Part shown: one piece after another, positions 1 through 56,244 of the stretch
Layout of the letters: each line of letters starts with the position of its first letter
How positions within the stretch are numbered: the first letter of the stretch is position 1
Origin: Balneola sp.
GTDB taxonomy: Bacteria; Bacteroidota; Rhodothermia; Balneolales; Balneolaceae
NCBI GenBank assembly: GCA_002720745.1
Contig: PBJO01000008.1
Location: forward strand, 1-56,244
Length of the DNA: 56,244 nt
Direction: 5' to 3'
The notes under the pieces: model-generated
What the model was told of the DNA's origin: nothing
The model's database searches: none
What the model saw: only the letters and a program-made list of their open reading frames with translations
Translations under genes and position numbers: made by a program

Positions 1-965
1 GGAGCATAGTTAAATTCCACTTCTTTTTCTTCTATGGCATGTGGGGCATGATCGGTACAAATCACATCGATAGTACCATCCTTTAATCCCTTTATCATGG
101 CATCTACGTCGTGCTGCGTACGCAATGGTGGATGCATTTTTACATTAGTACTAAAGTTGGTTTTCTCGACCTCTTCATCGGTCAAATGGAAATGATGAGG
201 GCATACCTCCGTAGTTACTGGAATCCCTTTGGCTTTGGCTTTTCGGACCAAATCAACCCCTTCTGCCGTACTGATGTGAGCTACATGAACGTGGCCTCCG
301 GTATATTCAGCAAGTAATATATCGCGAGCTATCATGACTTCTTCCGCTATGCCTGGGGTACCATCTACTCCTAATCTGGTGGAAACAGCCCCTTCATTCA
401 TATGTCCAGGTCTAGATAGACTAAGATCTTCTTCGTGATTGATAATTGGTGCATCCAACATTGAGGAATACTCTAAAGCTATTCGCATAACCTGCGCATC
501 ATAAACTGGGTCTCCATCATCACTGAACGCTACAGCCCCACCTTTTTTCATATCGGCCATTTCAGATATACTCTCACCTATTCGATGTTTGGTTACGCAA
601 CCAATGGGATGTACATCTACAGGAGTTTCTTTGGCTTTGGAGATGATGTACTCAACCACGTCTCTGGTATGTATGGCTGGATTTGTATTCGGCATACAAG
701 CGACAGCTGTAAATCCACCAAACGCAGCGGCAGCACAACCTTGCTTTATGGTTTCTTTATGCTCGTAGCCTGGCTCACGCAAATGTACATGCATATCCAT
801 CCATCCAGGGCTCACATAAGCCCCTTTAAAATCATAAGCATCTTCATCGTTATGAACAGATAATTCAGAGCCTATATCAGCTATAAGTCCATTGATAATA
901 CGAATGTTTTGAACTTGGTCAGTTAAAGTAGTGGACGTTACAATTCGGAGGTTTTTTAATAGCAT
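1..965 (-). CDS. pyrC: Dihydroorotase, truncated by the left edge
   Basis: Dihydroorotase closes N-carbamoyl-aspartate to dihydroorotate, the third step of pyrimidine synthesis in the cytoplasm. The reading frame starts at the ATG at 965 and stays open for 321 codons to the window edge, so the C-terminus is missing. The metal-binding motif DMHVHLREPGYEHKET is near residue 60 and TDHAPHA is close to the visible end; both are diagnostic of the cyclic amidohydrolase fold. The HLREPG form points to the type I branch (PyrC of Gram-positives and Bacteroidota) rather than the E. coli type. It diverges from xseA, with about 120 bp between the two starts. The function is secure; what follows downstream cannot be seen. 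Confidence 0.95.
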   Translation of the reverse strand, partial: MLLKNLRIVTSTTLTDQVQNIRIINGLIADIGSELSVHNDEDAYDFKGAYVSPGWMDMHVHLREPGYEHKETIKQGCAAAAFGGFTAVACMPNTNPAIHTRDVVEYIISKAKETPVDVHPIGCVTKHRIGESISEMADMKKGGAVAFSDDGDPVYDAQVMRIALEYSSMLDAPIINHEEDLSLSRPGHMNEGAVSTRLGVDGTPGIAEEVMIARDILLAEYTGGHVHVAHISTAEGVDLVRKAKAKGIPVTTEVCPHHFHLTDEEVEKTNFSTNVKMHPPLRTQHDVDAMIKGLKDGTIDVICTDHAPHAIEEKEVEFNYA

Positions 966-1086
966 GTTCGTACCTGAGCAGGCTTTATTTAATAGTAAGT
1001 ATAAGTGAGCGTTCAACCTGTAGGAGTAAATATACATAGAACAAAGCAAAGGATGTAGAAACATCTAAGATTTGCTATCTTTTGAT

Positions 1087-2283
1087 ATGGATTTACTTAA
1101 AATACCGAAGCAAAATATCCCAAATGTTAGCGAACTCACCCAACGCATTAAAGCACATTTAGAACAACACTTTATAAACATTAATGTACTCGGTGAATTA
1201 AGCAATGTTAAAAAAAGCTCAAACGGCCATATTTACTGCATACTAAAAGATTCCGACGCCCAATTACCTTGTGTTATGTGGAGAAACCAAGCTCAGAGGT
1301 ATGCTTCGCTCTTTAGTGATGGAAAAGAAGTGATTCTAAGAGGATCTATTCAAGTATATAAACCTCAAGGGAAATATCAATTCATCATTGAAGAAATGGA
1401 AGCAGTTGGCGTTGGGAATCTGCAAATAGAATTTGAGCGACTAAAGAAAAAATTAACCACTGAAGGACTATTCGATGCAAGCCATAAAAAACCACTCCCC
1501 CGTATCCCTACCAAAATTGGGGTGGTGAGTTCGCGTACAACTGCCGCCTTCCAAGATATAATATCCACCCTTTCTAACCGGTGGCCATTGGCCGAAATTT
1601 CTCTTTACCACGCTAGCGTACAAGGAGCAAGAGCTGCAGGAGAAATTTGTCAGGCCTTAGAATTTTTGGGGAAATCCAATGATCTTCAAGTTATCATTAT
1701 AGCTAGGGGAGGTGGATCACTCGAGGATCTATGGCCATTTAACGAGGAATCCGTAGCCCGCACTATTCATTCCTGTCCAATTCCGATAATCAGTGGAATT
1801 GGACACGAGATTGATTTCAGCTTATCAGATTTTGTAGCGGATCAGCGTGCGGCAACACCAACTCAAGCTGCTGTACTAGCTACACCGAATCGAGACGATG
1901 TGTTAGCTAGCTTGGATGAATGTGCTGAAAGACTTCATGGTCGCCTAGAGCAACGATGGAATCAGGCTAAGCAACGGGTTGACTATCTTACCAAGTCATA
2001 TGCCCTAAAGAAGGTACAAGAACGTTTACAAATTTCTGCTATGAGGGTTCGTAATAATCGACAATCCATAGAGCATCACTTGAGCCAACTTACACAGCAA
2101 AATAAAACCAACTTCATAAAGCTTGAGCACCGTTTAAAACGAATGAATCCTAATGAAGCCTTGGAAAAAGGATACACTCGAGTATGGCAAAACGGACAGT
2201 GGATTCGTCATTTAGAGGCTCTAAACTTAGAATCCTTTGTAGAAATTGAATTTAAGCAAGGACGCAAACGCTTCAATCCTTAA
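1087..2283 (+). CDS. xseA: Exodeoxyribonuclease VII large subunit
   Basis: This is the catalytic subunit of exonuclease VII, which degrades single-stranded DNA in both directions with the small subunit XseB. The product is 399 aa, a little shorter than E. coli XseA. The N-terminal OB-fold is at about 10-105 (LGELSNVKKSSNGHIYCILK). The catalytic domain follows, with PTKIGVVSSRTTAAFQDI and the conserved IIARGGGSLEDLWPFNEE and ISGIGHEIDFS motifs. A coiled-coil region precedes a short C-terminal LEKGYTRVW element. I chose the ATG at 1087. An in-frame TTG at 1072 would add five residues with no ribosome binding site. No xseB is seen next to it. It converges on pheA. Confidence 0.96.
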   Translation: MDLLKIPKQNIPNVSELTQRIKAHLEQHFININVLGELSNVKKSSNGHIYCILKDSDAQLPCVMWRNQAQRYASLFSDGKEVILRGSIQVYKPQGKYQFIIEEMEAVGVGNLQIEFERLKKKLTTEGLFDASHKKPLPRIPTKIGVVSSRTTAAFQDIISTLSNRWPLAEISLYHASVQGARAAGEICQALEFLGKSNDLQVIIIARGGGSLEDLWPFNEESVARTIHSCPIPIISGIGHEIDFSLSDFVADQRAATPTQAAVLATPNRDDVLASLDECAERLHGRLEQRWNQAKQRVDYLTKSYALKKVQERLQISAMRVRNNRQSIEHHLSQLTQQNKTNFIKLEHRLKRMNPNEALEKGYTRVWQNGQWIRHLEALNLESFVEIEFKQGRKRFNP

Positions 2284-2342
2284 TCGCATTAAGCTAAATC
2301 TGCTAAGGTAGCATCACTCTTTGTTAAGAATGTTTCATTTTT

Positions 2343-3503
2343 TTATCTGCTTTTGTAGCGTTGATCGCCATTTAATTGCTTTGGATAACTACCAAATATT
2401 TTTACTTCCAATGCCTCATCTCGTAATTCATCTATTGCAATTGAAGTACGACTGTCGAATACATTAGCTTCAATATCTACATAGAATGAATACCGAAAAG
2501 GTTCATTTATTCGAGGTCGAGATTCTAACTTACACACATTAATCCCATGCCTATGAAAGATATTTAGACATTCAACCAAGGACCCCTCTTGATGCGAAGT
2601 TACCATCATAAGAGATGTTTTTGAAGGGAATTGTGGATCTACTTCAATGGCTTCACGAGATACCACCACAAATCGGGTATAATTCTCTAGTTGATTAGCA
2701 ATATCATGTTCAATAATATGAAGGCCATATAATTCTGCGGCATGTGCACCAGCTATTGCGGCTTGTGATAGATTTCCGTCCTCGAGAACCCGTTTAGCTG
2801 AAATAGCAGTATCTAGGTAGGATTCCACAGTGCATCTAGGAAGGCGAGATAAAAAATGTGTACATTGTTCAATAGCTTTAGGATGGGAAAAGATTCGTCT
2901 AATTTTATTGACATCAACTGGCTCAACTGCCAATAAACAATGAACAATTTTAATAATTTCTTCTCCAATAATATGCAAATCGGACACTCCCAAAATATCG
3001 TAAATATCATTTATAGAACCTGCTGTAGTATTTTCAATGGGTAACATGGCATAATCCACCTGCTCGTCCTTTAATGCACGAGCGGCTTCTTTAAAGGTGT
3101 CGTACCCATAATAGTCGACACGTTTATGTCGCTCCTCAAAATGCCGCACAGCCGCAAGATGGCTATAAGCTCCATCTGTACCTTGGTAACTAACTTTTAT
3201 ATAACCTTGGCCATTTTTATTTTGAAGGTCCACTAAAGAATGTGTTTGATAGCGCACTGAGTTAGTAATGATTTCTCTAAATAAATGCTCAGCATAATAC
3301 CGGTCTAAGCCAACTTCATTGGCAAAATCACGAATTTTATTGAGTAGTTTTTCTTCCCTTTCTAAATCTCTAATGCCACTATTATTAGCAAGTTTTAATG
3401 CCGCAACTTCTTTAACAACTTGTTGACGTTGGGCTAATGCTTTAATGATACTTTTGTCAATATCATCTAGTCTGTTTCGTATAGAGTATAGCTTTTCGTT
3501 CAT
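2343..3503 (-). CDS. pheA: Bifunctional chorismate mutase / prephenate dehydratase
   Basis: The P-protein converts chorismate to prephenate and then phenylpyruvate, the committed route to phenylalanine. At 386 aa it has the usual length of the fused enzyme. The AroQ-type chorismate mutase domain is at about 1-90 (RNRLDDIDKSIIKAL). The prephenate dehydratase domain is at about 103-282, with YQGTDGAYSHLA, LPIENTTAGS and the catalytic TRF triplet at 276-278. The ACT regulatory domain is at about 295-370, with ESRP at 327-330, the motif that binds phenylalanine for feedback inhibition. It is monocistronic, with tail-to-tail spacing of about 60 bp from xseA. No terminator hairpin is obvious in that gap. 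Confidence 0.97.
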   Translation of the reverse strand: MNEKLYSIRNRLDDIDKSIIKALAQRQQVVKEVAALKLANNSGIRDLEREEKLLNKIRDFANEVGLDRYYAEHLFREIITNSVRYQTHSLVDLQNKNGQGYIKVSYQGTDGAYSHLAAVRHFEERHKRVDYYGYDTFKEAARALKDEQVDYAMLPIENTTAGSINDIYDILGVSDLHIIGEEIIKIVHCLLAVEPVDVNKIRRIFSHPKAIEQCTHFLSRLPRCTVESYLDTAISAKRVLEDGNLSQAAIAGAHAAELYGLHIIEHDIANQLENYTRFVVVSREAIEVDPQFPSKTSLMMVTSHQEGSLVECLNIFHRHGINVCKLESRPRINEPFRYSFYVDIEANVFDSRTSIAIDELRDEALEVKIFGSYPKQLNGDQRYKSR

Positions 3504-3861
3504 TTTTTAATTACTAAAAACATAGTGGCTGTTAATGAGGTAAGATCTTGAAGTACAATAGGCATGCAAAAGTATGGAAATTAATTATTGATATGAATGC
3601 AGAATATAGCACAAATTTTCCCTTTTCAGAACCTGTATTATGAACTAGTAAATAGCTATCCATAAGTAGGGGGAATTTTTGTTAGTTCTTCATATAAAGT
3701 TCATATTTAGACTATAATTTATGTTTCAATTTGGATTGTAAGTTTTGGCAACTAGCCATTCACACTTTAAAATACCTCTGGAAATTTTAAGATTTTTTAA
3801 ATAAGTGTGCACACCACTTACTCATTCTTATATCAATTATCATTTATCAAACTTACACATC
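3504..3861. other. 358-bp intergenic region with the azurin promoter
   Basis: This gap lies between the pheA start (leftward) and the azurin start (rightward). I see no convincing coding frame in it. Its recognisable content is the paired 11-bp repeat and TATAAT hexamer at 3689-3718, which face the azurin. Transcription from there gives an untranslated leader of roughly 140 nt before the ATG at 3862. No riboswitch fold is evident in that leader. Confidence 0.5.
3689..3718 (+). promoter_or_regulatory. Paired 11-bp direct repeat plus TATAAT upstream of azurin
   Basis: TTCATATAAAG (3689-3699) is followed without a gap by TTCATATTTAG (3700-3710). After 2 nt comes TATAAT (3713-3718). Two 11-bp direct repeats overlapping the -35 position are the usual layout for activators of the OmpR/PhoB family. 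The hemA site at 36212-36241 has the same repeats, phase and spacing to TATAAT and matches at 22 of 30 bases. The promoter call is fairly firm; the regulator is inferred. Confidence 0.55.
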
Positions 3862-4335
3862 ATGTCAATACTAATTAGTGCTTTAATCGGCTTAACCTAC
3901 ACATTTACCAATGCATTTATTCTCAGCTCTCCTGCCGTCAGTGAAATAGAGAATTCAAACGATAAAGTTCAAATCGTAATTGAAAGTAACGATCAAATGC
4001 GCTTCAACCTTTCTGAGATTACAGTAAAACATGGACAAATAGTTGTGTTAACTCTTAAACATGTGGGTAAATTACCTAAAGCTGCGATGGGTCATAATTG
4101 GGTTCTGCTCCGACCCGATACTGACTTAGCTACTTTTGCTATGTCAGCCATGAAAGCCAAAGATAATGAATATGTACCGGTAGAGGCTCCTGAAGTTATG
4201 GTAAACACAATATTATTAGGCGGTGGAGAAATGACTACGATTGAGTTCGAGGCACCGGCACCAGGTTCTTATTCATTTATTTGCAGCTTTCCAGGTCATT
4301 ATGCCTTAATGCAAGGAACGTTTACAGTAGAGTAA
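3862..4335 (+). CDS. Azurin-type blue copper protein
   Basis: Azurins are small periplasmic electron carriers with a type 1 copper site. All four ligands can be read in this 157-aa product: His78 in MGHNW, then Cys141, His146 and Met150 in FICSFPGHYALM, giving the C-x4-H-x3-M spacing of azurin. The N-terminus (SILISALIGLTYTFTNA) is hydrophobic but lacks positive charges, so it is an atypical signal peptide. I chose the ATG at 3862. An upstream in-frame GTG at 3805 would add 19 residues with two histidines and no typical n-region. A short hairpin follows the gene. A likely partner is a c-type cytochrome, consistent with the ccm genes at the right end of the window, but that is inference. Confidence 0.93.
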   Translation: MSILISALIGLTYTFTNAFILSSPAVSEIENSNDKVQIVIESNDQMRFNLSEITVKHGQIVVLTLKHVGKLPKAAMGHNWVLLRPDTDLATFAMSAMKAKDNEYVPVEAPEVMVNTILLGGGEMTTIEFEAPAPGSYSFICSFPGHYALMQGTFTVE

Positions 4336-4370
4336 GGTTTTCATTACATTCCTCATTATTAAGAGAGCAT

Positions 4371-4395
4371 AGTACCCCTAGGTACTTATTTATTT
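4371..4395 (+). terminator. Short hairpin with T-rich tail after azurin
   Basis: AGTACC (4371-4376) and GGTACT (4381-4386) form a perfect 6-bp stem with the loop CCTA. The tail TATTTATTT follows. The stem is short for a strong terminator, but it sits between azurin and the next same-strand gene in the expected place. Confidence 0.4.
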
Positions 4396-4432
4396 CCGTT
4401 CGCTGAATTTTATACGTAAGATTAGTCGATTC

Positions 4433-4846
4433 ATGAACAATACTTTCAAAACGCCGGTTAAAAGTCGTCGTGGGCTTTCCTTTTTTGTCGGATTCATTGG
4501 TGCTTATATAGTACCAATTGGGCTTAATAATCTTTTGATAGCAATAGGTCTTAGAGAAACCTTTAGCGCAACCAATACCGAGTATATTGCGTATTGTTTA
4601 TCCGGTTTACTCTTAGGATATATCACAGTGTCCATAACACCAGTACACAGGGCGCGCATACTTTCCTACTTGATTGGTAGTATACTGTTAATGGATACCA
4701 TTGCTTTTTTTTCGGGTCGGCTACCCTTGACTTTTCTGATTGACCGTATCGTTTTCTTGAGTTCATTCAGTTTTACAGGCATTTTGAGCGTATTAATGTT
4801 TAATGATTCCAGGGTCGACTCAAAATCTAATACCGGTAATAATTAA
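4433..4846 (+). CDS. Small integral membrane protein, unknown function
   Basis: I do not recognise this 137-aa protein. It has a basic N-terminus (KTPVKSRRG) and about four hydrophobic segments near residues 16-38, 50-68, 76-94 and 98-122. Basic residues lie in the loops and the C-terminus is polar. No catalytic motif is visible. It follows azurin on the same strand at about 100 bp, with a weak hairpin between, so co-expression is possible but not shown. Translation begins at the ATG at 4433. Confidence 0.6.
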   Translation: MNNTFKTPVKSRRGLSFFVGFIGAYIVPIGLNNLLIAIGLRETFSATNTEYIAYCLSGLLLGYITVSITPVHRARILSYLIGSILLMDTIAFFSGRLPLTFLIDRIVFLSSFSFTGILSVLMFNDSRVDSKSNTGNN

Positions 4847-4863
4847 GCTACACTGAAGCGTAA

Positions 4864-5040
4864 TTATTCGATTCGTTCAAGTAATTCTTGTCGATCCATT
4901 TGCAAATATACATTTGTAAGTGATTCCTTAGAGGTACATTCCAGTACAGCTAATAGAGTTTGCAATTCTACCTCCTCTGGATAGGTTGGTGGAATAAAGG
5001 TTAATATAACCTGTTCAAACAAGCCCGAATCTACCGCATC
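4864..5040 (-). pseudogene. 58-codon open frame without a good start, probably a gene remnant
   Basis: On the minus strand a frame runs from just after a TAA at 5041-5043 to a stop at 4864-4866. It reads as protein-like sequence, with segments such as GLFEQVILTFIPPTYPEEVE and QMDRQELLERIE. It has no ATG near its beginning; the first candidate is a TTG at about 5022. It fills most of the gap between the membrane protein and the CNNM/CBS gene. The likeliest reading is the surviving C-terminus of a decayed gene, or a short protein using TTG. I recognise no family. Confidence 0.3.
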
Positions 5041-5098
5041 TTAACCATGAGCTATGATACCTATAAATTAATCTGAGATGTTACATCATGACCTAATT

Positions 5099-6382
5099 TC
5101 AATCACTATCTATAACAACCATTTTTACGGTCTCAATTCTACTTTGTGTCGCTTTACTAATAATGAATCTTAATTCATCGATAATAAACTCTTCATTCAC
5201 TCGTGGAATTCGACCTAAATGGTTGATTATATATCCCGCAAGAGTGTCGTACTCATTTGGTTCTTCAGGAATATTTACTTCCTCAAATTTTTGATTGAGT
5301 TCTTCTATCTCTACGTTTCCACTGACAATGTATGTATGCTCAGCAATACGTTTCATGATTTCATCTTCCACATCATGTTCGTCCTGAATATCTCCAACTA
5401 GTTCTTCTAGCACATCTTCTATAGTGACCATCCCAGCAGTTCCACCATATTCATCAAGTACTATAGCTACTGATAAGTTTTCCTGTCTAAATTCTGCCAA
5501 TAAATTCTTTGATCTCTTTGTATAGGGTACTAATTTAATCGGACGTAATATTTCTTGTATGGTTTTTGGGTTGTTAAATAAATCATATGCATATACAACA
5601 CCAATCACATCATCAATAGATTCTTTATATACGGGTAACTTTGAGTGACCCGAACTTATAAATAGCTGACTCACCTCCACTATTGAGGTCTTTTTTTCTA
5701 CGGCTTCTATTTCAATCCTAGGAACCATACTCTCTTTTACACGTTTATTAGACAACTCGAGTACATTATGTAATATCTCTGAATCATCCTGATCCAAGTC
5801 TCCATTTCCTCCGCTATCCCTAAGTTCTTGGACAATCCGTTCGACATCTTGCCGCCGATATATTAGAGAGGTACTCTCTGATTGATTAGAAATTAAGGAG
5901 ATTATTTGGCGTGAAGCTCCATCGGCAATAATGATTAAAGGCCGTAACGCAACATGCAATATTCGGAGTGGTAAAGCTATAAAGTGTATGAGGTAATCTG
6001 CTTGTGCTCTAAATATGGCTTTTGGTAAGATTTCACCAAAAATCATAACCAAAATAGAGGCTAGAACCGTCTGTAAGCTCAGAACCATGAGCTCACTTGG
6101 AAGTTCCCCAATGTAATCGAGATATATCTGAGTAATTGGTTCTGCTAAGAATATGGCCATCAAAGTAGCATAGATCACATTGACAATATTATTTCCCACC
6201 AATGTTGTGGTCAGAAAGGTTTCTGGCCGATTTTTAAAAAAATCAATGGCTTTTGCCATCAAATTAGTTCGTCGCGATACTACTTCTAGTTTAAGCTTGT
6301 TAGCGGAAACAAAGGCGATTTCAGAACCCGAAAAAAAACCACTCAATACCAAAGTTCCAAGAATTAGAAGCCACTCATTCAT
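5099..6382 (-). CDS. HlyC/CorC-family membrane protein (CNNM, CBS pair, CorC_HlyC)
   Basis: This family comprises membrane proteins with a transporter-like CNNM (DUF21) domain and cytoplasmic CBS regulation, linked to magnesium or cobalt efflux. The 427-aa product shows CNNM with about four membrane segments (1-190, LSGFFSGSEIAFVSANKLK). A CBS pair follows at about 210-330 (MVPRIEIEAVE, LPVYKESIDDVIGVV, VDEYGGTAGMVTIEDVLEE-like region). The CorC/HlyC domain is at about 345-425 (YIVSGNVEIEELNQKF). It resembles gliding protein GldE and other hemolysin C homologues equally, so I give no symbol. The true substrate is unknown. It is separated by about 80 bp from the next leftward gene. Confidence 0.9.
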   Translation of the reverse strand: MNEWLLILGTLVLSGFFSGSEIAFVSANKLKLEVVSRRTNLMAKAIDFFKNRPETFLTTTLVGNNIVNVIYATLMAIFLAEPITQIYLDYIGELPSELMVLSLQTVLASILVMIFGEILPKAIFRAQADYLIHFIALPLRILHVALRPLIIIADGASRQIISLISNQSESTSLIYRRQDVERIVQELRDSGGNGDLDQDDSEILHNVLELSNKRVKESMVPRIEIEAVEKKTSIVEVSQLFISSGHSKLPVYKESIDDVIGVVYAYDLFNNPKTIQEILRPIKLVPYTKRSKNLLAEFRQENLSVAIVLDEYGGTAGMVTIEDVLEELVGDIQDEHDVEDEIMKRIAEHTYIVSGNVEIEELNQKFEEVNIPEEPNEYDTLAGYIINHLGRIPRVNEEFIIDELRFIISKATQSRIETVKMVVIDSD

Positions 6383-6461
6383 TTCGCGGCCCCATTAGAT
6401 GTGTAGTTTACAGATAATCTACTCGATGGAGGTTCGTCGTTCATTAATTAAATATTGATTC

Positions 6462-7271
6462 TCATTTATTCTGAAACTCAGGCTTTCTTTTATCTATAAA
6501 GGCATTAATACCTTCCTCAAGGTCACGAGTTTCGAAAAGCTTAGCAAACAGCTCGGCTTCTTTCTCAAAAAATTCTTGTGAATACGAGCCCTGTCGAGAC
6601 TTCATGGCAAAAATAATACTTTTTACGGCTAAAGGTGCCATAGAACATAATGGGGCAATCCATTTTTTTGCTTGATCCAATACTTCTTCGTTTTCATTAT
6701 CTAATATAGCATTAAATATCCCTACATTTACCCCTTGGTTTGCAGAAACTGTTTTAGCTGTAGTCATCCATTCCATTGCTTTGGCATATCCAATTAGGTG
6801 CGGCAGGCGAACGGTTCCACCAAAGCCAGGAATCAAGCCCAACTTTACCTCTGGAAAGCCTATAATAGCATTTGGTGCCGCTAGTCTGAAGTCACAGGCA
6901 ATGGCCAATTCAGCACCGCCTCCCAATGCATAACCCTCGACAAGCGCCACAGTAGGTACAGGCAGCTGTTCTATCTTTTTAAAAATACGCTGCCCTCTGC
7001 TAGATATACTCTGTGCCTCAGCCTTTACTTTTCCTTTAAATTCTTTAATATCAGCACCCGCAGCAAACGCCTTATCCCCTGCTCCCTGTAATATAATGCA
7101 GCGTATTAGGTTAGTTGACTGCTCCAATGTAGAATGAATTTTGGTCGACCATACATCTAATTCCTTGAGTACATCAGTATTTAATACATTTAAGACCTTT
7201 GGCCTATTAATGGTTAAAACTGCTATGTTTCCCTGAACTTCCCAAATAAGATGCTCAAATAATTGTTGCAT
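6462..7271 (-). CDS. Enoyl-CoA hydratase / isomerase family protein
   Basis: This is a crotonase-fold enzyme, probably hydrating 2-enoyl-CoA in beta-oxidation or amino-acid breakdown. At 269 aa it has typical length. The oxyanion-hole elements are AFAAGADI (69-75) and YALGGGAELAIACDF (114-128). Both glutamates needed for hydratase activity are present: Glu121 in GGGAEL and Glu141 in GFPEVKLG. That argues for a true hydratase rather than an isomerase or hydrolase. No other beta-oxidation gene is adjacent, so the in vivo substrate is open. The upstream pspA gene on the same strand ends about 150 bp away. Confidence 0.92.
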   Translation of the reverse strand: MQQLFEHLIWEVQGNIAVLTINRPKVLNVLNTDVLKELDVWSTKIHSTLEQSTNLIRCIILQGAGDKAFAAGADIKEFKGKVKAEAQSISSRGQRIFKKIEQLPVPTVALVEGYALGGGAELAIACDFRLAAPNAIIGFPEVKLGLIPGFGGTVRLPHLIGYAKAMEWMTTAKTVSANQGVNVGIFNAILDNENEEVLDQAKKWIAPLCSMAPLAVKSIIFAMKSRQGSYSQEFFEKEAELFAKLFETRDLEEGINAFIDKRKPEFQNK

Positions 7272-7276
7272 AGCTA

Positions 7277-7387
7277 TTACCTCATTTCCTTCTTGGCTGA
7301 GCTATTTGGGTTGGCTAAACCGATTGAATCAGAAATACCACTAGTGGCCGATCCTTCATTTAAGATAGTATGATCCAAAAAATCCAT
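7277..7387 (-). CDS. Candidate 36-aa ORF between pspA and the hydratase
   Basis: The gap between pspA and the hydratase holds an open minus-strand frame. It overlaps the end of pspA in a different phase and ends at a TAA (7277-7279), five bases before the hydratase start. From the ATG at 7387 it encodes 36 aa beginning MDFLDHTILNEGSATSGI and ending KKEMR; a TTG at 7411 would add eight residues. It is polar and Ser/Gly-rich. It could be a tiny translationally coupled protein, or a C-terminal tail of PspA lost through a frameshift. Evidence is weak: open frame, position and plausible composition only. Confidence 0.25.
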   Translation of the reverse strand: MDFLDHTILNEGSATSGISDSIGLANPNSSAKKEMR

Positions 7388-7418
7388 ACTGTGAGATGCT
7401 TCATTAATCAATTCAGCT

Positions 7419-8135
7419 TCATTTATTCTTATCAACTGTTCCACTGAGTAGTCTCTTTTTTATCTCTACACTTTCAGGATTCATTTCTAATTTAAACTGC
7501 TCTACCAACTCATGCGCCCTTAATTTTTCAGCATTCGCTTCTATTTCCATAGTTTGAGTATCAAGACTCTCAAGGGCAACTTCCATTCTTGCTTCATTTT
7601 TGGCTGATTCTTCGTTGAGGCGATTGATCATCTCGTCATGTGTCTGGTCTATTCCACCCACCTCAAACTGCTCTAAGGTATCAGCTATTTTCGCCTGCCA
7701 TTCCGAGCGCTCACTTGCTCTGAGAGCTTCTTTTGCTTCTTCAATTTTACGGTCTTTTTCACGCATGAATACCTCTTTAATTTTCAAGGCTTTTTCATAA
7801 GCTTTTTCAGCAAATTCTAACTGGTTCTTGGTTGAGATAAGGTCTGCCTTTGCCTTTTCTAATTGTAAGGCATACCCTTCAGCTATATCGTCCCTATTAA
7901 CTTGAATGGCTGATTTGATTTTTCTAGTAAGATCTTGCACTCTTAGATTTCCCCTACTAGTCTCGTTTTTAAGCATGATTAAATTAGCCTTGACCGTAGC
8001 TATATTCTCATTCATTTGAGGGATCTGGTCATTTAATTCACGAATATTTTGCTCTAGAATCAATTTTGGAATTTCCATAGAGCTTACTACACCCCCGAAA
8101 AGAGATTTGATGGCTCGAATAAAACGTTGAAACAT
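7419..8135 (-). CDS. pspA: PspA/IM30 (Vipp1) family membrane-maintenance protein
   Basis: PspA/IM30 proteins are ESCRT-III-like coiled-coil proteins that assemble on stressed inner membranes. The product is 238 aa. It begins with the amphipathic helix MFQRFIRAIKSLFGGVVSSM and continues with ME.PKLILEQNIRELNDQI, the family's usual opening. Long charged heptad-like helices run to about residue 215. No pspF, pspB or pspC is nearby, so control is not the enterobacterial kind. A possible sigma70-like promoter is at 8181-8209. The symbol marks the family; Vipp1-like assignment is equally possible. Confidence 0.9.
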   Translation of the reverse strand: MFQRFIRAIKSLFGGVVSSMEIPKLILEQNIRELNDQIPQMNENIATVKANLIMLKNETSRGNLRVQDLTRKIKSAIQVNRDDIAEGYALQLEKAKADLISTKNQLEFAEKAYEKALKIKEVFMREKDRKIEEAKEALRASERSEWQAKIADTLEQFEVGGIDQTHDEMINRLNEESAKNEARMEVALESLDTQTMEIEANAEKLRAHELVEQFKLEMNPESVEIKKRLLSGTVDKNK

Positions 8136-8180
8136 AAGTTTTGGAGTATTTAGATTAATTGATTAAGACTATTAGTAGTT

Positions 8181-8209
8181 ATTATAATGTATTTAAAATT
8201 ACGGATAAA
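8181..8209 (-). promoter_or_regulatory. Candidate sigma70-type promoter for pspA
   Basis: On the minus strand TTTATC (8204-8209) and TATAAT (8181-8186) are separated by 17 nt. The start codon of pspA (8135) lies about 45 nt downstream. The -10 is perfect and the -35 poor. Confidence 0.4.
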
Positions 8210-8214
8210 CTCAG

Positions 8215-9549
8215 TTAAGAATAAACTCTTAAGCCGTTTTTATCTAATATATGAGAAATCAGTGGTTGTGATTCTACCTGGAAAGTTCCCCATTCTATTG
8301 AAGAACAGGCACTGCGTTCAAGTTCACCAACATCCAATTCTTTATTCGTGTGTAGGGTCATTAAAGTCTCACCCTTATGAACGTATTCTCCAAGCTTTTT
8401 TTCGAGTATAATACCCGCTAATGGATCAATAATATGTTCTTTTTGTTGCCTACCTGCACCCAATCGCACACCTAAGGTGCCCAGCTGATAGGCGTCTAGA
8501 CGTGTTATATACCCTTGCTTTTTACTCGCTATAGTATAGCAATATTTGGGTGTTCCTCTAGAATTTGGATTATCTATATATTTCAGATCACCACCTTGTG
8601 CCTGAACGATATCTCTGAATTTTTGAAAAGCTTTTCCGGATGAAATAGCATTTTTTGCTTCTTTGATACCCGCTTCAATCGATGTAACAGTCCCAGCAAG
8701 ATACAACATAGCCCCCGATAGAAGTGTACTTTGGTATATGGTGTCTGAAGGTCCATTTCCTTTTAGTACGTCAATGGATTCTAGCACCTCTAACCAATTA
8801 CCAATAGCTGACCCAGTTGGAGTCTCCATGCTTGTAATAAAAGCAATGATAGGTTTATTAAAACTCTGCCCTATATCCACCAGAGTTTGTGCAAGTTCAA
8901 TAGCATGGGTTTGGGTTTTCATAAATGCCCCTGATCCGTATTTTACATCCAACACCAAGGCATCAATTCCCTCTGCTAATTTTTTACTCATGATGCTACC
9001 AGCAATCAATGGAATAGATTCAATAGTAGCTGTTACATCACGCAGGGCATACATCTTCTTATCTGCTGGAGCCATTTCAATTGTTTGACCTACAAGAACA
9101 ATACCGTGCTCTTTTACTATTTCAACATACCTTTGTAAAGAAAGATCTACATTAAAACCAGGTATAGACTCTAGCTTATCCAAGGTTCCTCCAGTGTGCC
9201 CTAAGCCCCTGCCCGATACCATTGGAACACTGACGCCTAAGCTAGCTACAATAGGAGCAATTATAAGGGATAATTTATCCCCTACACCCCCAGTAGAATG
9301 TTTATCCACTTTAACACCTGGAATATGTGTCAAATCCAATATACTACCAGAGTTTAGCATAGCATGTGTAAGTGAAGTGGATTCTTGATCATTAAGACCA
9401 TTTAAATATGCAGCCATCAAAAAAGCACTCATCTGGTAATCAGGTATAAACCCCTTAGAGTATTGCTGAACTAAATAATTTATCTCACTGTCTGACAGTT
9501 CGTTATTGTCTCTTTTTTTTCTAATTAAATCTGGAATTTGATAATTCAT
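8215..9549 (-). CDS. Thymidine / pyrimidine-nucleoside phosphorylase
   Basis: This enzyme splits thymidine, and in some members uridine, with phosphate to give the base and (deoxy)ribose-1-phosphate in nucleoside salvage. The product is 444 aa, typical of the DeoA/Pdp family. Near residues 80-125 it shows the phosphate-binding KHSTGGVGDK and the signature SGRGLGHTGGTLDKLE. It also has DVKYGSGAFM near 205 and the C-terminal PYNP domain (GVRLGAGR, DPLAGIILEKKLGEYV). DeoA and Pdp cannot be separated by eye, so I give no symbol. The gene stands alone. Confidence 0.94.
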   Translation of the reverse strand: MNYQIPDLIRKKRDNNELSDSEINYLVQQYSKGFIPDYQMSAFLMAAYLNGLNDQESTSLTHAMLNSGSILDLTHIPGVKVDKHSTGGVGDKLSLIIAPIVASLGVSVPMVSGRGLGHTGGTLDKLESIPGFNVDLSLQRYVEIVKEHGIVLVGQTIEMAPADKKMYALRDVTATIESIPLIAGSIMSKKLAEGIDALVLDVKYGSGAFMKTQTHAIELAQTLVDIGQSFNKPIIAFITSMETPTGSAIGNWLEVLESIDVLKGNGPSDTIYQSTLLSGAMLYLAGTVTSIEAGIKEAKNAISSGKAFQKFRDIVQAQGGDLKYIDNPNSRGTPKYCYTIASKKQGYITRLDAYQLGTLGVRLGAGRQQKEHIIDPLAGIILEKKLGEYVHKGETLMTLHTNKELDVGELERSACSSIEWGTFQVESQPLISHILDKNGLRVYS

Positions 9550-9782
9550 AAAGGTTTATAACTTAGTTCTTAATAATTAAAGTAGCTAAGCTTATTCATT
9601 AATTCTACTTTATCAAATAGGAGTTTTTACTGGGTCACTTTCTACTATTAAGATGCAAAAGTAGTTATATCTAAGTAGAAAATGTAACTTTGTATATAAA
9701 GAAATGAACCAAAATTAAAAAGAGCGGGAAGGAGCTTGAATTAGTGATAAAGTTGGAAATAAAGAAAAAATCATAAAGAATC

Positions 9783-10964
9783 GTGAGCCCTAACGTGAGA
9801 ATATTAGCTGATCAACACATCTACCATTTAGAACAATTTGTACCCCCGCATGTTGAATTGATTTACTATGACAGTTCTAAACACCTGCCTAGGCTAGACA
9901 GCTTTGATGCTTGGATACTTAGAACCGTGACTAAAGTGAATCCCAAAACCGTACCTACTCTCCCAAAAAAACTCAAATTCATCGGTTCAGCTTCTTCAGG
10001 TACCGATCATATTGACAAGGGATACCTAAATGACCTAGGTATACAATTTGATTATTCTCCCGGATGTAATGCAAATGCTGTAGCGGAGTATGTACTTACT
10101 TCGATGCTGACCTGGTGTGAATTAAAGCACAAAGAGTTAATTGATTATAAAGTTGGAATTATTGGTATGGGACATACAGGAGAGGCCGTAGCCAAAAAAT
10201 TAGAAGTAATCGGGGTGAATTATGCTGGCTATGATCCTCCCAAAGCACTACGCGAAAAATCATTCAAGAGCTGCAGCCTCAACACTCTCCATGAGTGTGC
10301 CATACTGAGCTTTCACCTTCCTTATATTAGTCAAGGCAGTAAATGTACTCATTATTTTATGCCTAACATTTTATCGCTCAGTCCTAAACAAGAGCTCATT
10401 ATTAATGCAGCTAGAGGCGGTATAATTAACGAGAGCTATCTATTGAATAGCATTCGTTCATACGAATCGTCTCATAATAAAATCGACGTAGTTTTGGACG
10501 TCTGGGAAACCGAACCGGTGCCCAATCCAGAATTAGTAAAAAAGGCAATAATTGCCACCCCACACATTGCCGGATATTCTAAAAAAGCAAAGCTTGAAGC
10601 TTCCAAAGGGGTTTTAAAAAGCCTCTTGAATTATTTTGATCTTAAATGTGCAGACAATGTAAGTCAAGTTAGTCCTTTAAATCTACAAAAATCAATACCA
10701 AAAGAATCGAATTTAAATGAGATTAAGATAAAATCCTATTATAAAAGTATTAATGTTTTACACGGTTTATATAAATATGATTATGAGATGCAAAATTTGA
10801 TAAGTCGATCCACTCTTGAATATGAATCGAACCGACACAAAACAGTAATAGGCGAGAGCTTTCAATCAATAAGAAATACTATTTTGCTTAGAGAAGAATT
10901 TAAGTACATGACTTTTCCAGAAGGTTATCCTGAGTATCTACGTCCTATATTTAAAATAAATTGA
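9783..10964 (+). CDS. pdxB: 4-Phosphoerythronate dehydrogenase
   Basis: PdxB oxidises 4-phosphoerythronate in the DXP-dependent branch of vitamin B6 synthesis. The fold is that of D-2-hydroxyacid dehydrogenases. The nucleotide motif VGIIGMGHTGEAVAKKL is near 122-138. The sequence then shows INAARGGIINE, DVWETEPVPNPEL and TPHIAGYSKKAKLEA, with the catalytic Arg, Glu and His in place. The IAGYS form is typical of PdxB rather than SerA or lactate dehydrogenase. A C-terminal region of about 110 aa fits the PdxB dimerisation domain. The start is a GTG at 9783; another GTG at 9795 would begin VRILADQ and fits homologues equally well. Confidence 0.88.
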   Translation: MSPNVRILADQHIYHLEQFVPPHVELIYYDSSKHLPRLDSFDAWILRTVTKVNPKTVPTLPKKLKFIGSASSGTDHIDKGYLNDLGIQFDYSPGCNANAVAEYVLTSMLTWCELKHKELIDYKVGIIGMGHTGEAVAKKLEVIGVNYAGYDPPKALREKSFKSCSLNTLHECAILSFHLPYISQGSKCTHYFMPNILSLSPKQELIINAARGGIINESYLLNSIRSYESSHNKIDVVLDVWETEPVPNPELVKKAIIATPHIAGYSKKAKLEASKGVLKSLLNYFDLKCADNVSQVSPLNLQKSIPKESNLNEIKIKSYYKSINVLHGLYKYDYEMQNLISRSTLEYESNRHKTVIGESFQSIRNTILLREEFKYMTFPEGYPEYLRPIFKIN

Positions 10965-11027
10965 AACGTTATCTGCTAAAACATGCACTGAAGTCTGGGT
11001 AGACCTAAAAAAATCAAAAGTTCAATC

Positions 11028-11828
11028 TTATAAAGAAAATAGCTTAGCTGCGGTACGATCGGTTTGTGCTTCTATTTCTTGTTGGCTTAATCCAAAGAGT
11101 TCTCCTAATTTTTTTTGGACGTGATCCAAGTGAGCAGGTTCATTACGCTTACCCCGTAATGGCGTTGGTGAAAGGTAGGGTGAATCTGTTTCTAAGATTA
11201 ACTTGTTGATAGGTAACTGCTGAATAGCTTCGGCAACCCCTGCATTCTTAAAGGTTATTACCCCTCCTATTCCCAAATGAAATCCGAGATCTACAGCTTT
11301 CATTCCCTCCTCATAAGTTCCATTAAAACAGTGCCAAACACCTTTAACCGAGCCATTTTGATGTCTAGCTATGGCATCTAGTAAGTCCTGTGTACTTTCC
11401 CTATTGTGTAAAACAATAGGCTTGTTGGTACTTTTTGCTATCTCAAAATGTATATCAAGACTTAGCATCTGTTCTTCTTTACTTTCCATTGACCAATAGT
11501 AGTCTAAACCTGTTTCACCAATCCCAACATATTGGTTTAAGCCGGCAAATTCGAGTAACCAGCTTTCTAATTTACTCGGCCATAGTTGCTCTCCCCAAAT
11601 TGATATTTGCTCCTTCACTTCGCAAGGATGTAAACCAATCATAGGGTGCAAGTTAATATCATTTTTACCACTATTGAGATAAGTAATCGTTTCCATTTGA
11701 GCAATAGAATCAGGATTGATGGCAGGCATCAATATGTGCCTTATACCCAAATCGATTGCCCTACCAATCATCGCCAAAACATCATTTGAATAGTCTGGTA
11801 AATATATATGGGCGTGGGTATCTATCAT
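11028..11828 (-). CDS. tatD: TatD-family metal-dependent deoxyribonuclease
   Basis: TatD proteins are TIM-barrel metal-dependent DNases, some acting as 3'-5' exonucleases in DNA repair. The product is 266 aa, the usual size. Metal ligands are visible in MIDTHAHIYLPDY (His5, His7), GIGETGLDYYW (Glu), VLHNRES (His), GVWHCFNGT (His) and LETDSPYLSPTPLRGKRNEP (Asp). The family has several paralogues (TatD, YcfH, YjjV); this one most resembles YcfH-like single-domain members, so the symbol is a family label. It is tail-to-tail with pdxB. Confidence 0.9.
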   Translation of the reverse strand: MIDTHAHIYLPDYSNDVLAMIGRAIDLGIRHILMPAINPDSIAQMETITYLNSGKNDINLHPMIGLHPCEVKEQISIWGEQLWPSKLESWLLEFAGLNQYVGIGETGLDYYWSMESKEEQMLSLDIHFEIAKSTNKPIVLHNRESTQDLLDAIARHQNGSVKGVWHCFNGTYEEGMKAVDLGFHLGIGGVITFKNAGVAEAIQQLPINKLILETDSPYLSPTPLRGKRNEPAHLDHVQKKLGELFGLSQQEIEAQTDRTAAKLFSL

Positions 11829-12021
11829 GGTATATACTATAAAGGCAAACTATATCTTAAATGGTTTAGAAAAGCTTGACTTTACATATATTTACAAAAA
11901 GTCAGACTTGTAAAATTCCCTAATCATTCTACTTTTACAAAGGTATTAACATATTTTAAAATCTTCATCATAATACCTAGCTTAAACGGTAAAAACCGTG
12001 TCAAAATAACAAATTAGTCAG

Positions 12022-13947
12022 ATGTCAGTATCCCTTACCGATTTTGATATAAGCAATCATGAACGCATCCCCACTCAGTTGTTTAAAACAGCAATAGAAG
12101 GATCTTTGTATGTAGCTAATACTATAGCTGAACTTATTGATTCTAGAAATAAAGAATCTAAACCTACTGTGTTAGGACTTGCAACTGGGTCTACCCCAAC
12201 TCAAGTTTATGATGAGCTAGTTCGAAAGCATAAAGAAGAAGGATTAAGTTTTGAGCGAGTTATCACCTTTAACCTTGACGAGTATTATCCAATGTCTCCT
12301 GATGCTCATCAGAGTTATAACCATTTTATGCATGAATATCTCTTTAAACATATCAATATTAAGACAGAGAATATTCACATACCAGATGGTACATTGAAAA
12401 AAGATAAAATTATATCATTCTGTGAGGAGTATGAAACAAAGATTGTGCAGGCAGGTGGTTTAGATATTCAAATTCTTGGAATAGGCCGTACTGGCCATAT
12501 TGGATTTAATGAACCTGGATCTATCATAGACTCAACAACGCGCCTTATTACACTGGATCGATTAACAAAGTTAGATGCTTCCAGTGGATTCTTTGATATT
12601 GAAAATGTTCCAAGAAGAGCGATTACGATGGGGGTTGGAACGATTTTACAAGCAAAAAGAATATTTATGATGGCCTGGGGTGAGGGAAAAGCGAATATCA
12701 TTCGAGACACCATCGAAGGTGATATTAATTCATCAATTCCCGCTACTTTTTTGCAGCAGCACAACCAGACTGAAGTTATATTAGACACCGCTGCTGCTGC
12801 TGAATTGACCCAAATTAAAAGCCCTTGGCTTGCGGGCCCCATTAAATGGGATAATTTTCTGATCAAAAAAGCCGTCATTTGGTTGAGCCTTAAATTAGCT
12901 AAACCCATTTTAAAACTTACTGAAGAAGATTACCGTGAATTTGGAATGAATGATATTCTAGTTGAAATAGGCACAGCTTATAATGTAAATATCAGGGTTT
13001 TCAATCAAATTCAGCATACAATTACTGGTTGGCCTGGCGGTAAACCCAATGCCGAAGATACCTATAGGCCAGAACGTAAAACCCCATTTCCAAAAAAAGC
13101 ATTAATTTTCAGTCCACACCCCGATGACGATGTCATTTCAATGGGTGGTACTTTTATAAGATTGGTAGACCAAGGACACAAAGTGTATGTAGCATATCAA
13201 ACTTCTGGTAATATCGCTGTATCTGACGAAGATGCTGTCCGATTTGCTGATTTTGTTTCCGACTATCATAATGCATTAAAAATTGATGGCTCCCTGGTTG
13301 ATTCAATATTTAGTGAAATAACAAACTTCTTAGCCGAAAAAAATCAAGGTGAGCCCGACTCTGAGGAGATTAAAATTATAAAGGGGCTTATTCGACGCGG
13401 TGAAGCAAAAGCAGCTTGCCGATACATTGGCATTCAAGATGAAAATATTCACTTTTTAGACCTACCCTTCTATGAAACTGGGAGAATACGTAAAAAGCCT
13501 GTTAGCCCAAAAGATATTAAAATAGTTAAGAGGCTAATTGAAGAAGTTAAACCTCATCAAATATATGCTGCAGGTGATTTGTCTGATCCACACGGAACAC
13601 ATAGAATTTGTCTAGAAGCTATCTTGCAGGCTCTTCATGAATTAAAAGATCAAGATTGGATGAAAAATTGCTATGTATGGCTTTATCGAGGTGCTTGGCA
13701 AGAGTGGGATATTGAGGATATTGAAATGGCCGTTCCTCTAAGCCCGGAGGAAACTGATAAAAAACGGCGCGCTATCTTTAAGCATCAATCGCAGAAAGAT
13801 CGCCCTTTATTTCCAGGTACTGATAAAAGAGAATTTTGGCAACGAGCAGATGACCGGACCCGTTCTACTGCAGTAGCCTATGATAAACTTGGTTTAGCCG
13901 AGTATGAAGCAATGGAAGCCTTTGTACGTTGGAAAGAGCTTGATTGA
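12022..13947 (+). CDS. nagB: Glucosamine-6-phosphate deaminase-like domain fused to a PIG-L deacetylase-like domain
   Basis: At 641 aa this is more than twice the length of E. coli NagB. Residues 1-290 form a glucosamine-6-phosphate deaminase (isomerase) domain with GLATGSTPT, FNLDEYYP (82-90) and ILGIGRTGHIGFNEPGS (151-167), including catalytic His159. From about 355 there is a PIG-L/LmbE-type deacetylase domain with the zinc motif SPHPDDD (364-370), SDPHGTHRI and SQKDRPLF. The fusion is well known in Bacteroidota. Together the domains suggest deacetylation and deamination of an amino sugar, but the second substrate is not established. The position of E. coli Asp141 is Thr here, as in other non-enterobacterial forms that differ at this site. 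Confidence 0.9.
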   Translation: MSVSLTDFDISNHERIPTQLFKTAIEGSLYVANTIAELIDSRNKESKPTVLGLATGSTPTQVYDELVRKHKEEGLSFERVITFNLDEYYPMSPDAHQSYNHFMHEYLFKHINIKTENIHIPDGTLKKDKIISFCEEYETKIVQAGGLDIQILGIGRTGHIGFNEPGSIIDSTTRLITLDRLTKLDASSGFFDIENVPRRAITMGVGTILQAKRIFMMAWGEGKANIIRDTIEGDINSSIPATFLQQHNQTEVILDTAAAAELTQIKSPWLAGPIKWDNFLIKKAVIWLSLKLAKPILKLTEEDYREFGMNDILVEIGTAYNVNIRVFNQIQHTITGWPGGKPNAEDTYRPERKTPFPKKALIFSPHPDDDVISMGGTFIRLVDQGHKVYVAYQTSGNIAVSDEDAVRFADFVSDYHNALKIDGSLVDSIFSEITNFLAEKNQGEPDSEEIKIIKGLIRRGEAKAACRYIGIQDENIHFLDLPFYETGRIRKKPVSPKDIKIVKRLIEEVKPHQIYAAGDLSDPHGTHRICLEAILQALHELKDQDWMKNCYVWLYRGAWQEWDIEDIEMAVPLSPEETDKKRRAIFKHQSQKDRPLFPGTDKREFWQRADDRTRSTAVAYDKLGLAEYEAMEAFVRWKELD

Positions 13948-14104
13948 CGAAAGATTAAATAGAATAATGATTGTGATAAATTTAAATAAATGACCATCTT
14001 TTAAATGAAAAAATCGAATATTTACAGCAGGATTATTATATATGCAGTGTTTAATCCATGAGTAAATATACCGTTATTCTCCAATTTTTGTTTATATTAT
14101 TACA

Positions 14105-14704
14105 ATGAGGTCAATAAATGCACATAGCAAAGCTAGTCAGGTCAAAAAACTTTCATTGAATTATCTTTACGCCATTATACTAATAATCACCTTTTGTAAT
14201 GATAGTGTATTAGCTTGTCATCACCTAGGTCAAAAGAGTTATGTTGAGCCTTCTAATATTGGTATTAATGAGTTTTCTACTGAATCATACTCAGAGGTAT
14301 TCTTGGGTATTTTAAAACTCCATTCGATAGGCCAAAGGGTACCTCACTCATATACTGGTCAAAAGAAACATTCTGTTAAAAACCTGCAAAAGAAAATCAA
14401 TCATACAGTATCTACTTTCCTTTATTCACACTTTAAAGCTGATTCAGAATACATTACTAATGAACTTAATTGTTGTATTAATTATAGTAGTGGGTGCACT
14501 TATACCTACCTCTGTGAATGCTCCTATAGTGTCAATAATGATTTGTACCATAATCAATTAAACCTTAAACAAGGCCCTTCAATATCTTTACACTCAGTCA
14601 ATGATATCTCTCCTAATAAGAAAGGTTCTATAAGTTTAATTGTTATAACTAATCTAATCCCCCACCCTTCCTACTTTAGCCTATACGAGAGCTGGCTAAT
14701 ATAG
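14105..14704 (+). CDS. Cys-rich secreted protein heading the metal-efflux operon, unknown family
   Basis: I do not recognise this 199-aa protein. Residues 16-38 look like a signal segment (LSLNYLYAIILIITFCNDS) followed by VLACHH. Two Cys/His clusters may bind metal: CHH at 38-40, and Cys123, 124, 131, 137 and 139 in a 20-residue stretch. The ATG at 14105 follows an AT-rich leader. The fused RND gene begins about 120 bp later on the same strand, so a periplasmic accessory role in metal handling is plausible but unproven. It could also be a poorly conserved ORF that only happens to precede the pump. Confidence 0.55.
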   Translation: MRSINAHSKASQVKKLSLNYLYAIILIITFCNDSVLACHHLGQKSYVEPSNIGINEFSTESYSEVFLGILKLHSIGQRVPHSYTGQKKHSVKNLQKKINHTVSTFLYSHFKADSEYITNELNCCINYSSGCTYTYLCECSYSVNNDLYHNQLNLKQGPSISLHSVNDISPNKKGSISLIVITNLIPHPSYFSLYESWLI

Positions 14705-14826
14705 AGAATTAGAAGTTCCAAATAGCGATAATATTATCTCTTTTTATCGTTCTAAACCCTAAAGTTCAGTAGAATCTTACCCATTCTTCTCGTACTACTC
14801 AATATTCAATTTCTAATCCATTACAC

Positions 14827-17800
14827 ATGTTCAATCGATATTATCGGTTTACATTAAAACAGCCTTTATTACCCTTAGGAATCTTTTTAATATTATTATT
14901 TTTGGGCTTATCGGTAGCGCCATTTAATTGGAATCTATCATTTGAATCCGAAACAATACCCGTTGATGCGATACCCGATTTGGGTGAAAACCAACAAATT
15001 GTATATACCGAGTGGCGAGGGCAATCACCAGAGGATATAGACGACCAGATAACTTATCCGCTTAGTAATTATTTTTTAACGCTACCTGGTGTCAAGGACG
15101 TTAGGGGCTTATCGATTACAGGACGCTCTACTCTTTACATTATCTTTGAAGAGGACATAGAATATTACTGGGGTAGAAGTCGGATTATTGAAAAGATAAA
15201 CTCTTTGCCAACGGGGTTAATACCCGAAAACACTAAACCCGCACTAGGACCGGACGCAACAGGTTTAGGCCAAATATTTTGGTACTATTTAGAGGGTGTA
15301 AATAACTCAGGAGATGAAGTTGGTGGTTGGGATCTAGATGAACGTCGAACACTACAAGATTACTACATAAAACCGAGTCTATCCTCTGTAGCTGGAGTTT
15401 CTGAGGTTGCTTCTATTGGAGGATTTGTTAAAGAATTTCAGATTGATATCCATCCAACGCTTTTGGAACAATATCAGTTAAATACTCAAGATATTTTAAA
15501 AGCACTCAAAAAAGCCCAAGCAGAAGGTGGCTTGCGAACCCTAGAATACAATCAAGTTGAATATTTACTTCGTGGAAATGGCAGTATAGAAGATCTAAAC
15601 GATTTAGAATTGATTCCCATACGGGTAGTTGACCAAATACCTCTTTATTTAAAAGATGTTGCCAATATAACACATGGTCCAGCCGACAGACGCGGTGTAT
15701 TAGATGTTTCTGGAAAAGAGACAGTAGGAGGCGTAGTAGTTGCTCAATACGGAGCTAATCCTGAAAAAGTAATTGCAGCAATAAAACAAAAAATCGACGA
15801 ATTATCATCCTCTTTACCCAGTAGAGTTTTGGCTTCAGGTGAGCTAACTCAATTGAAAATTATACCTTTTTATGACCGTTCAGAACTTATTGAAGAAACA
15901 ATTGTGACGCTTGAATCCGCTTTATGGCTTCAAATTTTAATTACTATCTCCATAGTATTACTCATTTTACGCCGCCTTCGTATTGCCTTACTTATTTCAT
16001 TAATGCTACCAGTGTCCGTTTTATTAACCTTTATTGCCATGAAATTAGGAAACGTCGACGCAAATATAGTAGCTTTGTCGGGTATTGCTATTGCCATAGG
16101 AACAGTAGTTGATATGGGTGTAATCTTAACGGATACAATTATACAGCATATTGACCAAGAAGATAGTGAGGCACAAGAAAAGAAAGAGCTATCGAGCGGA
16201 CTACGCTTTTTAGAGAAGCGTCTCCTTCTTATAATTTCAGCGACTAAAGAAGTTGCAGGTGCTATTATAACGGCTATAACCACAACCATCATTAGCTTTC
16301 TTCCAGTTTTCTTAATGATAAATGCCGAAGGTAAGCTATTTCAGCCATTGGCATATACCAAAACCTTCGTATTAGCCGCTTCTATTTTTGTTGCATTATT
16401 TCTTTTACCCGTATTAGCCTATCTCTTATTTGGACAGGTAGAATCCCGATATTATTTAGAAAAAAAGAACAAATATAGTCTGTTACACAGATTTATCATT
16501 AATCCAATATTACAAGTCAAAACCGATCGCAGACTAACAAAATTCGTTAATGAACTTAATTATAAGAACTTTCATGATACCATGATAGTACTAATCATCC
16601 TGTTGATACTCGGATATTTAACACATGCATGGGCACCTCTTGGACCTGAAGTACCTTTATTCCTTCAATGGATATTTATAAGTGGTTTATTGCTTGTACT
16701 AATAGGTAGTGTGCTTAAAATCATAACCCATTATCCTAGTTGGTTAGCTTGGTCTTTTGCACATAAAAAATTGTTTATAAGTCTTCCTATTGGAATTATA
16801 CTTTTTGGACTTTTTGTATGGTTGGGCTTTGCAAAAATCAGTGCTATTCCTACTTCACTAATTCAGGCAATCGGGATTGATATAAGTAAAACAGATTGGT
16901 GGTCAGCACTAGACAAAGAGTATCCAGGCCTAACTACAGAGTTTATGCCAAGCTTAGATGAAGGAGCATTTTTATTCATGCCCACCACTACACCCAATGC
17001 AGGATTGGAACAAAACGTAGTATTACTTCAATTTTTAGATCGACTAGTTGCAGAAATACCCGAGATAGATAAAGTAGTGGGAAAATTGGGCAGAGTCGAA
17101 TCAGCTCTCGATCCCGCACCAATAAGTATGTTCGAAAATATCATCACCTACAAGCCAGAATATGCCTATGATATATCAGGAAATAGAACACGTCAATGGC
17201 GCGAACATATAAAATCATCGGATGATATTTGGAATGAAATTATCCAGAAAACTCAACATCCAGCATTGACATCTGCGCCAAAACTACAACCTATTGAAAC
17301 AAGACTTTTAATGCTACAAACGGGTTTAAGAGCCCCAATAGGCATACGTATTCAAGGTGAAGATTTAGGTCAAATCGAAGAGGTAGGCAGGCAGCTTGAG
17401 ATGGTATTAACAGATCTTGATTATGTGAATCCTGCCACAGTATTTGCCGAGCGTAATTCTAGTAAACCATACATAGATATACAATGGGACCGTGAAAAAT
17501 TAGCCCGTTATGGAATGAGTGTTTCAGAAGCGCAATCATGGGCTCAAATTGCATTGGCCGGTAAAGAAACTGGCAATGTAATATTGGGAAGAGAACGTTA
17601 TAGCATTCGCCTTAGATTCGCTAAAGATGTACGCCAAAGTCCACAGAATATTCATAATCTACTTATTGACACCCCTAAGGGTGCAAGAGTGCCATTAAAT
17701 GAGTTAGCAAAGGTTCAATTTAGATTGGGACCACAGGCCATCAAAAGTGAACAATCATTTAAAGTTTCCTACGTATCTTTTGACATAATCAATGGAATTG

Positions 17801-19941
17801 AATATCTAGACGCCATTTCTAACATTAACGCTGAAATTAATCGACAGGTTGCAAGTGGAGCCATAAATATACCAGATGGAATACAATTAAGTTTCAAAGG
17901 TAGCTTTGAAAACCAGCTCAGAGCAGAAAAACATCTTAAGGTAGTCATACCCTTAACATTGGTTTTAATATTTCTAATTCTGTATATCCAATTTAAATCT
18001 ACAGCTATAAGCTTAATGATTTTTAGTGGTGTATTCGTGGCTTGGGCAGGTGGTTTCATCTTGTTGGGATTCTTCTCAAGTAATTTCTTCACTAGTGTCT
18101 CCTTATTTGGCTTCAACAGCCTACAGGAGCTTCTTGGCATACAGCCGGTCGCGTTAAGTATTGCCGTTTGGGTTGGCTTTTTAGCTTTGTTTGGAATAGC
18201 GTCTGATGGAGGGGTTGTAATGGCTACCTATCTACAACAACGACTTAAAGAATTTAAAATGCAGAACCAACCTGACTTAGAGTATATTTCGGATAAGCCT
18301 GAGCACGTAGTCATGCATATCCAAAAACTTAGAGCAATAGCTGTTGAAGCGGCTTCAAAACGTATTAGACCCACCATGATAACTACAGCTACAACTATTT
18401 TTGCTTTGATACCTTTATTCACTTCTATGGGTAAAGGGTCTGAAATAATGATCCCTATGGCCATACCGACATTGGGCGGTATGTTTGTCCAAATAATCAC
18501 CCTATTTGTCGTACCAATCTTATTTATTTGGAAAGAAGAACGAATGATTTCGAAAGGAGCTAAAGCCTACACTCGTAAGCATATGGCTAAATCAATAAAT
18601 ATCCCACCCACTACACTACTCATTATGTGTATGTTAGGTATCACTGGAGTTGGATTGACGTCTGAACGCACCGCACAAGCTCAACATACATTAAACATGT
18701 ATAAATTAGAGGCTCTTAATAGTCATCCTAGTTTATTGTCAAAAAAGAATGAAATTGCCTTATCAGAATTCGAATCTATATCTATCGGGGTAATGGATCC
18801 GACCATTTCTCTTGGAGTTTTTGCTGCTCCGATTGAAACAGCTTTAGGCGCACAAACAACCAGATTATCTATTAATCAGAGTTTACCCCTTCCTAGTTCA
18901 CTTAAATTTCAACGCTTAACTCTTGAAGCACTAGTCGAAGCTAAGGAATTCGGATATCTTGAGGAGTTAGAACGTCATTTTCTCGAAATGGATATTGAAT
19001 GGGCTGCCATCTACAGGAAGACGATGCAAATTGAATTTTTAGAGCAACAATTAGATATTTTGAATGAATTAACTCAATTACTAACCACTTTCAATAGTGA
19101 AGGATATTCGACCAATAGAAAAATTTTAGAAATCGAGCTACAGGAAGTAACACTCGATCAGCAGCGAAATGAGGCTCTTCTGGCTAGAGCTCAACATGTA
19201 CAGAATTTTAATGGACTTCGATCTGTACCTATTACCGATTCGCTCAGCTACCCTTTTAAACTGGAATCTAATTTTTACGCTACAAACAAAGATACCTTTT
19301 CAAACAAAGTCGAGTGGGCAGATTCAGAGGATCTGAACGAGACTTCACTAAAAGGTTTATCTACTGAATTACACCTACTAAATAGCCCAGGAATACAAAA
19401 ATTACAGGCTTTAGTAGAGTCCAAGAAATTAGAGTTATCTTCTGCAGAATTGAATCGCTATCCAAACTTTAGTGTCGGGCTAGACTACATAACAATTTCA
19501 GCAAACCCAAGTCAAGTTGGGATACAAAATAGCGGGAAAGATGCTATAATAGCTAAAGTTTCTTTGAGTCTTCCAATAGCTCAAAAGAAAAAACAAGCAG
19601 CTATTCAATCGAAAGCATCCGAATTACAAATTAGCGACTATCAGTTACAGGCATACATGATTGAAATAAAGACAGCACTTGAACAATGGATTACTAGCTT
19701 AGAAATCACTGAAATACAACAAAACAAAATTGCGGATCAAATGGCTGTTCTTGATGAATTACTTTCTTTGGAGCAACAAGCTATTGAATCAGAACAAGGA
19801 GACTTAAGTAGATATTTCGAGTATCTGAATAGAAAAATAGGCCTTAAAACAGAATTACTCCAATATCAAGAAAATGCATTCATAACCAGTATGATGTTAC
19901 AAAGTATACTTAGTCCACTTTCAATTGAATTTATCAAATAA
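14827..19941 (+). CDS. cusA: CusA/CzcA-type RND metal pump fused to a TolC-like outer-membrane factor
   Basis: The 1704-aa product joins two parts of a tripartite efflux system. Residues 1 to about 1245 are a heavy-metal RND pump: TM1 at about 14-34, IPVDAIPDLGENQ, porter domains, and the TM4 proton-relay Asp429 in AIAIGTVVDMGVILTDTI. It carries extra membrane segments near 590-680 and a second RND repeat ending in DGGVVMATYLQQRL and PTMITTATTIFALIPL. Residues about 1255-1290 form a hydrophobic signal-like stretch ending SERTAQAQ. Residues 1291-1704 are a coiled-coil outer-membrane-efflux domain. E. coli CusA is only 1047 aa. Copper, silver, zinc and cobalt are all possible substrates; cusA is a family label. 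cusB follows after 22 bp. Confidence 0.92.
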   Translation: MFNRYYRFTLKQPLLPLGIFLILLFLGLSVAPFNWNLSFESETIPVDAIPDLGENQQIVYTEWRGQSPEDIDDQITYPLSNYFLTLPGVKDVRGLSITGRSTLYIIFEEDIEYYWGRSRIIEKINSLPTGLIPENTKPALGPDATGLGQIFWYYLEGVNNSGDEVGGWDLDERRTLQDYYIKPSLSSVAGVSEVASIGGFVKEFQIDIHPTLLEQYQLNTQDILKALKKAQAEGGLRTLEYNQVEYLLRGNGSIEDLNDLELIPIRVVDQIPLYLKDVANITHGPADRRGVLDVSGKETVGGVVVAQYGANPEKVIAAIKQKIDELSSSLPSRVLASGELTQLKIIPFYDRSELIEETIVTLESALWLQILITISIVLLILRRLRIALLISLMLPVSVLLTFIAMKLGNVDANIVALSGIAIAIGTVVDMGVILTDTIIQHIDQEDSEAQEKKELSSGLRFLEKRLLLIISATKEVAGAIITAITTTIISFLPVFLMINAEGKLFQPLAYTKTFVLAASIFVALFLLPVLAYLLFGQVESRYYLEKKNKYSLLHRFIINPILQVKTDRRLTKFVNELNYKNFHDTMIVLIILLILGYLTHAWAPLGPEVPLFLQWIFISGLLLVLIGSVLKIITHYPSWLAWSFAHKKLFISLPIGIILFGLFVWLGFAKISAIPTSLIQAIGIDISKTDWWSALDKEYPGLTTEFMPSLDEGAFLFMPTTTPNAGLEQNVVLLQFLDRLVAEIPEIDKVVGKLGRVESALDPAPISMFENIITYKPEYAYDISGNRTRQWREHIKSSDDIWNEIIQKTQHPALTSAPKLQPIETRLLMLQTGLRAPIGIRIQGEDLGQIEEVGRQLEMVLTDLDYVNPATVFAERNSSKPYIDIQWDREKLARYGMSVSEAQSWAQIALAGKETGNVILGRERYSIRLRFAKDVRQSPQNIHNLLIDTPKGARVPLNELAKVQFRLGPQAIKSEQSFKVSYVSFDIINGIEYLDAISNINAEINRQVASGAINIPDGIQLSFKGSFENQLRAEKHLKVVIPLTLVLIFLILYIQFKSTAISLMIFSGVFVAWAGGFILLGFFSSNFFTSVSLFGFNSLQELLGIQPVALSIAVWVGFLALFGIASDGGVVMATYLQQRLKEFKMQNQPDLEYISDKPEHVVMHIQKLRAIAVEAASKRIRPTMITTATTIFALIPLFTSMGKGSEIMIPMAIPTLGGMFVQIITLFVVPILFIWKEERMISKGAKAYTRKHMAKSINIPPTTLLIMCMLGITGVGLTSERTAQAQHTLNMYKLEALNSHPSLLSKKNEIALSEFESISIGVMDPTISLGVFAAPIETALGAQTTRLSINQSLPLPSSLKFQRLTLEALVEAKEFGYLEELERHFLEMDIEWAAIYRKTMQIEFLEQQLDILNELTQLLTTFNSEGYSTNRKILEIELQEVTLDQQRNEALLARAQHVQNFNGLRSVPITDSLSYPFKLESNFYATNKDTFSNKVEWADSEDLNETSLKGLSTELHLLNSPGIQKLQALVESKKLELSSAELNRYPNFSVGLDYITISANPSQVGIQNSGKDAIIAKVSLSLPIAQKKKQAAIQSKASELQISDYQLQAYMIEIKTALEQWITSLEITEIQQNKIADQMAVLDELLSLEQQAIESEQGDLSRYFEYLNRKIGLKTELLQYQENAFITSMMLQSILSPLSIEFIK

Positions 19942-19963
19942 TATTATATTTAATATCTAAGTT

Positions 19964-21745
19964 ATGTTTAAACAAAAATACAGAATCTACCTACTCTTTA
20001 TTGCCTTGGTTACATTGCAAGCTTGCGGTAAAGTTGATTCATCCTCACCAAATGATTTAAAGGAAAAACCTGACACAGAACTTCATGATGATCCACAATC
20101 GGCTGAAATCTATTATTGCAGTATGCATCCTGAGGTCAGACAAACAGAACCTGGAGATTGCCCTATTTGTGGAATGGATTTAATCCTAGATAAAAATAGT
20201 ACCTTCGATATTGCACAAGCAACTTCAGGAAAATCAAATTCATTGGAAATAGGACGTTATGTCACTGAAAGTATGAATTTACAAACAGTTGAAGTGAAAT
20301 CTGGTTTAGTTAACATAGAAATACAATTGCCTGGAAAAATTGAATTAGACCCAACAAAATCTGTACGAATGTCTACCTATATTGCCGGAAGGATTGACCA
20401 ACTATTTGTCAACTTTGAAGGGGCATATGTTGAGAAAGGACAAGTAGTAGCTACACTATATTCTCCGCAAATGATTACCGCCCAACAGGAATATCTTACA
20501 CTAATAGAAAACAATCCTTCAAGAGTCAATTTAATCGAGTCTGCCCTAACTAAACTACTGCGTTTAGGTTTTAGCGAAGAGGATATCTCTAATATCGAGC
20601 AGACAAATACACCTACCATACACATTGAACTCAGGGCACCCGCTGGTGGTTATATACATGGACTTCGTGTACTTCCAGAGCAGTATGTAACTCAGGGAGA
20701 AGCCCTATTCTCAATAAACGATCATCGTAAAGTATGGCTAGTACTAGATGCCTACGAACACCAGCTCCCCTATCTTCAAGTTGGGCAAGAAATCGAGTGG
20801 AATTTATTACATAAGGTACAACCCAATCATATCGGCGTACCTATAAAAGGTTTGATCGAATATATTGATCCTCAACTAGATCCAAAACTTTTCACAGCTA
20901 AGGTGCGAATAACCCTAGAAAATGCAAACGAAGAACTACGTCCTAATCAATTATTATCAGGTAATTTAATGGTGCCATATAGCCTGACAGAAGTATTACA
21001 TATACCCAAATCAGCTTTACTATGGACTGGGGAGCATAGCTTTGTATATGTAGTAGTTGAAACAGATACAGGCTCTTTGTATGAGTTACGATCTATACAT
21101 GTTGGCCCTGAGACGATAGATGGTGTCATAGTTCATTCTGGTTTGAATGAAGGAGACGTAGTTGTTAGTGCAGGTACTTTTGTTATTGACGCAGCATCAC
21201 AACTACAAGGTTTAGCAAGTATGGCACAGCATACTCTTACTAATACTTCAACAAAAAAAAATACCGATACAAAATTAAGAATATCGGATCAAAATAGCCC
21301 CGCCAGCATAAAAAATACCCTTGAGGCGCCTCTGAGTGCTGAAATTGATTCTTCATTGGCACTTTATCTTTCCATAAAAAATAGTCTAATTGAAGGCGAA
21401 TTTGATGCTATTACAGAAAAAATAGACCAATTATCCAAATTAATAAATAGTTGGGTGTCAGATGCAACAGAAAATAGTCATACGTTTATGTTTTTATCCC
21501 AAGCAGTTCAATCTCTTGCTGGTTCGACCGATATTATTACTTCTCGCATCAATTTTGTTGCATTTTCACGAATTTACATTGATTTTATAAAAACATTTAA
21601 TAACGACGAAAAACTCTTTGTCCAATTTTGTCCAATGGCAAATGAAGGTAAAGGTGCTTACTGGCTAAGCCAAGAAGAACAGATTAAGAATCCCTACTAT
21701 GGAGCTATGATGCTTCGTTGTGGAGAGATCATTGAGCAAATATAA
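19964..21745 (+). CDS. cusB: RND periplasmic adaptor lipoprotein with two metal-binding modules
   Basis: This membrane-fusion protein links the inner-membrane pump to the outer-membrane factor. The 593-aa product has a lipoprotein signal with Cys21 (LQAC). A heavy-metal-binding domain follows at 50-75 (YYCSMHPEVRQ ... CPICGMDLIL). Next come barrel-sandwich and beta-barrel adaptor domains (about 95-410), with GRIDQLFVNFEGAYVEKGQ and the lipoyl-like return strand APAGGYIHGLRV. The C-terminal 140 residues match DUF3347, with FCPMANEGKGAYWLS and NPYYGAMMLRCGE. In CusB-like systems both Cys/Met modules load metal onto the pump. It is 22 bp after the pump and 35 bp before the next lipoprotein gene, so one operon is likely. 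Confidence 0.93.
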   Translation: MFKQKYRIYLLFIALVTLQACGKVDSSSPNDLKEKPDTELHDDPQSAEIYYCSMHPEVRQTEPGDCPICGMDLILDKNSTFDIAQATSGKSNSLEIGRYVTESMNLQTVEVKSGLVNIEIQLPGKIELDPTKSVRMSTYIAGRIDQLFVNFEGAYVEKGQVVATLYSPQMITAQQEYLTLIENNPSRVNLIESALTKLLRLGFSEEDISNIEQTNTPTIHIELRAPAGGYIHGLRVLPEQYVTQGEALFSINDHRKVWLVLDAYEHQLPYLQVGQEIEWNLLHKVQPNHIGVPIKGLIEYIDPQLDPKLFTAKVRITLENANEELRPNQLLSGNLMVPYSLTEVLHIPKSALLWTGEHSFVYVVVETDTGSLYELRSIHVGPETIDGVIVHSGLNEGDVVVSAGTFVIDAASQLQGLASMAQHTLTNTSTKKNTDTKLRISDQNSPASIKNTLEAPLSAEIDSSLALYLSIKNSLIEGEFDAITEKIDQLSKLINSWVSDATENSHTFMFLSQAVQSLAGSTDIITSRINFVAFSRIYIDFIKTFNNDEKLFVQFCPMANEGKGAYWLSQEEQIKNPYYGAMMLRCGEIIEQI

Positions 21746-21780
21746 ATTTTCTTATTTATTTAAAACCGTAGATTTAGTCA

Positions 21781-23118
21781 ATGAAACATTTTAAGTATAA
21801 GAGCCATATTACCTTCTTAAATATACTATTACTTAGCTTTTGGGGATGTTCTGATAGTCACTTAGAGCAGAAATTTATAGATAATCCTAGTTCTCTAAAT
21901 AGTACTTTTCCACGTCTATTCACAGATAACACAGGAACGGTGCATATGAGTTGGATTCATAAAATAGGTGAGGTAGCCCAGCTTCGGATAGCTACATTGA
22001 CATCTCCGAGTTCTACAGAAGTTACCGATGAATTGGGTTGGTCAGCATACACTACTGTTGCAAAATCGGATGATTGGTTTGTTAATTGGGCCGATTTTCC
22101 ATCTGTTATTGGATTAAACAGCACCCCTGTGGCCACTCATTGGTTAGATAAGGTGCCTGGATCACCTTATTCCTATCATGTAAAGATTCAACCCATAGAA
22201 GACCAAGATTGGAGTCAAAAATCCAGTCAGGCCAACACACAAAATAATCAGATAGAATTTCAAAATGAGGCTTTTGTACCCCATACCGATAATACAAACA
22301 CAGAACATGGATTTGTGAGTATGCAACCCGTAGATAGTTCTACTTTCTATGCGATATGGTTAGATGGCAGAAATACTAGTAGCATGAATCACGAGGATAT
22401 GGATCACAATGAGTATTCCATGGAATCTGATAAATTAAATACAAAATTAGGAACCGCAATGACCCTTAGAGGTGCATTATTAGGTAGGAATGGAGAAATT
22501 ATTGGGTCACATTTAATAGACGAAGCCGTTTGTGACTGTTGTAACACATCACTAGTAAAAACAGACCGAGGTTTAATAGCTGCCTATCGGAATAGAACCA
22601 ATGAAGAGATACGAGATCTTTATGTCTCTAGATATGAAAACGGTTTATGGGATACACCTAACCCGGTACATAATGACGGTTGGAAAATTGCAGCATGTCC
22701 TGTAAATGGCCCCCAACTTGCTTTTCATTCCGGAGTAACCGCTGCTTTATGGTTCACTGGAGCAGATAATATCGCTCGTGTTAAAATGGCATTCTCTGAC
22801 GATTATGGAGAAAACTTTAGCACCCCTATTTTACTATCCGAAAATCAACCATTAGGTCGTGTTGACATAGTAATGCATAATGAGCACTCAGCTTGGGTAA
22901 GCTACGTTGAACGGTATGAAGATGGAGCTCGGTTACACATAAAACAGGTCATGAGAAATGGAATCATCTCGCAATCCCTCATTTTGGATGACATGGAGGC
23001 TTCTAGAAGTAGTGGCTTCCCACAACTAACCTCCTTTGAAGATGGCCTTCTTGTAGCATGGACAGAATTAGGCGAACGAGCGTCGACCATACGTACTTCA
23101 TATATTAAAGGTCTTTAA
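21781..23118 (+). CDS. Propeller-like lipoprotein with CDCC motif in the metal-efflux operon
   Basis: The 445-aa product starts with a lipoprotein signal (NILLLSFWGC, Cys23). The rest has repeated sialidase/BNR-like blades: PRLFTDNTGTVHMSW, ARVKMAFSDDYGENFSTPIL, GRVDIVMHNEHSAWVSYVE and FPQLTSFEDGLLVAWTE. No sialidase catalytic set is evident. Two features suggest metal binding: a Met/His patch (SSMNHEDMDHNEYSM, about 199-213) and the CDCC motif at 251-254. It is the last gene of the cus-like operon, so periplasmic metal capture or sensing is a reasonable guess. Its 3' end overlaps the convergent rmuC by 14 bp. Confidence 0.72.
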   Translation: MKHFKYKSHITFLNILLLSFWGCSDSHLEQKFIDNPSSLNSTFPRLFTDNTGTVHMSWIHKIGEVAQLRIATLTSPSSTEVTDELGWSAYTTVAKSDDWFVNWADFPSVIGLNSTPVATHWLDKVPGSPYSYHVKIQPIEDQDWSQKSSQANTQNNQIEFQNEAFVPHTDNTNTEHGFVSMQPVDSSTFYAIWLDGRNTSSMNHEDMDHNEYSMESDKLNTKLGTAMTLRGALLGRNGEIIGSHLIDEAVCDCCNTSLVKTDRGLIAAYRNRTNEEIRDLYVSRYENGLWDTPNPVHNDGWKIAACPVNGPQLAFHSGVTAALWFTGADNIARVKMAFSDDYGENFSTPILLSENQPLGRVDIVMHNEHSAWVSYVERYEDGARLHIKQVMRNGIISQSLILDDMEASRSSGFPQLTSFEDGLLVAWTELGERASTIRTSYIKGL

Positions 23119-24451
23119 TTGAATCTTTATCTTCCATACCCTCACTGGATGAAGCAGTCGAAAGTGGTTTAGTAGGTTTTTCTAATAGGGCAATATCTTG
23201 TAATTTACGTTCCATCACGTTGGTTCGAGTGCTTCGAAGTGTTTGCAGTGATTTGTGCGCTTTTGCAAAATCACTATCCACTTTTTCTAGATGAGCAGCA
23301 AACTTACCAAACTCTGTTTTAACCGATTCTAAAATTTTCCACACCTCACTACTTCGTTTTTGAACTTGCAGCGTGCGAAAGCCCATGTGTAAACTATTAA
23401 GTAATGCTGAAAGAGTAGTTGGCCCGGTTATGGTAATTCTATATTTACGCTGAAGTGATTCAAATAGACCAGGATGGCGTAATACTTCTGCATATAAACT
23501 TTCAATTGGTAAAAATAAAATTGCAAAATCAGTCGTATAAGGTGGATTAATATATTTTTCTGAAATATCCTTTGCAAAAGACTCTATAGTTCTTAGTAGT
23601 ATATTTTGAGCCTTTTCTATTTCTTTAGAATTACCATTCTCATACGAATTAAGTAGTACCTCGTAACTCTGAATGGGGAATTTTGAGTCAATCGGCATCC
23701 AGACAGGGTCATCTGAATTTTTTCCAGGTAATTTGATAGCAAACTCGACAAATCCTTGACTATCTTTTTTTGTGGCTATGTTCTTTGCGTATTGATCAGT
23801 TGTTAGCAGTTGCTCAAGAATATTCTCCAATTGGTATTCCCCTAAAACACCTCTAGTTTTTACATTATCTAAAACTTTTTTCAGATCACCAACTCCCGTA
23901 GCCAATTGTTGCATCTCACCTAGACCTTTATGTACCAATTCTAGACGCTCAGAAACTAACTTGAACGATTCACCTAGACGCTTTTGTAAAGTTTCCTCTA
24001 ATTTTTCATCTACAGTTTTTCGCATTTCTTCGAGCTGCTTAGAACTGTCGTTCCGTATTTCTTTTAATTGGTCTTTTACTGTCTGATTAACCTCATTTAT
24101 TCGTTTTTCTGCATCTTTATTTAATTTTTCTTGTTTAACAATTACTTCTGCTAATTTGTTTCGAAGCAGATTATTTTGATCATTTATATTTTGTTTTTGT
24201 ATAGTTTCAAATTTATCAAGTTTTGCTTCTAACTCAGATCGCTGAACTTGAGCAGCTTGGGTATTTTCTGTTCGTATCCTAGAAAATTCATCCCGCAGTG
24301 TTTTTTCATAAGAATCCAATTTATCGAAAAGAGGTTTTTGACTTTGTTCAGAATCCGCAGTAGCATAATTTTTTTGTAATTTCCAGATAAACAGGAATAT
24401 CAGAAATTGAAATACTAGTAGTGGAAGCAGAAAATAAATATTAAAGATCAT
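23105..24451 (-). CDS. rmuC: DNA recombination protein RmuC
   Basis: RmuC is a membrane-anchored protein with a nuclease-like core that limits inversion at short repeats; its exact biochemistry is unsettled. The 448-aa product has an N-terminal membrane helix (LLPLLVFQFLIFLFIW, about 8-23) and a long coiled coil to about 180. The conserved core includes GVGDLKKVLDNVKTRGVLGEYQLENIL, PIDSKFPIQSYE, DFAILFLPIESLYAEVL and GPTTLSALLNSLHMGFR. All family landmarks are present and the length is normal. It is convergent with the lipoprotein gene, sharing 14 bp. Confidence 0.94.
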   Translation of the reverse strand: MIFNIYFLLPLLVFQFLIFLFIWKLQKNYATADSEQSQKPLFDKLDSYEKTLRDEFSRIRTENTQAAQVQRSELEAKLDKFETIQKQNINDQNNLLRNKLAEVIVKQEKLNKDAEKRINEVNQTVKDQLKEIRNDSSKQLEEMRKTVDEKLEETLQKRLGESFKLVSERLELVHKGLGEMQQLATGVGDLKKVLDNVKTRGVLGEYQLENILEQLLTTDQYAKNIATKKDSQGFVEFAIKLPGKNSDDPVWMPIDSKFPIQSYEVLLNSYENGNSKEIEKAQNILLRTIESFAKDISEKYINPPYTTDFAILFLPIESLYAEVLRHPGLFESLQRKYRITITGPTTLSALLNSLHMGFRTLQVQKRSSEVWKILESVKTEFGKFAAHLEKVDSDFAKAHKSLQTLRSTRTNVMERKLQDIALLEKPTKPLSTASSSEGMEDKDSIKDL

Positions 24452-24615
24452 GAAATTGAATAGGTTAAAAACTTTTAAAAATGGAAATAATTGAGCATTA
24501 AGTGAATGACTGATAAATGTACTGAGTGTCTATATCAATTTCTGTCACTCTTGTGAAAAGAATAATATTTTGTACTTTCTAAAAAAGAATATTTACATCC
24601 AATAGATTACACAAA

Positions 24616-25413
24616 TTGTCAAAAAATAAAACTAAAATTTTTCTCCTAGATACCAATTTCAAAAAAGAAGTGTGGTTTCTAATACGCTTATTTACTATTA
24701 GTTTCGTTGGGACTACCACCATATTCTGGATTGCAGAATATGATAAAAATGGTATAAATAGCTTCATTGATGTTATATGGTGGTGGGTAGTTACTTCTAC
24801 AACAGTTGGCTATGGGGATATAACTCCTAGTAGTGATTTAGGACGTATAGCTGGTGTCATTGCTATTGTAATTGGTATATTTGGTTATACTCATACCATA
24901 ACACTCATACTAGAAAGGGTTAAAAAACGATTTTATCAAGAGGAAAAAGGTTTATTACCATATAAAGGTAAAAACCACATAGTTATTTGTGAATATACCG
25001 CGTATGCGGATGAATTAATTCATGCTCTAAGGGGATATGAAAAAACTAAAAATATAGATCGTGTAATAATCGGCTCACTTGTTGAAACCCGCCCCTATCC
25101 AGATTGTCATTTTATTCACGGAGTATCTGTTAGTCCAGTTATACAAGAAAAAGCATGTATTGATACAGCGGATGCTATTTTTGTATTTGAAAATATTCGC
25201 TATACCGATCCTGATATAAAAACTTTACATGTAGTTAGTCGTATTATGCGTAAAAATAAGCATGCACCTATATATGTGGAATTGGATAATACTGAACATC
25301 CTTTATTAAATACTTTACCACGAAGTATCATACCAATGAAAAATCATGACATAATTCATGCAATATTAGCAAAAGAAGGTTTTGATATTGAAAGGTATTG
25401 GGATAAAAAATAG
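24616..25413 (+). CDS. Two-TM potassium channel with TrkA-N-like cytoplasmic domain
   Basis: This is a small MthK/Kch-like potassium channel. The 265-aa product has TM1 at about 20-40, a pore helix and the selectivity filter TVGYGD (63-68), and TM2 at about 77-97. A Rossmann-like RCK domain runs from about 118 (HIVICEYTAYADELI). The usual GxGxxG loop of the RCK fold is missing: the position after VIC reads EYTAYAD, so classical NAD(H) binding is doubtful. The likely start is the TTG at 24616, since no in-frame ATG precedes the first membrane helix. The arsenate-reductase-like gene follows after about 50 bp on the same strand. Confidence 0.88.
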   Translation: MSKNKTKIFLLDTNFKKEVWFLIRLFTISFVGTTTIFWIAEYDKNGINSFIDVIWWWVVTSTTVGYGDITPSSDLGRIAGVIAIVIGIFGYTHTITLILERVKKRFYQEEKGLLPYKGKNHIVICEYTAYADELIHALRGYEKTKNIDRVIIGSLVETRPYPDCHFIHGVSVSPVIQEKACIDTADAIFVFENIRYTDPDIKTLHVVSRIMRKNKHAPIYVELDNTEHPLLNTLPRSIIPMKNHDIIHAILAKEGFDIERYWDKK

Positions 25414-25461
25414 TGTCATTATAATCTTAGATATTTAATCTCCATAACGATTTAATTTCTA

Positions 25462-26097
25462 ATGTTTCCAAGATTATATAACTATATCTCATTACGCAGC
25501 ATCGAACTGAATAGTATTTCTGTTAATCGCACTAATAATCTTCTTTCACTGGCGACAAACATTGCATCGCAACTACTCATTAAAAAAAAACCTCAGCTAA
25601 ATTTTATTTGTACACACAACTCACGCCGAAGTCATCTTGCGCATATTTGGGCAAAAGTAATGGCGAATCATCTACAGCTACCCACTTTGGATTGCTATTC
25701 TGGAGGTACAGAAGCGACTGAAATACATCCAAATATCATAGAAACTCTTACACGTGCAGGATTTCAAGTCGGCCTAGAATCCAATAGTCCAGAATACAAT
25801 CCTATCTATTTGGTACAATATTCAGAAGATTACCCGCCAGAGCGATGCTTTTCTAAAGTGTATAATAAAGCGCCAAATCCAAACAATGATTATATCGCCA
25901 TCTTGACCTGCTCAGAGGCTGATGATGCTTGCCCAATAGTATTAGGTGCTAATACTCGGTATACCATTACTTATGAAGACCCAAAAGCATCTGATGGTAC
26001 GCCCGATGAAAATGCTACTTATGATCAGCGCAGTAAACAAATCGCGTCAGAAATGTTGTATCTAATGACTAAGATAAAAGAGGACTTAACAAAGTAA
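25462..26097 (+). CDS. Arsenate reductase-like low-molecular-weight phosphatase-fold protein
   Basis: The 211-aa product has the phosphatase P-loop CTHNSRRS (Cys50, Arg56) after a 40-residue N-terminal extension. The redox pair Cys150/Cys157 lies in TCSEADDACPIV. Spacing and context match the Cys82/Cys89 pair of thioredoxin-coupled ArsC from Staphylococcus. The acid loop is YEDPKASDGT. All three cysteines needed for arsenate reduction are therefore present. No arsR, acr3 or arsB is nearby, so the physiological substrate could instead be another oxyanion or a phosphotyrosine. It may be co-transcribed with the potassium channel. Confidence 0.85.
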   Translation: MFPRLYNYISLRSIELNSISVNRTNNLLSLATNIASQLLIKKKPQLNFICTHNSRRSHLAHIWAKVMANHLQLPTLDCYSGGTEATEIHPNIIETLTRAGFQVGLESNSPEYNPIYLVQYSEDYPPERCFSKVYNKAPNPNNDYIAILTCSEADDACPIVLGANTRYTITYEDPKASDGTPDENATYDQRSKQIASEMLYLMTKIKEDLTK

Positions 26098-26121
26098 ATG
26101 TACAAGTATAAATCCCTTAAA

Positions 26122-29100
26122 CTACCCTTCTAATTCCTTAAGCATCTGGTCGATAGCAGCCTCCAATTGTTCATCACGCCTCGAAGTAATAACATTGGGT
26201 TGGTTACGAATCAGTAAATCAGGTATCGTTTGTTTGTTTTCTAACCATTCACCTGCTTTATTTTTTGCACTAATTGGTACCACTCCCCATACGCTCCCGT
26301 TTGGAAGCCCTTCCCAGCCTGCAAAACTACAGGTTCCAGGCACTGGTGTTCCAACCATGGTTCCTAATTTTAAATCTGAGAAAGCACTCGCATAGCAATG
26401 CCCATCACTATACATATCTTCGTTAAATAAACCTATAATTGGCTTGGTCCAACGCGAAGTAGGCTCACCTCCCACAACCATTTGTTCAGTAGCATAAGTC
26501 AAAAAGGGAGTCCCTGTAAAAAACATTTGCAAGTCGGCTACTAAATCACCACCACCATTATTTCTTGCGTCAACAATTATAGCTTCTTTATCATAATGCT
26601 TACCTAGTATGCGATCAATGACGTCTCGAAATTGCCGATCACCCATACCCGAAATATGAACATAGCCTAGACGCCCATTAGATCGTTCCAGGACCTCAGC
26701 TTCATTTATATCCACAAACCGATTATATAACAAGCCATTAAATGCTCCCTGACTAATAGGCAATACAGTAAATTCTCGTCCATTTTTACCCGATTCATCA
26801 GTTATAGTCAATAAGGTCATTTTCCCAGTTTTACGATTTAAATAGGAAGCCCAGTCTTTATCGGCTAATACCAGTTCTCCATCAATTTTTTGAATAATAT
26901 CCCCAATTTCAATCTCCAGACCAGCCTTTACTAATGGCCCTCCCTTTACTAATTCACTGATTTTAATTCCATCTCCCTGGTATGTATAGTCCATAAAAAT
27001 ACCTAATGATGCAGTTTCATCTCCATCAGAAACATTTCGGTAACGCCCACCTGCATGCGAAACATTTAACTCTCCTACAAGTTCGCTAATTAATTCAGCA
27101 AACTCATAATCATGGCCTAAATCATCTACTTTAGTGCGGTACTCCCCAACCATCATGGTCCAATCAATACCATGAAAAGTGGGTTCATAAAATATTTTCG
27201 AGGTTCGAAGGGCAATATGGTCAAACATAGCTAAGCGTTCTTTATCAGCATCTATCGATGTTTCAGAGGCAATAGGTACCGCTTTTTTTATGCCTTTATC
27301 AAGGTCTAACTTTGAAATACGGCCACCACTAAGTAAATACAATTGTTCCTGCTCCTTATCCCACATTAACTCCCCTGAGGATCCATTTAAAGATATGGCT
27401 ACTTTAGTTTCTCTGCTTCGCAGATTTGTACTCCATAAATCATACCCTCCATCGAAACGGGTTAGATAGTACATAGTACCACCATCTTTACTCAGTACAG
27501 CATCGCTCATACGAGAAGAATGAATAGTTAATTTAGCAATTCTATCTTCAATGTTGTCTAAATCTATACTAAGAGGTTCAATCGGATCAGATTTTGAGTA
27601 TGCACCTTTCCGTGATTTTTTGTCCTTATTTTCTTTTGCAACGCCATTCTCTTCTACGGTTTCTTGCTCAGATTGCGCTTCCTCAATGGCCTTTTTCAAC
27701 TTATATTGTTCTTCACTTAGATTATATTCATCCCATCCTTCTTGGGTAAAAAACATGGTATAGACATCATATTCTGTATTCCCACTAGTAGCATAACTTT
27801 TAAGACCATTACGATTGCTCATCCATATCATCTGTTTCCCATTCTGCACCCATTTTGGCATACGATCGTAGTATCCACTGTTAACCAACGCTTTCGGCTC
27901 TTGCTTACCAGTGGCGTCAATTAGGAGGACATCTGCATTATTGAGTAGTTTGTCAAACTCTACTAACAGCCATTTATTATCTGGGCTCCAAGAAAAATAT
28001 TTATCTCCATCGCGCATATGAAAAAGTTGTGTTTCGTCCAATAACACCACCTCATTTCCACTTTCAATATGTAGTACTTTTATATTCTTGCGGTCTTCTA
28101 CAAATGCTATTTGTGAACCATCTGGTGAAAATTTAGGCATATAATTATCTTTTTCATTACTAATTAACACCTCTTCCTGCAATAAGGTTGCTGCGTAAAA
28201 AAATGGTTCCTCTTTTCGTACTATCTTAGTTTGAAAAATACTCCATTTTCCATTTCGCTCAGATGCATATACCACCGATTTCCCATCCGGACTAAATTCA
28301 ACAAACTGTTCATTCTCCGGAGTTGAGGTCAATCTCTTGGTCAATGAACCATCTAATGATGTAACAAATACCTCTCCGCGGGCAATAAAAGCCATTTCCT
28401 TGCCATTAGGACTAATTACCATTTCAGACACACCACCATTGATTATGATTCGCTCTTGCCCACTGATTACTTGCTGAGTTCGAATCGTCAGTGGTACCTT
28501 AGAGGGTTGCTGACCCAGTTGCATAGTATAAAGCTCACCATGATACCCAAATACGAGTACTTCTCCTCCAGTGGCCAATGTACCTGCACTTAAAAAGCGA
28601 ACAGGATGGATTTCAAAGAAGGTAAGTTGTTCAACCTGGCCACCGAAAATAGTTTTCTTATAAACATTAAAGGTTCCTGAACGTTCACTCAAAAAATAAA
28701 AAGCTGTACCATCACTATTCCATACCGGGTTTCGATCTTCTCCTTCAAAGTCTGTTAATTTTGTATGACTGGATTCAGAACGATTGAACAACCAAACATC
28801 ATGGGTAACAGCCGACTGGTGATGCTTTCTCCAAACATCCTCCCTCCCTGGCATATCTTCGTATAAAAACCCACTATTATCCCGTTCACTTAATGCCTTC
28901 ACTGGAATACTGAATACCTGCGTAATACCTCCCCCATGCACAGGCACAGAATACAATTCAGTATGGCTAGTGGCAGGATATTCCCTATTTGCCGAATCGT
29001 CTATGCGATGAGCATCAAAATAAATTATTTGCCCATCGGCTGAAAAACTAAGCGGTATTTCATTGTTGGAATGATAACTCAGCCGAGTTGCCTCTCCTCC

Positions 29101-29388
29101 TTTGGCATTCATCAAAAACACATCAAAATTACCATAACGCTCAGAAGCAAAGGCTATCTCTTGGCCATCTGGGCTCCATACTGGTTGTAAATCCATTTCA
29201 GGATGAAAGGTAAGCCGCTCAGCCTGTCCACCTTCGAGTAGCACTGTATATATATCTCCTTGGTAAACAAACGCAATAGTTGAACCATCTGGGGAAACAC
29301 TGGGGTAACGCATCCATTCTGGGATGATTTGCGCAAGGAGATTAAATGACGTTATACTGATAAGTAAGGAGAAAAAAATAGTTTTCAT
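26122..29388 (-). CDS. Tricorn-type S41 protease with beta-propeller, periplasmic
   Basis: Tricorn homologues are large serine proteases that trim peptides. The 1088-aa product has a Sec signal ending in LLAQ (residue 19). Two TolB/WD40-like propellers follow (about 20-700) with repeated PDGSTIAFVY and SPDGQEIAFASERYG blades. A low-complexity charged linker lies near 590. Then come a tricorn C1-like region, a PDZ domain (about 800-880, KISELVKGGPLVKAGLEIEIGD) and an S41 core. Catalytic candidates are Ser777-His778 in NVSHAGG and the nucleophile Ser994 in MYSDGH, which align with the SH pair and SDG of archaeal tricorn. The signal peptide places it in the periplasm, unlike archaeal tricorn. 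Confidence 0.92.
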   Translation of the reverse strand: MKTIFFSLLISITSFNLLAQIIPEWMRYPSVSPDGSTIAFVYQGDIYTVLLEGGQAERLTFHPEMDLQPVWSPDGQEIAFASERYGNFDVFLMNAKGGEATRLSYHSNNEIPLSFSADGQIIYFDAHRIDDSANREYPATSHTELYSVPVHGGGITQVFSIPVKALSERDNSGFLYEDMPGREDVWRKHHQSAVTHDVWLFNRSESSHTKLTDFEGEDRNPVWNSDGTAFYFLSERSGTFNVYKKTIFGGQVEQLTFFEIHPVRFLSAGTLATGGEVLVFGYHGELYTMQLGQQPSKVPLTIRTQQVISGQERIIINGGVSEMVISPNGKEMAFIARGEVFVTSLDGSLTKRLTSTPENEQFVEFSPDGKSVVYASERNGKWSIFQTKIVRKEEPFFYAATLLQEEVLISNEKDNYMPKFSPDGSQIAFVEDRKNIKVLHIESGNEVVLLDETQLFHMRDGDKYFSWSPDNKWLLVEFDKLLNNADVLLIDATGKQEPKALVNSGYYDRMPKWVQNGKQMIWMSNRNGLKSYATSGNTEYDVYTMFFTQEGWDEYNLSEEQYKLKKAIEEAQSEQETVEENGVAKENKDKKSRKGAYSKSDPIEPLSIDLDNIEDRIAKLTIHSSRMSDAVLSKDGGTMYYLTRFDGGYDLWSTNLRSRETKVAISLNGSSGELMWDKEQEQLYLLSGGRISKLDLDKGIKKAVPIASETSIDADKERLAMFDHIALRTSKIFYEPTFHGIDWTMMVGEYRTKVDDLGHDYEFAELISELVGELNVSHAGGRYRNVSDGDETASLGIFMDYTYQGDGIKISELVKGGPLVKAGLEIEIGDIIQKIDGELVLADKDWASYLNRKTGKMTLLTITDESGKNGREFTVLPISQGAFNGLLYNRFVDINEAEVLERSNGRLGYVHISGMGDRQFRDVIDRILGKHYDKEAIIVDARNNGGGDLVADLQMFFTGTPFLTYATEQMVVGGEPTSRWTKPIIGLFNEDMYSDGHCYASAFSDLKLGTMVGTPVPGTCSFAGWEGLPNGSVWGVVPISAKNKAGEWLENKQTIPDLLIRNQPNVITSRRDEQLEAAIDQMLKELEG

Positions 29389-29611
29389 GAGTCGGTACTT
29401 GTTGATGAAAATTGAGCTTACGAAGGCTAAGGTCCCTTAAAGAACATAATCAAATAGAAGATAAATAAAGACCTCATTATTTTATGCCCTGAAAATGTTG
29501 GTGGGTTCTTTTGATTCTAGGTAATAGATGAGAATTTATGTAATTGTATTTCAAAGTACTATAAATGAGAAAGATGCGTTATGTTATTCAAATATCCTTT
29601 GATTTCATCTA

Positions 29612-30721
29612 ATGAAATTCGCCATGATACCTAATTCCACAGAATCAAATAATACCATAAGTATTTCTTGGGGCAACAAGCAAGAAATACTAGTCGTCAC
29701 TTGCATTGCCATCCTCACTGGATTTCTCTTAAAAATTCCGTCTATTTTCGATCTGAATGAAGACGCATATTTTGCTCGTAATTTTAGCATTATTGGTATG
29801 CCATCCTTACTTGGCTATTCCCTGTACACATCAAAACAATCTATAAAGCAATACTGGCACATTTTGGTTATTGCGCTCAGCCTTGTTGGCTACCTACATA
29901 TTATTCCTACTGATTTAGAGAATCCTGTATTCGTTCTCATTTGCCTACACGCGCCGGTAGTACTATGGTTTTTATTTGGGAAGGCTTATCTGGATAATGC
30001 ATGGAAGTCCCCTGATATTCGAGTAGATTTTATTCGCTTTAATGGAGAGGTAGTTATCATGGCTGGTCTATTACTAATTAGTGGTTTATTATTTTCAGCT
30101 ATAACTATTGCCCTTTTTGAACTTATTAATATGAGAATTGAAGATATATATTTCGAGTACGTTGGAATTTGGGGCATTGGTGCCATACCTGTTCTGAGCC
30201 TTTACCTAATCCATAACAACAAGAACTTAGTTCAGAATATTTCTCCGGTAATTGCAAAACTTTTTACCCTTCCTGCCCTTATCCTACTTTTGATTTTCTC
30301 TGTTATGCTTTCACAAAGCCAACAAATGATATTTGATGATCGCGAATTTTTACTGGTCTTTAATCTTATTTTACTCGCTGTGATGGCGCTCATCCTTTTT
30401 TCATTCAAAAACCTGCAAGACAGTACATTTCAACATTATTTATTGTTTGGTCTTACAACAATAACCATTATTGATAATATCTTTGCCCTATTAGCTATTG
30501 GCTATCGTTTAATAGAATTCGGTATAAGTCCTAACCGTCTAGCTCTATGTGGGTTAAACTTCTTAATGTTTGGTCATATAAGCATAATATGCTTTCGGAT
30601 TATGCAAGTTATTAGCCGTACAAAATCAATACAATCAGTGCTTAGAACAATGGGTAAGTATTTACATATTTATCTACTATGGGCAATTTTTGTTATGGTA
30701 GGTTTTCCTTTGATTTTTTAA
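29612..30721 (+). CDS. Polytopic membrane protein, DUF4153-like
   Basis: The 369-aa product has about ten hydrophobic segments spaced through its whole length. The arrangement and motifs such as SISWGNKQEILVVTC and FGKAYLDNAW resemble DUF4153 proteins, whose role is unknown. No catalytic or transporter signature stands out. It diverges from the tricorn protease gene across about 220 bp, which must hold both promoters. The start is the ATG at 29612; a second in-frame Met follows four codons later. Family assignment is by general resemblance only. Confidence 0.7.
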   Translation: MKFAMIPNSTESNNTISISWGNKQEILVVTCIAILTGFLLKIPSIFDLNEDAYFARNFSIIGMPSLLGYSLYTSKQSIKQYWHILVIALSLVGYLHIIPTDLENPVFVLICLHAPVVLWFLFGKAYLDNAWKSPDIRVDFIRFNGEVVIMAGLLLISGLLFSAITIALFELINMRIEDIYFEYVGIWGIGAIPVLSLYLIHNNKNLVQNISPVIAKLFTLPALILLLIFSVMLSQSQQMIFDDREFLLVFNLILLAVMALILFSFKNLQDSTFQHYLLFGLTTITIIDNIFALLAIGYRLIEFGISPNRLALCGLNFLMFGHISIICFRIMQVISRTKSIQSVLRTMGKYLHIYLLWAIFVMVGFPLIF

Positions 30722-30862
30722 AAATATTATTCAATTAATAAAAAGTTTGACTTAGTTAGCCCACAACTCATTATCATTAAAATTTCGAAATCAAGGAAAT
30801 ATCATCTCTTTCCCAGAACACACCAGTATTCATTTTGCTATTGAGAGTTGGTGCAGCTTACT

Positions 30863-30893
30863 TTACTAGACATTTCAAAGAAATTTCTAGTAA
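30863..30893. repeat. Imperfect inverted repeat downstream of the Cys-rich gene
   Basis: TTACTAGA (30863-30870) and TCTAGTAA (30886-30893) are exact inverted copies. With one mismatch the stem extends inward by four pairs. It lies just after the stop of the minus-strand gene at 30911, and about 140 bp after the membrane-protein gene. There is no T tract on either strand, so a terminator call is weak. Confidence 0.45.
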
Positions 30894-30910
30894 GAGTACA
30901 TTTTGGTGTT

Positions 30911-31156
30911 TTATTTACCTAATGAAGGGGCCCAATTAGTACAAAGCACTCCAATCGTTGCAATATCAGGATGCTTACAATCGTCTTTTTTAAATCTCGC
31001 ACACGTTGTACAATCTGTAATTTTATTCAATTTTTTATCGCTTACAAAATTGTCACATACATACAAGCTACTAATCTCAATGTTGTGCGTTGTGCAAATA
31101 TTTTGTTCGGTTAAGGAAGTGCAAGTACCACAACTCGAAGTTAATCTAATAGACAT
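30911..31156 (-). CDS. Small cysteine-rich cytoplasmic protein, unknown function
   Basis: The 81-aa product has no signal peptide and nine cysteines: CGTC near the start, single Cys in the middle, then CTTCARFKKDDC and LCTNWAPSLGK at the end. The ordered Cys spacing, the CARF and C.NWAP motifs and good internal consistency indicate a genuine zinc or Fe-S protein of the short Bacteroidota type, though I cannot name a family. An opposite-strand frame covers the same DNA but reads as low-quality sequence. The gene stands alone, with an inverted repeat just after it. Confidence 0.68.
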   Translation of the reverse strand: MSIRLTSSCGTCTSLTEQNICTTHNIEISSLYVCDNFVSDKKLNKITDCTTCARFKKDDCKHPDIATIGVLCTNWAPSLGK

Positions 31157-31477
31157 TTTTATAGAAATTATTTATTGATTTCATATAAGAAATAAAAAAT
31201 ATATGTTAATAGTTCATATTTCGCGCAATTTATAATAGGTCTAAATATAATTAATGAAATTATATGAATTTGTATCAGCTGATCTAAGAAAATTCACATA
31301 TGATAATAACTTAAAAGATTCAAATAGAGTTTAGAGAAGTTGCAACTACATTTATGCCATTACAATTGTTTCTATTGTAAAAGGTATTTTACAATAGAAA
31401 CAAAGCTTTTTGATGTAGAAATTGTGAAGTAGCTTCCATTACAATTTTCTTAAATTAGTATTACTAAAAACAATACG
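31157..31477. other. 321-bp divergent intergenic region, AT-rich
   Basis: It separates the leftward Cys-rich gene from the rightward lipoprotein pseudogene. I see no coding frame. Its one clear structure is the perfect 17-bp inverted repeat at 31366-31403. Promoters for both genes should lie here, but none stands out. Confidence 0.4.
31366..31403. repeat. Perfect 17-bp inverted repeat with a 4-nt loop
   Basis: TTGTTTCTATTGTAAAA (31366-31382) is followed by GGTA and then its exact reverse complement TTTTACAATAGAAACAA (31387-31403). It sits 74 bp upstream of the lipoprotein start. It could be an operator, a bidirectional hairpin or the remains of a small mobile repeat. I found no second copy while reading the window. 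Confidence 0.7.
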
Positions 31478-31969
31478 ATGAAGAAACTGTTAGTACTCAC
31501 ATTTATTTTTACACTTTGCAGCTGTTCAGTTGGTTCAGTTGTATTGTTAAAGCCAACAGTTGTTGTAAATGAAAGCCAAAATAATTATGAATACATATAT
31601 GGGCTCGAGACTCAAAATATCAATTCAAATATAGGAGTTACAACTTACGGCGGATATTTTTATTCTGCTGGGAAAAGTGTTAACCAAAGCGACCTGATTA
31701 CGGGCGCTTTTAGCAAATCAGGGTTTATAAAGCTTATTGAACTAAAAGAAGACCTTATTGACCAAGCATTAGTTGTAAATTATGGAAAATTTGGTCGGAG
31801 AACCGTTGGGCTTCGGTACACAATAGAGGTTACTATTCAACTTGTGTCTGCAAAAATGAATGCTCTTGTTTCGACTTGTACAGCGTAGGGAGTTGGAGAA
31901 ACGGAGGCAAATAACACTCGAATTGCTATTGACCGGTGCCTTACAACTCTTTTTGATTCTACAATTTGA
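31478..31969 (+). pseudogene. Small lipoprotein gene interrupted by an in-frame amber codon
   Basis: The first 136 codons encode a lipoprotein precursor (MKKLLVLTFIFTLCSCS, lipobox Cys at 14 or 16) with a beta-rich body. The frame meets TAG at 31886-31888. Directly after it the same frame continues as GVGETEANNTRIAIDRCLTT and ends at a TGA (31967-31969). The second part reads like a natural C-terminus: a conserved-looking TEANNTRIAIDRC helix. A single change such as GAG to TAG would explain the break. Alternatives are a functional shortened protein or a sequencing error. Family unknown; neighbours suggest a decaying region. Confidence 0.6.
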
Positions 31970-32060
31970 TCGAGGTTGTTTCAGGTGTCTGTCAAATGTC
32001 TGTCAGTTTTGATTACTTTTGAGTAGTTCTTTGTGTGATTTTAGTATCAAGTGCCTTCAA

Positions 32061-32089
32061 AGAAAAAACCCTCCTATTATAGTGGGCTT
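32061..32089 (-). terminator. Rho-independent terminator after the tRNA-Asn region
   Basis: Read on the minus strand, AAGCCC (32089-32084) pairs with GGGTTT (32071-32066), with a further CTA/TAG pairing inside the loop. A run of six T then follows (to about 32063). It is placed to end transcription coming leftward from the tRNA-Asn promoter through the remnant. Confidence 0.6.
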
Positions 32090-32120
32090 TAAGAATGTGT
32101 ATTGTAGCGGTTAGGCTTTC

Positions 32121-32192
32121 TCCCCCAATTTGGGCTCGCACCAAGGACCCTCTGATTAACAGTCAGAAGTTTACTTCGCTAACAATGAATTT
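32121..32192 (-). pseudogene. Decayed tRNA-Asn-like sequence
   Basis: On the minus strand the anticodon arm is perfect: TCTGA, loop CTGTTAA (anticodon GTT), TCAGA. The T arm CTTGG/TGCGAGC/CCAAA keeps four of five pairs. A D-arm-like GTTA...AAAC precedes it. The acceptor ends do not pair (AAATTCA against TTGGGGG), so it cannot make a normal tRNA. Taken as 72 nt it aligns without gaps to the intact tRNA-Asn about 320 bp upstream. Confidence 0.55.
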
Positions 32193-32437
32193 TAATCAAC
32201 TATTAGTCTATACACTAAGTTAAACATTAAGAAATTTGTATTAATTAAACTGCCAAATAAGTAATATAAAACGATATACCATACCTTAGAGTATTTAAAA
32301 ACAGAGACGATAAGTACTGGATAGTCTTTAAAGTAAAATCAACCGTACAAAGATATTTAATGAACAAAGAATAAATTTTTCTACTGCTCCAAAGACCTTT
32401 TAAATTAAATACAGAGGTATAGATGCGTTAAAACTTG

Positions 32438-32509
32438 CTCCCCGGGTTGGATTCGAACCAACGACCGATCGGTTAACAGCCGATTGCTCTGCCACTGAGC
32501 TACCGAGGA
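32438..32509 (-). tRNA. tRNA-Asn (GTT)
   Basis: All arms fold: acceptor TCCTCGG/CCGGGGA with one G-T pair, D stem GCTC/GAGC, anticodon stem ATCGG/CCGAT with loop CTGTTAA (anticodon GTT), and T stem GTTGG/CCAAC with loop TTCGAAT. The discriminator base is G, as expected for tRNA-Asn. The gene is 72 nt without CCA; the DNA continues CAA, so CCA must be added after transcription. A good promoter lies just upstream. Confidence 0.96.
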
Positions 32510-32954
32510 ATAAGACATATAAGGTTATAGATAATAAATATAGACATAATCGATTACTTCAGTCAACACTAGAGTGCATTTTTTTTGGATTCTAGTTACC
32601 GTTAAAATATTCTCACTAATATATCGTTGAAGTAGTTGTATAAAAAACTAATCTTCATGTAATATTTTGAGATTTTGGCTATGAAAATATTACAAAATAA
32701 TATGTGGCCCCTTCCATGACACCAACTTTAAAAAAAAGCTGGCTCTGAATTTTCTCTAAGATGTAGTCCTGTAATCCAGCAACCAACACCAAAATCCTTA
32801 GTATTTTCATATATCTAAATACTAGCACAATAAGCTGATCTAGCAGCCCCAATTAGCAATGAAATAGAATTATTAATTTGAGCGATCCTGTAAAAGAATC
32901 GCCTGGGATATACGAATGGTAAGTTAGAATTTTTTAATTTACCTGTAATCTAGA
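32510..32954. other. 445-bp intergenic region with a tRNA promoter and possible decayed frame
   Basis: The tRNA-Asn promoter is at 32537-32566. On the minus strand between about 32875 and the stop at 32728-32730, one frame reads protein-like with a single internal TAG (pieces LLIGAARSAYCASI and ENTKDFGVGCWITGLHLREN). That suggests a dead gene fragment, but I recognise no family. A small GCGAT/ATCGC inverted repeat lies at about 32882-32902, after the end of the SDR gene. Confidence 0.35.
32537..32566 (-). promoter_or_regulatory. Sigma70-type promoter of tRNA-Asn
   Basis: On the minus strand TTGACT (32561-32566) and TATATT (32537-32542) are 18 nt apart. The tRNA 5' end (32509) lies 27 nt past the -10. 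Both hexamers match the consensus at five of six bases. Confidence 0.6.
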
Positions 32955-33722
32955 TCATAGATTTTTAAATTCATGTCCAAAGTGATCAATAAATTTTGCA
33001 GATGTAACTAATTTACATTTACTACCACCTGTTTCGAATTCAGGAGCATCCAATTCCTTTTGTTCGGCAACCCTAGTATAATAATTTTTTCTAGAAGGAT
33101 GATCTGTAGAAACTAAATTATAAACTTGTTTTCGAATATTATTATTGACTAAAATCTCAACAGCAGCAGAAACATCTTCACCATAGACAAGGTTAACAGG
33201 TGCGTCTCCATTTTTTATACTTTTTCTGCCTATGAGGTATTTAAAAGGATGTCTCTCTTTTCCTATTAAACCACCTAATCTTAATATCACCGCATCTTCA
33301 ACTTGAGTCAGTAGCTCACCTTCAGCAGCTAAGATTACATTCTCATTATTTATATTCGATTCTGCATCTGATTCTTCAACGCATCCATGCATGCCCTTGT
33401 AGACTGACGTGGAACTGCACATTATAATCTGACTTGATTTGCTTTTCAATCCATTAGCAAGCGCCTTGATTTTAGCTGGATACTCGCCCCGTTTTCTCCC
33501 TCTTCCAGGTGGTAATGCAATCAGTACAGCTTCAGTATCTGGAAGAGATAACTCTTTACCTTGATGTATTTTCATCAGTATTGGTATTACACCTCGCGCT
33601 TGCAGTTCAGGTAGCTTGTTCTTAGTGGTGGTTGTACCGAATACCCTGTATTTTTTTTCAATGAAATCGGCAGCCACTTGAGACCCTAACCAACCACATC
33701 CAATAATAATAAGTGAGTTCAT
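32955..33722 (-). CDS. NAD(P)-binding epimerase/dehydratase-like Rossmann protein
   Basis: From the ATG at 33722 the product is 255 aa and begins with a nucleotide-binding motif, SLIIIGCGWLGSQVAADFI (GxGxxG at 8-13). That position is normal for extended SDR/YeeZ-like proteins. An upstream frame extension of 44 residues has no domain and would overlap the divergent hemH region, so I reject it. Other features are EAVLIALPPGRGRKRGEYP, an IIMCSSTSVYKG strand and a C-terminal NPS-like lid. It is transcribed away from hemH, with 70 bp between the starts. Substrate unknown; no link to heme synthesis is visible apart from position. Confidence 0.8.
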   Translation of the reverse strand: MNSLIIIGCGWLGSQVAADFIEKKYRVFGTTTTKNKLPELQARGVIPILMKIHQGKELSLPDTEAVLIALPPGRGRKRGEYPAKIKALANGLKSKSSQIIMCSSTSVYKGMHGCVEESDAESNINNENVILAAEGELLTQVEDAVILRLGGLIGKERHPFKYLIGRKSIKNGDAPVNLVYGEDVSAAVEILVNNNIRKQVYNLVSTDHPSRKNYYTRVAEQKELDAPEFETGGSKCKLVTSAKFIDHFGHEFKNL

Positions 33723-33739
33723 ATAATCTTCATAATTAA
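33718..33739 (+). promoter_or_regulatory. Paired 11-bp direct repeat upstream of hemH
   Basis: TTCATATAATC (33718-33728) is followed directly by TTCATAATTAA (33729-33739). It has the same form and phase as the sites before azurin and hemA, and is especially close to the hemA site (…ATCTTCATA… shared). No TATAAT follows at the matching spacing. The site overlaps the start codon of the divergent SDR gene, so one bound protein could affect both directions. Confidence 0.4.
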
Positions 33740-33792
33740 AAAGCAATTTACGCCATTGTACATAAAATTTAAAACCAAAGGCAATAAAGACA

Positions 33793-34875
33793 TTGAACCA
33801 CATAACTAAATCGAAAACCGGTATCCTGCTAGTTAATTTAGGTTCACCTGACACCTACGAACCTGCTGATGTAAAAGAGTATCTGCGTGAATTCCTTTTA
33901 GATGAACGAGTTGTTGATTTGCCTAAACCTTTACGTAAGCTCTTAGTTGAGGGTATTATATTAAATATTCGCCCTAAAGAGTCAGGAGAAGCATATGAGT
34001 TAATCTGGTGGGATGAAGGTTCTCCATTGGTTGTTATTACAGAACAAGTTTGTAATAAACTTAAATACCGTCTTGGAGATAAAATCCCGGTATCTATTGG
34101 AATGAGATATGGTAATCCTTCCATAAAAAAAGGAATTGAAGATCTTCTTCAAGAAAATGTACACTTGGAAGAGGTTTTTCTGGTACCCCTTTATCCACAG
34201 TATGCTATGGCAACAACGGAAACTGTGACAGAAAAAGCTAAAGAAGTATTCAAAGAATATTTTCCACATCTAAAACTGAGACTTAAGAATCCTTTCTATA
34301 ATGACCCTGATTATATCAAAGCACTAGGTGAATCAATGCGTCCTCATCTTACCGATGATATCGATCACCTAATCTTTTCCTATCATGGAGTTCCAGAGCG
34401 TCATATCAAAAAGAGAGATATAACCGGTGAACATTGCCTAAAATGTAACGATTGTTGCAATGTAACCTCAGTGGCCCATACATATTGCTATCGCCATCAT
34501 GATATCATGACTACAAAGAATGTGGCACAATACCTTAATCTGGATTCAATGTCTTTCACTTACAGTAATGCCTTTCAATCCAAGTTGGGAGTAGATCCGT
34601 GGCTAACACCTGCTACTGATAAAGAGCTCGAACGCCTAGCTGAAGAAGGGAACAAAAAAGTGGCTGTAGTTTGCCCTGCATTTATTTCTGATTGCATCGA
34701 AACTTTAGAAGAAATCGGAATACGTGGAGAGGAAGAATTCATGGAAGCTGGCGGTAAAGAGCTCAAACTAATCCCTTGTATCAACGACCATGACCTATGG
34801 ATTCATACCCTTGAAAAATGGTCACTTACTGTACTTAACAGAGACGATAGGATAACAGAAATAACCACTACCTAA
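33793..34875 (+). CDS. hemH: Ferrochelatase
   Basis: HemH inserts ferrous iron into protoporphyrin IX, the last step of protoheme synthesis. The 360-aa product shows GILLVNLGSPDTYEPADVKEYLREF-type family opening and the catalytic His198 in FSYHGVPERH, with Glu303 in CIETLEEIG. A Cys-rich insert after the active-site strand (Cys215, 218, 221, 222 and 232) could ligate an Fe-S cluster, as known for several bacterial ferrochelatases. The only sensible start is a TTG at 33793. The stop TAA overlaps the hemY ATG by one base (TAATG), so translation is probably coupled. Confidence 0.96.
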   Translation: MNHITKSKTGILLVNLGSPDTYEPADVKEYLREFLLDERVVDLPKPLRKLLVEGIILNIRPKESGEAYELIWWDEGSPLVVITEQVCNKLKYRLGDKIPVSIGMRYGNPSIKKGIEDLLQENVHLEEVFLVPLYPQYAMATTETVTEKAKEVFKEYFPHLKLRLKNPFYNDPDYIKALGESMRPHLTDDIDHLIFSYHGVPERHIKKRDITGEHCLKCNDCCNVTSVAHTYCYRHHDIMTTKNVAQYLNLDSMSFTYSNAFQSKLGVDPWLTPATDKELERLAEEGNKKVAVVCPAFISDCIETLEEIGIRGEEEFMEAGGKELKLIPCINDHDLWIHTLEKWSLTVLNRDDRITEITTT

Positions 34876-36209
34876 TGCCAAGTATTGGAGTACTTGGTGG
34901 TGGAATTTCTGGCCTTGCGGCAGCCTGGTTTCTAAAACAACGCGGTGCTGAGGTAACTCTTTTTGAAAAAGAAACTCCCGGGGGTGCAATCAGAACTGAA
35001 CTGAAGAACGGTCTTGTACTTGACCTAGGTCCAAACTCTCTGCGTGATAAATCTGGTGAACTTTTACAACTGATTTCTGAACTTGGGCTTAAGGATGAAA
35101 TGTTAATGATATCTAAAGCATTCGAAACACGAAGTATTGTGCGCAACAGTAAATTACAGTTCATTAAGCCATCACTTACTTCACTCTTGAGAACTGATTT
35201 GCTAAGCCTAAAAGCTAAGCTAAGATTTTTTGCTGAACCTTTTCAGCCTATTAAAAAGAAACAGGAAGAAAGTGTTGGAAGCTTTCTAAGAAGAAGACTA
35301 GGTAAGGAGGCTGTAAATTATCTAGCAGATCCAATTTTGTCAGGCATTTATGCTGGTGATATCGACAAGTTAAGTAAGACTGAAATCTTACCTGAATTTG
35401 CTCGATATGAATCAGAATATGGGTCTCTTTTTTTAAGTATACTTTCTAAAAATAAGATTAAAAGTGACCCTCAAAAACAAGCCGTTTTTAACTTTCGCAA
35501 CGGACTACAAACATTGCCTAATCGTCTAGCCGAAAAACTAAATAAAGAATTAATCCATACAAAAGTCACTTGCCTTGAGTTTGTGGATGATCATGTGAAA
35601 GTCACTACTGAAAACGATATATATTTTTTTGATCAAGTACTTAGTTGTTTACCTGCTTATGTATTATCATCGCTCATCTGTGAATATGCTCCTGGTTTAT
35701 CAAATCATTTAGAAAAAATTCATTATCCTGCAGTCCTTTCAACATGCGTAACTTATTTAAATAAAGATATTCCAAACAATACTGATGCATTTGGGTTTCT
35801 TGTACCTCGTATTGAAGGATTTGATCTTTTAGGAGCAATCTGGAAATCGAATATCTTTCCTTCCCATGCTCCAGAAGGGCAAAAGCAATACACTCTTCTT
35901 GCAGGTGGTGCACATAAAATAATCCAAAAAAATGAGATAACAGAAACTCAGAATAAAATCATTCAGGAATTCTCTAGAATCATGAATATTAATGCTGAAC
36001 CAATTCATTCAGATCATATGTATTGGGAAAACGCAATTCCTCAGCAAAATCTTGGATACTGGAAAATGAGATCTGAAGTTAGTGATTTCATGAAAATGCA
36101 CAAAAACTTCACAATCGGAGGAAACTACCTCTGGGGAGTGAGTATTCCAGACTGTATAAAACAAGCAAAACTAACTGCTCAACAGCTAACTTGGTCAAAC
36201 ATGAAATAA
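34875..36209 (+). CDS. hemY: Protoporphyrinogen oxidase (FAD, HemY type)
   Basis: This oxidises protoporphyrinogen IX to protoporphyrin IX with oxygen and FAD; it is often labelled hemG in Bacteroidota. At 444 aa it has the PPOX length. The FAD dinucleotide motif GVLGGGISGLAAAWFLKQRG is at 5-24, with VTLFEKETPGGAIRT and DLGPNS following. The middle has FLRRRLGKEAVNYLADPILSGIYAGD and the C-terminal FAD contact GNYLWGVSIPDCIKQA. It is unrelated to the flavodoxin-like HemG of E. coli. About 70 bp separate it from hemA, and that gap holds a separate promoter. Confidence 0.95.
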   Translation: MPSIGVLGGGISGLAAAWFLKQRGAEVTLFEKETPGGAIRTELKNGLVLDLGPNSLRDKSGELLQLISELGLKDEMLMISKAFETRSIVRNSKLQFIKPSLTSLLRTDLLSLKAKLRFFAEPFQPIKKKQEESVGSFLRRRLGKEAVNYLADPILSGIYAGDIDKLSKTEILPEFARYESEYGSLFLSILSKNKIKSDPQKQAVFNFRNGLQTLPNRLAEKLNKELIHTKVTCLEFVDDHVKVTTENDIYFFDQVLSCLPAYVLSSLICEYAPGLSNHLEKIHYPAVLSTCVTYLNKDIPNNTDAFGFLVPRIEGFDLLGAIWKSNIFPSHAPEGQKQYTLLAGGAHKIIQKNEITETQNKIIQEFSRIMNINAEPIHSDHMYWENAIPQQNLGYWKMRSEVSDFMKMHKNFTIGGNYLWGVSIPDCIKQAKLTAQQLTWSNMK

Positions 36210-36211
36210 TC

Positions 36212-36241
36212 TTCACATTATCTTCATATTCATTTTATAAT
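36212..36241 (+). promoter_or_regulatory. Promoter of the hemA operon with paired 11-bp repeats
   Basis: TTCACATTATC (36212-36222) and TTCATATTCAT (36223-36233) are contiguous 11-bp direct repeats. After 2 nt comes TATAAT (36236-36241). TTCACA to TATAAT is also an 18-nt-spaced sigma70 arrangement. The hemA start codon lies about 38 nt after the -10. The site matches the azurin promoter (3689-3718) in phase and spacing, indicating that hemACDEFBL can be transcribed apart from hemHY and under the same control as azurin. Confidence 0.6.
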
Positions 36242-36279
36242 ATTGTCTATACTAACTAATATTCAAACTCAAACAATTA

Positions 36280-37461
36280 ATGAGATTTTCTGTTGTTGGC
36301 ATTTCTCACTGGAAAAGTGGGGTCGCAATACGTGAGTTATTTTATTTGGACAAAGACAGGAAGAAGAGGCTCAAACAATATACAAAACAAGTCCCTGGAG
36401 GAGTACTCACACTCGAAACTTGTAATAGGACTGAAATATTTGGGTTTTGTGAACCAAAAATATTAATTGAAGCTTTATGTTGCTCAATCGATGTTGATTC
36501 TTCGTTTTTAAAAGAACATGGTTATGTACTATCCAATGACAGTGCTATCCGTCATATTTACAGGGTAGGATTAGGTATGGATTCCCAAGTATTGGGAGAC
36601 TCGCAAATCATACAACAATTAAAAAAAGCATACAATGAATCGAGAAAGGATCAACTTTCTGGAGAATTTCATCAGCTTATTCAATCCATATTTAAAGCTC
36701 ACAAAAGAAGTCGATCAGAAACTGATTTTGGCCGAGGAAATGTATCAGTTGGATTTGAAGTAACGCAGCGTGCCCTCGAGCATTTTGAAAATATAGGCAA
36801 TATCAAAATTCTGCTTATTGGCGCCGGCAAAATGGGTAAAGTATCCTGTAAAAACCTGATTTCTAATGGTGCTAAGCATATCTCGGTTATAAATCGTTCT
36901 ATCAACCGTGCTAAGAATCTTGCAAATTTGCTAGACATTAACATTAGTTCATTTTCAAAACTAGAACATGAATTACATAACGCTGATCTAATCATAACAG
37001 CAACAGGAGCACTTGAACCCATTCTAACCCCTAAAAATTTTACAAATATCCAAAAAGAAAAGCTCATTATTGATCTATCTGTCCCCCGTAATGTAGCGCA
37101 TGAAGTGTGTGAAATCAATGGAATTACACTGATTGACATGGATTCAATTAGTAAAGTAAATCAAAAAGCTTTGGAAAAAAGGAAGAAGGCCATTCCTATC
37201 CTTGAGAATATTATCCACGAGGAATTTAAAGCGTATAAAAATAATATTGACCGTTCCAGGTTCCTTCTCCCACACATTAAAGAGGTCGATTACAAATTAA
37301 ACAGTATTACCGAAGAGGAACTTCAAAAAGTACGCAATAAAGTAGATCCTGAAACCTTTAATCAACTTGAGAAGATCACTGACCGTGTCAAAAAGAAAAT
37401 CCTAGCTGTTCATATCGATCGTCTTAATCGGGAGTACCAAAAAGTAGAACAGGATGCTTAA
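36280..37461 (+). CDS. hemA: Glutamyl-tRNA reductase
   Basis: HemA reduces glutamyl-tRNA to glutamate-1-semialdehyde with NADPH, the first committed step of the C5 heme route. The 393-aa product has the nucleophile Cys48 in LETCNRTEIF and QVLGDSQIIQQLKKAY. The NADPH domain has ILLIGAGKMGKVSCKNL near 185-201. A C-terminal helical dimerisation region ends the protein. The length is slightly below E. coli HemA (418 aa). The stop overlaps the hemC start by 8 bp. HemA proteins are often controlled by heme-dependent degradation; nothing here shows whether that applies. Confidence 0.97.
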   Translation: MRFSVVGISHWKSGVAIRELFYLDKDRKKRLKQYTKQVPGGVLTLETCNRTEIFGFCEPKILIEALCCSIDVDSSFLKEHGYVLSNDSAIRHIYRVGLGMDSQVLGDSQIIQQLKKAYNESRKDQLSGEFHQLIQSIFKAHKRSRSETDFGRGNVSVGFEVTQRALEHFENIGNIKILLIGAGKMGKVSCKNLISNGAKHISVINRSINRAKNLANLLDINISSFSKLEHELHNADLIITATGALEPILTPKNFTNIQKEKLIIDLSVPRNVAHEVCEINGITLIDMDSISKVNQKALEKRKKAIPILENIIHEEFKAYKNNIDRSRFLLPHIKEVDYKLNSITEEELQKVRNKVDPETFNQLEKITDRVKKKILAVHIDRLNREYQKVEQDA

Positions 37462-38341
37462 AATAGGCACCCGCAGAAGTGGACTAGCCCTATGGCAAGC
37501 CAATTATGTCCAGCAGTTACTCAAAAATTCAGGATATGCATCAGAAATTATTGAAATTGAGTCATTCGGAGATAAGATTCTGGATATTCCAATTCATAAG
37601 CTCGGAGATAAAGGGGTCTTTACCAAAGCACTAGATATTGCACTGCTTAATGAAGATATCGATCTCGCAGTTCATTCTTTAAAAGATGTACCCACTGAAC
37701 TTGAAGAAAATTTAAGCCTAGCAAGTGTTCCTACCCGCGAAAATCCCTTAGACGTGTTAGTCAGGCCATTGAAGAGACAAAACTCAAAGAAAAATATAAT
37801 TGCCACAGGCAGTGTCCGTCGAAAAGCATTCTGGTTAAATAAATATCCAAATTACAAGATCACTGGACTCAGGGGTAACGTCCAGACACGCATTATTAAA
37901 GTGGACAATAATTACTGGACAGGCGGAATATTTGCTTTTGCTGGATTAAAGCGGCTGGGACTAAGTAACCGGATATCAGAAATGTTGGATTGGATGTTGC
38001 CGGCACCCGCTCAGGGAGCATTGGGAATAGTATGCAGAAGCAATGATGAAAAAAACCTCGCTATCTTTAGAACGCTAGAAGATAAATTTATCAGAAAATG
38101 TGTGGATACCGAGCGCTTGTTCTTAAATACACTTGGGTCGGGATGCTTCTCCCCTGTCGGAGCTTTAACCACCTATAAAGATGGCGTTTTCTCATTTAAT
38201 GGAGCAATATTATCAAAGGATGGTGCTGAAAAATTGGAGATCCATGAGAATCTCCTCAAAGATAAATATAATTTAGAATGGGGTAAAAATCTCGCTAAAA
38301 AATTGATTAAAGACGGTGCATTTAAACTCTTAGAACGTTAA
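37454..38341 (+). CDS. hemC: Hydroxymethylbilane synthase (porphobilinogen deaminase)
   Basis: HemC joins four porphobilinogens into the linear tetrapyrrole preuroporphyrinogen. The 295-aa product has the N-terminal IGTRRSGLALWQANYV, the catalytic Asp78 in AVHSLKDVP and the dipyrromethane-cofactor Cys231 in LGSGCFSPVGA. RGNVQTR and PAPAQGALGI are also in place. It overlaps hemA by 8 bp and an AGG lies just before its ATG. hemD begins 4 bp after its stop. Confidence 0.97.
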   Translation: MLKIGTRRSGLALWQANYVQQLLKNSGYASEIIEIESFGDKILDIPIHKLGDKGVFTKALDIALLNEDIDLAVHSLKDVPTELEENLSLASVPTRENPLDVLVRPLKRQNSKKNIIATGSVRRKAFWLNKYPNYKITGLRGNVQTRIIKVDNNYWTGGIFAFAGLKRLGLSNRISEMLDWMLPAPAQGALGIVCRSNDEKNLAIFRTLEDKFIRKCVDTERLFLNTLGSGCFSPVGALTTYKDGVFSFNGAILSKDGAEKLEIHENLLKDKYNLEWGKNLAKKLIKDGAFKLLER

Positions 38342-38345
38342 AAAT

Positions 38346-39038
38346 ATGTCATATCCAACCGTTTTATTTTGTAATCCACTCTCTGAAACTTATCAGAATC
38401 ACCTATTGAATACTGCTTCTTTCGATTATGATATAATTAATTTTATATCCTTTAAAGAAGTGCATACAAATGAATGGCTCCCTAAAACTACTCATGATTC
38501 TGAATATTGGGTTTTTACGAGTAAAAAAGCTGTAAAAGCCGTTTTTAAACATCATAACAAACTGAATACACCTAAAACGATATTCTGCGTAGGCCCAAAA
38601 ACAGCTTCTGTTATCAATGATCACGAACTGTCATCTTTGATTTGTTTTCCAAATGAATATAATTCGAAGGCATTAATTGAATTAATACTGGACAGTAACG
38701 CTGACCGAATCACTCATTTTAGAGGCGATTTATCCCCTGAATATCTAGTTAGTATACTAAAAAAGAATGGGCTGAACGCTAAAGGTATTGTTGTCTATAA
38801 AACAGATAAAAGAAAAGAAAAAGTCTCACTAGATCTTTATGACGGATTGGTTTTTATGAGCCCATCAGTAGTCCATGCTTTTCTTGAATCTAACACTCCT
38901 TCGAGTGAGACCCCAATATTTTGTATCGGAAAGACTACCGGTATAGCAGCAACGAAGTCAGGTTTTAATAAGGTGATAGTCACCGATAAAGCAACTTTTG
39001 AACATCTAGTCAAAACTATTGAAGAACACATTCTATGA
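38346..39038 (+). CDS. hemD: Uroporphyrinogen-III synthase
   Basis: HemD closes and inverts ring D of hydroxymethylbilane to uroporphyrinogen III. HemD sequences diverge widely. This 230-aa product is recognised from its place between hemC and hemE, its length, and typical elements: YWVFTSKKAVKAVF near 58-71, KTIFCVGPKTASVI, ITHFRGDLSPEYLV, GIVVYKTDKR and LVFMSPSVVHAFLE. These outline the two alpha/beta lobes of the family. Its last bases overlap the hemE start (ATGA), so translation is coupled. Confidence 0.9.
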   Translation: MSYPTVLFCNPLSETYQNHLLNTASFDYDIINFISFKEVHTNEWLPKTTHDSEYWVFTSKKAVKAVFKHHNKLNTPKTIFCVGPKTASVINDHELSSLICFPNEYNSKALIELILDSNADRITHFRGDLSPEYLVSILKKNGLNAKGIVVYKTDKRKEKVSLDLYDGLVFMSPSVVHAFLESNTPSSETPIFCIGKTTGIAATKSGFNKVIVTDKATFEHLVKTIEEHIL

Positions 39039-40075
39039 ATAAATTTCCTGTTTTACATAATACTTTATTACTAGATACACTTGAGAGTAAAAAGACTCCA
39101 CGCCCTCCTGTTTGGATGATGAGGCAGGCAGGAAGATATTTACCTGAATACATGGAGCTTAGTAAGAAGTATTCTTTTTTTGAGCGCGTTAAAACTCCGG
39201 AACTAGCCTGTGAGATTACACTACAACCAATCGATATAATTGGAACGGATGCAGCCATTTTATTTTCTGATATACTAGTCATTCTGGAATGTCTGGGTAT
39301 AGAAGTCCAACTAAAGCCTGGCCTCGGTCCTTATATCCCTTTTCCTATACGATCCTCAAAGGATATGAACAAGATTAAAATCCATCCTGCTAAAGAATCT
39401 CTTGATTATGTATATAAAGCACTAAGCTTGACTCGCCAGGAGCTCAATGGCCGAGTTCCGCTAATCGGTTTTGCAGGCGGACCTTGGACTCTCTTCTGCT
39501 ATTTGGTGGAGGGACAAGGATCCAAAACTTTTTCTTTGGCAAAACAATTTATTTTTTCGGATCCAAAATCAGCCCATCACGTGCTGCAGATACTTACCAA
39601 TCAGACAATCGAATACTTTCATGAGCAGGTAAAAGCAGGAGCACAGGTCTTACAGATATTTGAATCCTGGGCGGCAGCACTTGGTCCGGACGATTTCATG
39701 ACTCACGCTTACCCCTTTCTAAAACAAATTGTAAATGAGGATTATGGAGTACCTATGATTTTATTTGCTAAGGACGCTGAATGGTGTTATCCAGATTTTC
39801 AAGACGAAGGCGTAAAAGGATTTGGGATCAGCTGGGGATGTACTCCTGAGAATGCTCGTTTTTTAGCCGGAAATAAGACTGTGCAAGGTAACTATGATCC
39901 GTCTAAGCTGATGTCTACGCCCGATATTATAACTAAAGAAGTAACGGAAATGATCGAGCGTTTTGGTACACATCGATTTATCGCCAACTTGGGACATGGT
40001 ATCCTCCCTAATGTTCCTGTAGATAACGCAAGAGCCTTTGTGGAAGCTATAAAAAATTATCAATCTCCCTCATGA
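39035..40075 (+). CDS. hemE: Uroporphyrinogen decarboxylase
   Basis: HemE removes four acetate carboxyls from uroporphyrinogen III to give coproporphyrinogen III, without a cofactor. The 346-aa product carries both signatures: RPPVWMMRQAGRYLPEYM (Arg residues contacting the substrate) and GFAGGPWTLFCYLVEG. The catalytic Asp lies in AAILFSDILVILECLG, and GHGILPNVPVDNA closes the protein. It overlaps hemD and hemF by 4 bp each (ATGA junctions), a tight operon arrangement. Confidence 0.97.
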   Translation: MNKFPVLHNTLLLDTLESKKTPRPPVWMMRQAGRYLPEYMELSKKYSFFERVKTPELACEITLQPIDIIGTDAAILFSDILVILECLGIEVQLKPGLGPYIPFPIRSSKDMNKIKIHPAKESLDYVYKALSLTRQELNGRVPLIGFAGGPWTLFCYLVEGQGSKTFSLAKQFIFSDPKSAHHVLQILTNQTIEYFHEQVKAGAQVLQIFESWAAALGPDDFMTHAYPFLKQIVNEDYGVPMILFAKDAEWCYPDFQDEGVKGFGISWGCTPENARFLAGNKTVQGNYDPSKLMSTPDIITKEVTEMIERFGTHRFIANLGHGILPNVPVDNARAFVEAIKNYQSPS

Positions 40076-41007
40076 AATACTTTGACTCCAAACGGAAAGA
40101 ATTCACGAAACTTATCAAAAAACTCCAGATCAAAATCACCGGAGCTATTGAAAAAGCAGACGGAGAGGCTGAATTTCAAATCGACAACTGGAAGCGAGAA
40201 AAATTTGGGTTTGGGAGTACCCGTATAATTGAAAATGGGAAAGTATTTGAAAAAGGTGGTGTTAATATTTCAGCTGTATTAGGTCCGCTACCTGAAGCCC
40301 TTCAGCAAAGTCTTGATGAGGAAAACTCTGATTTTTTTGCAAGCGGTATATCACTCGTTCTTCATCCCCAAAATCCTTATGTACCTTCCGTTCATGCCAA
40401 CTACCGCTATTTTGAACTCTTTAGTAAAGATTCTAGTGAAATCAAAGACCAGTGGTTCGGAGGCGGAGCTGATCTAACCCCTTATTACCTCTTTAAAGAA
40501 GATGCTGTTCACTTTCACCAAATTCATAAAACAATTTGTGATCTAACTCACCCAGCTTTTTATCCCCGCTTCAAGAAAGCATGTGATGAATATTTTTTCA
40601 ATCATCACCGGAATGAGGCTAGAGGAATAGGCGGTATTTTCTTCGATCACGTGAGGGCAAATGAAGATACTTCTGCACAGGACCTTTGCGAATTTGCCTA
40701 CAATGCAGGCTTGGGATTTATAGATGCCTATATTCCAATTGTTAATCTGAGAAAAGACATCAATTACAATCAGCAAAACCGGGACTGGCAGGAAATCCGA
40801 CGCGGTCGCTATGTAGAATTCAACCTGATCCACGACCGTGGTACCCTATTTGGACTTAAAACAAAAGGGCGAATTGAATCAATTTTAATGAGCCTGCCAC
40901 CTCATGTGCAATGGCGATATAATCATAAGCCCAAACCCGGTTCTAAAGAACAGCAAATGCTTGACCACCTAAAAGAAGTGGACTGGCTTAATCTCCAAAA
41001 TAATTAG
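40072..41007 (+). CDS. hemF: Oxygen-dependent coproporphyrinogen III oxidase
   Basis: HemF uses oxygen to convert the two propionates of coproporphyrinogen III to vinyl groups. The 311-aa product has the family blocks FQIDNWKREKFGFGSTRIIE-like N-terminus, LHPQNPYVPSVHANYRYFEL, WFGGGADLTPYYLFKEDAVH and GIGGIFFDHVRANE, with conserved histidines. RGRYVEFNLIHDRGTLFGL and ESILMSLPPHVQW complete the fold. It overlaps hemE by 4 bp. An aerobic HemF with HemY implies oxygen-dependent heme synthesis; no hemN is in the window. Confidence 0.97.
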   Translation: MKYFDSKRKEFTKLIKKLQIKITGAIEKADGEAEFQIDNWKREKFGFGSTRIIENGKVFEKGGVNISAVLGPLPEALQQSLDEENSDFFASGISLVLHPQNPYVPSVHANYRYFELFSKDSSEIKDQWFGGGADLTPYYLFKEDAVHFHQIHKTICDLTHPAFYPRFKKACDEYFFNHHRNEARGIGGIFFDHVRANEDTSAQDLCEFAYNAGLGFIDAYIPIVNLRKDINYNQQNRDWQEIRRGRYVEFNLIHDRGTLFGLKTKGRIESILMSLPPHVQWRYNHKPKPGSKEQQMLDHLKEVDWLNLQNN

Positions 41008-41014
41008 ACTAAAC

Positions 41015-42001
41015 ATGAGATATCCAGGAACACGTTTAAGACGTAACCGAAAATCTGTAGCAATTAGAAGCATGGTTCGGGAAAATCAACTCAGCCCCGA
41101 TGATTTTATGGTTCCCCTATTTATAACTGAGGGTGAGAATGTGAAAGATGAAATACCCAGTATGCCTGGTTATTTTCGGCATTCACTGGATCGTTTGAAT
41201 TACGAACTGGATGAGATTGCTGAACTGGGAATAAGATCTGTATTGTTGTTTGTAAAGGTACCAAAAGATAAAAAGGACAACAAAGGAACAGAGCCTCTCC
41301 GTGATGACGGCCTTATGCAAAGGGCTATCAAGCATATAAAAGAATATTATCCGGATCTGTTCGTTATATCTGATGTAGCACTCGATCCATATTCATCCCA
41401 TGGCCATGATGGTATTGTGAAGGACAATGAAATAGTAAATGATATCAGTGCCGAATTGCTAGCAAAAATAGCTCTGAGTCATGCAAATGCCGGTGTAGAC
41501 ATGGTCGCACCCTCCGATATGATGGACGGACGTGTAGACTTAATAAGAAAAAAACTGGATCAACACGGATATGAAAATACAGGTATCATGGCATACAGTG
41601 TTAAATATGCCTCTGCTTTTTATGGCCCGTTCCGTGACGCGCTAGATTCAGCACCCGGATTCGGTGACAAAAAAACCTATCAGATGGATCCGGCAAACAG
41701 TAAAGAAGCATTGGTTGAAGCACAGATGGATATACAGGAAGGGGCAGACATTATCATGATCAAACCAGGTCAGCCCTATCTTGATATACTAAAAGCTGTC
41801 AGTGATAAATTAGAAACTCCAGTTTCCGTATATCATGTTTCGGGTGAGTATTCAATGATAAAAGCAGCAGCAGAAAAAGGTTGGTTAAATGAAAATGAGG
41901 TGATAATGGAATCACTGATCTCGTTCAAAAGAGCCGGTGCTAGTTTAATCGTAACATACTTTGCTAAACAGGCAGTCAAATTACTAAATGAAAGTAAATA
42001 G
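41015..42001 (+). CDS. hemB: 5-Aminolevulinate dehydratase (porphobilinogen synthase)
   Basis: HemB condenses two 5-aminolevulinate molecules to porphobilinogen. The 328-aa product has both active-site lysines, Lys197 in YSVKYASAFYGPFRDA and Lys250 in IIMIKPGQPYLDI. The metal loop reads DVALDPYSSHGHDG (120-133). The three cysteines of zinc enzymes are replaced by Ala, Asp and Asp, as in magnesium-dependent HemB of Pseudomonas. It is 7 bp from hemF and is followed at once by hemL. Confidence 0.97.
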   Translation: MRYPGTRLRRNRKSVAIRSMVRENQLSPDDFMVPLFITEGENVKDEIPSMPGYFRHSLDRLNYELDEIAELGIRSVLLFVKVPKDKKDNKGTEPLRDDGLMQRAIKHIKEYYPDLFVISDVALDPYSSHGHDGIVKDNEIVNDISAELLAKIALSHANAGVDMVAPSDMMDGRVDLIRKKLDQHGYENTGIMAYSVKYASAFYGPFRDALDSAPGFGDKKTYQMDPANSKEALVEAQMDIQEGADIIMIKPGQPYLDILKAVSDKLETPVSVYHVSGEYSMIKAAAEKGWLNENEVIMESLISFKRAGASLIVTYFAKQAVKLLNESK

Positions 42002-43300
42002 ATGAATATTAATACGAGTAAAGAACTTTATAAAAAGGCTAAAAATATAATTCCAGGAGGTGTTAATTCACCAGTCAGAGCCTTCAATAGCGTTGGAGGT
42101 TCTCCTTTGTTCATCAGAAAAGCTGAAGGTGCTTACTTATATGATGAAGATGGAAATAAATATATTGATCTGATCAGCTCTTGGGGTCCAATGTTGCTGG
42201 GTCATGCCGATCCTGATGTTTTAAAAGCAGTTACTGAAACGGCCAAAAATTCCACTTCTTTTGGAGCCCCTACTCGACTTGAGATAGAGATTGCAGACCT
42301 AATTACTGATACTATAAAGGGTATTGATAAGATCAGAATGGTTAATTCCGGTACAGAGGCCTGTATGAGTGCAATCCGTATCGCACGCGGTTATACAGGC
42401 AGAGATAAAATTATCAAATTCAAAGGATGTTATCATGGGCACGGTGATTCTTTTCTAATTGAGGCGGGAAGTGGCGCTCTTACAATGGGACATCCCAGTA
42501 GTCCGGGGGTTACACCTGGCACAGCTAGGGATACGCTCATTGCTGAATTCAATGATCTAGATGAGGTTGAAAAATTACTGAAAGCCAATAAAAATAAAGT
42601 TGCAGCCATTATACTGGAACCCATAGCAGGAAATATGGGCTGTATACCTCCTGAAAAAGGTTTTTTAGAAGGACTTCGCTCACTATGTGATGATCATGAT
42701 ACCGTACTAATTTTTGACGAAGTAATGACTGGATTCCGGGTAGCATTTGGCGGAGCACAGGAGATATATGGCATAACAGCAGATATGGTTACCTATGGTA
42801 AAATTATAGGTGCAGGACTTCCAGTAGGAGCTTACGCAGGGAAGAAAGAGATCATGGATTTTGTCGCTCCAACAGGGCCAGTATACCAGGCGGGAACTTT
42901 ATCAGGTAATCCACTGGCGATGGCAGCAGGATACACACTACTCAAGAAATTACATGATAACTTATCGTTATATGATGAACTGGAAGTAAAATCTAAAACT
43001 CTAGAACAAGGACTTAAAAAAGTTTTGGATGACCATTATATCTCGAATTATACAAATCGAGTAGGGTCTATGATTGGAATTTTCTATAGCAATCATAAGG
43101 TGACAGGATTCAAGGGGGCCAATACTACCAACAAAGAGTTATTCAGAAAAATTTTTCACCATATGCTGGAGCGTGGGGTATATCTCCCACCGTCTCCCTT
43201 TGAGGCTTTCTTTTTGTCAAATGCTCTTAAAATTCAAGATATATCATTAATAATTAGTGCGTTTGAAGACTCTATATCATCCATATGCACTAAAAATTGA
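42002..43300 (+). CDS. hemL: Glutamate-1-semialdehyde 2,1-aminomutase
   Basis: HemL is a PLP enzyme that moves the amino group of glutamate-1-semialdehyde to give 5-aminolevulinate. The 432-aa product has the PLP Lys267 in VTYGKIIGAGLPVGAYAG, the cofactor Asp in LIFDEVMTGFRVA, NSGTEACMSAIRIARG and the gate loop GALTMGHPSSPGVTPG. Its ATG follows the hemB stop directly (TAGATG). With HemA it supplies ALA by the C5 route, so no hemA of the ALA-synthase type is needed. No clear terminator follows. Confidence 0.97.
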   Translation: MNINTSKELYKKAKNIIPGGVNSPVRAFNSVGGSPLFIRKAEGAYLYDEDGNKYIDLISSWGPMLLGHADPDVLKAVTETAKNSTSFGAPTRLEIEIADLITDTIKGIDKIRMVNSGTEACMSAIRIARGYTGRDKIIKFKGCYHGHGDSFLIEAGSGALTMGHPSSPGVTPGTARDTLIAEFNDLDEVEKLLKANKNKVAAIILEPIAGNMGCIPPEKGFLEGLRSLCDDHDTVLIFDEVMTGFRVAFGGAQEIYGITADMVTYGKIIGAGLPVGAYAGKKEIMDFVAPTGPVYQAGTLSGNPLAMAAGYTLLKKLHDNLSLYDELEVKSKTLEQGLKKVLDDHYISNYTNRVGSMIGIFYSNHKVTGFKGANTTNKELFRKIFHHMLERGVYLPPSPFEAFFLSNALKIQDISLIISAFEDSISSICTKN

Positions 43301-43567
43301 TGTAACGAATGCTAGCTAAAAGGTGAATCCTAATTACTATGTACATATAATCGGGATGATTAGCTTCCTTGAAATAGCAGACTTGTGTATTTTCGAGATG
43401 TAGATCCATTTTATAACCTTAAAGAGATAAAAGGCTTCTTCATCACAACCTATTACAAAGAAATAAAAAGAAGTGATGATAATAACAGTGGGTGGACCTA
43501 TTTGAGGGTATTTGAAAATGGTCAATCAATAAAATATTGCACTATAAAAGTATAACAATTTTATCGG
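43301..43567. other. Gap after hemL with a possible small frame
   Basis: The region between hemL and the tRNA-like copy has no established gene. Its only coding-like content is the 56-codon frame at 43385-43555. No terminator hairpin for the hem operon is apparent. Confidence 0.4.
43385..43555 (+). pseudogene. 56-codon frame after hemL, likely a C-terminal gene fragment
   Basis: From a GTG at 43385 the plus strand reads VYFRDVDPFYNLKEIKGFF, TTYYKEIKRSDDNNSGWTYL and RVFENGQSIKYCTIKV before TAA at 43553-43555. An in-frame TGA lies shortly upstream and no ATG exists. The sequence looks like real protein, with strand-rich and charged alternation, more than the opposite-strand frame here does. 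It may be the remaining end of a lost gene between hemL and the tRNA-like copy. Family unknown. Confidence 0.3.
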
Positions 43568-43639
43568 CTCCATGGGTTGTTTTCGAACCTACAACCAGTC
43601 GGTTATCTGCCGATTGCTCTATCGCTGAACTACCAAAGA
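43568..43639 (-). pseudogene. Full-length decayed tRNA-Asn-like copy beyond the hem cluster
   Basis: This 72-nt sequence aligns without gaps to the tRNA-Asn at 32438-32509 and differs at 16 positions (about 78% identity). The D stem and the discriminator G are kept. The anticodon loop is CAGATAA instead of CTGTTAA, so U33 is lost and the triplet becomes GAT. The T stem loses two of five pairs (GTAGG/ACAAC) and the acceptor has a T-T mismatch. No promoter is seen upstream, so it is most likely a pseudogene. It has the same orientation as the intact tRNA. Confidence 0.75.
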
Positions 43640-43714
43640 AAGAAAGATTCTTTTGTGTTCTGAAAAAGGATAACAATTCCAAACAGTGCCCGTTAGTGCT
43701 AAATATGCAATTAA

Positions 43715-44134
43715 TCAAAATTTAGCTGACGTGAGAGAGTTATTTCTAAATCTATCCTCATCAAAGTTACTGGGTATAGTGCAAACATTTTTTCTGCCAA
43801 AAATTTTGTACCTATTCTTTGAAATTACATCATATAAGTAGTCAGTATATTTTAAAGGAATGAATGAAAGGTAAGAGAGGAATTTAATCGGCGAATTGAT
43901 TTGTTTTAATATTTCAAATACTGCCTCAGATTTTTTATAAAAATTTCCATTTCTATAAAATATAATACTGGTTTCTGTGTTCTCTAATACATTCTCAGGT
44001 AAGGTTAATGTAGCGTAATCCGATTTGGACCAAGAAAATAATAGATTTTTATCGGAATCGTACTTCATCAAGAAATGAAGTAACGCATTACAAAGATTAC
44101 AAAATCCGTCAAAGTATACGATATTATTTTCCAT
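43715..44134 (-). CDS. DCC-family thiol-disulfide oxidoreductase-like protein (DUF393)
   Basis: The 139-aa product opens with NIVYFDGFCNLCNALLHFLM, the YDGxCxxC signature of the DCC family, with Cys12 and Cys15 as a CxxC pair. KYDSDKNLLFSWSKSD and a hydrophobic segment near 95-110 follow in the usual order. DCC proteins are thioredoxin-like and of uncertain function, often found near HTTM proteins; an HTTM gene lies 2.7 kb to the right here. The gene stands alone and diverges from the DUF4856 operon across 160 bp. Confidence 0.85.
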   Translation of the reverse strand: MENNIVYFDGFCNLCNALLHFLMKYDSDKNLLFSWSKSDYATLTLPENVLENTETSIIFYRNGNFYKKSEAVFEILKQINSPIKFLSYLSFIPLKYTDYLYDVISKNRYKIFGRKNVCTIPSNFDEDRFRNNSLTSAKF

Positions 44135-44294
44135 CTATATATAACTGTAAATATTGTATTTAATCCATTAAATTAAAAGGGATATTTTTTTTGTCAATTA
44201 TTTAGAATTAGTCTTGATAAGTATTATATTATATACGTTATCTAGAATAGATCTAAATAGCATACCTTAATTTAATAATAATATTTCAAAAAAA

Positions 44295-45575
44295 ATGAAT
44301 TCACCAATACGACTGTTCACATTATTCATTGCCTTAATTACGCTGAGCTACTGCGGGACTACTAACACAGAAGAAGAAGTAGATAAAGCTGGATTCTTAA
44401 AAAGTAATTTAGGTGATATAAATAGTATCGCCTTAACAAATTTTACTATTCCTTCGTCTTACGATATAGAGGGCACTCTAGCACCTGGAGCTTATAATGG
44501 TCAAAAGCGCCGGTTAGCTCAACTCAAAGAAATTGCTGATTCCTCAAGGAATGAACCAATTAAATGGGACCTAAAAGCAGCTATTGCAAATGAAAACTAT
44601 GATATGTTTAATAGCGCTGATGCACAAGGAGGTTCAAATATTCGTACTAAAATAGATGAATTAAATTTTGATAATGGTAATACTAGTGTAGCTGATAACT
44701 TTGCCACCTTAGCTGATTTACTTGTTCAATCTAGTCAAACAAATTATACGATAGACGCATCAAATGGTACAGCAGGTATGATAACAACTGGTAGTAAAAA
44801 AAGACATGTTAGTGCAAATGGGTTAGAATATGCACAAATACTAGAGAAAGGTCTTTATGGTGCTATGATGTATGATCAAATGGTTGACGACTACCTCAGA
44901 GATTCTCAGGCAGGCAAAGACAATGAACTAGGAAATAATGAATCATCTATTGATAATTATGCATCATATGGTACTAGCCGTCAACACAAATTTGATGAAG
45001 CATTTGGCTACTTTGGTGCAAATGCAGCAACCTACCCAAATACTAGTAATACCTCTAGCGGTGATGGTATGTTTTTGGCAAATTATACTTTTGATTTTAG
45101 CGATGAAACTGAAGAAGCATACGAAGTTAATTTAGCTCAAGCAGCAATGAATGCTTTCATTGTTGGTCGGTCGGTATTAAAAGCAGGTCAAGGCTTTGGA
45201 CCTTCGCAAGAAAGTGTTAATGAAGATTTATTTGTTGCTGCAAGAGCAGACATAAAATTATATGTAGAAGCAGGGTTAGCAGCAGCAGCTATACATTATC
45301 TTAATGATGCGATTGCTGATGTATCTGATGCAGATAAAATACATCACCTATCGGAAGCACTGGCATTTATATATGCAATGTCATTCAATTCAGAAGGTCG
45401 ATTAACAGCCGAAGAAGCTCACAATGCATTAATTGCAATGGGTTGGTCAAGCTCAGATAGTTCATTAAATGGAATCTATGGAATAAATTTGTGGACAGTC
45501 ACTGACGATCAAATGACTTCTGCGATAAACATATTAGATCAATCGTTCCCAGGCTTTAAAGATGCAAATTTCTAA
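44295..45575 (+). CDS. DUF4856 lipoprotein of an iron-acquisition locus
   Basis: The 426-aa precursor has a lipoprotein signal (FIALITLSYC, Cys20). It shows the features of DUF4856: FTIPSSYDIEGTLAPGAYNG, a GLYGAMMYDQMVDDYL helix, DEAFGYFGA and an Ala-rich helical C-terminus. DUF4856 proteins regularly precede imelysin-like proteins and TonB receptors in Bacteroidota and are thought to act in iron uptake on the cell surface. That role is inferred from context. The imelysin gene starts one base after its stop. Confidence 0.85.
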   Translation: MNSPIRLFTLFIALITLSYCGTTNTEEEVDKAGFLKSNLGDINSIALTNFTIPSSYDIEGTLAPGAYNGQKRRLAQLKEIADSSRNEPIKWDLKAAIANENYDMFNSADAQGGSNIRTKIDELNFDNGNTSVADNFATLADLLVQSSQTNYTIDASNGTAGMITTGSKKRHVSANGLEYAQILEKGLYGAMMYDQMVDDYLRDSQAGKDNELGNNESSIDNYASYGTSRQHKFDEAFGYFGANAATYPNTSNTSSGDGMFLANYTFDFSDETEEAYEVNLAQAAMNAFIVGRSVLKAGQGFGPSQESVNEDLFVAARADIKLYVEAGLAAAAIHYLNDAIADVSDADKIHHLSEALAFIYAMSFNSEGRLTAEEAHNALIAMGWSSSDSSLNGIYGINLWTVTDDQMTSAINILDQSFPGFKDANF

Positions 45576-45576
45576 A

Positions 45577-46686
45577 ATGATCGTTGTTAAGTTTAAACGG
45601 TTTCAAGCTCTTCTTCTCTCAGTGTTGTTAGCATGTTTTATTACTAGCTGCGATAACGGAGAAGGAGCTTTGGACCTTAATGGGCAAGATAATCATACTG
45701 AGTTATTAACTAATCAGGTTAATAATGTCATAATCCCATCTATAAGTAATTATCAGGACGCTACTGAAACGTTATACTTATCGGCAAATAATTTCTGTAA
45801 TTCAATAAATGATAGTAATCTAAATAGTTTTAGAGATGCCTATCATAATACCTACAAATCATTTCAGTCTGCAGCTTTGCATAATTATTATGCTAATGTC
45901 AATTATGATCTAGTCAATACAACTAATTTGTTTCCAATTGATACACTATTACTTAAAAATATAATAATATCAAGTACTTACAATTTTTCTTCTGAATCGC
46001 AAAAAAGAGCAAATGGATTCCCTGCTATAGATTATCTCATTTACTCATCTCAGAATTCTATAAGTACATTTGTATCAGATGAAAAAAAATGTTCATATCT
46101 ACTAAAATTGACGGAGTCAATAAAAAATAAAGCTACACAATTAGATGAGATGTGGAGTGGAAGTTTAAAAGAAAATTTCGTTAGTAATGACGGTGTAGAA
46201 ATTGGTAGTTCTATTCATGTTCAACTTAATAGTGCATTATCTTATTATGAAGATCACATAAGAGAAAATAAAGTTGGTTTACCAATTGGAAGAGTAGGTC
46301 CACTAGACTCACCTATAGAGCCTGACCCAACTAAAATTGAGGCCTACTACCAGTCAAAATATAATGGTAATGACTTATTTGCACTATCATTGGTAAAAGA
46401 GTCTATTCAAGAAATGGAAGATTTGTATCTTGGTGGAAATACCTCAAGAGATGATTTAATCAATTCAGGCTATGATAGGCTTTTAATCAGCAGAGGCCAC
46501 ACAGAAGTAGATTCCGATATTAAATCACAATTTGATTTAATTTACACGAAAATTGATGAAAGAACCTCTATAACAGGAAGCACAGATTTATATGATGCTA
46601 TTCAAGGACTGATTACAATACTGAAATCTGATATGTTTCCATTGTTAAACATCCAAGACGCTGATGGTAAAAACGATGGTGATTAG
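45577..46686 (+). CDS. Imelysin-family (IrpA/M75-like) lipoprotein
   Basis: The product is 369 aa from the ATG at 45577, with a lipoprotein signal (LLSVLLACFITSC). An earlier in-frame ATG at 45562 would overlap the previous gene by 14 bp; the later start gives a basic n-region and one-base spacing. Imelysin features are NNVIIPSISNYQDATETLYL, AYHNTYKSFQSAAL and the FPAIDYLIYSS element, where the classical GxHxxE motif is replaced. IGRVGPLDSP and the C-terminal helices also fit. Such proteins bind iron or iron complexes; a true peptidase role is unlikely. A hairpin follows the gene. Confidence 0.87.
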   Translation: MIVVKFKRFQALLLSVLLACFITSCDNGEGALDLNGQDNHTELLTNQVNNVIIPSISNYQDATETLYLSANNFCNSINDSNLNSFRDAYHNTYKSFQSAALHNYYANVNYDLVNTTNLFPIDTLLLKNIIISSTYNFSSESQKRANGFPAIDYLIYSSQNSISTFVSDEKKCSYLLKLTESIKNKATQLDEMWSGSLKENFVSNDGVEIGSSIHVQLNSALSYYEDHIRENKVGLPIGRVGPLDSPIEPDPTKIEAYYQSKYNGNDLFALSLVKESIQEMEDLYLGGNTSRDDLINSGYDRLLISRGHTEVDSDIKSQFDLIYTKIDERTSITGSTDLYDAIQGLITILKSDMFPLLNIQDADGKNDGD

Positions 46687-46786
46687 TTAAATAGTTAGTT
46701 GGAGAAATAAACTATATTCTTTACATAACCACGTCCCTAATAGAAGACTATTAGTTAGTTAAACAATATACGATGACCTAATCGTT

Positions 46787-46820
46787 AAGACGTCTATCTT
46801 GAAAAATAGGCGTTTTCTTT
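46787..46820 (+). terminator. Hairpin with T-rich tail between imelysin and HTTM
   Basis: AAGACGTCTAT (46787-46797) pairs with ATAGGCGTTTT (46806-46816) over 11 bp with two G-T pairs and an 8-nt loop. The tail CTTT follows. It looks like an intrinsic terminator, but lies only 16 nt before the HTTM start codon, so it may attenuate rather than end transcription. Confidence 0.5.
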
Positions 46821-46832
46821 AAATATTGCAAA

Positions 46833-48170
46833 ATGCTAGCAGAGACTTTTAATAAATTAATAAATAAATCATTTGAAACAACAGATATTTCGCCCCTAAT
46901 AACGTTCCGAATATTTTTTGGGGTAACTCTATTTATAACTATTCTGCGATTTTGGATAAATGGTTGGATCGAAGAACTCTACATAAGCCCGGAATATCAT
47001 TTTAATTTTATTCCCAACATAGATTTTTTACCTGATGTTAGTGTGTATATAATATTCACAATTCTTTTAATTTTATCTATATTTATAACATGTGGCGCAT
47101 TTTATCGTACTAGTACAGCCTCCTTTTTTTTGCTTTTCACATATATAGAATTGATTGATAAAACGTATTATCTCAATCATTATTATCTTGTTTCAATACT
47201 TACCTTCTATCTAATATTTCTACCTGCAAATCGAGCGTTTTCTATAGATTGTTATTTTAATCCCTTATTAAAATCGAATCTATGTTCAAAATGGCACATA
47301 ACTTTAATCAAATGCCAACTCTCAATAGTTTATTTTTATGCAGGTTTAGCAAAAATTAATACAGACTGGCTCATAAAAGCTCAGCCACTTTATACATGGC
47401 TACCTGGTAAATTTAGTATACCAATTATAGGCAAATTCACTCATTTAAAAATCACAGCATTATTATTCAGCTGGGTCGGTTGCATTTATGATTTAACCAT
47501 TTGGCTCTTTTTGTGGATCAAAAAAACGCGAAAATATGCATTTTATGCAGTCATTGTGTTTCATGTAATGACAGGCATACTTTTCCCAAGAATTGGAATG
47601 TTTCCGATGATAATGATTGCAGCTACTACAATCTTTTTACCGTTAAATTTCCACAATAAATGCTTAGAGTTATTATCAATAAAAAAACGTGAAATTAAAT
47701 CAGAGCGTATAAATAGAAAAAAGAAAAAAAATATTCTTTTTGTATACTATTTGATGGTTTTATTCCTAGGTATTCAGGTTCTAATGCCACTCAGGCATCA
47801 TATTTTTTCTAATAACATTTATTGGGATGAAATTGGCTATCGATTTAGTTGGAGGGTCATGCTTATGGAAAAAAATGGCTATACAAATATAGTAGTTATT
47901 GATCCACGTAAAGAAATACAATATCAATTAGATCAAGACTTATATCTAAGTAAATTTCAACAACAACAAATGAAATCACAACCTGATATGATTATCCAAT
48001 TTGTCAATTACATAGGAGATCAATTCAAAGACATTAATGGATACCCACCAGTAATTAATATTCATAGTAGAATGTCTCTAAATGGAAGAAAAAGTCAACC
48101 ATTTTTCATTGATACTGTAAATGTATACAAAAATAATTCTGACAAATTTCTACATGATTTTAAATCTTAG
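46833..48170 (+). CDS. HTTM-domain membrane protein (vitamin K-dependent carboxylase-related)
   Basis: The 445-aa product has about eight membrane helices in the HTTM pattern. The signature LIDKTYYLNHYYLVSILTFY (about 107-126) resembles the DKT...NH segment of vitamin K-dependent gamma-carboxylase, whose catalytic residues lie in this region; here Lys110 and His116 are the matching candidates. AGLAKINTDWL and YDLTIWLFLW also fit. After about residue 290 a basic linker leads to a further helix and a soluble C-terminal domain. The substrate is unknown; position suggests modification or assembly of the neighbouring iron-uptake proteins. Local base composition is notably AT-rich. Confidence 0.85.
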   Translation: MLAETFNKLINKSFETTDISPLITFRIFFGVTLFITILRFWINGWIEELYISPEYHFNFIPNIDFLPDVSVYIIFTILLILSIFITCGAFYRTSTASFFLLFTYIELIDKTYYLNHYYLVSILTFYLIFLPANRAFSIDCYFNPLLKSNLCSKWHITLIKCQLSIVYFYAGLAKINTDWLIKAQPLYTWLPGKFSIPIIGKFTHLKITALLFSWVGCIYDLTIWLFLWIKKTRKYAFYAVIVFHVMTGILFPRIGMFPMIMIAATTIFLPLNFHNKCLELLSIKKREIKSERINRKKKKNILFVYYLMVLFLGIQVLMPLRHHIFSNNIYWDEIGYRFSWRVMLMEKNGYTNIVVIDPRKEIQYQLDQDLYLSKFQQQQMKSQPDMIIQFVNYIGDQFKDINGYPPVINIHSRMSLNGRKSQPFFIDTVNVYKNNSDKFLHDFKS

Positions 48171-50583
48171 AATCTTAGTTTTTTTTGCTACTCTATTTAT
48201 TTGGCAAAATAATTATATCTACTCTCAAGAGTTCATTTTGTCAGGTAAAGTTCAAGATACCTCAGGCAACCATCTACCAGACATTGTTATATATTCTAAT
48301 CAAATTAATCAATATTCAATTAGTGATAGTTTAGGCAATTTTGAATTTATTTATAAGAAACCAAGCCTTGTTAAATTATATGCGAGCGGACTAAATATAA
48401 TTCCAGATAGTATAACTGTTGATTTAACAACAACAACAAACATTATATTTATAGTAAATTTCAAATCTGTTGAATTATCTGAAATTACTATTCGTAACCA
48501 AAATAGTATTTATGATACTCGATTCCTTAGATCAGTGGAGAATTTTGGTATTTATGAAGCAAAAAAATCTGATGTTATCAACCTTGAGGATTTAGTTGTA
48601 AATAAATCAAATAACAATGCCCGACAAATTTACAGTAAAGTAACAAGTATAAATATATGGGAAAGTGATTATTTTGGATTGCAACTTGATATTGGAGGAA
48701 GAGGTCTAAGCCCAAATAGATCTTCAAATTTTAATACACGACAAAATAACTACGAAATTAGTGCTGATCCTTTAGGTTATCCCGAGAGTTATTACACCCC
48801 CCCCTCTCAAGCAGTAAATCAGATTCAACTAGTAAGGGGTGCAGGTGCGCTGCAATATGGAACACAATTTGGTGGATTACTAAATTTCATAATGAAAGAC
48901 GGAGAAAATAGTGATCCTATTAATATAGAATTATCACAAAGCTATGACAATCATGGTACATTTAGTTCATACAATAGTCTATACGGTGGGACAAAGAAAC
49001 TAAATTATTTTCTTTACATACAACATAAAAAAGGTGACGGTTGGAGAGAAAATTCAAGTATCAAACAATATGGCTTCTATACTTCCATAAATTACAGATT
49101 AGGGCAAAGATTTCGCATATATCTTGACTTTACACATATGAATTATGTTAGTCAGCAACCTGGTGGACTTACTGATGAGAATTTCTATATAAATCCAAAA
49201 TTATCCAACAGAAAACGAAATTGGTTCAATGTAAATTGGAATCTTTATTCAAATAAAATTGAATATTCTCCCTTGAATAGATTAAAGATAAATAATATAA
49301 CATATGGACTGATTGCTAGTAGGAAATCGATAGGATTATTAGATGATCCTACGGTCATAGATAATATTGGTAATCGCGACTTATTACATGGTAGTTTTGA
49401 TAATCTTGGAATCGAAACACGTATTCAATACGATATACCTCTAAAAAATAATTTAAATAACACAATTCTATTGGGTTCAAAAATTTATAGAGGTGAAACC
49501 AACTTCAAACAAGCAATAGGTAGCGCTGGTTATGACGCAGATTTTAGTGAGTTAGATACAACAATCTTTTCAAAACCAAAATCTGATTTTAAATTTCCTA
49601 ACTATAACAATGCAATATTTCTAGAGTCTGTCATTAGATTAAATAATAAAATAAGTTTTGTGCCAGGATTCAGATATGAACATATTAAAACCGAATCAAA
49701 TGGTTATTATACATACAATAAAAAAATAAATAGTTTTGAAGATTTTGTAGAGGAAATTATAAGAGATACTCTATCTGAAAATCGGAGAATATTCATATAT
49801 GGGATTGGCTTGTCCATTAGAAATAATTTGTTTACTGAATTTTATGCTAATGCAACATCGAACTATCGTGCTATAAACTTCTCAGATATTCAAATTCAAA
49901 CGAAAACACAAATCGTAGATAAAGAGATAAAGGATGAATCGGGATATACCATTGATATAGGAATGAGAAAAGATAACCAATTGCTATCAAAGTATGATAT
50001 CTCTCTTTTTTACACACGGTATTCTAACAAAATTGGAGACATAATTGATGACGGACTTCGAGTGAGAACAAATATTGGGTCAGCACAAATTTTTGGTTTA
50101 GAATTTCATTATGAAAAAAATTTAAGCACATCTAATATCCTTAACAGATTCGATGCATTTAATTTTTATTTAAATGGATCAATTAACCGGGGAAGATATG
50201 TAGAAATTAATGATAGGCAACAATCATTCGTTAGTAGTGGTAATTATATTGAAGAAATACCTAAATATATTTTAAAGACAGGAATTTATATTTTGAAAAA
50301 CAAAATGGCGTTCAGTTTACAATCACAGTTTACAGGACTTCAATTTTCAGATGCAGCAAATACCGACGAATCTACTCAGGGTATATATGGAATAATACCA
50401 GATTATTATGTGATTGATGTTTCATATGAATATACGATTAATGATTATTTAACTCTTCATTTAGACATCAATAATATGACCAATAATTACTTCTTTACTA
50501 GAAGAGCATCCGCATATCCTGGACCAGGCATTATACCCGCTGCTAATCGTACATTAAATTTCACACTTATAATGACATTTTAA
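48154..50583 (+). CDS. TonB-dependent outer-membrane receptor, FecA-like
   Basis: Starting at the ATG at 48154, the 809-aa product has a signal peptide (LRILVFFATLFIWQNNYIYSQ), a carboxypeptidase-regulatory-like domain (about 28-110), a plug and a 22-strand-type barrel. The plug includes LQLDIGGRGLSPNRSSNF and VNQIQLVRGAGALQYGTQFG. The barrel ends in the aromatic-rich LNFTLIMTF. An ATG at 48121 would put 11 polar residues before the signal, so I reject it. The gene overlaps the HTTM gene by 17 bp. With imelysin and DUF4856 beside it, a ferric-chelate substrate such as citrate is likely but not shown. The gene is AT-rich. Confidence 0.9.
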   Translation: MILNLRILVFFATLFIWQNNYIYSQEFILSGKVQDTSGNHLPDIVIYSNQINQYSISDSLGNFEFIYKKPSLVKLYASGLNIIPDSITVDLTTTTNIIFIVNFKSVELSEITIRNQNSIYDTRFLRSVENFGIYEAKKSDVINLEDLVVNKSNNNARQIYSKVTSINIWESDYFGLQLDIGGRGLSPNRSSNFNTRQNNYEISADPLGYPESYYTPPSQAVNQIQLVRGAGALQYGTQFGGLLNFIMKDGENSDPINIELSQSYDNHGTFSSYNSLYGGTKKLNYFLYIQHKKGDGWRENSSIKQYGFYTSINYRLGQRFRIYLDFTHMNYVSQQPGGLTDENFYINPKLSNRKRNWFNVNWNLYSNKIEYSPLNRLKINNITYGLIASRKSIGLLDDPTVIDNIGNRDLLHGSFDNLGIETRIQYDIPLKNNLNNTILLGSKIYRGETNFKQAIGSAGYDADFSELDTTIFSKPKSDFKFPNYNNAIFLESVIRLNNKISFVPGFRYEHIKTESNGYYTYNKKINSFEDFVEEIIRDTLSENRRIFIYGIGLSIRNNLFTEFYANATSNYRAINFSDIQIQTKTQIVDKEIKDESGYTIDIGMRKDNQLLSKYDISLFYTRYSNKIGDIIDDGLRVRTNIGSAQIFGLEFHYEKNLSTSNILNRFDAFNFYLNGSINRGRYVEINDRQQSFVSSGNYIEEIPKYILKTGIYILKNKMAFSLQSQFTGLQFSDAANTDESTQGIYGIIPDYYVIDVSYEYTINDYLTLHLDINNMTNNYFFTRRASAYPGPGIIPAANRTLNFTLIMTF

Positions 50584-50627
50584 GCTACTAAAATATACCA
50601 GAGCTGCTTATTTCCTTTATTAAAATT

Positions 50628-51413
50628 CTAAATAAAAATTCCTTCAGGATATTGCACCCTAGTAAGGCACAATCCATGGGCGGGCGCGGTGTATATTTGA
50701 TGATCTTTAAGATCATGTATCCAAAGTAAGGTACTCGATGAGTTTAGATCCATATCTTGCAAATGCCACATAGTTCCAACCAACCTACGAACCATGTTAC
50801 GCAAAAAGCGATTTGCAGTGATTCTATAAAAAAGCTCGTCTTCCTCAACAGACCAGTTTGATTCTACTATCTTACAAAAAGTGTTATAGCTCTCAGGATT
50901 AGTTTTTGAAAGTAAATCAAAGTCATGTTCCCCTATTATCTGAACTGCCAGTTCGTTAAGTACCTCTAAATCCCAATCCTTCCCTGCATACCAAGATTGA
51001 TGAGCTCGCAACGGACTTGGTTTAGTTACAATACGATACATATAGCTCCGATATAAAGCATCGAAACGAGCATGGGCATCTTCTTTAACCTCCCAAATAT
51101 TGGAAATGTAAATAGATGGTCCAAGTATTCGATTCAACCGATGACATAGTAATGAGCGATTCTCCTCTGGATTACTGGAGGTTGTTTTTCTAAATCTATT
51201 CCAATCTTTAGGATTGATATCAATATGCGCGATTTGTGCCTTTGCATTAACGCAAGCATCTGTTCTACCCTGACCTATAATTTTCATAGGTTGCTGAAAA
51301 AGTAAATGAAGGGCTTGTTCTATTGTCCCTTCCACTGTTGGGGCGTCAGGCTGAATCTGCCAACCTGAAAAAGAAGCTCCATCGAATTCAATGGATAAAA
51401 AAAACCTAGACAT
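50628..51413 (-). CDS. truA: tRNA pseudouridine(38-40) synthase
   Basis: TruA makes pseudouridine at positions 38-40 of tRNA anticodon arms. The 261-aa product has the catalytic Asp52 in GQGRTDACVNAKAQIAHID. FFLSIEFDGASFSGWQIQP opens the protein, and YRSYMYRI and RFLRNMVRRLVGTM follow as expected. It ends the leftward ccm transcript, 1 bp after the DUF5683-like gene's start-side neighbour ends, and is tail-to-tail with the TonB receptor. Confidence 0.95.
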   Translation of the reverse strand: MSRFFLSIEFDGASFSGWQIQPDAPTVEGTIEQALHLLFQQPMKIIGQGRTDACVNAKAQIAHIDINPKDWNRFRKTTSSNPEENRSLLCHRLNRILGPSIYISNIWEVKEDAHARFDALYRSYMYRIVTKPSPLRAHQSWYAGKDWDLEVLNELAVQIIGEHDFDLLSKTNPESYNTFCKIVESNWSVEEDELFYRITANRFLRNMVRRLVGTMWHLQDMDLNSSSTLLWIHDLKDHQIYTAPAHGLCLTRVQYPEGIFI

Positions 51414-51414
51414 T

Positions 51415-52338
51415 TTATAAGTTAATCCTAAAATTCATCGTATAATAGATTACAGGTGGCTGTTGAATATGATTAATATGCCGTCTATCTAAGTAGGATG
51501 ACTGACTACCAAATACCGCCTTAGAATAGCCCAAAGATCTCATATCAGCCACACCAACTGTGTTTGATTCCAAAATATGTGGAACAATAGCATGTGAGCC
51601 AATCGAGCCTAATCCTAAATGTGCTTGCAGTCCTATTTTATTTGCATCTCTAACCAATCCAAATGCATGAATACCGCTAATAACACGATTAATTACCATT
51701 AAGGTTACTAAAGCTGGAAGTTGATTTTTGCTCTTATCAACTCGCTCGCGCATATCATTAAACTGACTTCTACTAGAATTAGATCTCCAATTCCATTCAT
51801 TTTCTGGAATTAACTCCAAGCGTTTGTTCCAATTACGTGTTCTTAATTGATAATCATTATACAAAGCTAGGTTATCATGATTAGATACAGCCAAGTACAT
51901 TTCCCGGTCTCGACTTGTTAAATCAATTCCTGCGTTACTCTGGGCAAAGGTTACAAGTTCATCTTCTAGAAAGGATATCCGATATCTAATACCAACGTAC
52001 GAAAGGATTAGTGAAACGTCTACTGCCATATGCCATTGCCCCCGGGTCCAATCCAAAGGATTGGCATAGTGTTCACCCCAACCAGGAAAAAGGAAAGAAC
52101 GCCTCAGTGCCGTTCCTGGATTTTTCTGTTCATAAATATTATTATCACCCTGAAAGGAAAATTCTGAATCACTCCAAGAATTCTTTGATGTATCGTTTGA
52201 ACTGAGTGGTAGCACATTCAATGGATCATTTTTCACCATTTGGATTTGAGCTAAAGTTGGCATAGAATAACTAAACAAGAATGTCAGAGTTAGCACTGCA
52301 GCAACATTTTTCAATTCTTGTTTGATAGAAATATTCAT
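51415..52338 (-). CDS. DUF5683-like exported protein
   Basis: The 307-aa product has a signal peptide (VAAVLTLTFLFSYSMPTLAQ). After a polar linker comes RRSFLFPGWGEHYANPLDW, a pattern close to the PGxGQxY motif of DUF5683 proteins. A hydrophobic segment (MAVDVSLILSYVGIRYRI) and a charged region with YNDYQLRTRNWNKR follow, then LVTLMVINRVISGIHAFGLV. Function unknown; membrane-associated. It abuts ccmF (stop and start are adjacent) and truA, so the three are likely co-transcribed. Confidence 0.7.
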   Translation of the reverse strand: MNISIKQELKNVAAVLTLTFLFSYSMPTLAQIQMVKNDPLNVLPLSSNDTSKNSWSDSEFSFQGDNNIYEQKNPGTALRRSFLFPGWGEHYANPLDWTRGQWHMAVDVSLILSYVGIRYRISFLEDELVTFAQSNAGIDLTSRDREMYLAVSNHDNLALYNDYQLRTRNWNKRLELIPENEWNWRSNSSRSQFNDMRERVDKSKNQLPALVTLMVINRVISGIHAFGLVRDANKIGLQAHLGLGSIGSHAIVPHILESNTVGVADMRSLGYSKAVFGSQSSYLDRRHINHIQQPPVIYYTMNFRINL

Positions 52339-54876
52339 TTAAACTGCCATTTTTCGTTCTCGCCCCCAATGTCGCAAGATAGAGATACTAAAACCAATCA
52401 TAAGTAAGAAGGTTCCCGCCCATACAACAGAAATCAATGGTTTTTTCTCTGCAACAATAAGGATCCATTCATCACCAGATCCTTCTGGTAGTCCTATAAT
52501 ACTCAATTCAATACTATCACTCTTGGGATCGAGTTTGGTAAAACGTACCAACAAGTCATAGGCATCAATTTCTACTGGGAACGAAGCCGTAAAGTTTTCG
52601 CCTTCCTCGTTATAAACAGCAAATAGAGGTTCTAAACTATACTTTGTGTTGCTGGGTAGATGAATAAAGTCGATTTGGGCTCGAACGCCCACCCCTTTAC
52701 CCGTAGGAACATTACTCGAATCCACCATGATAAAATCATTGAATTGAAATGAGAATGGGCCCAGTTCTTTACTCTGTCCTTTTGTAAAACTGATTACCTG
52801 AGCTTCCTTGTCTATTAGACTCACGTCACCTTGGCCCACCTGACTTCCTCCTAACGACCCCGTTGTTGAATCTTGATTAAATGACATTGGCTGTATTTGC
52901 GCTGCTTTAATATTTCGATTATTAACATTTTCAATGTATGAACTACCAGCAACATACAGATATACATCACTCAACCAGCCTGTTCGCACATCGGGGTCTA
53001 CTGACCATTGAATATTCTCAGCTGTAGACGTAGTCAACATAGGATAGACTTCAGGATTCATACTGAAAGTTCGCCCATTTTTTAAATCTGTAAAATTAAG
53101 AGCATAGGTTTGTTGACCTAGCCTATTTTGATTCTCAATAGCATAACCGCCATATAATACTTTATAACGATTATTGAGTACCTTGGGTTCATTTAGTTTT
53201 AGTTCTAACATTTCAATCGTCTGCGTAATTGTGAATCCTTTTTCATCCGTTACTTCACCATTAAGAACACGTTCATTGTAATCAGCAGTCCGCTCATCAA
53301 GTAGAGGCTTATTGTAGGCTGACGAAAATAAAATACCGACTAACAACAAGCCAAAGCCTATATGAGTTGTCGCTCCACCAATAAGTTTGGGTTGTTTTTT
53401 GGCTAATCGAAACAACACCCAAAAATTTCCAATAATTGCAAAGAAACCTGCAAACAAGTAAATCATGTAATAGAAATTCCGCACCTCATAAATCAATATT
53501 GAAATTATTGTAGCGACTGATGTTGCTAATAAAGGCTGAATTAGAGCAGATGAAAGAGATTCGGCATCGTATTTTTGCCAAAATAACATTTGCCCAACAA
53601 CTGTCATCAATGCCATGATTATCGCAATGGGCATGCTCCAATCATTATAAAAACTTATTTCTGGTGGAGTAGGATTTTCATTAAATAGTAAACCAATAAT
53701 CGGAGAACTTGTACCAAGTATAATCACTGCTCCAAGAATAAATAACGCAATCGCTCCAGATACCGTCATAAATTCCCTAGTCAAAATACCATGCTCTTTA
53801 TTGGGACTCGGAAGCTCTTTGTACCGATAAAAAAACATACCTAAACCTATTATTGTTACCATCAACATGAAAACTAATAGCTGATTATACAAGCCTAAAT
53901 CCACAAAGCTGTGAACTGATGAGTCTGCCAAGATTCCAGATCTCGTTAGGAAAGTCTCATAAACAATCGCAATGTATGCTAGTATAGCAAATAGCAAGGA
54001 AGACTTTTGTGCAATTGAACTTTTCCGTTGAATAATCATCGTATGAATACCTGCTGTACCAAATAACCATGGTACCAATGAGGCATTTTCTACGGGATCC
54101 CAAGCCCAATATCCACCAAAGCTAAGTGTAATATAGGCCCAATAGCCTCCTAGAAAAATTGCAGTTAACAAGGATAAATTAGCTCCTAGAGTCCATGGAA
54201 GAGCAGGTCCTACCCATTCATTATATTTTCTTTTCCATAAAGCAGCCATTGCAAAACAGTATGGAATTGTCATCATTGCAAAACCGATAAAGAGTACTGG
54301 CGGATGGATCATCATCCATGGACTTTTTAACAAATCATTTAAACCTGACCCATCCGCTGGTACAAAATTTGGATTCGCTTGAATAAATGGTGCATTAGGC
54401 ATTTCTTCAGCGATACTTCGGAATGGCGAAGCTCCCAAACTTAGAATATCTGAATGCCAACCAACAATCATTGAAAGTAAAAATACTTGAGTTAATGAAA
54501 GGAAAAACATAACCGGTGCCCGATATGGCTTCCTAGTCCATTTTATCAACATAAATCCACTTAAACAGGAAAAAAGTATCCATAGCATGAAACTTCCCTC
54601 TTGTCCTCCATAGAATGCAGACCATAAATATTTTGGTGCAAGATCTAAGCTAGTATAATTGAATACGTAGTAGTACTGAAATTGATGTTCAAAAATCAAT
54701 TTCACCAATAAAGCAGAAGCCAATAACAAGAAAAAACTTTTCATAATGAAAAATAAATGACCCCATTGAATCATTTTTTCCTTGTCTTCACGGGAGGCAA
54801 TACCGTAAAGAACCAAACTAATGACCGAGCTAATAAACGAAGCGCTTATTAACCACTTTCCAATAATTCCTTCCAT
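52339..54876 (-). CDS. ccmF: Cytochrome c heme lyase component CcmF
   Basis: CcmF is the integral membrane part of the system I heme lyase that attaches heme to apocytochrome c in the periplasm. The 845-aa product is longer than E. coli CcmF (647 aa) owing to larger periplasmic parts. It has many membrane helices, WSAFYGGQEGSFMLW, PWMMIHPPVLFIGF (His191 as likely heme ligand) and the WWD motif GGYWAWDPVENASLVPW (254-270). The C-terminal third has a large periplasmic domain and a final helix. It starts 2 bp after ccmE ends. Confidence 0.95.
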   Translation of the reverse strand: MEGIIGKWLISASFISSVISLVLYGIASREDKEKMIQWGHLFFIMKSFFLLLASALLVKLIFEHQFQYYYVFNYTSLDLAPKYLWSAFYGGQEGSFMLWILFSCLSGFMLIKWTRKPYRAPVMFFLSLTQVFLLSMIVGWHSDILSLGASPFRSIAEEMPNAPFIQANPNFVPADGSGLNDLLKSPWMMIHPPVLFIGFAMMTIPYCFAMAALWKRKYNEWVGPALPWTLGANLSLLTAIFLGGYWAYITLSFGGYWAWDPVENASLVPWLFGTAGIHTMIIQRKSSIAQKSSLLFAILAYIAIVYETFLTRSGILADSSVHSFVDLGLYNQLLVFMLMVTIIGLGMFFYRYKELPSPNKEHGILTREFMTVSGAIALFILGAVIILGTSSPIIGLLFNENPTPPEISFYNDWSMPIAIIMALMTVVGQMLFWQKYDAESLSSALIQPLLATSVATIISILIYEVRNFYYMIYLFAGFFAIIGNFWVLFRLAKKQPKLIGGATTHIGFGLLLVGILFSSAYNKPLLDERTADYNERVLNGEVTDEKGFTITQTIEMLELKLNEPKVLNNRYKVLYGGYAIENQNRLGQQTYALNFTDLKNGRTFSMNPEVYPMLTTSTAENIQWSVDPDVRTGWLSDVYLYVAGSSYIENVNNRNIKAAQIQPMSFNQDSTTGSLGGSQVGQGDVSLIDKEAQVISFTKGQSKELGPFSFQFNDFIMVDSSNVPTGKGVGVRAQIDFIHLPSNTKYSLEPLFAVYNEEGENFTASFPVEIDAYDLLVRFTKLDPKSDSIELSIIGLPEGSGDEWILIVAEKKPLISVVWAGTFLLMIGFSISILRHWGRERKMAV

Positions 54877-54878
54877 GA

Positions 54879-55292
54879 TTAGCGTCCTTGAACCCCCACG
54901 GCTACGGGTCGAGTTCCATAACTATCTACATCGGTAGCGTTATATTTAGAAGGGCATTTCATTAGCATTTCGTCCGCATAAAAAACGTCATTCCTAAGCT
55001 CACCGACGACCACTAGGCGATCTGCTTGCTCAAAATTATTTGGTTTTGGTCTGCTGTAAATAACTTTTTTGACTTTCCCAGACTCATCCTTCATATAAAA
55101 ACTGAACTGCATCGTCTCTCGTGAAAAACCATACTCCATTCCTGGCTCCCATGTGCCTGGCACATGAGCGTTTTTCAATTTAGCCGCTTTGTCAAAGTCG
55201 GTGTAGGTGCTTATGCTCTCTCCAAAATTATATAGGAGCAAAGAGGTAAAGGCAATTATCGCAATGCTACCAAAAATTAATTTAGGCTTCAT
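54879..55292 (-). CDS. ccmE: Periplasmic heme chaperone CcmE, CxxxY type
   Basis: CcmE carries heme covalently from the CcmABCD complex to the lyase. The 137-aa product has an N-terminal membrane anchor (about 4-21) and the OB-fold pattern with VIYSRPKPNNFEQADRLVV and GELRNDVFYADEMLMKCPSK. The usual heme-binding HxxxY is replaced by Cys113-Pro-Ser-Lys-Tyr117. The CxxxY variant is known from Desulfovibrio and archaea, where Cys binds heme. The start codon overlaps the upstream ccmD-like gene by 11 bp. Confidence 0.92.
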   Translation of the reverse strand: MKPKLIFGSIAIIAFTSLLLYNFGESISTYTDFDKAAKLKNAHVPGTWEPGMEYGFSRETMQFSFYMKDESGKVKKVIYSRPKPNNFEQADRLVVVGELRNDVFYADEMLMKCPSKYNATDVDSYGTRPVAVGVQGR

Positions 55293-55566
55293 TTGATAAA
55301 TTATTTAGTTTGTTTTCGAGCATGGTTACTCTTTTATCGACACGAGTAAGGTACACAATAAGCACCGTCCAAATAATTAAGGTAACACCTAAAACAACAA
55401 AAATAAGATTATTCGAGCTCATAAAGCTCGCAAATAATCCCTCTCCTTGGTTAACTGCGGTTATCCATTTATCTGAATATACCTGACTCAATGTATCGAC
55501 TGGTGTAACGTCTGTAGAGTCTTGGAACATATTCGAAACTATAAATAATAGCTGAGTTATGTACAT
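55282..55566 (-). CDS. ccmD: CcmD-like small membrane protein
   Basis: The 94-aa product has one clear membrane helix (LIFVVLGVTLIIWTVLIVYL, about 53-72) followed by TRVDKRVTMLENKL, the basic/coiled tail typical of Bacteroidota CcmD-like proteins. CcmD holds CcmE at the CcmC complex. The position between ccmC and ccmE supports the call; sequence alone would be weak. The N-terminal 30 residues are polar and may face the periplasm. It overlaps ccmE by 11 bp and lies 3 bp from ccmC. Confidence 0.8.
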   Translation of the reverse strand: MYITQLLFIVSNMFQDSTDVTPVDTLSQVYSDKWITAVNQGEGLFASFMSSNNLIFVVLGVTLIIWTVLIVYLTRVDKRVTMLENKLNNLSNEA

Positions 55567-55569
55567 AGT

Positions 55570-56241
55570 TTATAATGGATTTCTTATTATTTGTTCAGAA
55601 ATGTATTTAACCCGATATGCTCGGTAAGTTATGTTGTATACCCAGCATGATAAAGCGATAAAGCCCACCATGGCTGGATATAGAATAAACCTAAGTTCGG
55701 CGGCAGTAATTTCAGAAAATGCTGGATTCCCATCAGCTCCTGGATGAAGGCTAGTTAGTTGGCGTGGGACAACGTACAGCAAAAATGGAATAGTGCTTAC
55801 AGCAAAAATATTATATACTGCACTAATTCGCGCCCTTTTTTTAGATTCATCAAATGCTGATCTTAGCATAAAATAAGCAACATAAATCATAAGAGCTAGT
55901 GCAGCCAAGTTCATTTTAGGCTCAGCAAAAGTCCACCAGGTTCCCCAGGTGAAACGAGCCCACAAAGAACCGGTCATAAGTCCACATATTCCAAAGACGA
56001 ACCCTGTTTGAGCTGCCGCCTGAGCTTTAATATCATCTGACCAATTTGCTTTTCTTAAATAATTGATACTGTGATAAAAACTTATGAGAAACATAATATA
56101 CATTGCCATCCACATAGGAACATGAAAAAATAAATTACGAGCAGTCTGCTCCAAAACCGGTATAAATGGAATTTGGATGAGGAACCCACCTATAATAACC
56201 AGACTCATCCAAACAATGATTAGATATTTCCAGAATTTCAT
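55570..56241 (-). CDS. ccmC: Heme exporter/handling membrane protein CcmC
   Basis: CcmC presents heme to CcmE at the periplasmic face of the inner membrane. The 223-aa product has six membrane helices, FFHVPMWMAMYIMF with His40, a WWD-type segment RFTWGTWWTFAEPKMNLAAL (97-116) and SLHPGAD with His166. These histidines match the two axial heme ligands of E. coli CcmC. The gene is complete, starting at the ATG at 56241, three bases from the window edge. ccmA and ccmB, if present, would lie beyond the edge. Confidence 0.95.
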   Translation of the reverse strand: MKFWKYLIIVWMSLVIIGGFLIQIPFIPVLEQTARNLFFHVPMWMAMYIMFLISFYHSINYLRKANWSDDIKAQAAAQTGFVFGICGLMTGSLWARFTWGTWWTFAEPKMNLAALALMIYVAYFMLRSAFDESKKRARISAVYNIFAVSTIPFLLYVVPRQLTSLHPGADGNPAFSEITAAELRFILYPAMVGFIALSCWVYNITYRAYRVKYISEQIIRNPL

Positions 56242-56244
56242 AGG

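What the first reader, a model, noticed from the sequence alone, without database searches (positions are those of the whole stretch)
44295..50583. DUF4856-imelysin-HTTM-TonB receptor locus with a carboxylase-like membrane protein
Seen: four genes with 1-bp spacing or overlap, apart from the 146-bp gap before HTTM. The HTTM protein keeps a DKT...NH segment like vitamin K-dependent carboxylase. Inferred: an iron-uptake system in which the HTTM protein chemically modifies or assembles the surface proteins. The function of HTTM here has no established explanation that I know.
Basis: partly seen in the sequence, partly recalled or inferred. Interest (0 to 1): 0.6.

Follow-up and report, generated by a model that had tools for sequence, protein, structure and literature searches.

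The report
Vitamin-K-carboxylase-like enzyme in iron-uptake operon
A marine bacterium of the Bacteroidota group carries an iron-controlled set of four genes that includes a close cousin of the human vitamin K enzyme that activates clotting factors, with its catalytic residues intact; comparing hundreds of genomes points to one neighbouring protein, an imelysin implicated in iron handling, as its partner, which nobody appears to have tested.

Summary
DUF4856, imelysin, HTTM and TonB receptor genes occur in this order in 74 of the 80 named loci most like it; four of the six exceptions are cut contigs. The HTTM protein carries the VKGC lumenal domain, models onto human gamma-glutamyl carboxylase (GGCX) residues 41-507 (Z 32), and keeps catalytic Lys218 and His160 in 109 of 109 operon homologues. 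It lacks the C-terminal propeptide-binding part of GGCX and Lys217. Two Fur-box-like sites lie upstream; most relatives have them, and the Riemerella operon is published as Fur-regulated. The receptor's nearest solved structure is FecA. New here: across 394 genomes the enzyme tracks one kind of imelysin, the Psychrobacter (3pf0) type whose chain ends in -Asp-Gly-Asp. All 71 genomes with it have the enzyme; none of 16 with only other imelysins do. Persicobacter has the pair without DUF4856 or this receptor. I propose that the enzyme, using menaquinol and O2, carboxylates acidic residues of this imelysin in the periplasm. Substrate and reaction are inferred. Alphaproteobacterial DGD-tailed imelysins with no HTTM on the same replicon show that the tail does not require the enzyme.

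The parts
44200..44218 (+). Fur-box-like site 1 (ATTTAGAATTAGTCTTGAT, 16/19 to the Riemerella Fur box)
   Evidence: consensus from PMC5609570
44240..44258 (-). Fur-box-like site 2 (ATTTAGATCTATTCTAGAT, 16/19)
   Evidence: similar sites upstream of the operon in most named relatives
44295..45575 (+). DUF4856 lipoprotein (lipobox Cys20; conserved K185, Y264, Y335, H350, E354)
   Evidence: model pLDDT 83 without a convincing fold match
45562..46686 (+). Imelysin, IPPA-like (GxPxxD in place of GxHxxE), lipobox Cys30, C-terminal Asp-Gly-Asp
46675..46683 (+). Codons of the conserved C-terminal Asp-Gly-Asp of the imelysin
46833..48170 (+). VKGC-type HTTM membrane enzyme (445 aa); catalytic H116 at 47178-47180 and K174 at 47352-47354
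48121..50583 (+). FecA-like TonB-dependent receptor with CarboxypepD_reg-like N-terminal segment

Best explanation
This is a Fur-controlled iron-acquisition operon of Bacteroidota that includes a catalytically intact, menaquinol-using relative of vitamin K-dependent gamma-carboxylase. Low iron lifts Fur repression from the two upstream sites (regulation of this operon published for Riemerella; inferred here from the sites). The FecA-like receptor and the DUF4856 lipoprotein take up a ferric chelate at the outer membrane (inferred). The VKGC-like enzyme sits in the inner membrane with its active site facing the periplasm (inferred from GGCX topology). It uses Lys174 to deprotonate menaquinol, O2 to make the strong base, and His116/Asn115 to hold a substrate carboxylate. 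Its substrate is most likely the exported IPPA-type imelysin: one or more conserved Glu, or Asp of the flexible C-terminal -DGD tail, is carboxylated to give a malonate-like iron or docking ligand. Shown: gene order, catalytic residues, fold, upstream sites, and genome-wide pairing of the enzyme with the DGD-tailed imelysin. Inferred: orientation of the active site, substrate, reaction and purpose.
For: Order DUF4856-imelysin-VKGC-receptor in 74 of 80 named loci and across many families of the phylum. VKGC E 1.8e-27 to human GGCX as a single sequence and 3e-68 as a profile; model pLDDT 90, Z 32.3 over 433 residues. Human K218, H160, N159, W223, F286 and F299 invariant in 109/109, and F294 and G259 in 107/109; these residues are the catalytic base, hold the Glu and line the menaquinol pocket in GGCX (PMC12589487). 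menA in the own genome. Upstream 19-mer within 4 mismatches of the Fur box in 64 of 78 operons, against 10 of 390 shuffles and 1 of 77 regions upstream of VKGC. Riemerella operon (receptor, VKGC, imelysin, hypothetical) listed as Fur-regulated under iron restriction (PMC5609570). DGD-type imelysin implies VKGC in 71/71 genomes; 0/16 for genomes with other imelysins only. The pair persists in other settings: Persicobacter ICMP-DUF1111-imelysin(DGD)-VKGC (L180), a second locus in G257 (L185), and unlinked in G108, which lacks DUF4856 and a receptor match. G109 has DUF4856 and the receptor but neither VKGC nor imelysin. The tail is disordered in the crystal of a relative (3pf0, PMC3143127).
Against: No modified residue has been observed. 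DGD-tailed imelysins of Shinella and Sinorhizobium lie on replicons without any HTTM, so the tail does not need the enzyme. The propeptide-binding C-terminal part of GGCX is missing (human 508-758), Lys217 is Ala, and Asn158 and Arg436, which hold the Glu backbone, are Leu and mostly Gln. No VKOR in the own genome and no association of VKOR with the operon, so epoxide recycling by the known route is not supported. One locus (L077) keeps VKGC with the receptor while imelysin and DUF4856 lie in a separate place. The genome counts are not corrected for shared ancestry.
Confidence: 0.42

Rival explanations
1. The enzyme acts on the imported chelate or siderophore, not on a protein: it carboxylates or oxidises a polycarboxylate ligand (for example citrate-like) in the periplasm so that iron is released.
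For: The receptor is FecA-like. VKGC and receptor genes overlap in most loci and stay together in L077. The protein-recognition part of GGCX is missing and the linker near the pocket carries invariant positive residues R321, R337, R341 and K347.
Against: VKGC occurs with the DGD imelysin but without this receptor at the Persicobacter locus and in the genome G108. R321 and R337 are also kept in the ribF-linked VKGC group, so they are not specific. By my reading of the alignment only one of the recalled FecA citrate ligands (Arg365, aligned with R401) is kept.
Confidence: 0.2
2. The enzyme carboxylates or otherwise modifies the receptor or the DUF4856 lipoprotein rather than the imelysin.
For: Strict operon; gene overlap with the receptor; many invariant acidic residues in the receptor and E354 in DUF4856.
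Against: DUF4856 and a related receptor occur without VKGC in G109, and DUF4856 without VKGC in G128; VKGC persists without either in G108 and at the Persicobacter locus.
Confidence: 0.13
3. The protein keeps the vitamin K chemistry only as a quinol oxidase or base generator and does no carboxylation: its role is redox (menaquinol/O2) in iron reduction or oxidation with the imelysin, in the place of the di-heme DUF1111 partner of other imelysin operons.
For: Imelysins usually sit with a redox protein (EfeB or DUF1111; PMC3143127). VKGC is the only candidate redox enzyme in the four-gene operon. Glu-backbone contacts of GGCX are not kept.
Against: His160 and Asn159, which hold the Glu side chain, are invariant. 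In Persicobacter a DUF1111-like gene and VKGC are both present, so one does not simply replace the other.
Confidence: 0.15
4. Plain operon hitch-hiking: VKGC has a general envelope role and its place in the iron operon is historical.
For: HTTM/VKGC proteins occur in other contexts, such as next to ribF and a DCC1-like gene on a Paracoccus plasmid.
Against: Genome-wide pairing with one imelysin type, also when unlinked or in other operons; operon-type VKGCs share private residues such as R39, E106, D109 and E346.
Confidence: 0.1

Closest known systems
Vitamin K-dependent gamma-glutamyl carboxylase (GGCX, human)
   Same: PF05090 + PF22777, full-length fold over human 41-507, catalytic Lys218, His160, Asn159 and the menaquinol pocket
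   Different: Lacks human residues 508-758 (half of the propeptide-binding domain and the arch); Lys217, Asn158, Asp220, Met401, His404 and Arg436 replaced; no VKOR in the genome; substrate unknown
Riemerella anatipestifer RAYM_09794-RAYM_09779 (Fur regulon, PMC5609570)
   Same: Receptor, 'vitamin K-dependent gamma-carboxylase', imelysin and a hypothetical gene in adjacent locus tags; Fur-regulated under iron restriction
   Different: Published only as table rows; the operon, the enzyme and a mechanism are not discussed there as far as I searched
[quoted passage not shown] PMC3143127)
   Same: Contains the IPPA/PA4372-type imelysin; iron-regulated
   Different: There with a GxHxxE imelysin and a di-heme DUF1111 protein; here with DUF4856, VKGC and a FecA-like receptor
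FecA, ferric dicitrate receptor
   Same: Best solved relative of the receptor (7e-40 as a profile), including the RGL plug region and PGGL motif
   Different: Low identity; most recalled citrate ligands not aligned; ligand unknown

Membership tests
HTTM/VKGC superfamily (PF05090 with PF22777) | HTTM domain and VKGC lumenal domain above the gathering scores | tested here: met
   231 and 131 bits against cut-offs of 27.7
HTTM/VKGC superfamily (PF05090 with PF22777) | Catalytic Lys (K218) and His (H160) | tested here: met
   K174 and H116, invariant in 109/109
HTTM/VKGC superfamily (PF05090 with PF22777) | GGCX fold of membrane and lumenal core | tested here: met
   Z 32.3, rmsd 3.2, 433 residues, human 41-507
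GGCX proper (vertebrate-type carboxylase) | Second half of the propeptide-binding domain (exosite) and arch | tested here: not met
   Protein is 445 aa and its model ends at human residue 507
GGCX proper (vertebrate-type carboxylase) | Carboxylation of Glu to Gla with vitamin K epoxidation | not testable with these tools
   Needs an enzyme assay
Imelysin superfamily, IPPA/PA4372 type | Imelysin domain with GxxxxE in place of GxHxxE | tested here: met
   PF09375 58.7 bits; G152-F-P-A-I-D157, with Glu replaced by Asp in the window copy; best single-sequence PDB match 3pf0
Imelysin superfamily, IPPA/PA4372 type | C-terminal DGD, as in 3pf0 | tested here: met
   Window ends KNDGD; 74 of 79 named operon copies end DGD, 4 DSD
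EfeUOB iron transporter | EfeU permease and EfeB peroxidase with the imelysin EfeO | tested here: not met
   Neither in the operon
FecA ferric dicitrate receptor | Citrate-binding residues | tested here: inconclusive
   Arg365 aligned with R401; others not aligned; ligand list recalled from memory
Fur regulon | Fur box upstream | tested here: met
   Two sites within 3 mismatches; 3 such matches in the whole 56 kb window, 0.26 expected; binding not tested

The most novel reading that the evidence does not exclude
Bacteroidota carry out vitamin-K-type protein carboxylation: a menaquinol-dependent enzyme adds CO2 to Glu, or to Asp of the C-terminal -Asp-Gly-Asp, of an imelysin and so makes a malonate-type iron-binding site under iron starvation. 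This would be a physiological role for a bacterial vitamin K carboxylase and a second use of menaquinone besides respiration in these cells.
Probability: 0.3. Interest if true: 0.87.

Novelty: new variant of a known kind. Interest (0 to 1): 0.62.

Why it matters
What bacterial relatives of the vitamin K carboxylase do is, as far as I know, open. Here the enzyme has an intact active site, a regulated operon, a small set of candidate substrates and one favoured partner, in hundreds of genomes that include culturable flavobacteria. A simple mass-spectrometry comparison could give the enzyme its first bacterial substrate and say why imelysins, also of unknown biochemistry, are tied to iron.

Tried and rejected
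DUF4856 as a distant imelysin: profile comparison matched only the signal peptides, PDB profile search gave nothing convincing, Foldseek no match below E 1.7, VIA best Z 8.2 to catenin/vinculin bundles, within what helical bundles give by chance; no relative is claimed or excluded. VKOR as the recycling partner: no association. The DCC1-like neighbour as a conserved part: found only in the near-identical relative L072 among the named loci, so not counted as part. The DGD tail as a mark of VKGC dependence: rejected as a general rule because alphaproteobacterial copies have it on replicons without HTTM. Paper searches for imelysin with HTTM or DUF4856 gave no discussion of the operon. A VKGC-imelysin complex prediction could not be run. 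L145, which has no receptor hit downstream, was not followed.

Full report
Observation. The HTTM protein holds not only the HTTM domain but also the VKGC lumenal domain, so it belongs to the vitamin K carboxylase branch of HTTM proteins. A search with the single sequence against the PDB returns only GGCX entries, at 1.8e-27. The genome is 2.17 Mb and holds one PF05090 match, this one. The nearest named relative is a Balneola MAG with a 96% identical protein, so the window is probably from the Balneolaceae.

Is it more than chance? In 198 genomes of the phylum, DUF4856 and the VKGC lumenal domain co-occur in 31 of 33 DUF4856 genomes against 15 of 165 others. Gene maps show the same order, DUF4856-imelysin-VKGC-receptor, across many families (two high-GC loci that the first gene map missed are resolved). 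In the 80 named loci nearest to the window protein, 74 have all four; four of the other six are cut by contig ends, L077 is split, and L145 lacks a receptor hit. These 80 were chosen by similarity to the window's VKGC, so they are not a random sample. The VKGC and receptor genes overlap or abut in 84% of loci (first possible start codons).

Regulation. Two 19-mers within three mismatches of the Riemerella Fur box lie 36-95 bp before the DUF4856 start. In 78 operons the best upstream site is within four mismatches in 64, against 10 of 390 shuffles and 1 of 77 for the region before VKGC. In Riemerella the adjacent locus tags for receptor, 'vitamin K-dependent gamma-carboxylase', imelysin and a hypothetical protein are listed as Fur-regulated under iron restriction (PMC5609570). 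Fur binding at the window sites was not tested.

The enzyme. The residue numbering of human GGCX was recovered from the PDB alignment, and the twenty positions checked matched the residues named in the structure paper. Human K218 (base for vitamin K hydroquinone), H160 and N159 (Glu side chain), W223, F286 and F299 are invariant in 109 of 109 operon proteins; F294 and G259 in 107. Replaced throughout or nearly so are K217 (Ala), N158 (Leu), D220 (Asn), M401 (Val), H404 (mostly Met) and R436 (mostly Gln); in GGCX, K217 and the cap contacts couple substrate binding, and N158/R436 hold the peptide backbone. The model (pLDDT 90) superposes on GGCX 41-507 with Z 32; human 508-758 has no counterpart. 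So the chemical core is kept and the recognition of the vertebrate propeptide is not. The own genome has menA and no VKOR.

The partner. Imelysins of the operon are of the IPPA type: 3pf0 is the only convincing single-sequence match, the GxHxxE motif is replaced, and the chain ends in Asp-Gly-Asp in nearly all. In 3pf0 the last six residues are disordered. In 394 genomes, 71 have an imelysin matching this profile to its last position, and all 71 have a VKGC lumenal domain; 16 genomes have other imelysins only, and none has VKGC; ten have VKGC without such an imelysin, and those looked at are of a different VKGC group, mostly next to ribF. Matching to the last profile position is a proxy for the tail; the tail itself was read in the fetched loci. 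Most of these genomes inherit the pair in one operon, so the Fisher value (7e-68) overstates independence. The telling cases are the exceptions. Persicobacter has GxHxxE imelysin-DUF1111-like-DGD imelysin-VKGC with overlapping last genes and neither DUF4856 nor this receptor there (L180). G257 has a second locus with a GxHxxE-type imelysin fragment, a DGD-type imelysin, VKGC and a different receptor (L185). G108 has the DGD imelysin in a GxHxxE/DUF1111-like operon and an operon-type VKGC elsewhere, with no DUF4856 or receptor match. G109 has DUF4856 and the receptor without VKGC or imelysin. The system therefore looks like two modules, VKGC with imelysin and DUF4856 with receptor; L077 is the one case that divides otherwise. 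DUF1111 in these loci was recognised by gene position, length and C-terminal sequence, not by a profile search.

Mechanism. The most likely reading is that menaquinol, O2 and Lys174 make the strong base known from GGCX, and that an acidic side chain of the imelysin is carboxylated in the periplasm, giving a malonate-type ligand for iron or for docking. Conserved candidates are E230, E260 and the two Asp of the tail. This is inference. Against the tail as an obligatory substrate stand Shinella and Sinorhizobium, whose imelysins end in DGD on replicons without HTTM. I give the whole chain 0.42, of which the iron-operon and intact-enzyme parts are near certain, the imelysin partnership perhaps 0.65, and carboxylation of it about 0.35-0.4.

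Receptor and DUF4856. The receptor profile finds FecA first by a wide margin, so a carboxylate chelate is a fair guess; the ligand is unknown. DUF4856 is a lipoprotein with near-invariant H350/E354 and no recognised fold.

Known or new. The families are known, and the operon appears in a published Fur regulon table; I found no paper that discusses it as a system. The pairing of VKGC with DGD-type imelysins and the module analysis seem new. I rate it a new variant of a known kind: a member of the VKGC superfamily, not a GGCX in the strict sense.

Noticed in passing
window 43715-44134 (-): DCC1-like thiol-disulfide oxidoreductase gene divergent from the operon, sharing the region with the Fur-box-like sites; a DUF393 (same family, by name) gene is also divergent from a VKGC-type HTTM gene on a Paracoccus albus plasmid (L179), though the arrangement is not kept among the 80 named loci.
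   Followed up: partly
L052-L058: A second group of VKGC-type proteins in Bacteroidota genomes, directly downstream of ribF (FAD synthetase/riboflavin kinase) in seven loci, with the catalytic Lys/His kept but Tyr395 as His; function unknown.
   Followed up: partly
L182:4863-5993 and L184:4878-6005: Alphaproteobacterial IPPA-type imelysins end in FADGD and follow a GxHxxE imelysin and a DUF1111-like protein; a fully conserved C-terminal tail in a family of unknown biochemistry.
   Followed up: partly
L156, L157, L176: DUF4856 occurs without VKGC or imelysin in two genomes (G109, G128), in G128 next to a distantly related TonB receptor.
   Followed up: partly
window 39035-43300 (+): Genes that read as hemE, hemF, hemB and hemL lie directly upstream of the region, so iron uptake and haem synthesis are neighbours here; a hemL-like gene also lies near the imelysin operon of L154.
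   Followed up: no
L145: Chitinophaga chungangae locus with DUF4856, imelysin and VKGC but no receptor hit downstream although the contig continues.
   Followed up: no
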